Positions 1 through 55,835 of a DNA stretch of 55,835 bases are shown here, piece by piece. This DNA comes from Thermodesulfovibrionales bacterium (GTDB lineage Bacteria > Nitrospirota > Thermodesulfovibrionia > Thermodesulfovibrionales > SM23-35). The position numbers were made by a program, and so were the translations under genes. The stretch covers positions 1-55,835 of the forward strand of contig JAVHLL010000017.1 of assembly GCA_031082155.1 (NCBI GenBank), in the 5' to 3' direction. The notes beneath the pieces were generated by a model. That model saw only the letters and a list, made by a program, of their open reading frames with translations, made no database searches and was not told the origin of the DNA. How positions within the stretch are numbered: position 1 is the stretch's first letter; each line of letters starts with the position of its first letter.

Positions 1-2
1 CT

Positions 3-54
3 AATATCAAAGGCTCTATAAATTCAGTAGCGATATGCAATTGTGACACAGTCT
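3..54 (+). repeat. Left copy of a 52-bp terminal inverted repeat (probable IS end)
   Basis: Positions 3-54 are the exact reverse complement of 55784-55835. Identity stops sharply after base 54, just past the sequence AGACTGTGTCACAATT read on the minus strand. A sharp boundary shared by two unrelated flanks is what the end of an insertion sequence looks like, with the body of the element lying to the left of the window. The family cannot be named from one end, and no transposase is visible. Confidence 0.8.
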
Positions 55-136
55 CAGAGCCGGGATGACGGAAAAGGAACTGAACATGATTCAGGGATTA
101 TGCACACAGATAGAGAAGAAAGTGTTGAAAAAATAA
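55..136 (+). pseudogene. C-terminal tail of a gene cut by the left repeat
   Basis: A frame runs from the repeat boundary to a TAA at 134-136. It encodes about 26 residues rich in Lys, Glu and Leu and ends in KKVLKK. It has no ribosome site of its own and begins inside or at the edge of the repeat, so it is best read as the 3' end of a gene interrupted by the mobile element or by the end of the contig. The helical, charged tail resembles the last helix of MarR-type regulators, but the piece is too short to identify. Confidence 0.35.
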
Positions 137-149
137 GGGGATATTAGGA

Positions 150-179
150 ATGCGGGTTCCGGTCTTCCGGAACCCGCAT
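150..179 (-). terminator. Strong hairpin downstream of the cold-shock gene
   Basis: Bases 150-162 and 167-179 form a perfect 13-bp GC-rich stem with a 4-nt loop, 9 bp beyond the stop codon of the csp gene. There is no clear U-tract on the minus strand, so it may be a terminator with a weak tail or a 3'-end stabilising hairpin. Confidence 0.6.
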
Positions 180-187
180 GTTGATTG

Positions 188-388
188 TTAAGCCTTTTGG
201 ACGTTTTCTGCTTTGGGTCCCTTTGGGCCGTCAACGACTTCAAAGCTGACTGCCTGACCTTCTGTCAGCGTCTTGAACCCACTGCCCTGGATAGCAGAAT
301 AGTGTACGAAAACATCTCCGCCATCTTCCTTGGTAATGAATCCGAAGCCTTTGGACTCGTTGAACCATTTCACGGTTCCTTTTACCAT
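188..388 (-). CDS. Cold-shock domain protein (CspA family)
   Basis: A 66-residue single cold-shock domain, the usual length for the family. It is an OB-fold protein that binds single-stranded RNA or DNA and melts RNA structure. The RNP1 motif KGFGFI (about residues 13-18) and the RNP2-like VFVHYSAI (about 26-33) are present, and the N-terminus begins with the typical TVKWFN pattern. A near-perfect Shine-Dalgarno (AAGGAGGTG on the minus strand, about 396-404) fixes the start. The gene stands alone, with a hairpin downstream and a structured leader upstream. Family assignment is secure. Which Csp paralogue it is, and whether cold induces it, cannot be told. Confidence 0.95.
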
Positions 389-451
389 GCTACTACACCT
401 CCTTGATGATTGTAATCGAAGATTACGGAACTTGCCATAAATGCTGCAAAG

Positions 452-497
452 TCCAAAGTCTTTGGAGCTACCTACAACAAAACTTCCGAAACTTCGG
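452..497 (-). promoter_or_regulatory. Structured 5' leader of the cold-shock gene
   Basis: About 60-110 bases upstream of the csp start lie two short perfect inverted repeats: 452-466 (7-bp arms, CCAAAG/CTTTGG core) and 486-497 (5-bp arms, CCGAA/TTCGG). Bacterial csp mRNAs often have structured leaders that act in post-transcriptional control. That this one does is only inferred. The rest of 389-722 holds no recognisable gene. Confidence 0.3.
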
Positions 498-722
498 CGT
501 TAGTATTGCATAGGATCCTGAAAAAGGTCAAGGAAATTCAACAGGTTGACAGAAAAGAGCGATTCTATTACTCTAAGTAATCTCTCCTTGAATTCCAACC
601 GCTCCGGGGAACGTGTTGCGGGAAAGTGAGAGATTGGATAATAGTGTCATCTCCGTGGCAGCCAATGGTGTATTTCTCCGGTGCAGACGCTGCCGCAGAG
701 CATAACGACTGTGAGAATAATT

Positions 723-1310
723 ATGCGGGACAAGATACAAAAAGCCTTTGAAGAAAGCATACGAGTAAAAGAGAAGTTTCTTGACACAAAGAATATCGAC
801 AGGATCATTGAGGTAGCAAAAGCGATTGCCAGCGCCTTCAATGACGGGAAGAAAGTCATTCTCTTCGGCAACGGCGGCAGTTCTACCGACGCTTCGCATA
901 TTGCAGCAGAATTCATCAACAGATTCAAAAGAGAACGCCCCAGTCTTCCAGCAATCGCACTCAATACGGATATGGCTGTCATCACGTCCATAGCAAACGA
1001 TTATGATTTTTCCGAGATTTTCTCGAAGCAACTCAAATCCCTCTCTGAAGAAGGCGATATCGTTCTTGCGCTCAGCACAAGCGGAAATTCTCCGAACATC
1101 CTCAAGGCAATGGACATCGCGAAGAGAAAAAAGCTGACCACGGTCGCGTTCACTGGGGCAAAAGGGGAAAAATTCGCTTCTCGCGCCACCTATGCGTTCA
1201 TTGTCCCGTCGGACAGTACTCCCCGCATTCAGGAAACCCACATTACGCTGGGACATGTTTTGTGCCAGTTGGTTGACGAGATCCTCTTTGAAGCGCCAAG
1301 GAAAAAATGA
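723..1310 (+). CDS. gmhA: Phosphoheptose isomerase (SIS domain, GmhA-like)
   Basis: Predicted to convert sedoheptulose 7-phosphate to D-glycero-D-manno-heptose 7-phosphate, the first step toward the ADP-heptose of the lipopolysaccharide inner core, in the cytoplasm. The SIS fold is visible: FGNGGSSTDASHIAAEF near residues 48-64, STSGNSPN near 118-125, and the RIQETHI...GHVLCQL segment that carries the GmhA active-site Glu and His. From the ATG at 723 the protein is 195 residues, the normal GmhA length. An upstream GTG at 681 would add 14 atypical residues and has no better ribosome site. The ruv genes follow on the same strand after 36 bp. A functional LPS heptose pathway implies a diderm host. 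Confidence 0.88.
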   Translation: MRDKIQKAFEESIRVKEKFLDTKNIDRIIEVAKAIASAFNDGKKVILFGNGGSSTDASHIAAEFINRFKRERPSLPAIALNTDMAVITSIANDYDFSEIFSKQLKSLSEEGDIVLALSTSGNSPNILKAMDIAKRKKLTTVAFTGAKGEKFASRATYAFIVPSDSTPRIQETHITLGHVLCQLVDEILFEAPRKK

Positions 1311-1346
1311 CCGGTATCGTCTTCTCACACGCATCACCTTCCTGAC

Positions 1347-1832
1347 ATGAGAATCCTTGGTATTGATCCTGGGTTGGCAAACACCGGGTTCGGGGCGATT
1401 CAGTGCCAAAACGAGACCCCTTCCCTTCTCACCTGCGGATCTATTAAAACATCGAGCAGAGAGCATACCGCAAAAAGGGTTTCCCAGATTTATACCGACC
1501 TCGAACAGCTGCTCCGTTCAACACAGCCTGATCTCATAGCAATCGAAACTGCATTCTCCCTGGTTAGGTATCCGAGGGCGGGTATTCTCCTCGGCAGTGT
1601 TCTGGGTATTGTATATGTCTCTGTTTTTCACCATAATATCCCCATGGTGGAGATAACGCCAAAAGAGATCAAGAATGCGCTGGTTGGGTATGGAGCTGCG
1701 AGTAAGCACCAGCTCAGGACACAGGTGAAGAAGTTGCTGAAAATAAATCATATCAAGTCCCTGCACGCATCCGACGCTCTCGCGGTAGCACTCACCGCTT
1801 TTTACAGAAAATCTTTTAAGGGGAAACCATGA
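1347..1832 (+). CDS. ruvC: Holliday junction resolvase RuvC
   Basis: Endonuclease that cuts Holliday junctions symmetrically during recombinational repair. At 161 residues it is near the usual length. The RNase H-like core is intact: GIDPG with Asp7, the acidic residue in IAIETAF near 65, and the C-terminal HASDALAVAL. In the last motif the first Asp of the E. coli DAADAL pattern is His, as in several other bacterial RuvC proteins such as the Thermus type, so catalysis is expected. It overlaps ruvA by 4 bp (ATGA), giving the order ruvC-ruvA-ruvB. Confidence 0.95.
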   Translation: MRILGIDPGLANTGFGAIQCQNETPSLLTCGSIKTSSREHTAKRVSQIYTDLEQLLRSTQPDLIAIETAFSLVRYPRAGILLGSVLGIVYVSVFHHNIPMVEITPKEIKNALVGYGAASKHQLRTQVKKLLKINHIKSLHASDALAVALTAFYRKSFKGKP

Positions 1833-2449
1833 TCTCCTATTTTAAAGGTGCGCTGAAAACAAGCTATGCCCACGATGACCGGATTACCCTTGTCGTGAAT
1901 GGGATCGGATACGATATCCTTCTGCCTGGCTATGTCATGAATAAGGTTAAGCAGACGCATTCCGACGGTGACGAAATAGAACTCTACGTCTCATACAACC
2001 AGACGGAAAGACAGCCGAAGCCAGTCCTTGTCGGCTTTCAGTCATCCCTCGACAAAGAGTTCTTTGAACTTTTCATATCGGTAGAGGACATCGGTCCTTC
2101 CGCCGCAGTAAAGGCGCTTATCAAACCCATAAGAGAAATCGCCCGCTTTATCGAAGAGAAGGATACGAAGGCGCTCAGACAGCTAAAAGGTATCGGGGAA
2201 AGAAAAGCGGAAAAGATTATCGCAACACTGAAAGGTAAGGTAGCAAAATTCGCCCTGATGCAGGAGATCGAAACAGCGCCGGCTGTCACGGAAGATTTCA
2301 GGAAAGAAGTCGAAGACGTCCTCGTCACTCAGCTCGGGCATAAGCATCTGGAAGCGCGGCAGATGATCGAGGAAGCCATCGGACGCAACCCTCGCATCAG
2401 TTCTGCTGAAGAGTTATTCGAGGAAGTCTACAGGGCACAGAAGAAATGA
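1829..2449 (+). CDS. ruvA: Holliday junction DNA helicase subunit RuvA
   Basis: Tetrameric junction-binding subunit of the RuvAB branch migration motor. The 206-residue protein shows the N-terminal OB fold (residues 1-65), two helix-hairpin-helix segments ([12 protein letters not shown] near 88-99 and [13 protein letters not shown] near 121-133) and a C-terminal domain for RuvB contact. The OB and HhH1 segments are more diverged than in enteric RuvA. A good SD (AAGGGGAAACC) precedes the ATG inside ruvC, and the stop overlaps the ruvB start by 4 bp, so all three genes are probably translationally coupled. Confidence 0.93.
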
Positions 2450-3504
2450 TACACGAAGAATCCGGGAAGATAGAAGATTTCCTGATGGAAAAAGGTCCTG
2501 CCGAAGAAGAAATTGTCGTAAATCTCAGACCGAAAAGCCTCTCCGAATACATCGGCCAGGGGAAAATTGTCGAGACTTTAAAGATAGCGATCGAGGCTGC
2601 ATTAAAAAGACAGGAATCCCTGGATCACATCCTCTTCAACGGTCCGCCCGGTCTCGGCAAAACAACGCTGGCCCATATCATGGCCATTGAGATGGGCACA
2701 CGGATCATAACCTCGTCCGGTCCGGCTCTTGAAAAAGGCGGTGACCTCATGGGCATTCTGACCCATCTCGAAAAAGGCGATATCCTCTTTATTGACGAAA
2801 TACACCGGATTCCGAAGATCGTCGAAGAATTCCTCTATCCGGCCATGGAAGATTTTGCAGTGGACTTTGTTTTTGACAAGGGTGTTCACGCACGGACACA
2901 CCGCTACCGTCTTGAACCATTCACCCTGATCGGCGCAACAACCCGCGCAGGGCTTCTCTCCTCTCCGCTGAGAGAGCGCTTCGGTATTACGAGAGACCTT
3001 GATTTCTATCAGGAAAAAGAACTGGTTCTCATTGTAAAGCGTTCTGCCGCTCTTCTCGATGTGCCGATAGACGATGAGGGCACCTTCGAAATCGCCCGCC
3101 GGGCACGGGGCACACCGCGGGTCGCGAACAGACTGCTCAAGCGGGTCCGTGACTTTGCACAGGTCAGGGCCGATGGAAAAATAACGAGGCCTATTGCAAT
3201 CGATGCGCTGGCGCTTGAAGGTATCGACGAACACGGTCTGGGAGAGACAGACAGGAAGCTTCTGAAAACCATCATTCTGAATTATAAAGGCGGTCCCGTG
3301 GGCATTGAGGCAATCGCCTCGACACTCCAGATAGAAACCGACGTTTTACTGGATGTCATTGAACCCTACCTCCTGAAATCGGGTTTTGTGATCAGAACAT
3401 CACAGGGCAGAAAAGCAACAGACATAGCATATACCCACCTGAATATCACCCACGGTAAAGAACCGAACCTGTTCGAGAACACAAAAACAAAGCGCCGTTC
3501 GTAA
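2446..3504 (+). CDS. ruvB: Holliday junction branch migration ATPase RuvB
   Basis: AAA+ motor that drives branch migration with RuvA. All key motifs are visible in 352 residues: Walker [10 protein letters not shown] at 66-74, Walker B ILFIDEIH at 113-120, sensor-type GATTRAG, the arginine-finger segment PLRERFG, and a winged-helix C-terminus. It is slightly longer than average at the N-terminus because of about 12 extra residues. It is the last gene of the ruvCAB set, followed by a 309-bp spacer. Confidence 0.97.
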
Positions 3505-3634
3505 TACACCAGTTACAGACAGTTCTCAACCGGAACCAGAGCGCTCTCCATTCTCCTTTTCCCTATCCTCTTCCTGTAACTCTTTCCGGATATCCCCCCG
3601 AATACCGCCCTGGATGAATTTCCATTGAGAATAA

Positions 3635-3757
3635 TCAGATCAGGGTCATTGGGGTCTGCCCTTTCTCATTGATATTATGGACTTTGGTTCTTTCTCCCAT
3701 ACTTTCCACCACAGCGATGTAAGGATTACGATGATCTACACCCACTATATACCGAGA
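3635..3757 (-). pseudogene. Possible decayed N-terminus of an IS110-like transposase, in the ruvB-queH spacer
   Basis: The 309-bp spacer 3505-3813 has no full gene. On the minus strand one open stretch of about 36-40 codons contains YIVGVDHRNPYIAVV, which resembles the first beta-strand and Asp motif of DEDD (RNase H-like) transposases of the IS110 family. It lacks a normal start and stops early. This may be a fossil of an element, or chance. Nothing else was recognised in the spacer. Confidence 0.22.
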
Positions 3758-3813
3758 TCATACTTATGGTTTTTAAACCGAAACACATACCTATTGTTTT
3801 ATAATATGAAGAG

Positions 3814-4362
3814 ATGAAGCTCTTAATGCATATCTGCTGTGCGAACTGCAGTTTGTACCCTATTCAGTCGCTCACTTCCAAAGGCATAGACATAAAGGGC
3901 CTCTGGCTGAATCCAAATATACACCCTTACACTGAATACAGGCTGCGGTTTGATGCCCTTCAGAAACTTGAGGATATGTGGAACCTTGACATTGAATATA
4001 GAGACAATTATGGGCTGAAAGAGTTCCTCAGAACTGTGGTAAACCACGAGGAGAACCGCTGTGCATTCTGTTACACGATGCGCCTCGAGGAGACTGCAAG
4101 GACTGCGAAAAAGATGGGGCTTGACGGTTTCACAACCTCCCTTCTTGTAAGTCCGTACCAGAAATTTGATATGATACTTAAGGTTGGAACAGACATGGGA
4201 AAAAAATATTCAATACCGTTTTTTATCGAAGATTTCAGACCGGGATGGAAGGAAGGCATGCGGCTTTCGAAGGAATTCGGCCTTTACCGGCAGAAATACT
4301 GCGGGTGCATCTATTCCGAAATGGAACGGTATATGAAAAAACAGGTTTCTCAGCTACAATGA
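3814..4362 (+). CDS. queH: Epoxyqueuosine reductase QueH (DUF208 family)
   Basis: Non-orthologous replacement for QueG. It reduces epoxyqueuosine to queuosine in tRNA anticodons, the last step of queuosine synthesis, using an Fe-S cluster. The 182-residue protein carries the hallmark cysteines: Cys8-Cys9 and Cys12 in HICCANC, Cys83 and Cys86 in CAFC, and Cys163 and Cys165 in YCGC. The start is the ATG at 3814, where the conserved MKLLMHICC segment begins. queA, the enzyme just before QueH in the pathway, lies 1.2 kb downstream on the same strand, which supports the assignment. Confidence 0.92.
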   Translation: MKLLMHICCANCSLYPIQSLTSKGIDIKGLWLNPNIHPYTEYRLRFDALQKLEDMWNLDIEYRDNYGLKEFLRTVVNHEENRCAFCYTMRLEETARTAKKMGLDGFTTSLLVSPYQKFDMILKVGTDMGKKYSIPFFIEDFRPGWKEGMRLSKEFGLYRQKYCGCIYSEMERYMKKQVSQLQ

Positions 4363-4397
4363 ACTCAGGAAATCAGGGAATCCGGTAAACTTTATTT

Positions 4398-4625
4398 ATG
4401 CCTGACAGCATGCATTCTATAGGTAAAATGCTTATTTTTACCGGTATCGTCGTGGTTGCCATGGGCGGCCTGCTGATGCTCATGGGAAAATTTTCGTGGT
4501 TCGGGAAGCTCCCGGGAGATATCGTAATACAGAAGAAAAACTTTACGTTTTACTTCCCTTTGGCCACCAGCATTCTCTTAAGCGTAATTCTGAGTCTCAT
4601 ATTCTGGATATTCGGGAAACGATAA
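4398..4625 (+). CDS. DUF2905 family small membrane protein
   Basis: A 75-residue protein with two hydrophobic helices (about 10-28 and 51-70). Between them is the family signature GKLPGDI preceded by a Phe/Trp-rich turn. DUF2905 proteins are short, widely conserved in anaerobic bacteria and often lie near ruv and queA genes, as here. Their function is unknown. The gene sits 35 bp after queH and 4 bp before the SpoIID-like gene, so it is likely part of the same transcript. Confidence 0.8.
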   Translation: MPDSMHSIGKMLIFTGIVVVAMGGLLMLMGKFSWFGKLPGDIVIQKKNFTFYFPLATSILLSVILSLIFWIFGKR

Positions 4626-4629
4626 CGGA

Positions 4630-5622
4630 ATGACGAAAATTCTCTCCTTGTTCATGCCACTCATTTTCTGCACACTTATCTGTCCCTGGAATACTCAGGC
4701 TGCCGATACGATAAAAGTCCTTATCCTGAATGATGTGTATTCCCGGATACCCTCCAAAAATGAAAAGATTGTGAGACTCGGCAGCGCGCATGGAGATCTG
4801 CTCCTGTCGGGAACGCACTATACCGGCAATATAGAAGTCTGGAGGGGTGACAACGGGATATATCTTATCAATGAACTGCCCCTGGAGGAATATATCAGGG
4901 ACGTCGTTGCAGTTGAGGTAAAACCCGAATGGGATATGGAAGCGTTGAAAGCACAGGCAGTGGTATCAAGGACATACGCCCTCTACCACAGGAAAATGAA
5001 CGGCGGGTCCTCCTATCATATTGCATCATCCATACTCAACCAGGTATACAGAGGGAACAGACCCGACTTGAGAGTGTCATATGCAGTGGAAAATACCAAC
5101 GGGGAGATACTTACCTATAACGGTAGGCCAATCGAAGCCTTTTACCATTCAACCTGTGGTGGAAAGACCGAGGATGCGGAAGAGGTATTCGGAAAGAGCT
5201 ATCCGTTTCTGAAACCGGTGGAATCACCTTGCACCCTTTCGCCTTATTCGACCTGGGAGAGGGAGATTCCTGCGAAGGAAATCGCACAGGCATTGAATAT
5301 GTCAGGGATTCACGACATCTCGATAAAATCCTTTACCTCAACAAAACGGATAAAACAGCTCGACATCACCCATTATTCCGGTGTATCGTGCGTAAGCGCA
5401 ACCGAATTCAGAAAAGCGCTCGGCTGGAACAGGCTGCCAAGCACAAAATTCACGGTCCGCAAGCATCAAAATACTTTTATCTTCGAAGGGAAAGGGTATG
5501 GTCACGGTGTAGGCCTCTGCCAGTGGTGTGCACTTGAAATGGCCGCTGATGGAAAAGATTACAAGGAAATCCTCTCTTTTTTCTATCCCGGCACGACCTT
5601 GGAGCGTTATGAAAGTTACTGA
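4630..5622 (+). CDS. SpoIID/LytB-domain protein (secreted peptidoglycan lytic enzyme family)
   Basis: A 330-residue exported protein. An N-terminal signal peptide (residues 1-24, ending NTQAA) is followed by a short beta-rich SH3-like segment and the SpoIID domain. Recognisable blocks are LPLEEYIRDVVAVEVKP, KAQAVVSRTYAL and the C-terminal GKGYGHGVGLCQWCA. SpoIID-type proteins are lytic transglycosylases acting on denuded glycan strands; in non-sporulating bacteria they are thought to act in cell-wall remodelling. The 3' end overlaps queA by 14 bp. The domain call is firm, but the exact substrate is not known. Confidence 0.88.
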   Translation: MTKILSLFMPLIFCTLICPWNTQAADTIKVLILNDVYSRIPSKNEKIVRLGSAHGDLLLSGTHYTGNIEVWRGDNGIYLINELPLEEYIRDVVAVEVKPEWDMEALKAQAVVSRTYALYHRKMNGGSSYHIASSILNQVYRGNRPDLRVSYAVENTNGEILTYNGRPIEAFYHSTCGGKTEDAEEVFGKSYPFLKPVESPCTLSPYSTWEREIPAKEIAQALNMSGIHDISIKSFTSTKRIKQLDITHYSGVSCVSATEFRKALGWNRLPSTKFTVRKHQNTFIFEGKGYGHGVGLCQWCALEMAADGKDYKEILSFFYPGTTLERYESY

Positions 5623-6616
5623 TTTTGACTATATCCTGCCTGAAGATCGCATTTCCGAACGACCATGGGAAGAACGGACGGGTTCCCGTCTTCTTGTCCT
5701 CCACCGGGACGGTATGGTTGAGCACAGGATTTTCTCTGACCTCCCCGCCTATCTCGGGCAGGGAGACATGTTGATCCTCAATAATTCGAAAGTCTTTCCG
5801 GCAAGACTCAAGGGTCGGAAAAAGGGCGGAGGACAGATTGAAATACTTCTGGTAAAAAAAATCCGGGATGACGTCTGGGAGGTGCTTTCCCGTGGATCAT
5901 ATACAGGCAGGGTCACCATCGCAGATGATTTTTTTTCCGATCTCTATCAGGGAAGGACCGCGCATTTTCATTTCCAGGGTGACTTTATGGAGAACATCTG
6001 GAAGCACGGGTTAATGCCTTTGCCTCCCTATATAAAACGTCTGCCTGATGAATATGATAAGGGTCAGTATCAGACCGTGTATGCCTGTGAAGAAGGCTCG
6101 ATAGCTGCCCCGACCGCTGGTCTCCATTTTACTGATGCTCTGCTCCGGGAGATTTCTCTGAAGGGTGTTGCAGTAAAAGAGATTACCCTGCATGTCGGGA
6201 TCGGTACGTTCAAACCTATCCGGACAGACATTCTTGAGGAGCATCATATGGATGCAGAACATTTTGAGATAGATGCCGGCCTTGTTCAGGAAATCGGGGA
6301 GACGAAAGCATCAGGGAAGCGTGTGGTTACAGTCGGAACAACGTCGACCCGCGCACTGGAAGGATACTTAAGCGGCAAATGCAGGATCGTTTCCCGGAAT
6401 GGGAAGGTCCAGGGAACAACAGACATCTTTATTTATCCAGGGCATGAGTTCAAAGCCATAGATTCCCTTGTTACCAATTTTCATCTTCCGAGATCAACCC
6501 CGCTTATGCTGGCCGCTGCCAAGTCCGGATGGAAGAATATGCTGAACGCATATAAAGAAGCTCTCGCCAAAGAGTATAGATTTCTCTCTTATGGTGATGC
6601 TATGCTTATTTTATGA
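5609..6616 (+). CDS. queA: tRNA preQ1(34) S-adenosylmethionine ribosyltransferase-isomerase QueA
   Basis: Transfers and isomerises the ribosyl moiety of SAM onto preQ1 at tRNA position 34, giving epoxyqueuosine, the substrate of QueH encoded upstream. From the ATG at 5609 (MKVTDFDY) the protein is 335 residues, the normal length. The open frame extends upstream into spoIID but without family similarity. Conserved blocks include LILNNSKVFPARL, SIAAPTAGLHFT, TLHVGIGTF and LVTNFHLPRSTPLML. The stop overlaps the next start (ATGA). Confidence 0.96.
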   Translation: MKVTDFDYILPEDRISERPWEERTGSRLLVLHRDGMVEHRIFSDLPAYLGQGDMLILNNSKVFPARLKGRKKGGGQIEILLVKKIRDDVWEVLSRGSYTGRVTIADDFFSDLYQGRTAHFHFQGDFMENIWKHGLMPLPPYIKRLPDEYDKGQYQTVYACEEGSIAAPTAGLHFTDALLREISLKGVAVKEITLHVGIGTFKPIRTDILEEHHMDAEHFEIDAGLVQEIGETKASGKRVVTVGTTSTRALEGYLSGKCRIVSRNGKVQGTTDIFIYPGHEFKAIDSLVTNFHLPRSTPLMLAAAKSGWKNMLNAYKEALAKEYRFLSYGDAMLIL

Positions 6617-7314
6617 AAAGGGCTGAAGGGAGAGAACAATCCTCGGTGCTTTTTCTCGGCAAAGGGATCATTATTGTCTCACTCGTTCTTATATCCTCGG
6701 TCACTTTTGTCCTGGGCTATTTTGTTGGGAAAAACACAAATTCGCACGAAGAGACCACCATGCAGATCGCTCCTGCGCCGATACCTTATGAACAGACTAC
6801 CGCAGGAACCGAGGGTCAGGAGCCCCAGGCTTCCCCTCCTGAATATACTGAGAGAACAGGCGACCGTCAACAGCCCTTTCATTCCGATGAGGTAGTGGAA
6901 CTCATAGAAAATACCGAAAAATCCGGACAACATTCTTCAGCTTCCCGGAAAAATATAACTGACACCTCTGGCGGTACTCAGACACAGGAGCAGAAGAAAG
7001 CCGTTCAACCCCCACAGGGTAAACAAGCCGGCAGCCTGACAAGCGAAAACAGGAAAACTCTGAAATACACCGTGCAGGTAGGTGCCTTCAAAAATGAGTC
7101 AGATGCGCGAATACTCAGTGAAAAGCTTGAGAAAAAGGGGTACAACACACAGATGATTGTCACACAGGAAAAGAGCCGCGAGAAACTTTTCAAGGTTATG
7201 GTAGGTGCGTTCATTATAAGAAAAGACGCTGACATACTCGCACTGAAACTGAAAAAATCGGAAGGGCTGAAAGCATTCGTGACCTTTCATAAAAACACGG
7301 AGGGCATACGGTAA
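6613..7314 (+). CDS. SPOR-domain membrane protein
   Basis: A 233-residue type II membrane protein. It has a short cytoplasmic N-terminus, one transmembrane helix (about residues 17-38), a long Gln/Thr/Ser/Pro-rich linker that is probably disordered, and a C-terminal SPOR domain (about 155-230) with the YTVQVGAF start and the later FKVMVGAF repeat. SPOR domains bind septal peptidoglycan lacking stem peptides, which suggests a role in division or wall remodelling together with the SpoIID-like protein two genes upstream. It is not clearly FtsN or DamX. Confidence 0.82.
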   Translation: MKRAEGREQSSVLFLGKGIIIVSLVLISSVTFVLGYFVGKNTNSHEETTMQIAPAPIPYEQTTAGTEGQEPQASPPEYTERTGDRQQPFHSDEVVELIENTEKSGQHSSASRKNITDTSGGTQTQEQKKAVQPPQGKQAGSLTSENRKTLKYTVQVGAFKNESDARILSEKLEKKGYNTQMIVTQEKSREKLFKVMVGAFIIRKDADILALKLKKSEGLKAFVTFHKNTEGIR

Positions 7315-7334
7315 CAGTCGAGATAGAACTTGAT

Positions 7335-8276
7335 ATGGAAAAAGAGGAGAACCTGCTCTACGGGAGGATTGACAAGAACCTGAAAACCATTGAAGAGGCG
7401 CTCGGCATTGTCGCCTCACAGAGAGGGAACAAAATTTTTTTACGGGGTGACGAGAAACCGGTCGAGAAAGCGGAGAAACTCCTCATGGATATCCGCACGA
7501 TCAGCTCTGAAGGGTATAATCTTACGCCGGATGATATCCGGTTTGCTCTTAGATCAACAGCAACCGAAGGCGAATATACCTCGGTCAAAGAACTTTTTCT
7601 CAACAATATCCCTATTTCTTCCAAAAAACGTTTCATTATTCCCAAGACAGAGACACAGAAGCGATATATAGAAGCCATAAGAAATTTCGATATCGTAATG
7701 GGCATTGGCCCGGCGGGAACCGGGAAAACCTATCTTGCAATGGCAATGGCAATCAATGCGTTTCTGAAAAAACAGGTCAGCAGGATCGTCCTCGCCCGCC
7801 CTGCTGTCGAGGCAGGCGAGAAATTGGGTTTTCTGCCGGGTGATATCTATGAAAAGTTCAACCCCTACCTGAGGCCACTCTACGATGCACTCCTGGACAT
7901 GATGGAGGCTGAAAAGGCAGGGAAGCTTATAGAACGGGGAGTAATAGAGATAGCTCCTCTTGCTTTTATGCGCGGGAGAACCCTCAACGACTCGTTTGTC
8001 ATCCTCGATGAAGCGCAGAATACTACTTCCGAACAGATGAAGATGTACCTGACCCGCCTCGGGTTTAATTCAAAAACGGTTGTCACGGGAGACGTAACCC
8101 AGATTGACCTTCCCCACGGGAAAGCATCAGGCCTTATCGAGGCTGAGAAAATTCTTAGGGATACTGAAGGCATAAAATTTATTTATTTTTCCGAACGTGA
8201 TGTGGTAAGACATAAACTCGTACAGGAAATCGTCAAGGCATACGAAAAATATGAAAAACGGACAACAGAAGAGTAA
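7335..8276 (+). CDS. phoH: PhoH-like ATPase
   Basis: A 313-residue P-loop ATPase of the PhoH/YbeZ type. Walker A is GPAGTGKT at 125-132 and the Walker B region is FVILDEAQN near 219-227. A small KH-like N-terminal part precedes the ATPase. The order phoH - HD phosphohydrolase - ybeY is a widely conserved arrangement, and YbeZ partners YbeY in rRNA processing and ribosome quality control. Enzymatic detail for the family is limited. Confidence 0.92.
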   Translation: MEKEENLLYGRIDKNLKTIEEALGIVASQRGNKIFLRGDEKPVEKAEKLLMDIRTISSEGYNLTPDDIRFALRSTATEGEYTSVKELFLNNIPISSKKRFIIPKTETQKRYIEAIRNFDIVMGIGPAGTGKTYLAMAMAINAFLKKQVSRIVLARPAVEAGEKLGFLPGDIYEKFNPYLRPLYDALLDMMEAEKAGKLIERGVIEIAPLAFMRGRTLNDSFVILDEAQNTTSEQMKMYLTRLGFNSKTVVTGDVTQIDLPHGKASGLIEAEKILRDTEGIKFIYFSERDVVRHKLVQEIVKAYEKYEKRTTEE

Positions 8277-8340
8277 TATCCGGAGTCTCCGAATCTTCCT
8301 CCAGAAATTCAAGAACGGTACTTCTTCGAAAGGAGAGGGA

Positions 8341-9849
8341 ATGACTCCCTCGCAGACCGGAAAAGAAAAACTTCTCCGTATGTATTTTGTACTATTCTGC
8401 GGTATTGTTTCAGCGCTTGCTATCCAGACCGATTTTGGTATTGAACAGCTCATGGGAGGATTCTTCATCGCGAGTCTCCTGTTATTCATCTTTTACAAGG
8501 ACATAATGAGATACCGGCCTGCATATGTGAAGAAACATAATATGCTCCTGCTCCTGGGGCTGATTGTCATCGGTACGCTTTTCATTGAACGGACATTCGG
8601 TTTTCTCCTCCTGCATCTCTCAAAGGGACTGGAATATCGCTTTATCGAGAGTGCGCTCTACGGAATACCCGTGGCTACCGGAGCGATGCTCGTCTCACTC
8701 ATGTTCGATTTTCATACCGCAATCACCTTTTCATTCCTGGTAAGTCTCCTGACCGGTCTCTGGCTCCATGATGCAGCCTTCACCATATTTGCCTTTGTCA
8801 GCAGCATTACGGCGGCCTTCGGAGGGATACAGTGCAAAAAAAGGTCTTCCATCCTGAAAGTCGGCGGTTATATCATCGCAGTAAATATTGTGGCTGTCAT
8901 GCTCATCCTGCTCTTCGAGGGCTATCTCTTAACCGACAAGACATTCCCTTCAATAATCTTTGCGGCTCTCGGAGGCATCAATGTCGCTGCGTTGGTATCC
9001 CTGCTTCTTCCTGTACTTGAATATACCTTCAAGGTTACCACTGACATAAGCCTTCTCGAGCTCCTCGATCTGAATCAGCCTGTTATGAAAAACCTCATGA
9101 TCACCGCACCCGGCACCTATCATCACAGCGTCATTGTCGGCAATCTTGCAGAATCTGCGGCTGAAGCCGTCGGTGCGAATCCCCTTCTCGCACGGGTCAG
9201 CGCCTATTACCATGATATAGGCAAGATAAAGATGCCTGATTATTTCGTCGAGAATCAGGGTGGCTCAGCAAGCAGGCACGATAAACTGACCCCGCACATG
9301 AGCAGTATGATCATTATCAACCATGTCAAAGAGGGCACCGAACTTGCGAATCAGTATAATTTACCGGAACCGATTGTCGAGATAATGCAACAGCACCACG
9401 GGACTATGCTCGTGAGTTATTTCTATCAGAAAGCAAAAGAGACAGGAGAGCGTTCCCTTCCCAATGAAGACGACTATAAATACCACGGCCCCAAACCCCA
9501 GACACGGGTGGCCGCCCTGGTTATGATGGCGGATGCGGTTGAGGCAGCCTCGCGGGTATTAACAGACCCTACACCTGCCCGAATCGCATCGCTAGTCGAC
9601 AGGATAATCAACCATATCTTTCTTGAAGGTCAGCTTGACGAATGCGAACTTACCCTGAAAGATATTCATGAAATAAAGAAACGTTTTTCCTTTGTCCTCA
9701 CCGGCATATTCCATAAAAGAGTCGACTATCCGGGGTTTGATTTTTCGAATGAAGATTTATTTAAAGAACCAGCAAAAACTCATAAAGGTAAATCACCGGA
9801 GAATAACAAACATTCTCCGGAAAACGTGCAGGCACCTCGGCCTTCATAA
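8341..9849 (+). CDS. Membrane HD phosphohydrolase (PgpH/7TM-7TMR-HD type) without the extracytoplasmic domain
   Basis: A membrane protein with about eight hydrophobic segments (residues 10-230) and a cytoplasmic HD domain. The HD domain shows TYHHSVIVGNLAE near 260, YYHDIGK near 287, QQHHGT and a downstream MMADAVEAASR motif. PgpH-type enzymes hydrolyse c-di-AMP. The family usually has a large 7TMR-HDED domain between the first helix and the rest of the membrane part; here the first helix is followed almost at once by the next, so that sensor domain is missing. The start is set at the ATG at 8341, which has a strong SD (GAAAGGAGAGGG). An ATG at 8251 would add 30 residues and overlap phoH. The 3' end overlaps ybeY by 101 bp. 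Confidence 0.85.
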   Translation: MTPSQTGKEKLLRMYFVLFCGIVSALAIQTDFGIEQLMGGFFIASLLLFIFYKDIMRYRPAYVKKHNMLLLLGLIVIGTLFIERTFGFLLLHLSKGLEYRFIESALYGIPVATGAMLVSLMFDFHTAITFSFLVSLLTGLWLHDAAFTIFAFVSSITAAFGGIQCKKRSSILKVGGYIIAVNIVAVMLILLFEGYLLTDKTFPSIIFAALGGINVAALVSLLLPVLEYTFKVTTDISLLELLDLNQPVMKNLMITAPGTYHHSVIVGNLAESAAEAVGANPLLARVSAYYHDIGKIKMPDYFVENQGGSASRHDKLTPHMSSMIIINHVKEGTELANQYNLPEPIVEIMQQHHGTMLVSYFYQKAKETGERSLPNEDDYKYHGPKPQTRVAALVMMADAVEAASRVLTDPTPARIASLVDRIINHIFLEGQLDECELTLKDIHEIKKRFSFVLTGIFHKRVDYPGFDFSNEDLFKEPAKTHKGKSPENNKHSPENVQAPRPS

Positions 9850-10195
9850 AGCTGAACTGAGTATTCTCCTGGTCAACAACCGCAGGATGCAGGTACTGAA
9901 CCGCTCATTTCGCGGCGTGGACAGAACTACCGATGTGCTTTCATTCCCCCAGACTGACGTGGGCCATCAGTCCTCAGCTCCCGGCTCCAAACATTGCATT
10001 CTGGGCGATATCGTTATCAACCTGCAAAAAACGCATAGACAGGCTACTGAATACGGGCATTCGTTTTACGAGGAATTGAACAGGCTCCTCATCCACGGCC
10101 TCCTCCATCTTATCGGGTATGACCATGAAACGACGGGATATGATGAGAAAAAAATGAAAAAAAAAGAAAAGGAACTGCTGAAAAATTTAAGATAA
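9749..10195 (+). CDS. ybeY: Endoribonuclease YbeY
   Basis: Zinc-dependent endoribonuclease needed for 16S rRNA 3'-end maturation and ribosome quality control. The zinc site HGLLHLIGYDHE is present near residues 118-129, and the conserved RGVDRTTDVLSFP block near 60-72. The ATG at 9749 (MKIYLKN) gives 148 residues and matches the family N-terminus, so the start inside the HD gene appears real despite the unusually long 101-bp overlap. A lysine-rich tail closes the protein. The 144 bp that follow, up to 10339, hold no gene I can recognise. Confidence 0.92.
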   Translation: MKIYLKNQQKLIKVNHRRITNILRKTCRHLGLHKAELSILLVNNRRMQVLNRSFRGVDRTTDVLSFPQTDVGHQSSAPGSKHCILGDIVINLQKTHRQATEYGHSFYEELNRLLIHGLLHLIGYDHETTGYDEKKMKKKEKELLKNLR

Positions 10196-10339
10196 ACCAA
10201 ACGAGAGCCGATAAATCCTCATTCCGTGAAATACCCTTTTATCTTATGGTATCGTTCCTGAAGTTTCGTATGTCCCGGGACAGTTTTCTTCTCATCTGCT
10301 AACGATCATTTCCCGGATGAGGTCACTGTATACCACAGG

Positions 10340-10747
10340 TTATATGACCGAAATTCTTTTGTCTCCATATGGCTGGGGCCACCGGAACGTATCGATAAGC
10401 CAGATCAGATGTTTAATAAGATTTGGCTGTCTATCAATATTTAACTCCTCCTCAAAAAGGACACCGATGAGATACCTTGTTTTAAATTTTTTCTGCCAGT
10501 CGACCACCCCAGTGGTCCTATCCTCACAAATTTTACCGTTCCTGTCAACATAAGCAATCTGTATCTGCACCTTCTTCCCTTTGCCAACCGGTTTGTCTGC
10601 ATAGAGACCCATGCCTGAAAAAGATATATTCGCGATAGTCATGTCAACAGCTGCCTTCTCTTTCGAAATGTTCACTCTTGCGCTCCCGAAGAACTGGTAC
10701 CTGAACCACTTCCGTGAATCCTCCGTGCTTCTCCGCTTCTTTTTCAT
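10340..10747 (-). CDS. PilZ-domain protein (c-di-GMP receptor candidate)
   Basis: A 135-residue single PilZ domain. The two c-di-GMP-binding motifs are visible: RKWFR (RxxxR) near residues 13-17 and NISFSGMG (D/NxSxxG) near 41-48. The likely start is the ATG at 10747, 26 bp after metF. The frame is open further upstream, but that part lies inside metF. It is the last gene of the one-carbon block, a setting that does not explain its role. It could sense the c-di-GMP made by the GGDEF protein at 23 kb and link it to motility or envelope functions. Confidence 0.8.
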   Translation of the reverse strand: MKKKRRSTEDSRKWFRYQFFGSARVNISKEKAAVDMTIANISFSGMGLYADKPVGKGKKVQIQIAYVDRNGKICEDRTTGVVDWQKKFKTRYLIGVLFEEELNIDRQPNLIKHLIWLIDTFRWPQPYGDKRISVI

Positions 10748-10773
10748 TTCATTCTCTCTCAGCTCTCCTGATT

Positions 10774-11658
10774 TCAGAGCAACCCTGCCCTTTCCATGAT
10801 AACAGGCACCTTGTGCTCTATGCCGATTGCCATTATATGGACTCCGTCGCATATACCTTCTTCCTTGAGCTGACGGATGTGCCGCGCGGCAATATTCAAA
10901 CCGGTATCAAGCGCCTTTTCCTTGCCTGCAGCCTTGATCTCGTCAATAAGCTCCTGGGGAACCCGTATACCGGGCACATTTTTGTTCATAAAGTTTGCCA
11001 TACCAGCCGATTTCAGCACAACTATCCCTGCAAGCATTTTTACCGGAAATTTCCGCACATAGCCCATAAACTCCTTAAACTTTTCGATATCGTATATTGC
11101 CTGTGTCTGAAAAAACATCGCGCCTGCATTAATTTTCTTTTCGAATTTCATAAGCTGCGGTTCGATGAAGTCGGTCTCAGGTGTGACCACAGCGCCCTGG
11201 AAAAAATCTGTCGGGCCCTTCAGTTCATTCCCTGACATGTCCTTCCCGCGGTTCAGGCCGTCGACCATCCTTAACAACTGCACTGATTCAACATCATAGA
11301 CCGGTTTCGCATCTTTATGGTCTCCTGCAGATACATAATCACCCGTCATGCAAAGTACATTCCGTATACCGAGCACATGGGCCCCAAGCAGGTCCGACTG
11401 GAGTCCTATCCTGTTCCGGTCGCGGCAGGTCATCTGGAGTATCGGCTCAAGACCGTTGTCCAGAGCAACCCTGCACACAGCAAGGGAACAAATCCTCATA
11501 ACGGCAGATTGGTTGTCTGTCACATTTGCAGCGTGGATATTTCCTTTGAGCAGGTGAATATTTTCGGTCATCTCGGTGATATCGGTCCCCTTCGGGGGGC
11601 CGATTTCAGCCGTTACCACAAACTGTCCTGCACTGAGCTTCTCTCGAAACGTCATCAT
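10774..11658 (-). CDS. metF: Methylenetetrahydrofolate reductase, catalytic subunit
   Basis: A 294-residue TIM-barrel flavoprotein predicted to interconvert 5,10-methylene-THF and 5-methyl-THF. Family blocks include VTAEIGPPKG at the N-terminus, AANVTDNQSAVMR and LQMTCRDRNRI. The short form without a regulatory domain, plus metV nearby, points to the acetogen/Wood-Ljungdahl two-subunit enzyme rather than the aerobic NADH-linked MetF. It lies downstream of purD and 138 bp beyond it, in the same direction as metV and folD. The electron donor is discussed under the protein at 13965-15986. Confidence 0.92.
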   Translation of the reverse strand: MMTFREKLSAGQFVVTAEIGPPKGTDITEMTENIHLLKGNIHAANVTDNQSAVMRICSLAVCRVALDNGLEPILQMTCRDRNRIGLQSDLLGAHVLGIRNVLCMTGDYVSAGDHKDAKPVYDVESVQLLRMVDGLNRGKDMSGNELKGPTDFFQGAVVTPETDFIEPQLMKFEKKINAGAMFFQTQAIYDIEKFKEFMGYVRKFPVKMLAGIVVLKSAGMANFMNKNVPGIRVPQELIDEIKAAGKEKALDTGLNIAARHIRQLKEEGICDGVHIMAIGIEHKVPVIMERAGLL

Positions 11659-11796
11659 TGCCTCCTACCTCTCAATATCCATTTGCCAGGCACAAATATA
11701 TTACGATTATCAATTATTGACTTCTGAACATCTGATGTTTGTATCGTTGATAATTGGTAATTAGACATTGTCTGGCTATTGGCAAATGGTTATTGG

Positions 11797-13098
11797 TTAT
11801 TCTCTCCCAATATCTGTTCGGTATCTGATCCCTTCGAAATGAATCTCTTCGATATTTCGGTATGCTACCTCCCGTGCTTCCCTGAGTGTCGTTCCCCTTC
11901 CCACTACATGGAGAACCCTCCCTCCGTCGGTAACAAACCCTTTTCTTTCAGATATGCCGACTCCGGCAAAAAATATCTTACAGTCCGGGTCTTCGATTTT
12001 ATCGAGGCCTGAAATTGGATATCCCTTGCCATATCTGCTGGGATATCCCGGATACCAGCCTTTGCTCTTTCCGTTTTTCATCTGCCGGGTTCTCCCGGCT
12101 GCTGCAACGACATCACAGTAATAATCCCTGCTCCATTCGACTTCCCTGTCAATGAGAACCCCGCGTATGATCTGGAAGCTGATATCACTAAGGGGGGTCT
12201 TCAAGCGGGGGAGGATCACCTCTGCTTCGGGGTCACCGAAACGGACGTTTGCCTCCAGAAGATGCGGAGTGTCTCCAACGAGCATGAGCCCCATATAGAG
12301 AATCCCTTTATACTCACAGTTCTCCTTTTCTCTAAAACCCTGAATCAGCGGCAAGGCAACCTTTTCTGATACAAGGCGGGTGAGTTCTTCGCCTTCCAGT
12401 CGATGCGGTGAATAGGACCCCATACCGCCTGTATTCATGCCTTCATCATTATCAAAGGCTCTTTTGTAATCCTGGGCGACAGGCATTGCTGCGATTGCAT
12501 TCCCATCGGTGAACACAAAAAAAGATATTTCTGTTCCAAATAGTCTTTTTTCGATGACCACCTTCCGGCCTGAATCGCCGAAGACCTTCTCCACCATCAG
12601 CTGGTTAACTGCATGCAGGGCCTCATCGGTAGTGGAACAGACAAGAGATCCTTTCCCCTGTGCAAGCCCATCCGCCTTGACCACAACAGGATACGGCAAG
12701 CTCTCAATATAGTCTTTTGCAGCATCGGGGTCTTCGAATACTTCGAACTCGGCAACCGGGACCCCCAGTTCTCTGCACAGCAGTTTCGCGTAGGCCTTGC
12801 TCCCTTCGAGGATACTGGCCTTTTTTAGTGGACCGACAATGGGAATGGTTTCATTCGTAAAAAGATCCACGATACCGTTTGTGAGCGGACTTTCCGGACC
12901 GACAAAGACAAGGTCAACTTTTTCCTTCTTTGCAAGTGCGAGAATCTCTTCATTCGTCCGTGCACTTTCACATCTGATCTCTTTTGCAATCCCCGCATTT
13001 CCCGGAGCACAAATGACTTCTTTCACGTTTGGATCATTTTTGAACTGCCAGGCAATGGAATGACCCCTTCCCCCGCTGTCGACAACAAGGACCTTCAT
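11797..13098 (-). CDS. purD: Phosphoribosylamine-glycine ligase (GAR synthetase)
   Basis: ATP-grasp enzyme of purine synthesis that joins glycine to phosphoribosylamine. The 433-residue protein starts with MKVLVVDSGGRGHS, a variant of the usual GxGGREH motif, and contains the ATP-grasp blocks VKADGLAQGKG and GMGSYSPHR, with RFGDPEAE near the metal site. It is embedded between metV and metF. GAR made by PurD is formylated with a folate one-carbon unit, which may explain its place here. Confidence 0.93.
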   Translation of the reverse strand: MKVLVVDSGGRGHSIAWQFKNDPNVKEVICAPGNAGIAKEIRCESARTNEEILALAKKEKVDLVFVGPESPLTNGIVDLFTNETIPIVGPLKKASILEGSKAYAKLLCRELGVPVAEFEVFEDPDAAKDYIESLPYPVVVKADGLAQGKGSLVCSTTDEALHAVNQLMVEKVFGDSGRKVVIEKRLFGTEISFFVFTDGNAIAAMPVAQDYKRAFDNDEGMNTGGMGSYSPHRLEGEELTRLVSEKVALPLIQGFREKENCEYKGILYMGLMLVGDTPHLLEANVRFGDPEAEVILPRLKTPLSDISFQIIRGVLIDREVEWSRDYYCDVVAAAGRTRQMKNGKSKGWYPGYPSRYGKGYPISGLDKIEDPDCKIFFAGVGISERKGFVTDGGRVLHVVGRGTTLREAREVAYRNIEEIHFEGIRYRTDIGRE

Positions 13099-13105
13099 AT
13101 TGTTT

Positions 13106-13249
13106 TTATTGCACCTTTCTTTTTCGTCTATTATATGTATTCTCTGTGCAGTAAGGAAACAATCTTTTTGCCACAGAGTCTTTCAGCGTGCCCTTTTCGA
13201 CGCCGGGACTAACGGTAAATTTGCCGATCTCTTCATAGCGTCTGAGCAG
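13106..13249 (-). CDS. Candidate small protein between metV and purD with a CTG start
   Basis: An open frame of 47 codons ends 7 bp before purD. It reads like protein (KFTVSPGVEKGTLKDSV in the middle, then a basic tail), with third positions similar to its neighbours. There is no ATG, GTG or TTG in the first half. A CTG at 13249 has an AAGGAG sequence 9 nt upstream. It could be a small protein with a rare start, the remnant of a longer gene, or a chance frame. I do not recognise the sequence. Confidence 0.3.
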   Translation of the reverse strand: MLRRYEEIGKFTVSPGVEKGTLKDSVAKRLFPYCTENTYNRRKRKVQ

Positions 13250-13293
13250 TTCGGGTTTCTCCTTGCAGAGCTACAGAAAATCTATTTCCTGTC

Positions 13294-13968
13294 TTATGAA
13301 GCCTTTTCGGTTTCTTCCTCTTCGATGCGGTACTTCCCCGGTCTCTGCTTCCTTGACCAATCCTTTGCTCCCAGTTCTTTTTTCAGGAGATCAAGCCTGC
13401 CCAGTGCTTTCAGCTGCTCATAAATCCTGACCCAGGCACAAGGCACATCAGGACTTACTTCACACTTGCCCTTTTTATTCCCGCCGCACGGTCCGTTGAG
13501 AATGCCTTTCGGACATGTGGTTACCGGACATATCCCTCCGGTCAGGGCAAGCACACAGTCACCACATCCTGTGCAGACTTCAGTCCAAGTCCCCTTTCCA
13601 TCCGTCATCCCCATGAACCTTGTATTCATTGCAGGCAGTACCAACTTACCTTTCAGCTTCTCGGTCACTCCCTGTACCCCTGCTCCGCATGCCATAGAAA
13701 GAATACCATCATATTCGGCTGCTTCATCCCGTATCTGTTCAATAAATTCAGGGTCACATTGCCTGAGTATGGTTTTATCGCAGACCACGAGTGCGCCCCC
13801 TTCCGCCTTCCCTGCCATCCGCAGGGCAGACGCAAGCAACTCTGCCTGCTTTTCTCCTCCGCTCATGCATACGGTCACACAGGAGCCGCAGCCGAGCACA
13901 AGCACTCTCCTGCAGTCTTTCACCATCTCCTTTATTTCCTGAAAAGGTTTGACCTCTGCAACAATCAT
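13294..13968 (-). CDS. metV: MetV: zinc/Fe-S partner subunit of methylenetetrahydrofolate reductase
   Basis: A 224-residue protein of the family often called the methylenetetrahydrofolate reductase C-terminal catalytic domain. It is cysteine-rich: GCGSCVTVC near residues 26-34, CGAGVQGV near 94, then CTGCGDC and CPVTTCPKG near 132-155, and GPCGGNKKGKC near 158. In acetogens MetV binds MetF and carries an Fe-S cluster that passes electrons to its flavin. It overlaps the upstream GltD/MvhD-like gene by 4 bp, which ties the two products together. Confidence 0.88.
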   Translation of the reverse strand: MIVAEVKPFQEIKEMVKDCRRVLVLGCGSCVTVCMSGGEKQAELLASALRMAGKAEGGALVVCDKTILRQCDPEFIEQIRDEAAEYDGILSMACGAGVQGVTEKLKGKLVLPAMNTRFMGMTDGKGTWTEVCTGCGDCVLALTGGICPVTTCPKGILNGPCGGNKKGKCEVSPDVPCAWVRIYEQLKALGRLDLLKKELGAKDWSRKQRPGKYRIEEEETEKAS

Positions 13969-15986
13969 ATTTTCACCTTCTTTCCTTCCCTGACGGGATT
14001 CACCCCCATAGCCTGAAACTTTTCTTTCAATCCCCTAATCTCGTCATCATCGGACATGATATGCAGTCTGTCACCTCCTATGCCGGTCTCCTGCAGTATC
14101 TTCCTCGCTTTCTTTGCATGGCGTTTGGTCCAAGTGTCTCCTTCCTGAAAACGGCACTCTTCTTTTTTGCACGTATGGATTATCACTCCGTCAGCTCCAA
14201 GTTCAAAGGGATAAAGGATCTGCGCTATCTCCAGCCTGCCGGTGCAGAATTTCCCGCGCCAGTAAATATCAGCTCCTTCTGCCGGAGGGCCGACCGGCGC
14301 TGCATATCTGCAATAGAAACCGATGATGAGCGTTTCGGGGGTTTCCTGGCGTGCGAATTCAATGATTTGTTCCACTGCTTTTTGTTCTTGTTCCCTGGTT
14401 TCGATCTTCAGGTCTATTGCTGATGCAGGACATTCTGAAGCACAGATACCACATGCCTGACACTGGCTGATGTCAATTGCAACACGTTCCTTCCCGGGAG
14501 AAGGTATACCGTACGGACATATGCGGACACAGTTCAGGCAGCTTGCACAGGTCTCGGAAACTGTTGCTCCGGCACCGCAGTTCAGGCACCTCTGTGCCTC
14601 CCTGACGGCCTGTTCATCATCATATCCGGTATCTATTTCGGAAAAGGTCTGAATCCGTTCTTCCACAGGCAGGGTTGGTATCTCCTGTCTCAGGTTCTTC
14701 TTGATAAGACCGGAAACGTTCTTATCAAAAGAGCGTAACGCCTCGTACGGTTCAACTTCTTCCTTGGGTAAATTGCGCATATATCGATGTATGGATTCCG
14801 CCACCTTCCTTCCTGAAGCCATGGCATTTACAACGCTGAGAGGTCCGCTCACCACATCTCCAGCCGCAAAAACCCCTTTGATATTCGTCATGCCAGAGCT
14901 GTCCTGCACAATCACCGTATCGTTTTTGTTCAGACTTAACCCGTCATGCTTCATTGCATCACCATCAGGGAGATACCCGATTGCAAGGATTACAGTATCT
15001 GCTTCTCTCTCAAACTCCGAGCCTTCTATGGGAACAGGCCGGCGTCTGCCCGTAGCGTCAGGCTCACCCAGTTGCATTCTTATACACTTGACCGATCTCA
15101 CCGAATCTTCGCCAATAAACTCCTTGGGAGCAGCAAGATAGACTACCTTTACTCCTTCTTTTTCAGCGACCTCTACCTCATCCCTGCCTGCCGGCATTTC
15201 CTCAAGAGTACGGCGATACACAACAGTCACTTCTTTGCAACCTAACCGTATACAGGTCCGGGCTGCATCTATGGCAGTATGTCCCCCGCCGATGATCAGA
15301 ACCTTCTCTCCTGTTTTCGGTACAACTCCCCTGCTCACCTCTTTGAGAAACTCGACCCCTGCGAGAATACCTGAAAGGGCATGCCCATTACATTTCGGCA
15401 CCAAACTTTTCTGACTGCCAATTGCCAGAAAGACCGCATGGTATTTCTGCAGCAGATCTTCGAGAGAGAAATCCTTCCCGAGCGATACACCCGTTCTGGC
15501 TTCTATGCCGAGAGATAATATTCGATCGATATCCTTCCTCACCATTTCTCTTGGAAGCCTGTACTCTGGGATACCCTCACTTAATAAGCCTCCAAGCACT
15601 TTTTGTGCCTCAAATATGGTGATCTTATATCCCATAAGGGCAAGGTCATGCGCAGCGGTAAGACCCGATGGACCGCTTCCGATTATTGCTATCTTTTCGC
15701 GGTGGGAATATTCAGGGATTTTTATCCGGTTATTCTGTCCGGACCTGTCTGCAGCAAACCGTTTTAATGCTCTGATAGACACGGCTTCATCTATCTGGCC
15801 GCGCCTGCAGTTGTCCTCGCACGGTCGTGTGCAGATCCTTCCGCATACTGAAGGGAGTGGATTTACCTTTCTGATGATCTGCAGTGCCTCTTCTGAATTT
15901 CCCCGGGCTATTGCAGATACATACCCACGGACATCAGTGCGAATCGGACAGGCCGCCTGGCAGGGAGGTATAACTGCTGTCGTCAT
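13965..15986 (-). CDS. GltD-like FAD/NAD(P)H oxidoreductase fused to ferredoxin and MvhD domains
   Basis: A 673-residue redox protein. In order: an N-terminal Fe-S Fer4_20-type domain (1-90, CQAACPIRTDVRGYV and CGRICTRPCEDNCRR); an FAD/NAD(P) module (about 95-415, GSGPSGLTAAHDLA and GGGHTAIDAA); a linker with CLNCG; a two-cluster ferredoxin (about 490-540, CASCLNCVRICP and CQACGICASECP); and an MvhD-like C-terminus (about 560-660, with FYCRYAA, RGKFCTGR and HTCKKEECRF). GltD-type modules oxidise NAD(P)H, and MvhD links hydrogenases to heterodisulfide reductases in bifurcating complexes. With metV (4-bp overlap) and metF downstream, it probably feeds electrons to methylene-THF reductase. Confidence 0.85.
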   Translation of the reverse strand: MTTAVIPPCQAACPIRTDVRGYVSAIARGNSEEALQIIRKVNPLPSVCGRICTRPCEDNCRRGQIDEAVSIRALKRFAADRSGQNNRIKIPEYSHREKIAIIGSGPSGLTAAHDLALMGYKITIFEAQKVLGGLLSEGIPEYRLPREMVRKDIDRILSLGIEARTGVSLGKDFSLEDLLQKYHAVFLAIGSQKSLVPKCNGHALSGILAGVEFLKEVSRGVVPKTGEKVLIIGGGHTAIDAARTCIRLGCKEVTVVYRRTLEEMPAGRDEVEVAEKEGVKVVYLAAPKEFIGEDSVRSVKCIRMQLGEPDATGRRRPVPIEGSEFEREADTVILAIGYLPDGDAMKHDGLSLNKNDTVIVQDSSGMTNIKGVFAAGDVVSGPLSVVNAMASGRKVAESIHRYMRNLPKEEVEPYEALRSFDKNVSGLIKKNLRQEIPTLPVEERIQTFSEIDTGYDDEQAVREAQRCLNCGAGATVSETCASCLNCVRICPYGIPSPGKERVAIDISQCQACGICASECPASAIDLKIETREQEQKAVEQIIEFARQETPETLIIGFYCRYAAPVGPPAEGADIYWRGKFCTGRLEIAQILYPFELGADGVIIHTCKKEECRFQEGDTWTKRHAKKARKILQETGIGGDRLHIMSDDDEIRGLKEKFQAMGVNPVREGKKVKI

Positions 15987-16068
15987 GGTAAAATTCCTCT
16001 TTTTATCCTTATGGTAACAATATATTATTGTTTCCCCAAAAGGTTGCCGTGTTTTCTCATGACTGGAA

Positions 16069-16917
16069 TCAGGCTGTCTTTTTTGCAGCCTGTACGGTGT
16101 TGTACATTAGCATCGCTATGGTCATCGGTCCGACGCCCCCCGGCACAGGTGTAATCCAGCCCGCATGCTCCTGAACAGCCTGAAAATCAACATCACCGAC
16201 CAGCTTGCCGTCTTCTCCCACGTTAATGCCAACATCCACAACAACAGCTCCCTTTTTTATCCAGTCACCTTTCACGAACTTCGCTTTCCCGATCGCAACA
16301 CAGAGAATATCGGCTTTCAGGCATTCCTCCTTCAGATTCTGTGTTCTGCTGTGGCAGATCGTGACAGTTGCGTTCTTTCTCAGGAGAAGGAGTGCAAGAG
16401 GTTTCCCTACAATAACGCTTCTGCCGATGATAACTGCGTGTTTTCCTGAAGGGTCTATCCCGTAGGCATCGAGCATTTTCATTACTCCGTGGGGAGTGCA
16501 CGGGACAAATCCGGGTTCATCGAGCACCAGTTTGCCGAGAGATTGGAGACCGAACCCGTCCACATCCTTTTCGGGTGCAATACGGTACATCACTTCTTTT
16601 TCGTCGAGACCTTTCGGCAGGGGAAGCTGAACAAGAATGCCATGTACCTTTTTGTCGCTGTTCAGTTGGTCTATAATGGTGTTAAGCTCCGATTGCGTCG
16701 CTGTTTCGGGTATTTTATGGGCAACACTGACAATGCCGAGTTCCGCACAGGTCTTTTCCTTTGAAGCAACGTATTTCTTTGACGCAGGATTTTCACCGAC
16801 AAGGACAACTGCCAGGCAGGGATCAATCCCTTTCCCCTTTAAATCAGCGATCTCCTGTTTGAGCGATTCCCTGATATCCGCCGATACCTTTTTCCCATCG
16901 ATTAATTGTGCTGACAT
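16069..16917 (-). CDS. folD: Bifunctional methylene-THF dehydrogenase / methenyl-THF cyclohydrolase
   Basis: FolD interconverts 5,10-methylene-THF, methenyl-THF and 10-formyl-THF in the cytoplasm, directly before the MetF step in the methyl branch. The 282-residue protein has the active-site segment YVASKEKTCAELGI with the catalytic Lys, QLPLPKGLDEKEV, and the NAD(P)-binding VIGRSVIVGKP block. The SD GGAGGAGAG lies just before the ATG. It starts 67 bp after folE and precedes the GltD/MvhD-like gene by 82 bp. Confidence 0.95.
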   Translation of the reverse strand: MSAQLIDGKKVSADIRESLKQEIADLKGKGIDPCLAVVLVGENPASKKYVASKEKTCAELGIVSVAHKIPETATQSELNTIIDQLNSDKKVHGILVQLPLPKGLDEKEVMYRIAPEKDVDGFGLQSLGKLVLDEPGFVPCTPHGVMKMLDAYGIDPSGKHAVIIGRSVIVGKPLALLLLRKNATVTICHSRTQNLKEECLKADILCVAIGKAKFVKGDWIKKGAVVVDVGINVGEDGKLVGDVDFQAVQEHAGWITPVPGGVGPMTIAMLMYNTVQAAKKTA

Positions 16918-16984
16918 CTCTCCTCCGTTATCCCTGACGATTCAGATACCTGGAGCGTCAGGCAAAATATTACTGGGTTTCTTC

Positions 16985-17548
16985 TTATCCCCTTCTCTTC
17001 AGGAGCTCAAGAAGCTCCTCGCGTGTCGACTGCTTTGAGCGGAAGATGCCTCTTACCGCCGAGGTGATTGTCCGTGTGCCGATCTTCTTCAGTCCCCTCA
17101 TGCTGATGCATAAATGTTCTGCATCAACAATAACCATCGCGCCTTTTGGTTTCAGCCTCTCCATAATCAGGTCTGCAAGCTGCGTGGTGAGCCTTTCCTG
17201 AACCTGAAGCCGCTTGGTGAGTATTTCTACCGCCTTGGCAAGCTCGCCGAGTCCGACGATTTTTCCGCCTGAAGGGATATACGCAACATGTGCTTTACCC
17301 ATGAAAGGGAGCATATGATGTTCACACATGGAGAAAAACGGTATATCCTTGAGTATTACCATCTCATCATGGCTCTCACCTTCAATATGTTTCAGGATCT
17401 CTTCAGTGGGGGTTTCAAGTCCAGAAAATATCTCCTGGCACATCCGCGCAACGCGTTCAGGTGTTTCCCGTATCCCTGCCCTATCGAGGTCTTCACCGAT
17501 ACCCTCGAGAATCATTCTGATGCCCTTTTCAATTTTTTTCAGATCCAT
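16985..17548 (-). CDS. folE: GTP cyclohydrolase I
   Basis: First enzyme of folate biosynthesis, converting GTP to dihydroneopterin triphosphate. From the ATG at 17548 (MDLKKIEKG, with GAGGGAGAGG upstream) it is 187 residues, typical for the type I enzyme; a start at 17587 is less likely. Zinc ligands are visible in [10 protein letters not shown] and later HLCISMRG. The dihydroneopterin triphosphate product also feeds queuosine synthesis, so it serves both the one-carbon cluster here and queA/queH elsewhere in the window. Confidence 0.95.
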
Positions 17549-17630
17549 TCCCTCTCCCTCATCATTTCGGCCATATTTTAGCACCAAGCTAATTATCTGT
17601 CAAAAAACATCTTACGCCTGTAAGCTGGCC

Positions 17631-17649
17631 AGCTGCCAGCCTGGCAGCT
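17631..17649. repeat. Perfect 9-bp inverted repeat in the folE upstream spacer
   Basis: AGCTGCCAG, one base, then CTGGCAGCT, followed on the plus strand by TTTT. It lies 17 nt from a second partly matching GGCCAGCT. In the minus direction it sits between the cyclo-ligase and folE and could attenuate read-through. In the plus direction it looks more like an intrinsic terminator, but no gene ends there. Confidence 0.45.
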
Positions 17650-17719
17650 TTTACAGCAGTTTCTCTAAATATTCTTTTGTTCATTGCAGCCATGAATGGT
17701 TCCCTCAAGCCGTATTAAT

Positions 17720-18289
17720 TCATGTTAGGATAAGGCGCTGATCGGTGATGATCATATCGATCCTGACATCGTGTTTTTCTGCTGGGATACAATCTACGAT
17801 CTGTTCTTCATATGCAAGGGCAACGAGAGGCATCTTCTTTGTACGTTCACTCAGGAGTATATCATAATACCCTGCTCCGTATCCAAGCCTGTTACCCCTA
17901 GGATCAAATGCCACTCCGGGTAGAATGACAAGGTCCGCGATATCAACACCTCTCATCCTTCCCTCCATTACCAGCGGCTCGGGGATCCCCATAAATCCGG
18001 GAAATAACTCGGGCAGCCCAACTATTTCATGGAGAACAAGCCTCCGGTTTTCTTTATCGACTTTTGGGAGTACGATTCTCTTGCCCATATGCAAAGAACC
18101 ATCAAGGATTTTCAGGGTATCTGCTTCTGACCTAAAAGAGGCATAGAGTAAAACCAGCTTCGCTTCTACGAATTCAGGCATCGCAAAAAGCCGCTCCCTG
18201 ATAGATGCATCTTTCTCCGCTCTTATCTCCGGTTTCAGGGAATCGCGTTTTTTCAGCACTTCTTTCCTGATTGCCTCTTTTGCAGTCAT
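17720..18289 (-). CDS. 5-formyltetrahydrofolate cyclo-ligase
   Basis: ATP-dependent return of 5-formyl-THF to methenyl-THF, a salvage step that keeps the folate one-carbon pool active. From the ATG at 18289 (MTAKEAIRKEVLKKR) it is 189 residues, the usual length. The frame is open upstream to 18385 without similarity. Family blocks include VILPGVAFDPRGNRLGYG and GAGYYD. It is the most upstream gene of the one-carbon run, 171 bp before folE. The upstream spacer 18290-18448 shows no recognisable RNA element; 6S RNA, which neighbours this gene in many bacteria, was looked for and not seen. Confidence 0.92.
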   Translation of the reverse strand: MTAKEAIRKEVLKKRDSLKPEIRAEKDASIRERLFAMPEFVEAKLVLLYASFRSEADTLKILDGSLHMGKRIVLPKVDKENRRLVLHEIVGLPELFPGFMGIPEPLVMEGRMRGVDIADLVILPGVAFDPRGNRLGYGAGYYDILLSERTKKMPLVALAYEEQIVDCIPAEKHDVRIDMIITDQRLILT

Positions 18290-18448
18290 ACATAATTGTA
18301 TACCATGGAAAAGAAATTTCTTCCAGTTCAGTTCGCAGGAATGGTGATATATGAGAGGAAAGCAGACTGGGACATACTGTCCCATAATTACCTTTTAGAA
18401 AAAGAGAAAAGACAGAATAACTTCTGGATCAATACATAAAGTTATTGT

Positions 18449-19474
18449 TTAATTATTACCTGTAACTAGAATAATTGCATAGATTAAATACAATCCTCCT
18501 CCCGTAAGCATCGTGTAGGGCGAGATCCGCTTTCTCAGGATAAGTTCCGTAAGCACGATCAATGCAGAAGTCAATGCAATCATTGCTGAAAAGAAAGCCA
18601 TTCCGGTGAGCTTCCACTCTGTGAACAGCAGCCCTACAGAGACAGGGAAGGTGGATTGAAAAACCATTGCTCCGGTAATGTTCCCCAGTGCCAGCGTATC
18701 TCTTCCCTTCCATGTCCAGGTAATGCTATTGAATTTTTCCGGCAGTTCTGTTGCAATGGGCGCAAGCATCAGGGCAAAAAGCAGGGGGTTCATCCCGAAC
18801 CGGACAGAAACATGCTCCAGGCTTTCGACAAAAGTATGCGCTCCGGCTATCATGACGGTTAAAGCACCGACGATCTGTACAACGATGGCGACGACATGGG
18901 GATTTTCTTTCATCGCGAAATTGAGGGAAGTCAGTATTCTCCAGAGATACATCTTTTCCGTATGTTCGATTCCTGCGCTCTCTTCACAAGAGAATGTTTT
19001 GTATGCGTAGAATATATATCCGAGGATAAGGAGTATTGCAACAGGCAGTGCAAATATCTTACCCGCCAGTACGGGTACCAGCACCGCTGCGCTATACATG
19101 GGAATAAAAAAAAGGAGGTCCCTTTTCATAGAGAGCGCTTCGACATGGATCTCGAATTTCCGTCGCTTCCTTAAATGCGAGAGGATCACGGTGACCCCTA
19201 CAAGGAAAAACGCAAGGGTGGAAAGCATGAACGGCGCCCCGAGAATCGCTCCGATCCCGATCTCCTCGGCAGATTTTCCGCTATAAAAAAATATTGCAAC
19301 TATGGGGAGTATTGTCTCCGGCAGGGCTGTTCCCACTGCAGCGAGAAGACTTCCTACAACCGCCTGAGAGAGGTTGAACCTGATCCCGAAAGCTTCTACG
19401 CCGTTCGTAAAGATTTCGGCGGCAGCGAGTATCATGAGAAGCCCGACGAGAAGAAATAAAATCTCCCCGGCCAT
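18449..19474 (-). CDS. Sodium/calcium exchanger-family membrane protein
   Basis: A 341-residue polytopic protein with about ten hydrophobic helices. Two inverted alpha-repeat motifs of the CaCA family are seen: VGTALPETILP near residues 47-57 and APIATELPEKFNS near 240-252. These line the ion-binding site in known exchangers. The first Met shares a base with the stop of the universal stress protein gene (TGATG), so the two are coupled. The transported ion is not certain. Confidence 0.85.
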   Translation of the reverse strand: MAGEILFLLVGLLMILAAAEIFTNGVEAFGIRFNLSQAVVGSLLAAVGTALPETILPIVAIFFYSGKSAEEIGIGAILGAPFMLSTLAFFLVGVTVILSHLRKRRKFEIHVEALSMKRDLLFFIPMYSAAVLVPVLAGKIFALPVAILLILGYIFYAYKTFSCEESAGIEHTEKMYLWRILTSLNFAMKENPHVVAIVVQIVGALTVMIAGAHTFVESLEHVSVRFGMNPLLFALMLAPIATELPEKFNSITWTWKGRDTLALGNITGAMVFQSTFPVSVGLLFTEWKLTGMAFFSAMIALTSALIVLTELILRKRISPYTMLTGGGLYLIYAIILVTGNN

Positions 19475-20325
19475 CAGTGTATAACAAGAACAGGACAGGG
19501 AGAGGTTTTCAGTACCGCATCGGTAACACTGCCTATGAGCATCCCTTTTATCAAACCCAAACCACGGGCGCCAATGACAATAAGATCAACATCCAGTTCC
19601 TGAGCTACTGCAGGGATTCTCTGTCCAGGTTCTCCGTCATCAATAATCACAGATTCCTCTATCCCCGTATCTCCGAGGAATTTCTCAAGTCGGTTCTTGG
19701 TATCATCGTGCAATTCCCTTATTAACCTGTCGCTTTCATCCTGTGAGGTTAACCCTCTGATCTTGTGGTAAGGCATAACCGAGAGGATTTCGAGGCCGCA
19801 CGATAAGGTATTCTGCAATTCTTTCGCAACTATGAGCGCCTTCTGCGATTGTTCAGATAAATCAACCGGGCAGAGGATCTTCTTCATAGTTATCGGCCCG
19901 GACCACGCTGTCCTGGTTTTTTCTCCCCGGACAACAAGCATGGGCATTTTGAGACTTTTGATCAGTTTCTCGGAACTGCTCCTTCTGAATGCATGCGTCA
20001 TGAATCCCAGTACCAGCATATCAGGTTGTGTTTTCTTGATCGCTGATTCAAAAGACTCCTGGAGCCTCCCTGCGGTAACTTCTGTTTCTGTCCTGATCCC
20101 CCGTTCGGAAAGCTGTTTTTGCAGGACTGTGAAATTGTCCAGAGCCCCCTTCTTCTCTTCCTCCAGGTAAGGAGCAAGATAAGCCGGCGGGGTTGTGACA
20201 TAATCTATTGCATAGAGCAGCGTAAGCGACGCATCAGTTGCAAGCGCAAAGTGTGCAGCATATGAGAGTACTGCTTCGGTAGCTGGCCCGAAGTCAACGC
20301 CGACTAATATTTTTTTTATATCCAT
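19474..20325 (-). CDS. Universal stress protein with two Usp domains
   Basis: A 283-residue tandem UspA protein, domain one at about 1-140 and domain two at about 147-283. The second domain keeps the ATP-binding GARGLGLIKGMLIGSVT pattern (G2xG9xGS). The first has VLGFMTHAFRRSSSEK at the matching place and may not bind ATP. It follows the CooC-like gene after 1 bp and overlaps the antiporter start. It may have a regulatory role in the same transcript, but the target is unknown. Confidence 0.88.
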   Translation of the reverse strand: MDIKKILVGVDFGPATEAVLSYAAHFALATDASLTLLYAIDYVTTPPAYLAPYLEEEKKGALDNFTVLQKQLSERGIRTETEVTAGRLQESFESAIKKTQPDMLVLGFMTHAFRRSSSEKLIKSLKMPMLVVRGEKTRTAWSGPITMKKILCPVDLSEQSQKALIVAKELQNTLSCGLEILSVMPYHKIRGLTSQDESDRLIRELHDDTKNRLEKFLGDTGIEESVIIDDGEPGQRIPAVAQELDVDLIVIGARGLGLIKGMLIGSVTDAVLKTSPCPVLVIH

Positions 20326-20326
20326 T

Positions 20327-21106
20327 TTATGAAAGGATTCTCTCTTCGATCATATTTTTCAGTGTCCTTATTTCTTCAACCGTCTCCTTCGCGTGGAGGT
20401 AGGGAGACGTCCCCTGGATATCCGCCTCCATAAGCGCATGGCTAAAAGAAATGGCCCCCAGAAATTCCATGCCGGGAATATTTTTCCTGATAAAATCGAT
20501 GTCTTCAGCCCCTCTCACTTTGTTCGCAACCACAAATACTTTCTGGACGCCAAGGTTTTTTGCCATCTCCGCGACTGTTCTCGCGGTCTGCATGCTTCTC
20601 TGTCCAGGCTCTACTACGACAATAAATGCATCTACCGATTCGGCGGTCCCCCGGGTAAGATGCTCTATCCCCGCTTCCATATCGACAATAACGACTTCGC
20701 TTCTCTCAATGATAAGGTGTTTCAGAAGAGTCCGGAGCAGTACATTCTCAGGGCAATAGCACCCGGATCCCGCGTCCTTCAGCTTGCCCATGGTGAGCAG
20801 GGTAATTCGGCCCTTCCGGTAGCCTATCCCTTCGGGCAGATCATTAACTTTTGGATTCAATTTAAAAATACCGCCGGGACCACCTGGTTTTGCCCCGGTC
20901 CGCTCCTCTATCAGGTCTGCCATATCTGCAATCGGTTTTATCTTCTCAGCCTCCTGCTGAGAGATCCCCAGTCCGGAAGCAAGATTTGCATCAGGGTCGG
21001 CATCCACAGCAATTACCCTTCTCCCCTCATCCGCAAAGAGAGAGGCAAGCAATGAAGCGAGAGTTGTCTTTCCAACCCCTCCCTTTCCTGTGATTGCGAT
21101 TTTCAT
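20327..21106 (-). CDS. CooC/AcsF-like nickel-insertion ATPase
   Basis: A 259-residue SIMIBI-class NTPase. It has the deviant Walker A KGGVGKTT (residues 8-15), DADPDANLAS near 36-45 and VVIVDMEAGIEHLTRG near 135-150. These match CooC, the ATPase that matures the nickel site of CO dehydrogenase (AcsF in acetyl-CoA synthase systems). No CODH gene is in the window, but the Wood-Ljungdahl genes just downstream make this role likely. The MinD/Mrp family was considered; the DANL and EAGIEH motifs favour CooC. Confidence 0.85.
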   Translation of the reverse strand: MKIAITGKGGVGKTTLASLLASLFADEGRRVIAVDADPDANLASGLGISQQEAEKIKPIADMADLIEERTGAKPGGPGGIFKLNPKVNDLPEGIGYRKGRITLLTMGKLKDAGSGCYCPENVLLRTLLKHLIIERSEVVIVDMEAGIEHLTRGTAESVDAFIVVVEPGQRSMQTARTVAEMAKNLGVQKVFVVANKVRGAEDIDFIRKNIPGMEFLGAISFSHALMEADIQGTSPYLHAKETVEEIRTLKNMIEERILS

Positions 21107-21121
21107 GGAATATTTGTTCTT

Positions 21122-21730
21122 TTATATAACTTTCTTCGTTGACGGTACGCCCTTCACCCTGGGATCGATCGAAACTGCCTGCCTGAGCGCCCTCCCTAAT
21201 GCCTTGAATACCGCTTCTATGATATGGTGCGTATTGCGTCCATACGGAGATTCGACATGAAGCGTGATGCTGCTGTTGCTCACAAATGCCTGAAGGAAGT
21301 CCTCGACAAGGTCAGGGTCGAACTTTTTGATCTTGCTCTTTTTCGGAAACTGTACCCTGTAGACCAGATAGGGCCTTCCGCTGATATCGACAGATACAGA
21401 GGCGATAGCCTCATCCATAGGTATGGTAGCCTCTCCATACCTTGATATTCCTTTCATATCCCCAAGCGCCTGTTTTAAAGCTTTTCCCAGAACAATACCC
21501 ACATCTTCAATCGTATGATGGTCATCAACTTCAATGTCTCCAGTTGCTTTCAGCCTTATGTCAAAGAGGCCATGCTTGCACAGAAGGGAAAGCATATGAT
21601 CAAGAAATGGTATAGCGGTATTTATACTATACTTCCCTTGCCCGTCAAGATGCAGCATTACCCTGATGTCCGTCTCTTTTGTCTTTCTCGTTATTTCTGC
21701 TTTTCTCGTACTGCGGCCTTTATTGCGCAC
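21122..21730 (-). CDS. hisB: Imidazoleglycerol-phosphate dehydratase
   Basis: Dehydrates imidazole glycerol phosphate in histidine synthesis. The 202-residue monofunctional form shows the Mn-binding motifs FLDHML and [11 protein letters not shown], with a second pair near [16 protein letters not shown]. It starts with GTG at 21730 behind AAAGGAGAGG and overlaps the end of hisC by 11 bp. The first 12 residues are basic and may be an extension. Confidence 0.95.
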
Positions 21731-22775
21731 CTGCCTCTCCTTTCATGATTCTTTTCAACGCTGCCAGAAAAATAGTATTTTCTTTCTTTGTTCCGACAGT
21801 CACCCTGAGGCATCCGGCAACAGCACCATTCATATTCCTTAGGAGCACACCCATTTTTAATAAGTCCCTGTATATCCTGTCCGGCTCTTTGACCCGGAAC
21901 AAGATGAAATTCGCGTCTGACGGAAAAGGGGTAACCTGCCGAATCTTCGAAAGTTCACGAAAAAGGATCCCCCTCTCTTCAATGACAGATTGAACGTGCT
22001 GTTTTAATAGTTTCCCGTTTTTCAGGGCCTTGCAGGCAATTGCCTGCGAAAAAGAATTCAGGTTAAAGGGAAGCCGGATCTTATTGACCTCCCTGATAAT
22101 TTCTTTTTTTGTTATCAGGAAACCCACCCTCAGAGCAGCGAGACCTACTTTACTCAATGTCCTCATAACGAGAAGGTTCCCGGAATCATCAATGAGCCTG
22201 ACAAAACTCTTATTCCCTGCAAAAGCCTGATATGCCTCATCAACCACCACAAGAGATGTTGAACCGGACGCTTCCAGTATTTTCAAAATCTTTTCTGAAG
22301 AAAAACAATTCCCGGTCGGATTGTTCGGTGAACTGAGGAAAATAATTTTCGGCCTGTATTTGTGTATTGCCGACAGCATGGGTTTCAAGTCAAGATCAAA
22401 CTCTTCATCCAGAGGAATTCCCACACTCCTCTCGCCGAGGGCCTGGGAAATAATCCCGTACATCGAAAATGTCGGGACCGGATACAAGACCGGCCCTCCG
22501 AAGGTGGTGATAAGATAAGAGATCAACTCATCAGAACCATTCCCCTGAAGGATATTTTCCGGCCTGGTTCTGAGGTCTTTTGCAATGAGTTTTCTGAGTT
22601 CTTTCGCTTCGGGATCGGGATAACGGTTGGTTTTCAGGGATTTCACCGCGAGGAGTGCCTCGCTGAATCCATAGGGACTTTCATTTGCATCAAGTTTCAC
22701 CCTGCAGGGGATTTCCCTGGCCTCGTATGCGGAGAGAGAGACGATGTTTGGCCTCACGAATTTCCTGATGTCCAT
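21720..22775 (-). CDS. hisC: Histidinol-phosphate aminotransferase
   Basis: PLP-dependent aminotransferase acting just after HisB in histidine synthesis. From the ATG at 22775 ([11 protein letters not shown]) it is 351 residues. Motifs include [35 protein letters not shown] and the PLP-lysine segment [14 protein letters not shown]. The frame is open 22 residues upstream without family similarity. It is followed by hisB; no other his genes are here. Confidence 0.93.
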
Positions 22776-22966
22776 AGCAAGGGAATTATACCATACTCTG
22801 CCTTTTTTCCCTTTCTCATCAAGCAAGTTCTGCTTTTGCAATTTGTATTTCTCCGTGATAATATCACAGATAAGGGAGGGGTATTTTTTGACCTTTTCCC
22901 TTACCCTGAAACAGAGAGACTGTTTTCAGCAAAAATAATTTCACCGCAATCAGGGGGTCTTGATTT

Positions 22967-24271
22967 ATGGGAAAAGACATTCGGAATCCTTCACAAAAAT
23001 GCCATGGAGCAAAATCTGCGAATCAATTCCCCGTCGGGGAAAAACTCTTCAGGGATATCATCGGGAGCATACAGGATGGCATTACAGTTCTGGACAGAGA
23101 TCTGAATATCTCTTTCGTAAACCCTGTCATTGAACAATGGTATCAGAACCGGATGCCGCTCGTGGGGAAAAAATGTTATCTTGCCTACCAGAACCGGACG
23201 GAACCGTGTGAGGGCTGCCCAAGTCTTCGGACGCTGAACAGCAATAAAAAGGATATCGCGATTATTCCCTTTCCGTCTCCGGAGAAAAAACACCTATGGC
23301 TCGAAATTCTCACCTTTCCGCTTCTGAATTCTCGTTCCCTTCAAACAACCGGGATACTTGAACTTGCAAGAGACATTACCGAACGGAGAGAGGCGGAACA
23401 GTCGATTCATGAAAGCGAGGCATTATTCCGCAGTCTGACAGACACGACCTCTTCCGGCATCTTCATCTATCAGGGCGAGAAGTTCTGTTATGTCAATCCT
23501 ACGATGATTTCCCTGACAGGGTATTCAAGGGAAGAGCTTTTTGCAATGAATTTCTGGGATATAATTCACCCTGCCTTCCGGGACCTCGCAAAACAACGCG
23601 GACTCGCAAGACAGAAAAATATACCAGTATTACCCCGTTACGAACTGAAAATCATTACAAAAAGCGGCCAGGAGCGTTGGGCTGATATCAGCATGACGCT
23701 CACTCAATTTCACGGAAAACCCGCCGGCTTGGGCACCGCATTCGATATTTCCGAACGGAAGATGCTTGAGGAAGATCTCCGCTCTCTCTCCCTGTTCGAT
23801 GAACTTACCGGTTTATACAACAGGAGAGGGTTCTTCACCCTTGCGGAACAGCAACTCAAGGTAGCTGACAGGATGAAAAGAGAGATGTTCCTGCTTTTTA
23901 TTGACTTTGACGGCCTTAAGAGTATCAACGACACATTCGGGCACAACGAGGGCAGCCAGGCATTGATAGATACCGCAAATATTATGAGGGAAACGTTCAG
24001 GGAATCGGATATCCTCGGAAGAATTGGCGGAGATGAGTTTGTCGTGCTTGCGATTGAATCTACCGACTTCGATATCGTTCTATTCAAAAAACGTCTGCAA
24101 AACGCGGCGAACTCTTTTAATTCCAAGGGTTCCCGCCGCTTTCTCATATCACTAAGCGCCGGCGTAGCACGCTATGCTCCTGATTCTCACTATTCATTAA
24201 AAGATCTGATTGCACATGCCGATTCCCTGATGTATGAAGAAAAACGGTCGAAAAAGAAGCAGGACGTATGA
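22967..24271 (+). CDS. Diguanylate cyclase with two PAS domains
   Basis: A 434-residue cytoplasmic protein: PAS-1 (about 25-135, with an unusual CYLAYQNRTEPCEGC cysteine pair), PAS-2 (about 150-265) and GGDEF (about 275-430). The active site is RIGGDEFVVL, and the DELTGLYNRR start is intact, so synthesis of c-di-GMP is expected. I see no clear RxxD inhibitory site upstream of GGDEF. There is no transmembrane segment. The cysteine pattern in PAS-1 resembles PAS proteins of anaerobes that may sense redox or bind a cofactor. It stands alone, divergent from hisC and convergent with rpoD. Confidence 0.9.
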   Translation: MGKDIRNPSQKCHGAKSANQFPVGEKLFRDIIGSIQDGITVLDRDLNISFVNPVIEQWYQNRMPLVGKKCYLAYQNRTEPCEGCPSLRTLNSNKKDIAIIPFPSPEKKHLWLEILTFPLLNSRSLQTTGILELARDITERREAEQSIHESEALFRSLTDTTSSGIFIYQGEKFCYVNPTMISLTGYSREELFAMNFWDIIHPAFRDLAKQRGLARQKNIPVLPRYELKIITKSGQERWADISMTLTQFHGKPAGLGTAFDISERKMLEEDLRSLSLFDELTGLYNRRGFFTLAEQQLKVADRMKREMFLLFIDFDGLKSINDTFGHNEGSQALIDTANIMRETFRESDILGRIGGDEFVVLAIESTDFDIVLFKKRLQNAANSFNSKGSRRFLISLSAGVARYAPDSHYSLKDLIAHADSLMYEEKRSKKKQDV

Positions 24272-24308
24272 ATGAGACTCAAAAGGCTTGGGATTTATAA
24301 AGACTGGG

Positions 24309-25739
24309 TTAACCGATCAATGCCTTCAATGCATTCAGTCTATTCGGATGCTTCAGCTTTCTTAGTGCTTTCGCTTCTATTTGCCTTACTCTTTCACGGG
24401 TAATACAAAAATGCCTCCCTACTTCTTCGAGGGTATGATCCTTCTCAAATCCTATACCGAACCGCCTTCTTATAATCTCTGCTTCCTTTGGAGTCAAGGT
24501 ATTGAGAACACTCAATATGTAGTCGGTAACATCATTGATTTCTGTATTGGAGTAAGGGGAAAGACTTTCTTTATCACTGATGAAATCCTCGATAGTTGAA
24601 CCTTCATCCCCCAGAGGAGTCTGAAGGGCTATGGTATCCTGTATTATCCTGAATACTTCTTCGATTTTTATTCTTGATACTCCTAATTGTTTGGCAATCT
24701 CTTCTTTGCTCGGTTCTCTCCCGAATTGCAGGGTCAATTCTTTGGAAGTCTTTGCAACCTTGTTGTAAAATTCCATCATATGTACGGGGACCCTTATGGT
24801 CTTTGTCTGATCCATTATGGCCCTTGTTACTGCCTGCCTTATCCACCATGTTGCATAAGTGCTGAACTTGAAACCTTTTGTATAGTCGTACTTGTCAATT
24901 GCCCTCATGAGGCCGATATTCCCTTCCTGTATGAGATCGAGCAGGGAAAGACCTCTCCCGATATAATGCTTGGCAACATTCACTACTAACCTCAGATTCC
25001 GGGTTATTAATTCATTCTTCGCTTCGGTAACAAGGAGCCTTGCCCTGGTTATTCTGTCCCACTTTGCCTTCAATTCCTGAACCTTGATCCCTGTTTCTGA
25101 TTCAACCTGCCTGAATTCATTCCGCACTTCTTTTGCTATGGCGCTGAGTTGAACCGGACTGGAATGTTTTTTCTTTTTTGCAGAGATTATTTTTTTCAAA
25201 TCCTTCAATGTCCCGTACCCTGCAAGCCTTCTTTCCGATCGCTCTATTCTTGTCATGAGGTTCTCAAATATACTCAGAGTCATTTCGACGTCCGCATCTG
25301 TTGTCTCTTTTTCTAAACTGCCCGATCCTTCTCCATTTTTCCCCTCTCTACCCGATTCGTGGCCCTCATAAAAGGGGAGCGTCACAACAATTTCCTTAAT
25401 AATCTCTTTGCCCTCTTCCAGACTTTTTGCGAGCTCTACTTCCTCGTCCCTCTTGAGTATTGAAATATTCCCCATCGAATGGAAATACGTCTGAATAAGG
25501 TCTTCTCTCTTTTCATACCCTCGCTGCTCCTCTTCCTCCAGCTCCTCTCCCTCCTCAGCGCAGAGTTCCTGATCATCAATCACTCTAATCCCGATATCGT
25601 TCAAAAGATCCATGAATTCCGCCAATTCACCGGGAGAAACAAACTCGGGAGGAAACGCATCATTTATTTCATCATAAGTAAGCGTTCCACGCCTTTTGCC
25701 TAAGTCCAATATCTCATCAAAAATATCCCATTCCCTCAA
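24309..25739 (-). CDS. rpoD: RNA polymerase sigma factor of the RpoD (sigma-70) group
   Basis: A 476-residue primary-type sigma factor. Visible parts: region 1.1-like N-terminus (about 10-60), an acidic linker, region 1.2 near 80-115, region 2 with ITRNLRLVVNVAKHY, GLSLLDLIQEGNIGL and YATWWIRQAVTRAI, region 3, and region 4.2 with LEEVGRHFCITRERVRQIE. The start is TTG at 25739, five bases after a perfect AGGAGG. rpsU lies upstream on the same strand, but the dnaG gene usually found between them is absent. It may be the housekeeping factor or a close second copy. Confidence 0.9.
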   Translation of the reverse strand: MREWDIFDEILDLGKRRGTLTYDEINDAFPPEFVSPGELAEFMDLLNDIGIRVIDDQELCAEEGEELEEEEQRGYEKREDLIQTYFHSMGNISILKRDEEVELAKSLEEGKEIIKEIVVTLPFYEGHESGREGKNGEGSGSLEKETTDADVEMTLSIFENLMTRIERSERRLAGYGTLKDLKKIISAKKKKHSSPVQLSAIAKEVRNEFRQVESETGIKVQELKAKWDRITRARLLVTEAKNELITRNLRLVVNVAKHYIGRGLSLLDLIQEGNIGLMRAIDKYDYTKGFKFSTYATWWIRQAVTRAIMDQTKTIRVPVHMMEFYNKVAKTSKELTLQFGREPSKEEIAKQLGVSRIKIEEVFRIIQDTIALQTPLGDEGSTIEDFISDKESLSPYSNTEINDVTDYILSVLNTLTPKEAEIIRRRFGIGFEKDHTLEEVGRHFCITRERVRQIEAKALRKLKHPNRLNALKALIG

Positions 25740-26060
25740 AGCTTCCTCCTTAACATGGGCATGTTTGATAGAACACGAAAGAACCTGATGTTCTCATGGA
25801 GCAATCGACCACCCCAAAAACCTGCAGGAGAACGTGCGTGACTGAAGAATCACCACAAACGGGTGGATTGGTTTATGCAGGTTTTATCGACAAAAATTCC
25901 GGGCAATACTCTTCCTCTATTCGCTTTTCCCTGCTTTTTCTTGTGTATTCATTATTCCTTGCGGCCAGTATTCCAGGATAACCCATACAAGCACTTTCCA
26001 GGCAATACTGCCCGCAATAGAATAAGATCTTAATGGGAAAAATGCTTTCCGAGAAGCGTA
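25740..26060. other. 321-bp spacer between rpsU and rpoD
   Basis: Read on both strands, this holds no convincing gene and no trace of dnaG motifs. It must contain the rpoD leader with its AGGAGG site (25745-25750 on the minus strand). Short open frames exist but have no ribosome sites or protein-like composition. Confidence 0.6.
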
Positions 26061-26255
26061 TTAAAACCTTCTGAATTTCTGAGCCTTTGCCCTTTTCCTG
26101 CGTGCCTCAGCACGTTTTCGTTTCTCTTTTACCGACGGCTTCTCGTAGTAACTTCTTGTCTTGATCTCTTTGAGAAGACCTTCCGTCTGGATTTTCCGTT
26201 TCAGGACTTTAATGGCTTTTTCAATATCATTATCTACAACTCTAATCTCTATAAT
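26061..26255 (-). CDS. rpsU: 30S ribosomal protein S21 with a non-AUG (ATT/ATA) start
   Basis: A 64-residue basic protein with S21 features: IEKAIKVLKRKIQTEGLL, the RSYYEKPS block and a C-terminal KEKRKRAEARRKRA tail. The frame has no ATG, GTG or TTG at its 5' end. It opens directly after the TAA of the RRM gene with ATT ATT ATA. An AGGAG at 26263-26267 lies 7 nt before the second ATT, which is the start chosen here; the first ATT (26258) and the ATA (26252) are alternatives. AUU starts are known for infC. The gene is probably translated by coupling to the upstream RRM gene. Confidence 0.88.
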   Translation of the reverse strand: MIEIRVVDNDIEKAIKVLKRKIQTEGLLKEIKTRSYYEKPSVKEKRKRAEARRKRAKAQKFRRF

Positions 26256-26258
26256 AAT

Positions 26259-26606
26259 TTATCTCCTGCCTCTTCCATACCCTGATCCTCTTCCCTGTCC
26301 ATAGCCGCCCCTGCCTCCGCCACCGCCGCCGCCGCCGAACCCGCGTCTCTCCCTTGGCTGCTGGGGTCTTGCCTCATTGACGATCAAAGCACGTTCCATG
26401 AATGTTTTGCCGTTTAATTGTTCAATGGCTTTTTTCGCATCTTCATCAGATGACATTTCTACAAAGCCAAACCCCTTAGAACGCCCGGTGTCCTGATCTG
26501 TGATCACTTTCACCGACTCAACCTCTCCAATACTCGAGAAGAGTTCACGAAGAGACTCCTCTGTCGCATTGAAAGAGATACTTCCTACATACAGTTTCTT
26601 GCCCAT
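26259..26606 (-). CDS. RRM-domain RNA-binding protein with a glycine-rich tail
   Basis: A 115-residue protein: one RRM (residues 3-80) with RNP2 LYVGSI at 5-10 and RNP1 KGFGFVEM at 44-51, then an Arg/Gly-rich tail (about 87-115) with a run of glycines. It is the bacterial Rbp type, often cold-induced and thought to bind mRNA. It lies directly upstream of rpsU, a pairing known in cyanobacteria and others. Its stop codon abuts the rpsU start, so its translation may set S21 output. Confidence 0.92.
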   Translation of the reverse strand: MGKKLYVGSISFNATEESLRELFSSIGEVESVKVITDQDTGRSKGFGFVEMSSDEDAKKAIEQLNGKTFMERALIVNEARPQQPRERRGFGGGGGGGGRGGYGQGRGSGYGRGRR

Positions 26607-27040
26607 TCCTTACCCTTTCTTAATAGAATTGAGAAGCGACATTGCTTTTCATGCGTTTGTGGCTTCTCTTACTTTATAGTTCTCATACAATACCATTTTC
26701 TGTACCTTAAATGGAAAAAGAAAATTGTCAGGCCTGATTTATTCTCTCTATCTTTATAAACTTATAAGAACTTCTGATAATCCCCATCACCTGTTCATAA
26801 CCTGTTAGTAAAAGTATTCGTACCTTTCGAGAACCCCTGAAAATCCAGAAATATTTCATTCCGCTTGAGAGTGAGCCGGATAAATTATACTTTAAAATCA
26901 TTTTGTTATATTGGTAACAGGACATTTTCCCTCCGTGTTTCTTTTCATTCGTATAAACCTGGCAGTATCAAGGCATTTCGTGAATATTCTGTGAAAAACT
27001 TTGCCCGGTTGATGCTTCATCCTCCCTGTCATGCATTCCG
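26607..27040. other. 434-bp intergenic region upstream of the RRM-rpsU genes
   Basis: There is no convincing gene on either strand. Near the RRM start a 7-bp pair (GAGAAGC at about 26631 and GCTTCTC at about 26663) could form a long-loop hairpin in the RRM leader, and the promoter for RRM-rpsU should lie here. The AT-rich part at 26690-26900 shows no recognised element. Confidence 0.4.
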
Positions 27041-27808
27041 TCATATTCTGATCGTATCGCCGTCCTTCAGTATTTTCAGATGTCTCAACAGAAGCTTCCG
27101 GAGTTCCACGCTAATTCTTCGAGAATACTGCGGTTTAAGGTGTGTGACGTAGACACGTCGAGGTTTGCAGGGCATATGCTTGATTTCTTCCCCTAATAAA
27201 TCCGGCGTTAAATGTCCTGTTGTAATTGCGAGTTCCCGCATGTTGTTCGGAAAGGAAACATCGATAATAAGGGCATCGAGCTGTCTCTTCCCTGCTTGCT
27301 TCCATGTCTGTCGTGTCGGACCGGTATCGCCGGTGTAGAAAAACAGTTTCCCCCCCCTGTCTTCGACAAGATACCCAACAGCCGGGACGGGATGGTTTAC
27401 TTTGTAAGGGGTTACAGAGTACCCGTTCACCGTAATCGTCCTCCCGGCCTTCAGTGGGGTAAGATTGAGAATAGCCTCCTTGGGATTCGGTAAGAGAGTG
27501 AAATCCGGCCACACTTCACTATTAAAAAGATGGTTCCTGATTGTCCTGATTACAGGGGCAATGCTGTAGAGTGTGATGATACGCCCTTTGTTTCCTACAA
27601 TAATATTATCGGCAAGAAACGGGATACTCAGAATATGATCAAGATGAGCATGGGTAATAAATATATGTTTAATTTTTAACTGCGCTTTTCTATCGAGGAC
27701 ATTTGTAATGCTTCCTGCATCAAATACGATTTCTTTATCGAGGAGGAAGGAAGGAGGGTTGTGTCCCGGAAACTCAGCACCCGAACAGCCGATGACTTTG
27801 ATCTTCAT
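27041..27808 (-). CDS. Metallo-beta-lactamase-fold hydrolase (cAMP phosphodiesterase class II / RNase Z-like)
   Basis: A 255-residue MBL-fold protein. The metal motif THAHLDH lies at 52-58, followed by FYTGDTGPT near 155 and later THLKPQY. The N-terminal VIGCSGAEFPGHNPPSFLLD resembles class II cyclic-nucleotide phosphodiesterases (PdeB-like, 3',5'-cyclic-nucleotide phosphodiesterase). If that is right it could degrade the product of the cyclase encoded at 31 kb, though the two genes are not in one operon. RNase Z is less likely because its characteristic flexible arm is missing. The promoter region is shared with the divergent riboswitch operon. Confidence 0.75.
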   Translation of the reverse strand: MKIKVIGCSGAEFPGHNPPSFLLDKEIVFDAGSITNVLDRKAQLKIKHIFITHAHLDHILSIPFLADNIIVGNKGRIITLYSIAPVIRTIRNHLFNSEVWPDFTLLPNPKEAILNLTPLKAGRTITVNGYSVTPYKVNHPVPAVGYLVEDRGGKLFFYTGDTGPTRQTWKQAGKRQLDALIIDVSFPNNMRELAITTGHLTPDLLGEEIKHMPCKPRRVYVTHLKPQYSRRISVELRKLLLRHLKILKDGDTIRI

Positions 27809-28048
27809 ATTGGATATTTATTTTACACTTTTCAATGAAAATATCCAGCTATATTTTGCATGAACACCTCAGATACAGGTAGTTTCCTTGAAAACCACAG
27901 GATTATGATTCAATCCTCCCAAATCTTCCGGACGTGCCGGCAAAATGTGACTAAGCAGTAGCCATAAACATGATATTTTTTATCCAATAAATTTATTTTG
28001 TAGCTCTGAATTGTAACGCTTATCATGAGATTGACTTCTCCTGCACAG

Positions 28049-28054
28049 TATAAT
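28049..28054 (+). promoter_or_regulatory. -10 box (TATAAT) of the riboswitch/PP2C operon
   Basis: A perfect TATAAT lies about 7 nt before the expected start of the RNA and 18 nt before the first riboswitch stem. A TTGACT at 28031-28036 is only 12 nt away, too close for a standard -35, so the -35 is weak or an activator is needed. Confidence 0.5.
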
Positions 28055-28071
28055 AAACTGAAAGCAGGAAA

Positions 28072-28161
28072 ATTCCCGATAACGCCGTATCCTTCGTGAG
28101 GGGGGGACGGAAAGCGACGGGTGCTGAATAAAACAAAGCACAGCCGGGCTGCCGAAGGAAT
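28072..28161 (+). ncRNA. Cyclic di-GMP-I riboswitch (GEMM-I type)
   Basis: Ordered hallmarks of the GEMM-I motif. A closing stem P1 is formed by ATTCC (28072-28076) and GGAAT (28157-28161). Stem P2 is CCTTC/GGGGG, capped by a GNRA tetraloop GTGA (28091-28104). The conserved block GGGACGGAAAGCGACGGG (28103-28120) differs at two bases from the common GGGACGCAAAGCCACGGG. Stem P3 is GTGCT/AGCAC (28121-28141), followed by the signature CAGCCGGGCTGCCGAAG. The 3' P1 strand contains GAAGGA, the SD of the ATG at 28163, so folding of P1 should control translation of the PP2C gene. Pattern reading only; no covariance model was run. Confidence 0.82.
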
Positions 28162-28162
28162 C

Positions 28163-28978
28163 ATGAAGCCGCAGTCCGGTTTTTTTTTGGTCATCATAAC
28201 ATTCCGGTATGGGCTTGATAGAGTGAAAGCTGCATATTACATGCATCATGGGCTGCGTACACTACAAGAGGACTGCGTCTTTATCAACGGGAAGATCTTT
28301 CAGAACTCTCTCTTTAAGAATATTTTGCTCACTACCATTCTCTCAAAAAAGGGGCTGTTTGCTGTCTGTGACGGCATAGGTGGGCGTGATGCCGGTGAAT
28401 GGGCGAGCAGATATGTATGCGAAAAACTCGGCGAGAACTTGCACCTTTCCAGTTCCTCGCCGGAAATCATCGAGGATATTTTTCGTATGATACAGCACCA
28501 GATCGAAGGAGAACAGGTCAAGAACAGCGGTACCACTGTTGCCGGCGTTGTTCTTGATAATGGCAAAACCGGAATCTTCAATGCAGGAGACAGCAGAGTG
28601 TATAAAATCACCCATGAGCAAATTCTCCGCATGTCCCATGACCACTCACTCCTTCAGACGAATATTGACAGGGGTTATTTAACAGCGGATCAGGCATCCT
28701 CCTATGCATTTAAACATATAATAGAATTCGGAATTGGGGGCGTATTTCAACAGGAGTGGAAGAACGGCGACAAGAATCTCTATATCAGAGAAGATGTGCT
28801 GCAACAAAATGAGTGCTATCTGATTTGCTCCGACGGGGTTTATGATGTCTTGAAAGACGAAGAAATCTTTGCTATCTTACATCAGGCTCCCTTTGCCGGA
28901 ACAACCGACCTGGTAGCATGCATCAAAGAACGAATGAAGGATAATTTCAGTTTTATCTTGATCGGAAACGATTCATAA
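28163..28978 (+). CDS. PP2C-family Ser/Thr phosphatase
   Basis: A 271-residue PPM phosphatase. Motifs: LRTLQEDC (the usual R..NED place, here QED), GLFAVCDGIGG with the metal-binding Asp, GTTVAGVV, NAGDSRVYK, CSDGVYD and the C-terminal DNFSFILI. The Mn/Mg ligands are therefore present. The ATG at 28163, with GAAGGA upstream inside the riboswitch, is the best start; a GTG at 28121 would lie within the riboswitch RNA. The kinase gene starts directly after the stop. Such PP2C/kinase pairs usually act on the same phosphoproteins. Confidence 0.88.
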   Translation: MKPQSGFFLVIITFRYGLDRVKAAYYMHHGLRTLQEDCVFINGKIFQNSLFKNILLTTILSKKGLFAVCDGIGGRDAGEWASRYVCEKLGENLHLSSSSPEIIEDIFRMIQHQIEGEQVKNSGTTVAGVVLDNGKTGIFNAGDSRVYKITHEQILRMSHDHSLLQTNIDRGYLTADQASSYAFKHIIEFGIGGVFQQEWKNGDKNLYIREDVLQQNECYLICSDGVYDVLKDEEIFAILHQAPFAGTTDLVACIKERMKDNFSFILIGNDS

Positions 28979-30964
28979 ATGGAAATCGAATCTGCCGCAA
29001 AACTCATAAAGAGTGTCCTCCCGACTTATGAAGTGAAAGAAGTAATCGGGGAAGGCTCTTTTGGCGCTGTTTTCAGAATAAAGGATGAACTCAAGGAAAG
29101 GGCGGCAAAAATCATCCTGCTCAGCGCATCACCCACCATTGAAGGAGGAAAGGTTGTCAGCGCTGAGGTAAAAATTGAGCGGGATTTCAGGCATATCGTC
29201 GAAAATTATGAGCGTATTAAGTGCGATGAAATCGTCAGCGTATATGATTTTTACAAAGTTATCGACGGCGAGAATACAAGAAAAGAAACAGCATATGCCA
29301 TAGTCGTCATGGAACTCTATCCGTCCAACCTGCTCCTTTACCTGGTTGATTATTTCAAAAAGAACAATCGTTCATTGCCTGTTGAAACAGCACAATTGAT
29401 CATCGAAAAACTTGCGCAATTGCTCGGCAATCTTTACATAAAAAGGGGATTTCTCTTTGAAGACCTTAAACCTGACAATATCCTGATAAAAGATTTGGGC
29501 AGCGATGTCAAAATCGTTGTCGGAGACATCGGAGGCCTAAAAAATCTTGGAAGCGCTTCGACAACAAGTTCCCAGGTCACCCTTTCCTATTGTGCTGCAG
29601 AGGTCCTCAGGAGAGGACAGAAACCCGATTTGCGTTCCATAATTTATTCTTATGGACTTATCAGCTACCTTATCCTGGAAGGTCATCTTCCCTACGAAAC
29701 TCACGGCATTAATGACCGTATAGAGTTGATTAAAGAAAAGGGGCTTCTATATGAACGCGAAGATATTCCTGAACAACTGAAAAAAATCATCGGGAAATGC
29801 GTTGCTTTTTCCCCTGAAAGCCGCTACAGCGATTTCAACGAAATTATCGATGCCCTCCATGGAAAAACTTATCGGGAAAGAAACATGTTCAGTGAGGAAA
29901 CAATCACACTCGGAAGCCTGAAGAATGAGACCGAAGCTCCTTCAAGACCTCCTGTGGAGCCCCGGCAATCATTTTACAGGACGATACTTCCGGGCGACGC
30001 ACGATTAGGGATGACAGGGTCGCTTTCGCAGATGATCACCGCCGAGAAGAAGCGCGCTGTTTCGGTCAGGCTTTATGATAATCAGGACGCTATCGATAAA
30101 GTTGACAAGGAGATCCGGGACTTTGTAGTACGGGGTGGGGATGTGTACAAAATTCAGGGAGAGAGCCTGAAGGTCTACGGGGACATAATAGTCGAACGAA
30201 AAGCCCTGCTGATCATTGAGGATGCAACGCTGTATTTTGACGAAGATTCCGGCATTGTTTCATTTGGAACAATAAGAGCTACCGGTTCCTCTTTTAGCGC
30301 AATCGATTATGCGAAAAAATGGAACAATATCGTTCTAAATCCCCAGGGCACGCGAATAACCTCCATCAAAGATTGTAAAATCAGCTTCGGGAAAGGCAGA
30401 ACGTGGAAATCACTCAAGACTTTTTTCGGTGACAGAACCTATCCGCTCAATGATGAGTATCATTATGGTGGCGGGATCTTCATCGTTGATATCACCGAAA
30501 AGAATATCTCTATTCACAATTGTACGATTTCCAAATGCTCCGCCCATTCAGGCGGCGCAATTTTCTGTTTGAATGCGGAACCCGCAATAGAAAATAGTGT
30601 CTTTCAGAATTGTTTCGCACTCCTTTCAGGCGGCGGATTCGCATGTCACCGGATGAATCCTGTGATACGGAATTGCAGATTCCTCAACTGTTCTTCCAAA
30701 AAGGAAGGTGGCGGGATGTTCTGCTCCCAATCGCATCCGATTGTCGAAAACTGCATGTTCCAGAATTGTTCAACCAGTTATCTCTATGGCGGCGGTATAT
30801 ATTGTTCCCAGGCAAATCCTCAACTCAAAGGGTGTAAATTCAATACCTGTACTGCGGTCAAAGACGGCGGGGCAGTATATTGTGACATCAAGAGCCATCC
30901 AAGGATACTGTATCCGCAGTTCACAAACTGCAAACCAAGCAATACAAATTGTGCGTTACAATAG
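28979..30964 (+). CDS. Ser/Thr protein kinase fused to a right-handed beta-helix domain
   Basis: A 661-residue protein with no signal peptide or membrane helix. The kinase (about 18-295) shows the glycine loop GEGSFGAV (24-31), Lys44 and the catalytic loop FEDLKPDN, where Asp162 and Asn167 are kept but HRD is FED. The metal motif is DIG (Asp183) instead of DFG. After a proline-rich linker (about 310-345) comes a beta-rich segment (370-490), then six coils of about 23-26 residues (495-661) with GGG(I/M/F) turns and NC.F.NC motifs like polymorphic outer-membrane protein repeats. The beta-helix may bind a target or scaffold. Confidence 0.85.
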   Translation: MEIESAAKLIKSVLPTYEVKEVIGEGSFGAVFRIKDELKERAAKIILLSASPTIEGGKVVSAEVKIERDFRHIVENYERIKCDEIVSVYDFYKVIDGENTRKETAYAIVVMELYPSNLLLYLVDYFKKNNRSLPVETAQLIIEKLAQLLGNLYIKRGFLFEDLKPDNILIKDLGSDVKIVVGDIGGLKNLGSASTTSSQVTLSYCAAEVLRRGQKPDLRSIIYSYGLISYLILEGHLPYETHGINDRIELIKEKGLLYEREDIPEQLKKIIGKCVAFSPESRYSDFNEIIDALHGKTYRERNMFSEETITLGSLKNETEAPSRPPVEPRQSFYRTILPGDARLGMTGSLSQMITAEKKRAVSVRLYDNQDAIDKVDKEIRDFVVRGGDVYKIQGESLKVYGDIIVERKALLIIEDATLYFDEDSGIVSFGTIRATGSSFSAIDYAKKWNNIVLNPQGTRITSIKDCKISFGKGRTWKSLKTFFGDRTYPLNDEYHYGGGIFIVDITEKNISIHNCTISKCSAHSGGAIFCLNAEPAIENSVFQNCFALLSGGGFACHRMNPVIRNCRFLNCSSKKEGGGMFCSQSHPIVENCMFQNCSTSYLYGGGIYCSQANPQLKGCKFNTCTAVKDGGAVYCDIKSHPRILYPQFTNCKPSNTNCALQ

Positions 30965-30983
30965 ACTTTTCGGATAACGCTGT

Positions 30984-32339
30984 ATGGAGAAAATGGCTTC
31001 AATGAATCCGGAAGATGATAGTTCCTCAAAAAAAGATCCGACGGTCAGCAGCGCTGACCTTGAAAAATTACTCGAACAGCGGGCCCAACTTGATGAACTG
31101 ATCCAGAAAAAGTTTACCAAGGTTATCACGATCATGTTTACTGACCTGAAAGGATCGACATCGATCGCCGAATCCGAAGGGGATATTGTCAGTCGATTCC
31201 TGATAAAGAGGCATCACGATATTCTTATACCCATTATTAAGCAAAACGGCGGTGTTCTTGTAAAAACCATGGGAGACGGTACGTTGTCATATTTTCAGGA
31301 GGCAGTCGATGGTATTCGCGCCTCTGTAGATATTCAGACGAGCGTTAATGACTACAATAGTACACGAAAGAGTGGGCCCCCTATCCTGCTGCGTATCGGC
31401 CTGAATACCGGCACCGGGATGGTTGAGAGGAGCGATATTTATGGGGACGTGGTGAATACTGCCTCACGCTTCGAGTCCCTGGCAGGTCCTGGTGAAATTT
31501 ACATCTCGGAGAATACCTACGATGCGCTTGGCGAGTCCAGGAATACATTCTACTGTCGTTTTATCAAGGAAAGTACCCTCAAAGAAAAAAAGGGATCGTT
31601 TAAAATTTTCAAGGTATTCTGGGATAACGATGAAATTGAGCGGGACAAATTTATCCTGAATGCCCCTCTCGGCGCAGAGACCGGCCCCAGGACTATAACG
31701 TTTAATGCGTACAGCAGGGCACATCCCGTTGTTGAAGATGAGATGACCCAGGAAGACAATGCGCTCGTGCGGAAAGCCAACCACTATGAAAAAGAACAGG
31801 AATTTCTGAAACTTTTTCTCCTCTGCGAGGATAACCGTAAAAATCCGGGTCTTGAAGAAATGTATCAGAACCTGAAAAACAATCTTGAACGATATGACAA
31901 AATGGATATAAAATTTTTTGACGAGGACGCCATCTGGTTTTTTAAACGGACAATAATCATGGGCAGGGTGTCACTCGCTGATTTCCCCATCTCGAACCAG
32001 GCCCTATCAAGAATCCCGATACGGGTGGGAATAAAAAACGGTGAAGGCTTTCTGGAAGTTGAGAATAAGGGTGCGGAAAAGATCAATACCATCGAGATCG
32101 AAAAACCTGCCGAAACAGTGCCGGTCAGGCCCGGGGTAGAATTTTCCCTGGGGACTACCGGCAAGATTATCTTCTCTGTCTGCTTCCCGATCGAGTTCAG
32201 AGTCTACAAGGACAGGTTCCTTTCCCTGAAGATATTAAATCCGGAAGAATGCATCAGGAAGCACTTCCATGTAAATCTCAACGACATCTGGAAAGAATTC
32301 AACGAAGAGAGCAACAGGATACTCATTATCGGCAAATAG
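30984..32339 (+). CDS. Class III adenylate/guanylate cyclase, soluble, with an unknown C-terminal region
   Basis: A 451-residue cytoplasmic protein. A short helical N-terminus (20-45) leads into the cyclase domain (about 45-215). The metal Asp54 is in FTDLKGST and Asp98 in KTMGDGTLSYF, with the purine-selecting Lys94. The transition-state segment YGDVVNTASRFES is present. Lys94 and the nearby Asp suggest ATP, that is cAMP synthesis, but this is inference. The remaining 230 residues show a helical part and a beta-rich part I do not recognise. The gene follows the kinase by 19 bp and ends 25 bp from the convergent PilB-type gene. Confidence 0.88.
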   Translation: MEKMASMNPEDDSSSKKDPTVSSADLEKLLEQRAQLDELIQKKFTKVITIMFTDLKGSTSIAESEGDIVSRFLIKRHHDILIPIIKQNGGVLVKTMGDGTLSYFQEAVDGIRASVDIQTSVNDYNSTRKSGPPILLRIGLNTGTGMVERSDIYGDVVNTASRFESLAGPGEIYISENTYDALGESRNTFYCRFIKESTLKEKKGSFKIFKVFWDNDEIERDKFILNAPLGAETGPRTITFNAYSRAHPVVEDEMTQEDNALVRKANHYEKEQEFLKLFLLCEDNRKNPGLEEMYQNLKNNLERYDKMDIKFFDEDAIWFFKRTIIMGRVSLADFPISNQALSRIPIRVGIKNGEGFLEVENKGAEKINTIEIEKPAETVPVRPGVEFSLGTTGKIIFSVCFPIEFRVYKDRFLSLKILNPEECIRKHFHVNLNDIWKEFNEESNRILIIGK

Positions 32340-32364
32340 CCTTACGGATTTTTCAAGTTCCCTT

Positions 32365-34329
32365 TTATACAGCCCCCCCCATTTCACAGAGTGCGATTAG
32401 CTCCTCAGAAGAGTATGGGGACTGGGTATCGCTTTCATGGAAATTGACGAGGCGTAACACTTCCTCAAGTGAAGTTATTCCTCTGGTAGCCTTATAGAAT
32501 CCGTCCTCCTGTATGGATATGAGTCCGGAGGTCTGACGGGCAAGTGCCCTGATCTTGCTCGAAGGAACCCTCTGCAGAAGCGCATCACGGATTTCGTCGT
32601 TTATAAGCATAATTTCGCTGATTGCGGTACGACCTTTGTATCCGGTATTATTGCACTCAAGACATCCATTTGCAGTATAGAATGTATGATTATCGAGGTT
32701 TATCGGACGGATACTTCTGAAGGAATTGAGTATATCGTTGCTCGGTGTATACGCTACTCTGCAGCTCGGACAGAGAACCCTCACAAGCCGCTGCGCCATA
32801 ACCGACATGACTGTGGAGGAGATGAGAAAAGTCTCGATGCCGATTTCGAACATACGCAGGAGCGCACCGCTTGTGTCGTCGGTATGAAAAGAAGTCAGTA
32901 TCTTGTGGCCGGTAAGCGCGGTCTCAATAACTGCTTTGGCCGAATCCCTGTCTCGTATCTCACCGATCATAATGACATCAGGGTCTTGTCGCAGTACCGA
33001 TTTGACGAAATTCGCATAGGTAAGCCCGGTTCTATCGCTAATTTGACCCTGCACTACCCCCTGTATCGTATATTCAATAGGGTCCTCCATGGTCACTATC
33101 TTTTTGTCCATCCCCCCCAGATGGAGTATTGCTGCATACAGGGTCGTTGTCTTGCCGCAGTTGCTCGGTCCGGTGACCATAATGATGCCCGAGGGGATTT
33201 CGAGCATTTGTCTGAATATGTAGAGGTTTGTCGGGGAAAACCCCAGCATATCGAGATCCATCACGTTGCTCTGGTTGGGCAGCACACGAATTGCAATACT
33301 CTCCCCGCCCAGAGATGCATAGGTCGAAACCCTCAGGTCGAAACACCTGTTCATAACTTTTGCTCCGAGTCTGCCGTCCTGATGCCGCCTTCTGTCTGCT
33401 ATGTCCATTCCACAGAGGGCTTTAATCCGGCTGCATAGCGAAAGAGCAAGAGATATTGGCAGGTCTGTTTTATGGTGCAGTACTCCGTCTATACGGTACC
33501 GCACCCTTAGCATGTTTTCCATAGGCTCTATATGAATATCACTGGCCCTTTCCTGTAAGGCATTGGATACGATAAAGTTCACGACGTCGATGATATTATC
33601 TTCGTCGCGCTTAAACGCAACCGAATCCCCGATAACAAGGTTTTTATAGGGATTGCGTGCTTCCTTGTCCCAGGCAGTATTGTCTGTTATGCGTATGTCT
33701 TCATAAATCAGTTTCAGTGCCTTATTAATATCATCTGAACTTGCAATTGCCGCTTCTATTTTGCACTTGAATACGTTTTTCATGGTATTGATCGTCTCTT
33801 CCGAGAGGGGGTCGCTCATAATCACGGTGACCACATCACCATCACGGTATATAGGAAGACATTCGTTCTTCTGGAGAAAAGCCCTGCTGATCCCTTTCAG
33901 AAGACTTGGATCAATGATCCCAATCGTCGGGATAATTTTAGGGATACCGAGTTGTGTGCTCAGGGAGTTGATCAAATTTGCTTCTGTGATAAAACCATTT
34001 TCTATAAGGATCTTGCCAAGTCTTTTTTCTTCAATTCTCTGGATTTCGAGGGCATGGTCAATTTCTTCCTGACTTAGCAATCCCATATTCACCAACAGTT
34101 CACCGAGAAACACTCGTTTCTTGTGCTTTTTCAGGATATCCTTGAGTTCAGCACGCGAGAGAAATCTTAATCTCACGCACATCTCACCAAGCGGCACATA
34201 CGTCCTCTGCTTCAGCTGAGAAGCGAGCGCATCCTGAAGTTGCTTTTCAGAGACGTATCCCTCCTCGACAAGCAGTTCTCCGATTAATACTTTCCTCTCT
34301 TCTTTTCCTTTCGGTTTGCATGATTCCAT
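32365..34329 (-). CDS. PilB/GspE-type secretion or pilus ATPase with four MshEN-like repeats
   Basis: A 654-residue type II secretion/type IV pilus assembly ATPase. The N-terminus has four copies of a 29-31 residue pattern (starts near 16, 47, 75 and 104; for example LGELLVNMGLLSQ), like MshEN units that bind c-di-GMP. A T2SSE_N domain follows. The ATPase has RASDIHIEP, Walker A GPSNCGKTTT (about 385-394, with Asn-Cys for the usual Gly-Ser), VIMIGEIRD (Walker B), HTDDTSGA, and a zinc motif of CPSC and CLEC. No other pilus gene is near. Confidence 0.88.
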   Translation of the reverse strand: MESCKPKGKEERKVLIGELLVEEGYVSEKQLQDALASQLKQRTYVPLGEMCVRLRFLSRAELKDILKKHKKRVFLGELLVNMGLLSQEEIDHALEIQRIEEKRLGKILIENGFITEANLINSLSTQLGIPKIIPTIGIIDPSLLKGISRAFLQKNECLPIYRDGDVVTVIMSDPLSEETINTMKNVFKCKIEAAIASSDDINKALKLIYEDIRITDNTAWDKEARNPYKNLVIGDSVAFKRDEDNIIDVVNFIVSNALQERASDIHIEPMENMLRVRYRIDGVLHHKTDLPISLALSLCSRIKALCGMDIADRRRHQDGRLGAKVMNRCFDLRVSTYASLGGESIAIRVLPNQSNVMDLDMLGFSPTNLYIFRQMLEIPSGIIMVTGPSNCGKTTTLYAAILHLGGMDKKIVTMEDPIEYTIQGVVQGQISDRTGLTYANFVKSVLRQDPDVIMIGEIRDRDSAKAVIETALTGHKILTSFHTDDTSGALLRMFEIGIETFLISSTVMSVMAQRLVRVLCPSCRVAYTPSNDILNSFRSIRPINLDNHTFYTANGCLECNNTGYKGRTAISEIMLINDEIRDALLQRVPSSKIRALARQTSGLISIQEDGFYKATRGITSLEEVLRLVNFHESDTQSPYSSEELIALCEMGGAV

Positions 34330-34660
34330 TTACAACCCCCAATTTCTCTGGAAGAGGCCTGCGGTCTCCCCCAAAGATTCAATCATTCACTGTTTGTCAT
34401 CAGAGTTCATTCGTATGTGTTGAGTATTTTTACGGTATCAGGTATAAACCTTGCGTTTACAAGAAAATATCTTGCATTTCTTGCCCTATATCACCCAAAA
34501 AATACACATCGGTCACAGATACTGAACTTTCATCTCCAATAACAGGCTATGTGATTAATGAATAAATTGCAATACCCTAAAGGTTTTAATTTACAATATT
34601 CTTGGTTTAATATGATCTGAAACTAAAGTATTAATCCCCGCTGAGGGATCTCTGCTCACC
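34330..34660. other. 331-bp intergenic region
   Basis: It lies between the PilB-type gene and the cNMP/GAF gene, both on the minus strand. It must hold the promoter of the ATPase gene. I see no gene, no GEMM-like RNA and no strong terminator hairpin. Confidence 0.5.
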
Positions 34661-35518
34661 TCATGACACATCCAGCAGAGAGACATGCATGATCATCTCT
34701 TCTGTGGTGCTCTTGAGCTGAGCACAGCTCTTTGCGTTCTGTATCGCAATGGAAGCATACATGGCAAGGGAACGAAGCATTTTAAGGTCTTCGAGTGTGA
34801 ATAATTTGTTCGAACTGTTGCTCATATTGAGAGTCCCGATGCTGGTCTTCCACTTGAGTGGCACACAGAGCATGGATGCAATTTTTGCAGATCCTGACTT
34901 GAACCGTGCGTCCTGTGAAACGCTGTTGATCAGTTCAGCCTTGCCGGTCTTCAGCACATCTCCGGCAACACCTTCTCCAACCCGGAGTTTGATCTTCGGA
35001 TTCCACTCCTTCCCGAAGGCCGATCTTACCAGGAGATTCTCTCCGTCTTCGTCAAGGAGCATGATCGAACCGTTTTCAGCGGGTATGACGTTTTTTGCTT
35101 CTTCGAGAATGTACTCACAGGTCTCATCGATATCTGTACAGATGTTCAATCTCTTCTTCTTCACCTGAATCAGTTCGTCATCGAGCCTCCTGATCCTGGA
35201 ACTCATGGACGAAATGATTCTGAACGCGAGAGTCGGGTCTCTGCTTATGGTCTGAAAAAGCTTTTCCTTGTCAATACTCAGCACCCTGGTGTTGTCCATC
35301 GCAGTGGCAGTGGCGGAACGCGGCAGCTTGTCAAACAATGCCATTTCTCCGAAAATATCTCCGCTTTCGAGAGTTGCAATGGTCATATCCCCTGTCCGGG
35401 ACTTTTTCGTTATCTTCACCCTTCCTGCCTGAATAACATACAGCCGGTCGCCTTCCTGCCCTTCCCGGAAGATCTGCTCCCCTTCGGAATACATCCTGCC
35501 CAGTTCATCTTCTCTCAT
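34661..35518 (-). CDS. Cyclic-nucleotide-binding and GAF domain protein
   Basis: A 285-residue protein: a cNMP-binding domain (about 8-115) with the phosphate-binding cassette FGEMALFDKLPRSATATA (Glu58, Arg67, Ser68), a helix, and a GAF domain (about 130-270). The cassette keeps the Arg that holds the cyclic phosphate, so cAMP or cGMP binding is likely. No DNA-binding helix-turn-helix is present, so it is not a CRP-type transcription factor. Its stop is preceded by a conserved-looking tail of Met and Ser. It overlaps the FAD oxidoreductase gene by 4 bp. It is a candidate receptor for the cyclase encoded 2.3 kb away. Confidence 0.87.
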   Translation of the reverse strand: MREDELGRMYSEGEQIFREGQEGDRLYVIQAGRVKITKKSRTGDMTIATLESGDIFGEMALFDKLPRSATATAMDNTRVLSIDKEKLFQTISRDPTLAFRIISSMSSRIRRLDDELIQVKKKRLNICTDIDETCEYILEEAKNVIPAENGSIMLLDEDGENLLVRSAFGKEWNPKIKLRVGEGVAGDVLKTGKAELINSVSQDARFKSGSAKIASMLCVPLKWKTSIGTLNMSNSSNKLFTLEDLKMLRSLAMYASIAIQNAKSCAQLKSTTEEMIMHVSLLDVS

Positions 35519-36843
35519 GCTTCACCCGCGATAAGTTCTTTTGTTATCTCACGGAGGAGATCCTGCTGCAGGGGGAAATTGAGCGTCCTGAAGAATATAT
35601 CCTTGTACCGTTCGTTTCCGGTAAACATGTCCCAGAGAACCGAACTCAGTCTTTTAGACCGATACTGGTCCTCCTGTTCCCTGCTTACAACTTTCAGCAT
35701 ACCCCTGGTAAGTATTTTATGTTTTTTGAATAAATCAGTCGCCTTAAACAGGATTTTTCCGTATCTGTTGTCATTCGCGATGCTCCGGTACACAGGAAGA
35801 TATTCCCGCCGGAAATGGTCCGCACTCACCCCATGAAATACCGCGGTCTTTGCTGCAGCCTTGCCCATGAGGTATGCTGCGCCGAGCCCGTCCTTGAAAA
35901 GCCGCGTAGACCCTGCGTCGCCGCACATCACAACTCGGTCGGTAAACGGTACTTCAGGTGCCTTCACATTCATCTGAGGCAGGCATCGGCAGCCGATTTC
36001 GTAAGGGACAGAATCGGGAAGGACAGCCGAGACAACAGGGTGAGCCAGGAATGCATTCACGATCCCCACGTTTATATTCTTCCCCAAAATACAGATTGTC
36101 ACATACGTTCCTTTCGGAATCATTGCGGCAAACTTTATCTCTTTGAACGGGAGGAGGAACAAGTGCACGGAAGTGCCGAAACGCTCTGAGAGAATATCGC
36201 GGTCAAACCCTATTTCGGCAATAGCTGCAGTAACCGTTTCGGGCCTCTGGTACCCGAACCGCATATTCTCGAAGAGCTTTGATGTCTGGCTTTTAATGCC
36301 GATCGCTCCAATCACAAGGTCTGCCTCCTGTACTTCCCCCTCTCTGGAAAAAAGCACCGGCTTTGAGTTCCTGTATTCTATATGGTCTATTTTCAGGGGA
36401 ACATGCAGAGCGCCCTCTTGCCTGGCAAGCTTCAGGAGAAACCCGTCGAAACTCTCCTTTTCCTGTCCCATAGTCCCTTTTGGTCCGCCTCCCCTGTATA
36501 CTGCTGCAATCCTCTTTTCGTGAGTCGGAGTATCTATAGATACTGTTCCATGATCGGTATGAAGTTTATAGGAATCAATCCCTCTCTGCACAATTCTGTC
36601 GCTGAGGTTTATCCCTTCAACTGCGAGCGCCTGGACGAGAAGTTCAGATATGATACCTCCACACCGATTGCATCCCAGCGGGCCGTCTTTGCTGAAATCT
36701 TTGGGTTCGTAGATCGTCACCCGGAGATTTTTATTGATCATCTTTGCCATTCTGAGCGCAAAGATGCTGAAAAAAGAGCCTGTAGGCCCGCCTCCAACCA
36801 CCGCGATATGGGAGCCGTCCTCAAGAATAAACGGATCGGCCAT
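35515..36843 (-). CDS. FAD-dependent oxidoreductase of the geranylgeranyl reductase family
   Basis: A 442-residue flavoprotein. The dinucleotide fold is IAVVGGGPTGSFFSIFALR (about 13-31), followed by the family motif GCNRCGGIISE with two Cys (about 57-67) and the FAD motif VVMCGDAGSTRLFKDGLGAA (about 305-325). Related proteins reduce isoprenoid double bonds, but many members have unknown substrates. Overlap with the cNMP/GAF gene implies joint expression and maybe a shared role. The divergent larC promoter region (36844-36984) contains a short CCTTAC/GTAAGG hairpin. Confidence 0.8.
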   Translation of the reverse strand: MADPFILEDGSHIAVVGGGPTGSFFSIFALRMAKMINKNLRVTIYEPKDFSKDGPLGCNRCGGIISELLVQALAVEGINLSDRIVQRGIDSYKLHTDHGTVSIDTPTHEKRIAAVYRGGGPKGTMGQEKESFDGFLLKLARQEGALHVPLKIDHIEYRNSKPVLFSREGEVQEADLVIGAIGIKSQTSKLFENMRFGYQRPETVTAAIAEIGFDRDILSERFGTSVHLFLLPFKEIKFAAMIPKGTYVTICILGKNINVGIVNAFLAHPVVSAVLPDSVPYEIGCRCLPQMNVKAPEVPFTDRVVMCGDAGSTRLFKDGLGAAYLMGKAAAKTAVFHGVSADHFRREYLPVYRSIANDNRYGKILFKATDLFKKHKILTRGMLKVVSREQEDQYRSKRLSSVLWDMFTGNERYKDIFFRTLNFPLQQDLLREITKELIAGEA

Positions 36844-36984
36844 TCTTTATTCCCCCCGGGAATTATTTATTTATTTTTTCAGTTTGTTATTGCTATAACC
36901 TTACCACAAGTAAGGTATTTGAACAAGCCCTTCCCTGCACGGATATACAGGTGGTACAATATGCATCAAAGGAGGAGTACATCC

Positions 36985-38166
36985 GTGAAGATAGCCTATT
37001 TTGAATGCTTTTCCGGAATAAGCGGTGATATGTGCCTCAGTGCGCTGGTGGATGCCGGGGTGCCGCTGCCACAACTGGAGAAAGAGCTGAAAAAAATCCC
37101 TGTGAGGGGATATCACCTCACTGCAAAACGAGCGAAACGGGCTGACCTTGCGGCCACAAAGATTGAGGTGGTATTCAGGAAGGGGCTTAGCAATCCAGCC
37201 CGAACTTTCACCGACGTCAGGGAAATTATACGGGCGTCGTCACTTTCTCAGGAAATCAAAAAGAAAGGCCTGCAAATTTTCGAACGGCTTTTTCGGGCAG
37301 AGGCAAAGGTGCACGGCATTTCGGCACAAAAAGTTCATCTCCATGAACTCGGCGCGGTAGACTGTATAGCAGACATATTCGGTACGCTTATCGGGCTCAG
37401 TCTTCTCGGAATCGAACAAGTCCGTTCGTCACCAATAAATCTTGGAAGCGGCTCTATCGAGACCGAGCATGGAATTCTGCCGGTTCCGGCTCCCGCAACT
37501 ATTGAGATACTGAGAGATGTCCCGGTGTATTCCACAGGCATGCCATATGAGCTGACAACGCCCACCGGTGCAGTCATCATAAAAGAACTCGCATCGGAAT
37601 TCGCCGGGATGCCCTTAATGGAGACGACAAGAACAGGAACCGGCGCCGGTGGAAGAGATTTAGGCAGATGGCCGAATGTGCTGAGAGTCTTCATCGGAAA
37701 TCTCCTCTCCCGTGAAGTCCACAGGACCACTCCGGCAGACTCCTCCGATACTATGATCACGGTCATCGAGACGAATATTGACGACATGAATCCTCAGCTG
37801 TTCGAATATGTTATGGAAAAGCTTTTCCGTGCCGGCGCTCTCGATGTCTTTCTCACACAGATTCTCATGAAGAAAGGGAGGCCGGGAATCAAACTCTCTG
37901 TTCTCTGCAGAAAAGCGCAGAGAAATACCCTGAGTGCACTCATCCTGAAAGAAACCAGTTCTATCGGGGTGAGGTTTTATGAGATGGAGAGAATCACACT
38001 TGAACGGACGATAAAAAACATGGATACAGAGTTTGGGAAAATACGGGTGAAATTTTCCCGCTTCGGAGGGGAGGTCCTGAAGGCTACTCCCGAATATGAA
38101 GACTGCAAGAAAATCGCGCGGAAACTGGGAGTTCCCCTTATGCATATTATAAAAAAGGTCCCATGA
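36985..38166 (+). CDS. larC: LarC: nickel-pincer cofactor biosynthesis protein
   Basis: LarC inserts nickel into the pyridinium-3,5-dithiocarboxylate mononucleotide cofactor used by lactate racemase and related enzymes. The start is GTG at 36985 (VKIAYFECFSGISGDM) with GGAGGAG seven bases upstream; an ATG at 36961 precedes the SD. The protein is 393 residues in one frame, so no programmed frameshift is needed as in some Lactobacillus species. HELGAVDCIADIFG and GSGSIETEHGILPVPAPAT are typical. No larA, larB or larE is in the window. The methyltransferase gene overlaps it by 4 bp. Confidence 0.92.
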   Translation: MKIAYFECFSGISGDMCLSALVDAGVPLPQLEKELKKIPVRGYHLTAKRAKRADLAATKIEVVFRKGLSNPARTFTDVREIIRASSLSQEIKKKGLQIFERLFRAEAKVHGISAQKVHLHELGAVDCIADIFGTLIGLSLLGIEQVRSSPINLGSGSIETEHGILPVPAPATIEILRDVPVYSTGMPYELTTPTGAVIIKELASEFAGMPLMETTRTGTGAGGRDLGRWPNVLRVFIGNLLSREVHRTTPADSSDTMITVIETNIDDMNPQLFEYVMEKLFRAGALDVFLTQILMKKGRPGIKLSVLCRKAQRNTLSALILKETSSIGVRFYEMERITLERTIKNMDTEFGKIRVKFSRFGGEVLKATPEYEDCKKIARKLGVPLMHIIKKVP

Positions 38167-38957
38167 GCAGAAAGTCCACAGAACGCGATATCCGGAAAGA
38201 AAGAAGCGTCCACGGCTCCGCCTGGGGGAATTTCCACGGAGGATATTTTTCAGACCCCTCTATCGCAAAACCTCTGCTTTTAACCGTATGCGAAGCGGTG
38301 AGACATTCGCATCCCGAAGTAATCGTCGATCTCGGTGGAGGGACCGGCTATCTCCTCGGCGCCCTGCGCGAGCAGTGCCCGGATCTCTCGGCTCAACTTG
38401 TGAATATCGACCTCTCAGGAAAGCAGCTCGGCGAGTCTGCGCATGACTGCATTCACACAGTGCAGTGCGCGATAGAAACATTTACCCGTACCCGCATCCA
38501 CCCCCGCGCGGACAAATTCCTCTTCCTCATGCGCTCCGCACTCCATTATATGGGAAAGCACGGTATCAGGCCATTCCTGCATCACCTTCGGACCCAGATG
38601 GCTGATGGAGAATTCTTTTTACACCAGACAGCATCTTTCGAAAGAGAGAGCGACGCCGAATGTCTGAACATGCTCTATAGTCATATGGGCACGGGAAAAT
38701 GGTATCCCTCGACCAATGACCTCCGGACACTTCTTGTGCAGTCGGGATGGTCTGTGATCTCAGTTGAACCTGCGCCGATACTGCCGTTGAAATCGGACGA
38801 TCTGGCAAAACGCTACGGGCTAAATAAGGGAAAGGTCAGAGAAATTTGCAGCGTCATCACACGGGAGTTCAGTGAAACCGGCGATGTCTTCCGGAAAACA
38901 CCGGACGGATTCTGCGCGTACCTCCATTACCAGATATTTACCTGCGTTGCGGTATAG
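38163..38957 (+). CDS. Class I SAM-dependent methyltransferase
   Basis: A 264-residue Rossmann-fold methyltransferase. Motif I is VDLGGGTGYLLG (about 56-67), with an acidic residue in VNIDLS near 81. The substrate is unknown. It has no membrane segment. ATGA overlap with larC suggests co-expression, but no known LarC partner is a methyltransferase. The codon use matches the core genome, unlike the following low-GC region. Confidence 0.78.
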   Translation: MSRKSTERDIRKERSVHGSAWGNFHGGYFSDPSIAKPLLLTVCEAVRHSHPEVIVDLGGGTGYLLGALREQCPDLSAQLVNIDLSGKQLGESAHDCIHTVQCAIETFTRTRIHPRADKFLFLMRSALHYMGKHGIRPFLHHLRTQMADGEFFLHQTASFERESDAECLNMLYSHMGTGKWYPSTNDLRTLLVQSGWSVISVEPAPILPLKSDDLAKRYGLNKGKVREICSVITREFSETGDVFRKTPDGFCAYLHYQIFTCVAV

Positions 38958-38984
38958 CAATGATCGTCATTGCCTGACCAAACA

Positions 38985-39063
38985 AAGAGACAGCCTTGAA
39001 CAATTGGTTTGACACTCTCACGTATACGCTGCACTTCTGCTTTAAACAGGCGCTGTCCCTATT
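38985..39063. repeat. Imperfect inverted repeat at the edge of the accessory island
   Basis: AGAGACAGCCTT (about 38987-38998) pairs imperfectly with AGGCGCTGTCCCT (39048-39060). Sequences such as GGCGCTGTCCCTATTT often occur as REP-like or transposon-end palindromes. It could also be a second, weaker attC-like site. It marks the junction between the core genes and the low-GC pair. Confidence 0.3.
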
Positions 39064-39076
39064 TACCCAGAGTTTT

Positions 39077-40237
39077 TTATTTGTTATTCTCGGTCTTATC
39101 AAAAACATATGTCGGCACGTAATGCTCTCGGACGGGCCTAAATGGGAAGTTTTCTTTAAGTATTTTATCTATTGCTTCATCGAATTCCCAGGGAGATTCT
39201 ATATAGCACCACTCAACATAGAAAAATTCGTCATTCTCTGGAGAAATTGATAAGCCAATACACTTTGAAAGCTTCTGGTCATACTTATGCGCCAGTGTAA
39301 AATTTGATAGTCCTTGTGTTCTATGAGCTATCATATCTTGAGTAATAGGAATAAAAACAAAGCCTACTCTATCGGGTATGGTCATTCTGTATGGCCTTGC
39401 AAATTCATTCTGCATAGCTTTTGCCTTTGCTAATTCAAAGCGCTCCTTAAACAACTTAAGATCGGTGCGCTTAAGCTTTGCGAGTTCAGCGATTATTTTG
39501 TAATAATCTTTTGGATTGCTTGTAACTGTCATGCGGTCAGCAAAAATCCGGCCTATGTTAGTAAAATCCCATGCGGCACGGTCGTCTTTTAAAGCCAAAA
39601 GATATTTCTTATCTTCAAGACTTGGCTGGATAGAAAGATTTCCGTAAAGAAAATGACCTAAAAGAGCATATTCTGGAATTGTATTAGTCTTTGTCTCCCA
39701 TCGAGCTATAAGTTCTTCACGATAGGTTAAGTAATGATGAATTTCGGCTGGTGTGACTAATGTTTCGCAGATTCCTATGTAGTCTTCTATATTAAAAATA
39801 TGAATAATTCCGACTGATGAACTATTATGATATTTCTTGTTGCGACAATTAGCCGGGAGAGTGTCATGGGATGAGTAAAGAACAATTTTGTCGATTGATT
39901 TTAATTGTGCCGTTGCAATATTAAATACGTGATTGCGGTCATTGGTTAAATGAATCTCTTTGTAATCTCTAAGATATCTTAAAGTATTTCTGATTTGCCT
40001 TGTGGCATGGCGCACGACGGTATCATCGAACCAGTTTTTTTCATTCTCAGAATTGCTTTCAGAGATTTCACGTTCTTTGCATTGAAACACCAGCATTAGA
40101 TCATCTATCCAGACTACGTGATCAGCAAATTCCAATTCTTCTTTTGGTTTTGGAGCAAACTTATTTCTGGCAAATGAAAACTCCCGAAAAAATATGTTTG
40201 AATTCAATTCAGATATGTATTGTTCTAATGCATTCAT
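39077..40237 (-). CDS. Unknown protein with a PD-(D/E)xK nuclease-like motif
   Basis: A 386-residue protein that I cannot place in a named family. Near the N-terminus EFADHVVWIDDLMLVFQCKER has Asp39 and Gln52-x-Lys54, the D...QxK arrangement of PD-(D/E)xK nucleases. The rest is mixed alpha/beta with no membrane segment. The start is taken as the ATG at 40237; a TTG at 40285 lies inside the hairpin described next. The region is clearly more AT-rich than its neighbours, which suggests recent transfer. It lies downstream of a HEPN-like gene on the same strand, so a two-gene defence module is possible. Confidence 0.6.
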   Translation of the reverse strand: MNALEQYISELNSNIFFREFSFARNKFAPKPKEELEFADHVVWIDDLMLVFQCKEREISESNSENEKNWFDDTVVRHATRQIRNTLRYLRDYKEIHLTNDRNHVFNIATAQLKSIDKIVLYSSHDTLPANCRNKKYHNSSSVGIIHIFNIEDYIGICETLVTPAEIHHYLTYREELIARWETKTNTIPEYALLGHFLYGNLSIQPSLEDKKYLLALKDDRAAWDFTNIGRIFADRMTVTSNPKDYYKIIAELAKLKRTDLKLFKERFELAKAKAMQNEFARPYRMTIPDRVGFVFIPITQDMIAHRTQGLSNFTLAHKYDQKLSKCIGLSISPENDEFFYVEWCYIESPWEFDEAIDKILKENFPFRPVREHYVPTYVFDKTENNK

Positions 40238-40253
40238 AATTATTATTCTTGAA

Positions 40254-40347
40254 CTCAAACGATCAAGCTCAGGGGTGCGGGGCAAAAACCCAAGATTGAA
40301 AACGATAAACGGCTAATCCCGCGTCCCTCTTGAGTGCCGTGTTAGGG
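40254..40347 (-). other. attC-like hairpin between two accessory genes
   Basis: A 94-bp element begins on the minus strand with CCCTAAC (R''-like core) and ends with GTTTGAG (R'-like core). Between them, CACTCAAGAGGGACGCGGG and CCCGCACCCCTGAGCTTG pair imperfectly. This is the layout of an integron attC site, and it sits directly downstream of one ORF and upstream of the next in the same direction. The cores do not match the consensus fully, and no integrase is seen. Confidence 0.4.
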
Positions 40348-40356
40348 CTCTTTTTC

Positions 40357-41013
40357 TTATAGATAATCTTCGATCAATTCTCGAATACCCTTAATCATTT
40401 CCCCGACATCTTTAATGTCAAACTCATCAAATTCTGCATGGAGTGCCTGATTACGAATTGCTGAAAACGCTTTGATTCGCTTTGTCTTGACTGGCGTTAT
40501 TGCACCTATTTTCGAAAGCTCGTCAATTAAGGCTTCTAGGGCTTGCCCTTTCGTCGGTATACCATTTTTCAGAGAAATCTTTTTAATGGTATCCTCCAGC
40601 ACTGCACTGGCAAGAACAGCAGCCTCAACTTTCTTATTTCCCTTATGATACACGGCGGCATGATCTAAGAAGTTATCGAATGTTTCTGCGACAAGTATGT
40701 ATTCAATTCTTCTCAACAAGCCGCCAGCCCATTCCTGCTGAGCAGACTGCAACAAACCTAGCATTTTCGATGCAACCTTGGTTGAAATGCCGTGCTTCAT
40801 GTCCTCATTAGTCATAAGGCGCTTTGATTCGCTTAGGAAAAAGCTGGCAGGCGGCGAAGCAGTTTCGAGGATATTGGATACGGACGACAACCATGCTTGA
40901 AACGCCGGTATGTTGTGTTCAGAAATGTAGTAATCATCCTTATTCATGCGCTCAACTAGTGGTTGGCCCTGCTCCACTAGTTCTTGAAATCTCTTTGTAA
41001 TTGCTTCTTTCAT
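40357..41013 (-). CDS. HEPN-like domain protein (accessory)
   Basis: A 218-residue, mostly helical protein. Near the C-terminus RNQALH (Arg187, His192) has the Rx4H pattern of HEPN ribonucleases, in a helical context typical of HEPN or DUF4145-like folds (AVLASAVLEDTIKK before it). Start at the ATG at 41013 with GAGGTGA upstream. AT-rich like its downstream partner. HEPN proteins next to nucleases are common in defence and abortive infection systems, but the motif alone does not prove RNase activity. Confidence 0.55.
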   Translation of the reverse strand: MKEAITKRFQELVEQGQPLVERMNKDDYYISEHNIPAFQAWLSSVSNILETASPPASFFLSESKRLMTNEDMKHGISTKVASKMLGLLQSAQQEWAGGLLRRIEYILVAETFDNFLDHAAVYHKGNKKVEAAVLASAVLEDTIKKISLKNGIPTKGQALEALIDELSKIGAITPVKTKRIKAFSAIRNQALHAEFDEFDIKDVGEMIKGIRELIEDYL

Positions 41014-41165
41014 GTTATCACCTCAGTGCCCCAACATTTATTTTTAAGCATATTCTATATTTGTCTACGAGATTATAATTTTACCGGGTGATTGTCAATA
41101 AGGAATAACGATAAAAAGCGCATAAGTGACTGATACCAATGAAAACATTTGTAAAGCCTCTTATT

Positions 41166-41249
41166 GTCATTCCGGCTTGTCCGGAATCATTCTTGCAAAT
41201 AACCTCCGCACCCTGCACTGAAGAAGGATTCCGGACAAGCCGGAATGAC
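41166..41249. repeat. Pair of perfect 23-bp inverted repeats (dispersed palindromic repeat)
   Basis: GTCATTCCGGCTTGTCCGG... at 41166-41188 is exactly repeated in inverted orientation at 41227-41249, with a 38-bp centre. Each arm is itself a near-palindrome around CCGGCTTGTCCGG. The type TCATTCCGG...GGAATGA is a familiar dispersed element in Nitrospirota, Deltaproteobacteria and other genomes. The whole 41014-41583 spacer (570 bp) otherwise has no gene; an imperfect hairpin lies at 41507-41534. Confidence 0.75.
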
Positions 41250-41583
41250 AGAAGTTTGCCAAGGTTGTTTATCAATAAATGTGGCTTTACTTATGAACTC
41301 CTTAGTAATTCTCTATAATGTTGCTATTCTTATTGATATAGAGAATACGCATAATTATGCAAACCAATATTTTTCCCGGAATTTTTTCAGGGGGTTTCCG
41401 ATTGGACTATAGGCCTCTCAGGTTCAGATTGAGGAAACGAAGTTTTCAGATAAGCAATGAAGGATTGATTAAGACGAATTCAATTCTTCTGTTTTTTTAA
41501 TTGCAATTGCCCTGTTATGCAGGCGATTGCATTCTTCACGCGAATCACTCATTTATAGAATCGACAGTTGTTGCCCTGCCCTT

Positions 41584-43047
41584 CTATTTCGCTGAAAGGG
41601 TCAAATAGAGAGTGGAACCATGTCTGAATATAAGGAGCAGAATGTCTTTGCCGGGTTGTATTTTGGATACTATCTGCTCGTAGTCTTTGAAACTGTTTAT
41701 TTGCTGCTTGTTGACTTCCAGTATGACATCCCCCCTGATTAGCGCGGATACGGCGGCGCTCTCTTCCCCGATATCGGTAATAACAACACCCTTCATCCTC
41801 TCGGTCAGGTTCAGTTTTCGGGATATTTCAGGGGTAAGGTCCTGAACAGTTACTCCTGACAAAAGGTTGTCGAAACTGCTTTTCGAAGGCTGCTGCTCAT
41901 CATCGGAAGGCAATTCTTCTACCATAACATTCTTGATTTCCGTCTTGTTCTCTCTGACAATTTTCAGGGTTATAATCTGCCCCGGTGAGGTGTCTGCAAC
42001 CATATTACGCATCTGGTAGGGCTCTTCGATCTTCCTGTTTTCAAATTCAATGATGATGTCCCCTCTCTGCAGGCCTGCCTTTTCCGCAGGACTCCCTTCA
42101 ATCACATCTCCGACGAGGACGCCTTTCTCATCACTCTGGTTAAACTGCTTTGCGAGCTCTGGCGTAAGATCCTGGATGTTTACTCCGAGCCATCCCCTGA
42201 CGACTTTACCCTTTTTGATAAGTTTGTCCATCACTGCTTTTGCCATGCTCGCAGGGACTGCGAACCCTATGCCCTGATATCCGCCGCTTGTGCTGAATAT
42301 TGCAGTATTAATGCCAATGAGCTCGCCTCTGACATTGACAAGCGCTCCTCCGGAATTTCCGGGATTGATTGCCGCATCAGTCTGGATAAAATCCTCGTAA
42401 TCGGCTATACCCACATTGGCCCTTCCGACTGCACTCACAATACCCATCGTTACCGTCTGGCTCAATCCATACGGACTCCCTATCGCAAGCACCGTCTCTC
42501 CGACCCTGAGTTTGTCCGAATTACCCCATGGTATGGTAGGGAGTTCTGCTGCATCGATTTTAACGATGCCGATATCGGTCATCGCGTCAGTTCCCACAAT
42601 CGTTCCCTTGAATTCTCTTTTGTCCGAAAGGGTGACCTTTATTTGTTCCGCGCCCTGTATCATATGGTTTGCAGTAAGGATATATCCCTGAGGATCAACA
42701 ATAACTCCGGAGCCGAGGTTGGCAGATTTTCGCTCTTTCGGCACCCGGAACTGATCTCCGAAAAACCTCCTGAAGAAAGGGTCGTCCGGAAATGGGTTCT
42801 CTCCCCCTCGTACCTTTATCGTTCGCATAGTCGAGATATTCACCACTGCAGGTCTCACCGCTGCGACAATCTCTGCAGTCGCCTGCCCTACCTTTGTAAG
42901 CACATCGATTGCTTCCCCGGAAATCTTTACCTCTCCGGCATATGTTGATGATGGCATACTGATCGCGAAGAAACCAATAAATCCTGCAAGCAGGGATATT
43001 GTAACAATCGCTTTGATGAGAGATCCCTTCTCTATACCGGAAAACAT
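41584..43047 (-). CDS. Do/HtrA-family periplasmic serine protease
   Basis: A 487-residue envelope protease and chaperone. A signal or anchor helix (about 11-30) is followed by the trypsin-like domain with His128 (TANHMI), Asp158 (MTDIGIV) and Ser232 (NPGNSGGALV), then two PDZ domains (about 285-370 and 395-480). It matches DegP/DegQ/MucD-type proteins. The ribosome site AAAGGAGGAACC is ideal. Expression is often under envelope stress, but no specific operator was found. Confidence 0.93.
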   Translation of the reverse strand: MFSGIEKGSLIKAIVTISLLAGFIGFFAISMPSSTYAGEVKISGEAIDVLTKVGQATAEIVAAVRPAVVNISTMRTIKVRGGENPFPDDPFFRRFFGDQFRVPKERKSANLGSGVIVDPQGYILTANHMIQGAEQIKVTLSDKREFKGTIVGTDAMTDIGIVKIDAAELPTIPWGNSDKLRVGETVLAIGSPYGLSQTVTMGIVSAVGRANVGIADYEDFIQTDAAINPGNSGGALVNVRGELIGINTAIFSTSGGYQGIGFAVPASMAKAVMDKLIKKGKVVRGWLGVNIQDLTPELAKQFNQSDEKGVLVGDVIEGSPAEKAGLQRGDIIIEFENRKIEEPYQMRNMVADTSPGQIITLKIVRENKTEIKNVMVEELPSDDEQQPSKSSFDNLLSGVTVQDLTPEISRKLNLTERMKGVVITDIGEESAAVSALIRGDVILEVNKQQINSFKDYEQIVSKIQPGKDILLLIFRHGSTLYLTLSAK

Positions 43048-43173
43048 GGTTCCTCCTTTTGTTGAAATTCAGATTATTTCTTTTTACTATACCATGGAAG
43101 AGAAATTTATGAGTATAGTGAGGCATTACCCTCTGTTCCTATACCTTCGGAGTGATTTCTCAACCAACCTGTT

Positions 43174-43950
43174 CTATAAATAAGGCTCCTTTCCCCTGTC
43201 AAGCAATTCGCGGTAGAGAAATGGCTTTGTGCTCGACGGCACTTCGGGCGCCTCATAAAGCTCCTTCAGGTCATTCGTCTTGATATTTTCCAGAAACCTC
43301 ACCACTATTGCGAGCGGAGCATAGTGGTTCCGGATAAGCGACCATCGCACATCATATCTGCGGGACCATTTCGGATGCTCTGCTATCTGGCGGATGACCT
43401 GTGATGAGGTCTTTTTCATGCTGATGATTCTGCATATGTCCCCTTCCGTGAGGATCGGGCTGTCCAGGCATGCGACAGAGACCTCTTTCATTCCGTCTTG
43501 CAGCAATTTTACAAGTACTGCACTGCTTGCCCTTTTCGCAAGGGTTATCTTGATACCGAGCGGCAGCGTGAGTATCTTTTCCAGAATATACATCTCTGCC
43601 CTGATCCTCACGGCAACAGGTATCTGCTGATTTCTTGTGAGGTCGGCCATATCGAAAATTCTCAGCGACTTGAGGATCGAAAGCGAAATATTCTGCGGGG
43701 TCTTCGGGTTCCTGCAGAGAGCCATCATGATGGGGTAACTGTCCTTCCAACGGCGGTCGTAATAAATGGATTCGATTATTTCCCTCGTAAGATTTCTTCT
43801 TCGCGCAAGCACACGCACGTGGTCTTCTGTGAGGTTGCTGTTCAGGAGAAGTCGGGAGATGACCTGCGGAGAAGGATGATGGACGAGCATGCTGAGGTCC
43901 TCTCCTCTACCCCGTGACGCAGCGAGTATTTCTTCCTCCGGATACTCCAT
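43174..43950 (-). CDS. Helical-repeat protein of unknown function
   Basis: A 258-residue protein with no signal peptide. Short helices in an LRV or HEAT-like repeat pattern recur (for example HHPSPQVISRLLLN, CRNPKTPQNISLSIL, and EHPKWSRRYDVRWSLIRN), where a His or Asn-Pro turn is followed by a helix. Such repeats usually serve as protein-binding surfaces. Similar proteins occur in Geobacter and Nitrospirota with no known role. It is upstream of htrA on the same strand, with 126 bp between them. Confidence 0.65.
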   Translation of the reverse strand: MEYPEEEILAASRGRGEDLSMLVHHPSPQVISRLLLNSNLTEDHVRVLARRRNLTREIIESIYYDRRWKDSYPIMMALCRNPKTPQNISLSILKSLRIFDMADLTRNQQIPVAVRIRAEMYILEKILTLPLGIKITLAKRASSAVLVKLLQDGMKEVSVACLDSPILTEGDICRIISMKKTSSQVIRQIAEHPKWSRRYDVRWSLIRNHYAPLAIVVRFLENIKTNDLKELYEAPEVPSSTKPFLYRELLDRGKEPYL

Positions 43951-43986
43951 ACCAGTATTGTAGCCGAACTAAATCCTTTATTCACA

Positions 43987-44016
43987 TTGACTAATCAGAG
44001 ATATTTTTGTTAGTTT
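43987..44016 (+). promoter_or_regulatory. Promoter of the DksA-like gene
   Basis: TTGACT at 43987-43992 and TAGTTT at 44011-44016 with an 18-bp spacer, followed by a GAGGAG ribosome site at 44037-44042, fit a sigma-70 promoter for the gene at 44048. Confidence 0.45.
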
Positions 44017-44047
44017 AATAAACTACTTTTATCGTTGAGGAGTCTGT

Positions 44048-44596
44048 ATGCCAAAGAAACAGAAAATCGCTTCGACAAAAATGAAAAAAACTATATCACC
44101 AAAGAAGAAGGCGATGACGAAGAAACCAATGACAAAGAAACCAATAACAAAGAAAACACCTGCGAAGAAGACACCCACAAAAAAAGTGGTTGCTTCTGTA
44201 AAAAAACCGAAAACCGGGAAAACCGTCAAACTCGCACCACGGGACAGGAAGATCCAGGAAATCAAGAAATACCTTATCGGACAGAAAAAGATTCTCCTCC
44301 TCGGAGCGCTGGAAGCCCGGAATGAACTCCCCGAACAGACCGTGTTTCCTGACCTTGGAGATCAGGCATCAGCCGAGATCGACAGAAATTTCATGCTAAA
44401 AATCAAGGGGAGAGAACGGAAACTCATCAAGAAAATCGAAGAAGCTGTCGAAAGAATCGATGAAGGCATTTTCGGCATCTGCGATAAATGCGGGGAGGAA
44501 ATAGATATCAGAAGGCTCGAAGCACGACCGGTTACGACCATGTGCATTGAGTGTAAAACCGTGCAGGAGGAAGAAGAAAAATTACGTGAAGGATAG
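44048..44596 (+). CDS. DksA/TraR-type zinc-finger protein with a lysine-rich N-terminal tail
   Basis: A 182-residue protein. Residues 1-62 are a Lys/Thr/Pro-rich tail with repeats like MTKKP and TPAKK, similar to histone H1 or bacterial Hc1 tails. Residues 66-180 form a DksA-like coiled coil and the four-Cys zinc finger: CDKC (145-148) and CIEC (166-169). DksA family proteins bind the RNA polymerase secondary channel. The coiled-coil tip has no DxxDxA signature that I can see, so it may not act like E. coli DksA. The tail probably binds DNA or RNA. Confidence 0.85.
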   Translation: MPKKQKIASTKMKKTISPKKKAMTKKPMTKKPITKKTPAKKTPTKKVVASVKKPKTGKTVKLAPRDRKIQEIKKYLIGQKKILLLGALEARNELPEQTVFPDLGDQASAEIDRNFMLKIKGRERKLIKKIEEAVERIDEGIFGICDKCGEEIDIRRLEARPVTTMCIECKTVQEEEEKLREG

Positions 44597-44607
44597 ACTT
44601 CCCGCTT

Positions 44608-45411
44608 CTACCCCTTGATTTTGAGGCCGTATCTGTCCCGCAGTGAATCTCCGAGCAGATTAAAACAGAGTGCGGTAAGTGCGATCATGAATCCCGGCGC
44701 AACCACCATCCATGGCGCAGAGGTCAGGTAAGCCCTGTGAGCACTGATCATGGATCCCCAGGTCGGCATGGGCGGCTGGGCACCGAGGCCTAAAAAACTT
44801 AATGACGCTTCAACCAGAATATAGCCTCCGATCTTCATGCCCATTACCACAAGCACAACAGGGATGCATTGGGGCATGAGATGTCTGTGTATGATTCTCC
44901 CTGTGCTGCATCCCATAGCTTTTGCCGCCTCAATATAATTCGCTTCTTTCAGGCTTAATACCTGTCCTCTGATGATTCGTGCAAAAGAAGCCCAACCCAC
45001 TGCAACAATAGCGATGACAACGGTGTATATCCCCGGAGGGAAAAGAACAGATATGGCAATCGCGAGAAGGAGCGTGGGAAATGAAAGGACCAGGTCTGCA
45101 AATGCCATCAGCAGCGCATCGACTTTTCCGCCGAAATACCCCGAACAGAGGCCGAACACAAGACCGATCATCGTCGATAAGAGTGCTGCGCTTACTGCGA
45201 TACTGATCGAGACCCTTCCTCCATAGAGGATTCTCGAAAGGATGTCCCTTCCCTTGGTATCGGTACCGAGGGGATGATCGAAACTGGGGGCTTCCTTGAT
45301 CCGGTCAAGGTTGATAGACCCGGGATTGCACCAGGGCATAAACGAAGCGGTAAACGACATAACCGCAATAAGGAGAATAATGAGAAGTGCAGCCTTACCT
45401 GTCCTGTTCAC
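44608..45411 (-). CDS. Peptide/nickel ABC transporter permease, DppC/OppC type
   Basis: Inner-membrane permease with about six helices and the EAA loop EAAKAMGCSTGRIIHRHLMP. HPLGTDTKGRDILSR near the N-terminus is a DppC hallmark. A GTG at 45411, inside the 3' end of oppB (17-bp overlap), gives 267 residues and is the best start; an upstream ATG lies in oppB out of context. It ends 11 bp from the convergent DksA-like gene. No ATP-binding subunit is nearby. Confidence 0.87.
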   Translation of the reverse strand: MNRTGKAALLIILLIAVMSFTASFMPWCNPGSINLDRIKEAPSFDHPLGTDTKGRDILSRILYGGRVSISIAVSAALLSTMIGLVFGLCSGYFGGKVDALLMAFADLVLSFPTLLLAIAISVLFPPGIYTVVIAIVAVGWASFARIIRGQVLSLKEANYIEAAKAMGCSTGRIIHRHLMPQCIPVVLVVMGMKIGGYILVEASLSFLGLGAQPPMPTWGSMISAHRAYLTSAPWMVVAPGFMIALTALCFNLLGDSLRDRYGLKIKG

Positions 45412-46327
45412 CGAATCGCACTCTTGGGTCGAGAGAATTATAGAGCATATCGACAACCATATTAATGGCCACAAAAACGAAGGTGCCGATAATCACACAC
45501 CCCATGATTACCGGATAATCCCGTTTGATAATCCCTTCCATAATGAACCTGCCGATTCCGTCCCATCCGAATATTGTTTCGGTAAGCACCGCTCCGTTTA
45601 AATAGCTGCCGAAATCGAGCCCGATAACGGTCACGATAGGGATAAGCGCATTTTTCAGAACATGTCCGGCCTGGATGCGGACTTCCCTGATGCCCATTGC
45701 CCTTGCCGTCTTTATAAAAGGCATGTCCAGTACCTCCAGCACTGTTGTTCTCGTTATTCTCGCGAGTGCACCAAGTGCAGGGAGAGAAAGCGTAAGGGCC
45801 GGAAGGACAAGGAAGCGGAGATCGCCGCTCCCTGACGGCGGGAACATCCTGAGTTCCAGGCTGAAAAAAAGCATGAGAAGCAGTCCGCTCCAGAAGACCG
45901 GTACGCTGAGCCCTGTAATCGACAATGCTGAGATGACTCTGTCCGTTACCGTGTCTTTCCGGTATGCGGAAATGAACCCAAATGCTGTTCCCAGCGGGAC
46001 CGCGATAAGCATTGCAGCGAGTGCCAGTTTCAGGGTATTCGGGAATTTCAGGAGAATATCGTGCAAGACTTCCCTGTTCGTATAATAAGACCTCCCAAAT
46101 TCACCACGGAGCAGGAGTGCGAGATACCCATAATATTGCTCCACGATATTTTTATCGGCGCCGATCTCCTTCCGGATTTTTTCGATGACCTCCGGCTGGG
46201 CCCTTTCTCCGACCATACTCAGCACAGGGTCCCCGGGCAGTGCCTTTGCAAGGCTGAATGTCAGAAGGGTGATTCCGAAAAGCAGGGGGATAAGGAGAAG
46301 CATCTTTCTAATCAGGTAGTCTTTTAT
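45395..46327 (-). CDS. Peptide/nickel ABC transporter permease, DppB/OppB type, with a probable ATA start
   Basis: Inner-membrane permease with six helices. GDPVLSMVGERAQPE follows the first helix, and the EAA-type loop TARAMGIREVRIQAGHVLKNA is present. The first ATG is at 46303, but family members begin about eight residues earlier with a (Y/F)(I/L)xR(R/K)-type segment. That segment, KDYLIRKM, is encoded just upstream and begins with ATA at 46327, six bases after GGAGG. I therefore give the ATA start, which makes 310 residues. The ATG form (302 residues) lacks a ribosome site. Confidence 0.82.
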   Translation of the reverse strand: MKDYLIRKMLLLIPLLFGITLLTFSLAKALPGDPVLSMVGERAQPEVIEKIRKEIGADKNIVEQYYGYLALLLRGEFGRSYYTNREVLHDILLKFPNTLKLALAAMLIAVPLGTAFGFISAYRKDTVTDRVISALSITGLSVPVFWSGLLLMLFFSLELRMFPPSGSGDLRFLVLPALTLSLPALGALARITRTTVLEVLDMPFIKTARAMGIREVRIQAGHVLKNALIPIVTVIGLDFGSYLNGAVLTETIFGWDGIGRFIMEGIIKRDYPVIMGCVIIGTFVFVAINMVVDMLYNSLDPRVRFGEQDR

Positions 46328-46392
46328 GGCCCCCCTCCCCGGTCTTTGACTTCTGTTTTCATGTCATGCATGAGTTTGTTTTTCATCATCAT
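46324..46392 (-). CDS. 22-codon leader ORF overlapping the oppB start
   Basis: Three successive ATG codons begin a short frame rich in Met and Lys that ends in DRGGGP. Its TAA stop overlaps the ATA start of oppB (ccATAAaa). This arrangement could couple initiation at the weak ATA to termination of the leader. No SD is obvious in front of it, and an imperfect AT-rich palindrome lies just upstream (about 46393-46411). It may not be translated. Confidence 0.35.
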   Translation of the reverse strand: MMMKNKLMHDMKTEVKDRGGGP

Positions 46393-46437
46393 ATAGGTTT
46401 TAAACCCTATACTCAATGAGCAAATGGCCTGATCATT

Positions 46438-46758
46438 TCATATCGGAGGAGCGATTGTCACTATCACCCTCATGTCACTTATTGCGAGAATGCCATGCGG
46501 TTCGCGGATATCCGAAATCAGGACATCACCGGTATTCGCCGGGAGTGTCAACCCGTCTTTCCCCAGGAATTCACCCTCCCCTTCAAGTACCATAATACTT
46601 AACTGTCCTTCTACCTCATGGGAATGAATACCCAACTCCTGTCCGCTCATGAAATTGAAGTTCAAGACCCTGAAATAGGGAGAATCATGAATCAGAAACT
46701 TCTGCATGCCTTTTTCGCTGAACCTGCCTTCTTTCAACACTTCAATCCGTTTTATCAT
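46438..46758 (-). CDS. Small cupin-domain protein
   Basis: A 106-residue single cupin. Metal-binding residues are visible in the first motif GIHSHEVEGQLSIM and in the second motif region around EPHGI. Ligand and function are unknown. It follows the unknown gene at 46879 by 120 bp on the same strand and precedes oppB. Confidence 0.8.
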   Translation of the reverse strand: MIKRIEVLKEGRFSEKGMQKFLIHDSPYFRVLNFNFMSGQELGIHSHEVEGQLSIMVLEGEGEFLGKDGLTLPANTGDVLISDIREPHGILAISDMRVIVTIAPPI

Positions 46759-46878
46759 GGCCGGGCTCCTTGTTATAAAATTTGTATTGTAGAAGTATAT
46801 AAAACAAAGGGGTAATTAACAATGAATAATCTACTGATTAATTGCCTGTCCTGTTCATAAATAGCCCTGTCACATTGA

Positions 46879-47412
46879 TTAAACTATTCCAAAATACTTC
46901 TTCATTTTCCCAAATATTATGGCATCATCTATCTCGGTATCTATGGAGTGTTCAATAGCTCCTTTGCTGACAAGGAAGTCAAATTCCTCATCGGTAGCAA
47001 TATGTCCATGAACTCCTAGCCGGGGATGAGACTCAAAGTATTCCTTTATCTCATATGGTTCAAAGTAGCTCTTGATTAAACCCGTAAATTTGATTAACAA
47101 GTCTGCAGCCTCAGCGATTCTTTCCTTTTCAGCCTCATAGGTTTCATCAAGATTCTCAACAAACTTGCGATTGCCATATATTCTTTCCCGTATAGGGTTA
47201 TAATCGGGGAACTTCCTTTCTTCATCAATATTTCTAATCCGCTTTCGGGAAAATTGTTGGGTATCAACGAGAGTATAGAACTTCTCACCGATCAGATAAC
47301 CCAAAGCCTTATCAATACCGAAACGGTCTTTTATCCCTTCGGCTGCTTCAACCCATTCCTGAAGTTGGTTCTCATTTGAAAATATATTGCCCATCGGGTA
47401 TTTAGTATACAT
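46879..47412 (-). CDS. Conserved-looking protein of unknown function
   Basis: A 177-residue acidic protein without signal peptide or membrane helix. It starts at 47412 (or the ATG at 47394) and has a helical N-terminal half and a C-terminal SHPRLGVHGHIATDEE segment with three His. I do not recognise it. It is AT-rich like the toxin-antitoxin genes opposite, and probably belongs to the same accessory insertion. Confidence 0.6.
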   Translation of the reverse strand: MYTKYPMGNIFSNENQLQEWVEAAEGIKDRFGIDKALGYLIGEKFYTLVDTQQFSRKRIRNIDEERKFPDYNPIRERIYGNRKFVENLDETYEAEKERIAEAADLLIKFTGLIKSYFEPYEIKEYFESHPRLGVHGHIATDEEFDFLVSKGAIEHSIDTEIDDAIIFGKMKKYFGIV

Positions 47413-47676
47413 TAAACTATTATTTTGCCTTGCATATTCCTGTCAGGATTAGCTACCTTCATCCATTGCACCCGAAAATTCCTGAAAGAACTTGATGTAT
47501 CCCTTGTTGCACCTGTATTAAGCCATTCAAATTCTTTATAATAGTAACCACTTATGCTAACAGCCTCTATGCGGGAATAGAAATATCGGTATTAGGATAA
47601 TTTCAAATACTGAAAGTTTAAATCAAATATTTGGTAACATATAGACAAAGAACTTAGAGGAACTGAAAGCGGGAAT

Positions 47677-48018
47677 ATGAAAAAACAACCACAAAGAGCA
47701 ATGGTGCTTTCACGTGAGAAAGTAATTTCAATTCTCAGGAAAGAACTGCCGTATCTGAAAGACAAATATGGTGTCAATAGGATATTTCTGTTCGGCTCTT
47801 TCGCAAAAGGACAGCCGGGGGAAAAGAGCGATATTGACATACTGGTTGATCTTAACAAACCGTTAGGGCTTGATTTTGTTACACTTGCAGACAGACTTGA
47901 AGAAGTATTGGGCAGAAAAGTTGATGTTGCGACTTACAACCACTATAAAAGGAGCTTTCAGCATCCCAGATACAAACACATAGCGAAAGACATCGAAAAG
48001 AGTCTGCTCCATGTCTAA
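47677..48018 (+). CDS. MNT-type nucleotidyltransferase antitoxin
   Basis: A 113-residue minimal nucleotidyltransferase. GSFAKGQPGEKSDIDILVD (about 40-58) holds the catalytic Gly-Ser and the Asp pair (52, 54), and a third Asp lies in KVDVATY near 88. In MNT-HEPN modules it AMPylates and inactivates the HEPN toxin. It overlaps the next gene by 8 bp. The start is the ATG at 47677. Confidence 0.9.
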   Translation: MKKQPQRAMVLSREKVISILRKELPYLKDKYGVNRIFLFGSFAKGQPGEKSDIDILVDLNKPLGLDFVTLADRLEEVLGRKVDVATYNHYKRSFQHPRYKHIAKDIEKSLLHV

Positions 48019-48370
48019 AAAACGGAGAGATAAAGATTTCCTCGGCGACATTAAAGAAGCAATTGACTTGATTGCTTCCTATACAAAAGGACTTCCCTAT
48101 AAAAAGTTTCTTAATGACAGAAAGACTCAGGATGCAGTTGTCCGTAATTTTGAGGTAATAGGAGAAGCTTCAAAAAATATTTCTGCGGGATTAAAAGCAA
48201 AATACCCTGAAATTCCATGGAAGAAGATATCGGGATTAAGAGACAAGCTTATACATTTCTATTTTGGCATTGATTATAAAATCGTATGGAATATAGCTAA
48301 GAAAGAATTGCCAATGATTGTAAAACAAATTAAAGATATTTTAGATAAAGAAGCGAGCAATAATCTTTAA
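48011..48370 (+). CDS. HEPN toxin of the MNT-HEPN module (HepT, DUF86-like)
   Basis: A 119-residue helical protein with the RNase motif Arg77-x4-His82-x-Tyr84 (RDKLIHFY). The Tyr of Rx4HxY is the residue AMPylated by MNT partners in known HepT-MntA systems. The 5' end overlaps the antitoxin gene. It ends 10 bp from the convergent oppA-like gene. Confidence 0.9.
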   Translation: MSKKRRDKDFLGDIKEAIDLIASYTKGLPYKKFLNDRKTQDAVVRNFEVIGEASKNISAGLKAKYPEIPWKKISGLRDKLIHFYFGIDYKIVWNIAKKELPMIVKQIKDILDKEASNNL

Positions 48371-48379
48371 TTTTCAAAT

Positions 48380-49939
48380 CTAAAACGATATCTCTGTTCC
48401 CTTATCCATGCTGTATATGGAATACATGGTGTAGTTCTTCACCCTGGGCTGTCGTATGGTAAAGTCCGTCCTGTGCCAGAGGAAAACCCATGGCGAATCG
48501 GCGACGATCAACTCCTCCGCCTTCTGATAGAGCGCATTCCTCTTTTTTTCATCCATTGTCAGACGGCCTTGTTCTATCAGCGCATCGACAACGGTGTTCG
48601 TATATCTCGTTCTGTTTCCTGCCGGGCCATGATTGGCGGAATGGAAGAGCGGGAACAGGAAATTCTCAGGGTCGGGATAATCAGCCCACCAGCTGAGGTA
48701 GAACATATCTGCTTCACCTCTGTTAATCGCTTCCTTATATGCGCTCCATTCAAGCTGTTTTATCTGCACGTTCATCCCGGCGGCCAAAAGATACGATTGT
48801 ACAACTTCCGCTATGTCCACAATTTCCTGGTCCGCCGTTATATAAAAATGTACCGTACTGTTCTGAAACCCCTCTCCGGCAATAATCTCTCTGGCTTTTT
48901 GCGGATCATACCGGTATGGTGACCGGAGAACCCATTTGCGCATAATATCCGGTACTGGTCCTTCCGCAAGCCTTCCGCGGTTCTCATAAATCGTGTTCAG
49001 AATCTTCTCCCTGTCGATTGCAGAGGCAACGGCTTTTCTTAGACGCGGATTATCAAAAGGAGGTCGTGAACAATTGAACCCAAGGTAATATGTGTTCAGT
49101 CCCTCGATGGACGCAATCCATTGACGTTTCGACGGATCACGGCTGTATCGTGCATATTCCGCTGCCGGTATGGTCAGGAGGTCAAGATTCCCGAGTTCAA
49201 ATTCACTTACTGCGGTAAGGTCTTCAGGTATAATCCGGTACAGAATACCGTGCATCTTTGCCGGCCTTTCGAAGTAATTGGTTCTCCTGTCGAGGCGTAT
49301 CTCCCTGTTCGGCTGCCATTCTTTCAGGAGAAACGGTCCTGTACCGACCGGATGGCTCGAAAAGTCAGGACCCCATTTCTCTATTTCTTCACGGGGCACC
49401 ACATATGCAGAGGTCATGGCCATAAGGTCCAGAAACGGCGAGAATGGTTTCTTCAGCCGGATCGCCAGGGTATGGCCATCAATCACCTGTATCCCTCTGA
49501 CCTCAACTACGCTACCCTTCATAAATTCTTCCGCACCGAGTATCTTTTCGAAGACCCAGGTGGCGGGGGATCGGTTCTCCGGATGCAGTATCCTTTCGAA
49601 GGAGTATTTAAAATCGCGGGCCGTTACTGTCCGTCCGTTCGAAAACTTTACCCCTTCTTTCAATTGAAACGTATAGTGCAGTCCGTCGGCAGATAGCGTC
49701 CAATTCTTGGCGATGTCAGGCTCTATGGTGAGGTCTTTCCCTATTTTAACCAGCCCATTAAACAGCTTTGCGGCAATCGACCCGCCGGTTACATCGACAA
49801 TGAAGGCAGGATCGAGGGTCGTCGGATTTGTATTCAACCTGTAATACACATATCCTTCGATCCGGTTTTGTGGAGAGCAGGCGGTCAAAAGGACAAGGAC
49901 ACACAGGACGACACACAGCCGATGAACTGAATTTTTCAT
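48380..49939 (-). CDS. Peptide ABC transporter substrate-binding lipoprotein (OppA/DppA family)
   Basis: A 519-residue SBP_bac_5 protein with a lipoprotein signal: the lipobox LLTAC with the anchoring Cys at 21 (start ATG 49939). Family blocks include PTTLDPAFIVDVTGG, FQLKEGVKFSNGRTVTARD and YLSWWADYPDPENF. It probably binds oligopeptides. It is separated from oppBC (46327-44608) by the accessory genes at 46.4-48.4 kb, on the same strand, so one operon may have been split. Confidence 0.9.
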   Translation of the reverse strand: MKNSVHRLCVVLCVLVLLTACSPQNRIEGYVYYRLNTNPTTLDPAFIVDVTGGSIAAKLFNGLVKIGKDLTIEPDIAKNWTLSADGLHYTFQLKEGVKFSNGRTVTARDFKYSFERILHPENRSPATWVFEKILGAEEFMKGSVVEVRGIQVIDGHTLAIRLKKPFSPFLDLMAMTSAYVVPREEIEKWGPDFSSHPVGTGPFLLKEWQPNREIRLDRRTNYFERPAKMHGILYRIIPEDLTAVSEFELGNLDLLTIPAAEYARYSRDPSKRQWIASIEGLNTYYLGFNCSRPPFDNPRLRKAVASAIDREKILNTIYENRGRLAEGPVPDIMRKWVLRSPYRYDPQKAREIIAGEGFQNSTVHFYITADQEIVDIAEVVQSYLLAAGMNVQIKQLEWSAYKEAINRGEADMFYLSWWADYPDPENFLFPLFHSANHGPAGNRTRYTNTVVDALIEQGRLTMDEKKRNALYQKAEELIVADSPWVFLWHRTDFTIRQPRVKNYTMYSIYSMDKGTEISF

Positions 49940-50053
49940 ATTCTTTGGAATTATCAAACTCGTTGAATCAGAACGCCCGACTTAAGCCGGGACCACAAAT
50001 GATCAGAAATACTCTATTCGCCGTGTTTCAAAAATAATACTACAGAAAAAGTA

Positions 50054-51175
50054 TTAGAACCTCAGGAATGCTCCGATATTGCCGGCTTCCTTGAGTTTTT
50101 TGTTTTTGTCAACGACTTCAACCAACGCTCCCTGTTCAACAGCCTTCTGGGCAATGAGATCGACGATATACTTGACCTTCTGCATTTTCCCCTTGCAATA
50201 AGGACATGAAGCAATATCATGAGAATTCAGATATCCGCACTGGCTGCAGGATTTCCCTGACAGCTTGAAGTCTTTCAGCATGACCAGTTTCATGATGCGG
50301 CCTTCCTGGAGTGCATTCAGCACGTCTTCGACGCCGAGCACGGCATTCTCATTCTTCAGCGCCTTGGCGACCATCTCATCAACGTCTTCCTCCTCCCTCT
50401 TTTCTTCAAATGACATGAGGATCGGCTCCGCCTTATCCAGAATATCCTTGCTCCTTGCTGACATGTCTGCCTGGAATGTGCCGATGACTTTATCAGCCAT
50501 GGATTGCGAGAGCATGGCCCTTACCTTTGTCAACGCCTCTTCGGAACCTCCGATTAGCAGCCTGCCGACATATTCACCGGAGAGAAACGAATCCAGCTTT
50601 TTCAGAACATCCTTCAGGTGCATGCTCACATGGTAATCGATATGCCGTTCATAGCTTTTCTCCGAAAGGGCGAACCATCCGCCTTTTTTATGCCTGGCGG
50701 GCACATTCTCACTGTGGACCTCGGCGTACTCTTCAATTTCTCCCAGGTGCACCAGGAATAACCGTGCTGAGTCCCTGCCGACGAGCAGAATGGCATACCT
50801 CTGGTAATTGTCAAGGACGCCGAACAGTGGTTTTATGTAAGGGATCTGATCAACAATGATTTCATTCCTGAGAGGAACTGACAGATGGAACTCTTTCCAG
50901 AATTTGCTCTCCTGAGAACTCAGGAGCGCAAGCCCCTTTTTGAAAATCCTTTTATTGGAGAGGAGATATGATTCAATCTTTTCGAGATCAGCGCTGATCC
51001 TTTTCAAGACCGGCTTCGAGAGTTGCTCGGTTGTCTGTTTCAGCATATTCTTTACATGAATACCATAATTATCCTTTACATTCGTTATGGGATTCACATT
51101 CAGATAGAGGCTCACAAAATAGGCGCCGTCACCCCGCATCTTCGCTATCTCTTTGAGTTCTTCCCTGTTAAGCAT
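50054..51175 (-). CDS. Bacterial eRF1-like protein (baeRF family) with a C-terminal zinc ribbon
   Basis: A 373-residue protein of the bacterial archaeo-eukaryotic release factor family. The N-domain is 1-115. The central domain has KKGGW (164-167) and YERHIDYH, at the place of the GGQ loop of release factors, and the LLIGGSEEAL segment near 215 is typical. A C-terminal zinc ribbon CSQC...CPYC (about 318-335) follows. Residues after GGW are FALSEKS, so the usual downstream Gln is absent. These proteins may hydrolyse peptidyl-tRNA on stalled or hibernating ribosomes. Confidence 0.78.
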   Translation of the reverse strand: MLNREELKEIAKMRGDGAYFVSLYLNVNPITNVKDNYGIHVKNMLKQTTEQLSKPVLKRISADLEKIESYLLSNKRIFKKGLALLSSQESKFWKEFHLSVPLRNEIIVDQIPYIKPLFGVLDNYQRYAILLVGRDSARLFLVHLGEIEEYAEVHSENVPARHKKGGWFALSEKSYERHIDYHVSMHLKDVLKKLDSFLSGEYVGRLLIGGSEEALTKVRAMLSQSMADKVIGTFQADMSARSKDILDKAEPILMSFEEKREEEDVDEMVAKALKNENAVLGVEDVLNALQEGRIMKLVMLKDFKLSGKSCSQCGYLNSHDIASCPYCKGKMQKVKYIVDLIAQKAVEQGALVEVVDKNKKLKEAGNIGAFLRF

Positions 51176-51242
51176 ATTCTCCTCCTTCTCTGGGTCTGAA
51201 TAGTTCGAAAAGCACCAGAAATTCGAATATTCTCTCTGTTTC

Positions 51243-51905
51243 CTATCGTTGAGATGCCTCTATAAACTTTCTGAAGAGGTGCACCGAAAGCACATTCCCC
51301 ATATCACGCTCAGGGTGCCATTGGACACCGACAAGAAATGGATAGTCTTCTCTGGAGAATGCCTCTGCGAGGGTATCGGGAGAAAAGACGAACGCGGACA
51401 GACCCTCCCCGATAGTTTTTACTCCCTGATGATGTGTACTGTTGACAGAAAACGTACCTTCTTCGAGAAACCTGTTTTCTGTGATCACAATTTCATGATA
51501 CCCTGTTTTATGATTAATTGCTACTTCAGTCTGAGATGCAAGATCCTGGAAGAGTTTACCGCCGAAAAAAACATTCAGCAGCTGCATGCCGTAACAGATG
51601 CCTAAAACAGGTTTGCGCAGTTCCATAACCCGATTGAGCAGTGAGAACTCAAAATCGCTCCTTTCCCTGGAGACAGGTTTCACCTGAGGGGACACAGGTT
51701 CGCCATAATACTCCGGGTCAAGATCATCCCCTCCCGGGATAAGCAGCCCATCGATAAGCGCAGCATAGTCTGATGCATTCTGGTCCGGTGGGAGGAATAC
51801 CGGAACTCCGCCGCTCTTTCGGATCGCAGCAGAATAGGAATGCTTCATCTTCACCTGTTCGCTTTCTTTGTCCATGGTAATACCGACAAGGGGTTTACCG
51901 CTCAT
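51243..51905 (-). CDS. Class I glutamine amidotransferase-like hydrolase (peptidase C26, PuuD-like)
   Basis: A 220-residue protein. The catalytic Cys104 is in GICYGMQ, and the His-Glu pair is in QWHPE near 198. LIPGGDDLDPEYYGE near 55-70 is a PuuD-family signature. Members hydrolyse gamma-glutamyl amides such as gamma-glutamyl-GABA. It overlaps the D-aminoacylase-like gene by 11 bp, so it may act on gamma-D-glutamyl peptides from the cell wall; that is inference. Confidence 0.85.
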   Translation of the reverse strand: MSGKPLVGITMDKESEQVKMKHSYSAAIRKSGGVPVFLPPDQNASDYAALIDGLLIPGGDDLDPEYYGEPVSPQVKPVSRERSDFEFSLLNRVMELRKPVLGICYGMQLLNVFFGGKLFQDLASQTEVAINHKTGYHEIVITENRFLEEGTFSVNSTHHQGVKTIGEGLSAFVFSPDTLAEAFSREDYPFLVGVQWHPERDMGNVLSVHLFRKFIEASQR

Positions 51906-53547
51906 ATTTCAATACTCTCCCGGGCTTGTGCCGTGTTATCTCTCCATCCCAGACCACCGGCGTCCCATTCACCATTACCACCTGGATTCCCTCAGGCTTA
52001 AGAAAAGGTTCGTCGAAGGTTGCCCTGTCTCTTATTTTCTGGTATTGCAGCAGAACCATGTCTGCGAATGCGCCTTTCTTCAGGACCCCCCTGTCCTGAA
52101 TCCCGAAAGTCCGTGCAGGGAGCATAGTTATCCTGTGGACAGCCTCCTGGATACTCAACACGCCTTTGTCTCTTACATACTCTCCGAGGAATCTCGGAAA
52201 GCTCCCGAATCCCCTTGGGTGGGGTTTTCCCTTGCAGGTTGGACCGCTGTAAGACCGTGCAGAACTGTCTGTGCCGATCATAACATAAGGAAGCGAAAGG
52301 AACTTCTTCAGGTTCTCTTCATGCATGGAGAGAAAAATAGCGCCCGCCCTAAGCTTTTCTTCTCTGAGTATCCTGAAAAGCATGTCAACCGGCGCCACCC
52401 TTTTCATGCCTGCAAGCTCAGCGATGCTCTTTCCTTCCATCCATACATTTTTTTGCGACGCCACAGTTGATATCCGTATACTGTCCCAGTATCTTTTCTC
52501 CGGATGTGCGTGGAGGATTTCTTTTCTAATCCTCTCTCGTATCTCCCGGGTTTTTATCCTTCTCAGTTCCTCCTGATTTCCCCCTTCGTATGTCCATGCG
52601 GGCAGAATCGTATCGAGATCGGTTGATGCTGCGATATAAGGGTATCTGTCGGCAGTTACCCGAAGACCTCTCTTTCGCGCGTTCTCCAGACACGCAACGG
52701 CTTCGTCTCCCTTGTGCCAGTTTTTCTCTCCGCTTGTCTTGATATGGGAGATATGGATAGGTACATCCGCTTCCTTTCCAATGGTAAGCGTCTCCCGTAT
52801 GGATTCTATCAAGGCGTCTCCTTCGCTCCGCATATGAGTCGTGTAGATTCCGGATATGCCTTTGCCCTTTCCTGCCCGGCGAGAACCTGTGCTGGTTTTG
52901 TGCGGGATGGACATAACCCTGGAAAGTTCGATCAATTCTGCGGTATCCGAATATACGCCCGGTGGATAGATCAGGCCTGTCGAAAGACCGATTGCCCCTT
53001 CGCCGAGGGATTGCGCAAGGAGCCTGCACATCCGCTTTTTCTCTTTGTCTGTGGCTTCCCTGTCTTCGTAGCCAAGGACGCTGGCCCTGATGTTTCCGTG
53101 ACCGGCAAGGGTAAGGAAATTCAGGGCAATACCTCTCTCATGGAGCAGCCTGAAATACTCCCTGAAAGACTTCCATCGTTCGCGGATGTTGAATTCCCTC
53201 AGATCGTCTTCCCTGCGCTCCAATGCTTCACCCAGAAGAGGGGCCGCAGACAGCCCGCAGTTTCCGTTTATTTCGGTGGTTATCCCCTGAGAGACCTTTC
53301 CTTCTGCACGGGGGTCTGCGAGAAGGGTGAATTCCGAATGCGCATGGGTATCGATAAAACCAGGACAGACGACCATGCCCGCTGCATCGATTTTCTTCTT
53401 TGCATTCACTTCCGGTCCGGAGTGGGCAGAGGGGAAGGTTTTCTTTATAAATACTATCTTCTCTCCGGTTATGCCTATATCTCCTTCATACGGTTCCGAA
53501 CCGCTCCCGTCAATGACAAGACCTCCCTGAATGACTGTATCAACCAT
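51895..53547 (-). CDS. D-aminoacylase/N-acyl-D-amino acid deacylase family amidohydrolase
   Basis: A 550-residue metal-dependent hydrolase. The N-terminal beta domain has GGLVIDGSG. The metal motif DTHAHSEF is near 70-77, with ITTEINGNCGLS near 92-103, HISHIKTSG and IGTDSSARS further on. These match the D-aminoacylase branch. Its start overlaps the EcfT-like gene by 8 bp, and it is followed by the C26 hydrolase, so a D-amino-acid or peptidoglycan peptide role is plausible. Confidence 0.9.
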   Translation of the reverse strand: MVDTVIQGGLVIDGSGSEPYEGDIGITGEKIVFIKKTFPSAHSGPEVNAKKKIDAAGMVVCPGFIDTHAHSEFTLLADPRAEGKVSQGITTEINGNCGLSAAPLLGEALERREDDLREFNIRERWKSFREYFRLLHERGIALNFLTLAGHGNIRASVLGYEDREATDKEKKRMCRLLAQSLGEGAIGLSTGLIYPPGVYSDTAELIELSRVMSIPHKTSTGSRRAGKGKGISGIYTTHMRSEGDALIESIRETLTIGKEADVPIHISHIKTSGEKNWHKGDEAVACLENARKRGLRVTADRYPYIAASTDLDTILPAWTYEGGNQEELRRIKTREIRERIRKEILHAHPEKRYWDSIRISTVASQKNVWMEGKSIAELAGMKRVAPVDMLFRILREEKLRAGAIFLSMHEENLKKFLSLPYVMIGTDSSARSYSGPTCKGKPHPRGFGSFPRFLGEYVRDKGVLSIQEAVHRITMLPARTFGIQDRGVLKKGAFADMVLLQYQKIRDRATFDEPFLKPEGIQVVMVNGTPVVWDGEITRHKPGRVLKYER

Positions 53548-54157
53548 CGTGTGTACGCTCTGATTTATCGTTCAGGAACTTTTCCGGCGACTCCAGCCCA
53601 CGCACAAAAAGGGCGCTGAAAACCATGGCTGCTGTTCTTGTCCGGTTCCAGAACCCGGAAACGTTTTCTTCTTTCATCTTTTCTTTGTACAATCCTGCTA
53701 TTTCTTTTGTAAGCTTCGGCAGGGATTTCATGACAAGTCCCATGGTCGTGAAAAATTCTCCAACCGGCAATCCAAATCTCTCCAGTGGCCGAAACATCCT
53801 ACCCATGGCAGCAACGAGTGATTCGATCGATGTCGTCCCAATCACTATCTTTGCGCCCATGATCATGAGAAACACCCTCAGGGTCCTTACGGCTGCGGTA
53901 GTCAAACCCTCTTCAGTAATAATCAGCATTCCCGAATGATAGAGCACTTTCCCCTGATGAAAGAGCAGATTGCTGAGAAACGTGAACATCAGCAGGAAGC
54001 TGATGGGAACCCATCCCTGCCTGACGAAACGGAATGGAACCGCAAGGAGGAGAGGCAAAATGGCAAGAGTGAGAACGACAAGGACATCGGGAGACTTAAT
54101 TATAAAAAGGGAGATGACGAAGAGGACATAGAGGAGAATCTTGATCGTGGCAGGCAC
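53540..54157 (-). CDS. CbiQ/EcfT-family transmembrane protein
   Basis: A 205-residue membrane protein with four or five helices (about 5-45, 50-70, 85-115) and a cytoplasmic C-terminal helix with ALFVRGLESPEKF in the place of the EcfT coupling motif. ECF transporters normally need EcfA ATPases and an S component, and none is here. It lies between a wall amidase and a D-aminoacylase, so it may serve another purpose. The start is the ATG at 54157, 4 bp after the amidase. Confidence 0.72.
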   Translation of the reverse strand: MPATIKILLYVLFVISLFIIKSPDVLVVLTLAILPLLLAVPFRFVRQGWVPISFLLMFTFLSNLLFHQGKVLYHSGMLIITEEGLTTAAVRTLRVFLMIMGAKIVIGTTSIESLVAAMGRMFRPLERFGLPVGEFFTTMGLVMKSLPKLTKEIAGLYKEKMKEENVSGFWNRTRTAAMVFSALFVRGLESPEKFLNDKSERTHDG

Positions 54158-54161
54158 GTGC

Positions 54162-55358
54162 TTACCTGTAATGCCGGTATTCGCTTCTCAGTTCAACGAC
54201 CTTCTGGAGCATCGGTGTTGTTTGAAAATATTTTCTGATACCTTCGACAATCGCTTCAGCGATTTCCATTCTGTAGCTGTCCTGGGAAAGGAGCTTTTCT
54301 TCCTCCGGATTACTGATGAACGACACCTCGGCAAGCACCGACGGCATGCGGGCGCCAAAGAGCACATAAAAAAGGGCCTGTTTCACTCCAAGGTCATCCC
54401 GTTCTTCGGTCCTTGATACCATGGACTGCTGGATATAGTTTGCAAGTTTAATGGATTCATCCCGCTTGTTCTCCCGCATAAGGTCACTTTTGATGATATC
54501 CACAATGTCCATCTTCTTGTTCATGTCTCGCATCTTTTTCAGGGATATCTGGTTTTCCCGCGCCGCAACACGCAGAGCTTCTTCGTCGTCTGTCCAATTG
54601 AGCATATAGGTTTCGATCCCTTTCGCCTGCCTTTTCTGACTTGCATTCGCATGGATTGAGACAAAAAGGTCCGCGTTTTTCCTGTTCGCAATGGCAGTTC
54701 TCGCTTCAAGAGGCAGGTACACATCCCGCTCTCTCGTAAAAACTACCTCGTAAAGCGGGTCGTTCATGAGTATCTTCCCCATTTTTAAGGCAATATCCAG
54801 AACAACATCTTTTTCATAGAGCTTCCGTAATCCCACCGCACCGGGATCGTGACCGCCATGACCGGGGTCGATCACAATCCGTCGCTTTGCCGTAAGAATA
54901 TCCGGTTTCTGTCGTGTCTTTGTCCTGGTTCCCTGAATATCGATAATCAATCTTGCCGGGTTTTCGAGTATAAAGGACTTGCAGTCACTCAGACTCTCCA
55001 GATCAAGGACAACCCTCACCGTTGATGGATTGAACTGGCCTGCCCTTACAGACTTCAAGATACCGTCTCCGACAGAAAAACTTGTCCTGACCTTCTTGTC
55101 CAGCGTGACATTGAGGAGGTCAAAATAGAGCCTGTCAGGGTTTGTCAAATGATTTTTTGAAAAATTAACAGGCTCGGACAATTCAATCACTACCCGCGTG
55201 TACTCATCAGAGGACCAGTATTTGATATCGGTTATTTTTGTATCAGAAGCACTGACGGCAAAAGGGAACACAACAAGCAGACAAAAAATTGGAAAGAAGG
55301 TGAACCTTGCTTTCTCTTTTAGGAGGTTTAAAAACAATTTCTGTTCTCCAAACCTCAT
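54162..55358 (-). CDS. N-acetylmuramoyl-L-alanine amidase (AMIN + Amidase_3)
   Basis: A 398-residue secreted wall hydrolase. An N-terminal helix serves as signal (about 18-37, ending VSASD). The AMIN domain (about 40-145) targets it to the envelope or septum. The zinc-dependent Amidase_3 domain (about 160-380) has IDPGHGGHDPG, the ligand Glu in YEKDVVL, SIHANAS and the catalytic Glu in LAEVSFISN. It separates daughter cells or recycles wall, as in AmiC. It is 8 bp after the Nfu gene. Confidence 0.93.
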   Translation of the reverse strand: MRFGEQKLFLNLLKEKARFTFFPIFCLLVVFPFAVSASDTKITDIKYWSSDEYTRVVIELSEPVNFSKNHLTNPDRLYFDLLNVTLDKKVRTSFSVGDGILKSVRAGQFNPSTVRVVLDLESLSDCKSFILENPARLIIDIQGTRTKTRQKPDILTAKRRIVIDPGHGGHDPGAVGLRKLYEKDVVLDIALKMGKILMNDPLYEVVFTRERDVYLPLEARTAIANRKNADLFVSIHANASQKRQAKGIETYMLNWTDDEEALRVAARENQISLKKMRDMNKKMDIVDIIKSDLMRENKRDESIKLANYIQQSMVSRTEERDDLGVKQALFYVLFGARMPSVLAEVSFISNPEEEKLLSQDSYRMEIAEAIVEGIRKYFQTTPMLQKVVELRSEYRHYR

Positions 55359-55366
55359 GCAGTTCT

Positions 55367-55588
55367 TTAAACGGCCTGAACTGCTTTTATTTCAGGGATT
55401 TCCTTTTTGAGATTCGCTTCGACCCAGGTCTTCAGCGTGAGTGTAGACATCGGACAGGTTCCGCATGCGCCTTTCAGCTTCACATAGACTATGTTATCCT
55501 TGATCTCAACAAGATCTATATCACCGCCATCTCTCTGCAGTCCCGCTCTCACTGTTTCGAGTGCCTTTTCAACCTTTTCCTTTAGCAT
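55367..55588 (-). CDS. Nfu-type iron-sulfur scaffold protein
   Basis: A 73-residue stand-alone NifU C-terminal domain. Cys42 and Cys45 in CGTCPMS bind the Fe-S cluster, and LQRDGGDIDLVEI is the typical start. Such small Nfu proteins carry and deliver [4Fe-4S] clusters. It is the first gene of a minus-strand run with the wall amidase. Confidence 0.93.
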   Translation of the reverse strand: MLKEKVEKALETVRAGLQRDGGDIDLVEIKDNIVYVKLKGACGTCPMSTLTLKTWVEANLKKEIPEIKAVQAV

Positions 55589-55783
55589 ATATCCTCCATA
55601 TTTTTATTTAATAATAGAAAAATAGAAGAATTTATTCAAGTTTTTTATTGAAATTAATCAACAACAGTATGATAACAATCGAATATTCATATTTCTGAAA
55701 GAGGAGATAAGGGCGTATTTGTGCTCTCAATAGAGTCTGTCCATAAAGCACTATTCCGATAAAAATTCGTCATGCTTGCGAAC

Positions 55784-55835
55784 AGACTGTGTCACAATTG
55801 CATATCGCTACTGAATTTATAGAGCCTTTGATATT
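55784..55835 (-). repeat. Right copy of the 52-bp terminal inverted repeat
   Basis: Exact reverse complement of positions 3-54. Homology begins at AGACTGTGTCACAATT and runs to the window end. The 195-bp stretch 55589-55783 before it has no gene; it holds a 7-bp AGTCTGT/ACAGACT pair, whose second half joins the repeat boundary. Confidence 0.8.

Follow-up and report, generated by a model that had tools for sequence, protein, structure and literature searches.

A soluble Ser/Thr kinase with a C-terminal beta-helix, encoded beside PP2C phosphatase and class III cyclase genes in a Thermodesulfovibrionales bacterium

Previous studies have described bacterial Ser/Thr kinases that are joined to solenoid domains or coupled to other signaling proteins. 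In Nostoc sp. PCC 7120, a Ser/Thr kinase and a Pfam pectinesterase are found in one protein (gi 17229994), and certain kinases of Synechocystis and Nostoc carry C-terminal pentapeptide repeats (PMC1262709). Kinase + beta-helix-class fusions, kinase-PP2C pairs and kinase-cyclase couplings are all already known. Here, we describe a protein in which these known parts are combined in a way that is new, rare and genuine, encoded in a 55,835-nucleotide stretch of DNA from a Thermodesulfovibrionales bacterium (the window). Its gene (28979..30964, + strand) begins with ATG and specifies 661 amino acids in one uninterrupted frame, comprising a Hanks-type kinase (residues 17-289), a disordered linker and a predicted right-handed parallel beta-helix (about 377-655), in that order.

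Each of the described systems resembles this locus in part. The Nostoc kinase-pectinesterase, compared here by its description, likewise links a Ser/Thr kinase with a beta-helix-class domain, but the helix of the window protein lacks a Pfam match, is built of Pmp-like GG/FxxC coils, and is genetically linked to a PP2C and a cyclase. The cyanobacterial pentapeptide kinases also end in a right-handed solenoid; theirs is four-sided with 5-residue repeats, whereas the coils here span 25-27 residues. Chlamydial Pmp repeats (PMC10715098, PMC11166332) are similar in combining GG-A/G with FxxN-type coils in a parallel beta-helix, yet Pmp proteins are secreted autotransporters with an Asn ladder, while the window protein is predicted to be cytoplasmic, has FxxC in place of FxxN, and is fused to a kinase. 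A Hanks kinase gene beside a PP2C gene recalls the Stk/Stp pairs of the PknB/Stp1 type. In contrast to those kinases, the window kinase has neither PASTA domains nor a membrane segment, contains FED and DIG motifs, and belongs to a cassette with a cyclase; it scores 65.9 of 450 bits against the Stk1/PknB PASTA kinase model NF033483. Finally, the TOMM kinase/cyclase fusion (TIGR03903) and Myxococcus Pkn2 (PMC1262709) couple a Hanks kinase to a class III cyclase by fusion, whereas in the window the coupling is by adjacent genes, and TIGR03903 scores there are 15.6 and 18.2 against a cut-off of 705.75. A literature search by name for kinase/beta-helix fusions turned up nothing direct, and the literature searched held no description of this combination, of the FED/DIG/Ile221 signature, or of the cysteine ladder discussed below.

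Full-length orthologs with the whole architecture are encoded in two other genomes of the same order, each from a different family: one in G102 (676 aa, 45% identity) and one in G112 (710 aa, 44% identity), the latter with one extra coil in its helix. Coil number is the usual way in which solenoids vary. Because these orthologs share the full architecture, a frameshift or misassembly joining two genes near 30000-30400, which the first-pass annotation had named as one of two things that would refute its reading, is excluded; G+C content is also unbroken across the joint (kinase 42.7%, helix 44.8%). The full-length protein occurs in 3/176 genomes of the order, and 396 genomes sampled evenly across the phylum yielded no further full-length copy. 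A single-sequence scan of genome contigs returned one distant kinase only, viral contigs yielded no relative, and plasmid matches were confined to the kinase or the helix. We therefore reject an origin in a virus or plasmid. From these searches, the family appears to be rare, or to have spread via transfer and loss. Elsewhere in the window genome there is one more clear Pkinase, together with two matches below the threshold.

Pfam assigns Pkinase to residues 17-289 (E 4e-27), the only other match above cut-off in the 661-aa protein being the overlapping PK_Tyr_Ser-Thr. There is no signal peptide, the kinase is N-terminal, and none of the three orthologs contains a 19-residue segment hydrophobic enough to cross a membrane. 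The absence of such a segment led us to reject a membrane kinase with its helix outside. The earlier claim that this is a soluble, cytoplasmic kinase + beta-helix protein is borne out.

The kinase domain (29027..29845, +) covers positions 1-257 of the 263 in profile PF00069, scoring 95.7 bits against a cut-off of 31.7. An alignment of the three orthologs to which 26 other bacterial kinases were added shows that the family retains the glycine loop, beta3 Lys44, catalytic Asp162, Lys164, Asn167 and metal-binding Asp183, as well as Glu208 (the Glu of APE) and Arg282; Lys44, Asp162, Asn167 and Asp183 are invariant among the orthologs. In all three proteins, HRD is replaced by FED, DFG by DIG, and the alphaF Asp by Ile221. 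The motif changes and the four invariant residues lie where the first-pass annotation had placed them; the lost alphaF Asp was missing from its list. In kinases generally, the HRD backbone is anchored by the alphaF Asp, so the disappearance of both is in keeping with a concerted remodeling of this anchor. At the usual spacing of the alphaC Glu, all three orthologs have Ile73. An invariant Glu67 lies inside a longer predicted alphaC helix (62-79) and may be a replacement, and this unusual spacing leaves room for weak activity. An AlphaFold2 (AF2) run on the kinase domain alone, with 23 kinases in the alignment, gave pLDDT 86 and pTM 0.84, and VIA-align superimposes the model on active kinases such as CDK2/cyclin A with Z 25-26. 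With FED, DIG, Ile221 and Ile73 in every ortholog, the domain departs from the canonical RD type; since the altered positions are regulatory and not catalytic, we file it as a divergent Hanks kinase. It is likely to be a catalytically active kinase of non-RD type, on the strength of its residues and its model. The earlier suggestion that it is slow or specially regulated is possible, although all catalytic residues are kept and the model matches active kinases.

The predicted beta-helix (30107..30943, +) comes from a full-length AF2 run on the alignment of three orthologs, in which the kinase part was poor. Strands recur in solenoid rhythm over residues of about 377-655, with pLDDT mostly 70-96. 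VIA-align matches the helix to right-handed parallel beta-helices in the PDB with Z 16-21, rmsd about 3 and identity 8-16%, among them a GH87 glucanase, a phage tailspike, Rhombotarget A and PL6, with Z about 20, as well as pectate lyases; a PDB sequence search with the helix gave one weak match only (E 0.055). We can thus assign the C-terminal region with good confidence to the right-handed parallel beta-helix type, as far as a predicted model allows. The first-pass annotation had left its helix to stand or fall with the presence of a solenoid in a predicted structure, and the solenoid is there. Its description of the coils holds less exactly. There are indeed six GG coils (30467..30943, +), but four are GGG and two GGA, and the exact NCxFxNC string occurs just twice; what recurs is [FI]xxC, six times at intervals of 25-27 residues, as a ladder at residues 517, 542, 568, 594, 621 and 648. 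Similarly, its likeness to polymorphic outer membrane proteins extends to the type of coil, but not to the score of Chlam_PMP (14.5 bits, below the cut-off of 20.6) or to an autotransporter domain, for which Pfam found no match in the 661-aa protein, and not to a signal peptide.

The cysteines of the helix can be compared with the asparagines of Pmp-type proteins, where FxxN supplies the Asn residues of a ladder that is buried and hydrogen-bonded at turn T2 (PMC10715098). At the fourth position of this motif, the three kinase orthologs have Cys in 16/19 coils and Asn in 0, whereas eight other helix proteins of the phylum have Asn in 49/76 and Cys in 3/76. The contrast is strong (Fisher P 1.5e-12), with the caveat that coils within one protein are not independent and that the control counts were made by an automatic rule. 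Cysteines outside FxxC are mostly unshared between orthologs (10 in the G102 protein, 15 in the G112 protein). Since FxxC falls on the buried Asn-ladder position and the other cysteines are mostly unconserved, what fits better than a metal site or redox switch is that these are buried packing residues, which would form a structural Cys ladder replacing the Asn ladder of secreted relatives.

The neighbors of the kinase gene, which the first-pass annotation did not mention, say most about function. Upstream lies a gene for a PP2C (Stp1-like) phosphatase (28121..28978, +), identified by Pfam and NCBIfam, whose stop codon runs directly up to the kinase ATG; its true start is uncertain, with homology from about 28217. 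In G112, a 49% identical PP2C is encoded 8 bases upstream of the kinase, and strong orthologs of this phosphatase were detected by its profile in the window genome and G112 only. Downstream, 19 bases past the kinase stop, begins a gene for a class III adenylyl/guanylyl cyclase (30984..32339, +; Pfam Guanylate_cyc 4e-19). A cyclase with about 41-43% identity starts 3 bases past the kinase in G102 and continues on another contig. Among the three orthologs, only that of the window has all three genes side by side. The identified flanks of the cassette are housekeeping or general bacterial genes, and its surroundings are ordinary chromosome.

The cyclase comprises a catalytic region (31107-31592), a T-I-T-F motif (31692-31703) and a conserved C-terminal domain (31740-32336), all on the + strand and placed with the help of relatives and alignments. 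FHA domains, one or two per protein, occur in several relatives of this cyclase, with E values as low as 5e-38. FHA domains are readers of phospho-Thr, with a preference at the third residue after it. Neither the window cyclase, in Pfam searches, nor the window genome, over the Pfam cut-off, contains a match to FHA. Comparison of the cyclase C-terminal domain with FHA by hhalign brings Gly-Arg and Ser-Arg pairs into register, with a probability of only 35%, and a PDB search with the profile of this domain gave nothing useful. Cyclase relatives adjoin other kinases in two genomes (G117:C56 and G053:C95), and in G111 one lies near a PP2C. In G053, a single protein (L083:8066-9826) combines HEPN_Swt1, a class III cyclase and two FHA domains; the kinase directly beside it has N-terminal repeats of DEATVM/DESTVM. 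Another kinase-cyclase gene pair lies in G117 (L081:6428-10715), where the gene after that of an FHA-cyclase encodes 829 aa with a hydrophobic stretch in the N-terminal part and a kinase in the C-terminal part.

A short motif is common to the kinase and the cyclase. The kinase linker (residues about 296-367; 29864..30079, +), with AF2 pLDDT <50 at residues 297-367, contains the sequence T308-I-T-L, which conforms to the pattern T-[ILV]-[TD]-[ILVF]. This pattern is found 9 times in the 524 aa of kinase and cyclase linkers, as compared to 5 times in the ORFs of the window (16,652 aa); a count of 9 was attained in 0 of 5000 shuffles, and 26 other kinases, mostly of the same order, have only 2 instances in the 7,441 aa that lie beyond their kinase domains. 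One caveat is that the pattern was chosen after the sequences had been viewed, so these statistics overstate the case. A motif shared by two different proteins of one operon is nonetheless suggestive of a kinase-cyclase link, and the FHA preference at the third residue after phospho-Thr fits it. G112 also encodes a protein (L089:1912-3042) that contains FHA and the cyclase C-terminal domain without the cyclase, and carries TIDLSLFKK, near-identical to TIDLSAFKK in the linker of the G112 kinase. The related pattern T-[IL]-D-L-S-x-F has 5 matches in G112, three of them already known, and 3 in a reversed control. Judged by these sequences, this FHA protein may be an extra partner.

How the cassette works can be proposed in outline, and we lean towards the following model. 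The kinase/beta-helix gene would be the central member of a cytoplasmic three-gene cassette, flanked by those for the PP2C and the class III cyclase. The soluble kinase would phosphorylate threonines in its own flexible linker and, at T-[ILV]-[TD]-[ILVF] sites of a kind that FHA domains can read, in the linker of the cyclase; the PP2C would strip these phosphates. Cyclase activity, and hence a cAMP-type output, would then be set by how far these sites are phosphorylated, or by docking that depends on it. The beta-helix may serve in the cytoplasm as a rigid scaffold, holding the kinase in position and docking a partner or ligand. Direct observations are the conserved architecture, the order of the genes, the retention of catalytic residues, the enrichment of the motif and the FHA domains of cyclase relatives; kinase activity, its substrates, cyclase control and the role of the helix are what we infer.

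Other explanations need to be weighed against this model. The protein might be a non-catalytic, pseudokinase-like scaffold that binds nucleotide with little or no phosphorylation, the beta-helix doing the work, as the alteration of five regulatory positions (HRD His, HRD Arg, DFG Phe, alphaF Asp and alphaC FxxE) in all three orthologs could suggest. Pseudokinases are defined by loss of the beta3 Lys, HRD-Asp or DFG-Asp (PMC12599244); all of these are present here, along with Lys164, Asn167, Glu208 and Arg282, so the kinase is not a pseudokinase by the usual definition. The abutting PP2C gene would moreover be needless for a dead kinase, and we regard this explanation as unlikely. The first-pass annotation suggested metal binding or redox sensing by the cysteines, and either could in principle control the kinase. 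This idea draws on their number, 17 in the last 286 residues, and on the recurrence of FxxC across the orthologs. Against it, most of the remaining cysteines are unconserved, the conserved ones occupy the buried Asn-ladder position, and for a packed, buried row in a reducing cytoplasm a structural role is the easier explanation; we therefore find metal or redox control improbable.

It has also to be asked whether the cassette is an anti-phage defense system related to PD-T4-6, MADS or Pycsar, given its patchy distribution and its matches to PADLOC mad6 (2.6e-33), the PD-T4-6 kinase profile (5e-24) and, weakly, PycC cyclase profiles. These matches are confined to generic kinase and cyclase domains (for mad6, the kinase only), the MADS kinase model NF047741 scores 54.9 of 460 bits, and no partner genes were seen, neither another MADS gene nor an effector. 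The ordinary flanks and the absence of relatives from viral contigs also count against defense, which we hold to be highly unlikely. That the beta-helix is an enzyme of polysaccharide lyase or hydrolase type, making the protein bifunctional, seems more remote still. GH87, PL6 and pectate lyases are among the best structural matches and the Nostoc kinase-pectinesterase offers a precedent (PMC1262709), but identities are low, the matches include non-enzymes, and a cytoplasmic location makes polysaccharide substrates unlikely.

If our model of a kinase/PP2C switch acting on linkers and cyclase is correct, the operon would be a compact system in which a cyclase comes together with a Hanks kinase and the phosphatase of that kinase, so that three proteins, all small and soluble, would allow a test of whether Ser/Thr phosphorylation feeds directly into cyclic nucleotide signaling in bacteria. 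The kinase would also lend itself to asking how activity is achieved in the absence of HRD-His/Arg and the alphaF Asp, and the FxxN to FxxC swap may mark, at the sequence level, those Pmp-type beta-helices that remain in the reducing cytoplasm. A bolder version seems to us doubtful: the protein would represent a soluble kinase family of its own, marked by joint replacement of HRD-His/Arg, DFG-Phe and the alphaF Asp, the Cys-ladder helix would switch kinase activity as a solenoid sensor, and a diverged FHA would relay phospho-Thr to the class III cyclase, forming a phosphorylation-to-cAMP relay.

Finally, several other genes of the window deserve mention. A GspE/PilB-type ATPase with an MshEN domain (32365-34329, -) adjoins the cassette, and a homologue with 50% identity also adjoins the kinase-cyclase pair in G102 (L039). 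Less than 7 kb from the cyclase are genes for a cNMP-binding plus GAF protein (34661-35518, -) and for a protein of metallo-beta-lactamase fold with a match to PDEase_II, the class II cAMP phosphodiesterases (27041-27808, -). Together with the cyclase, these two could form a local cAMP circuit. Farther away, 50054-51175 (-) encodes an eRF1-like protein of the ribosome hibernation factor type, with scores below the NCBIfam cut-offs.
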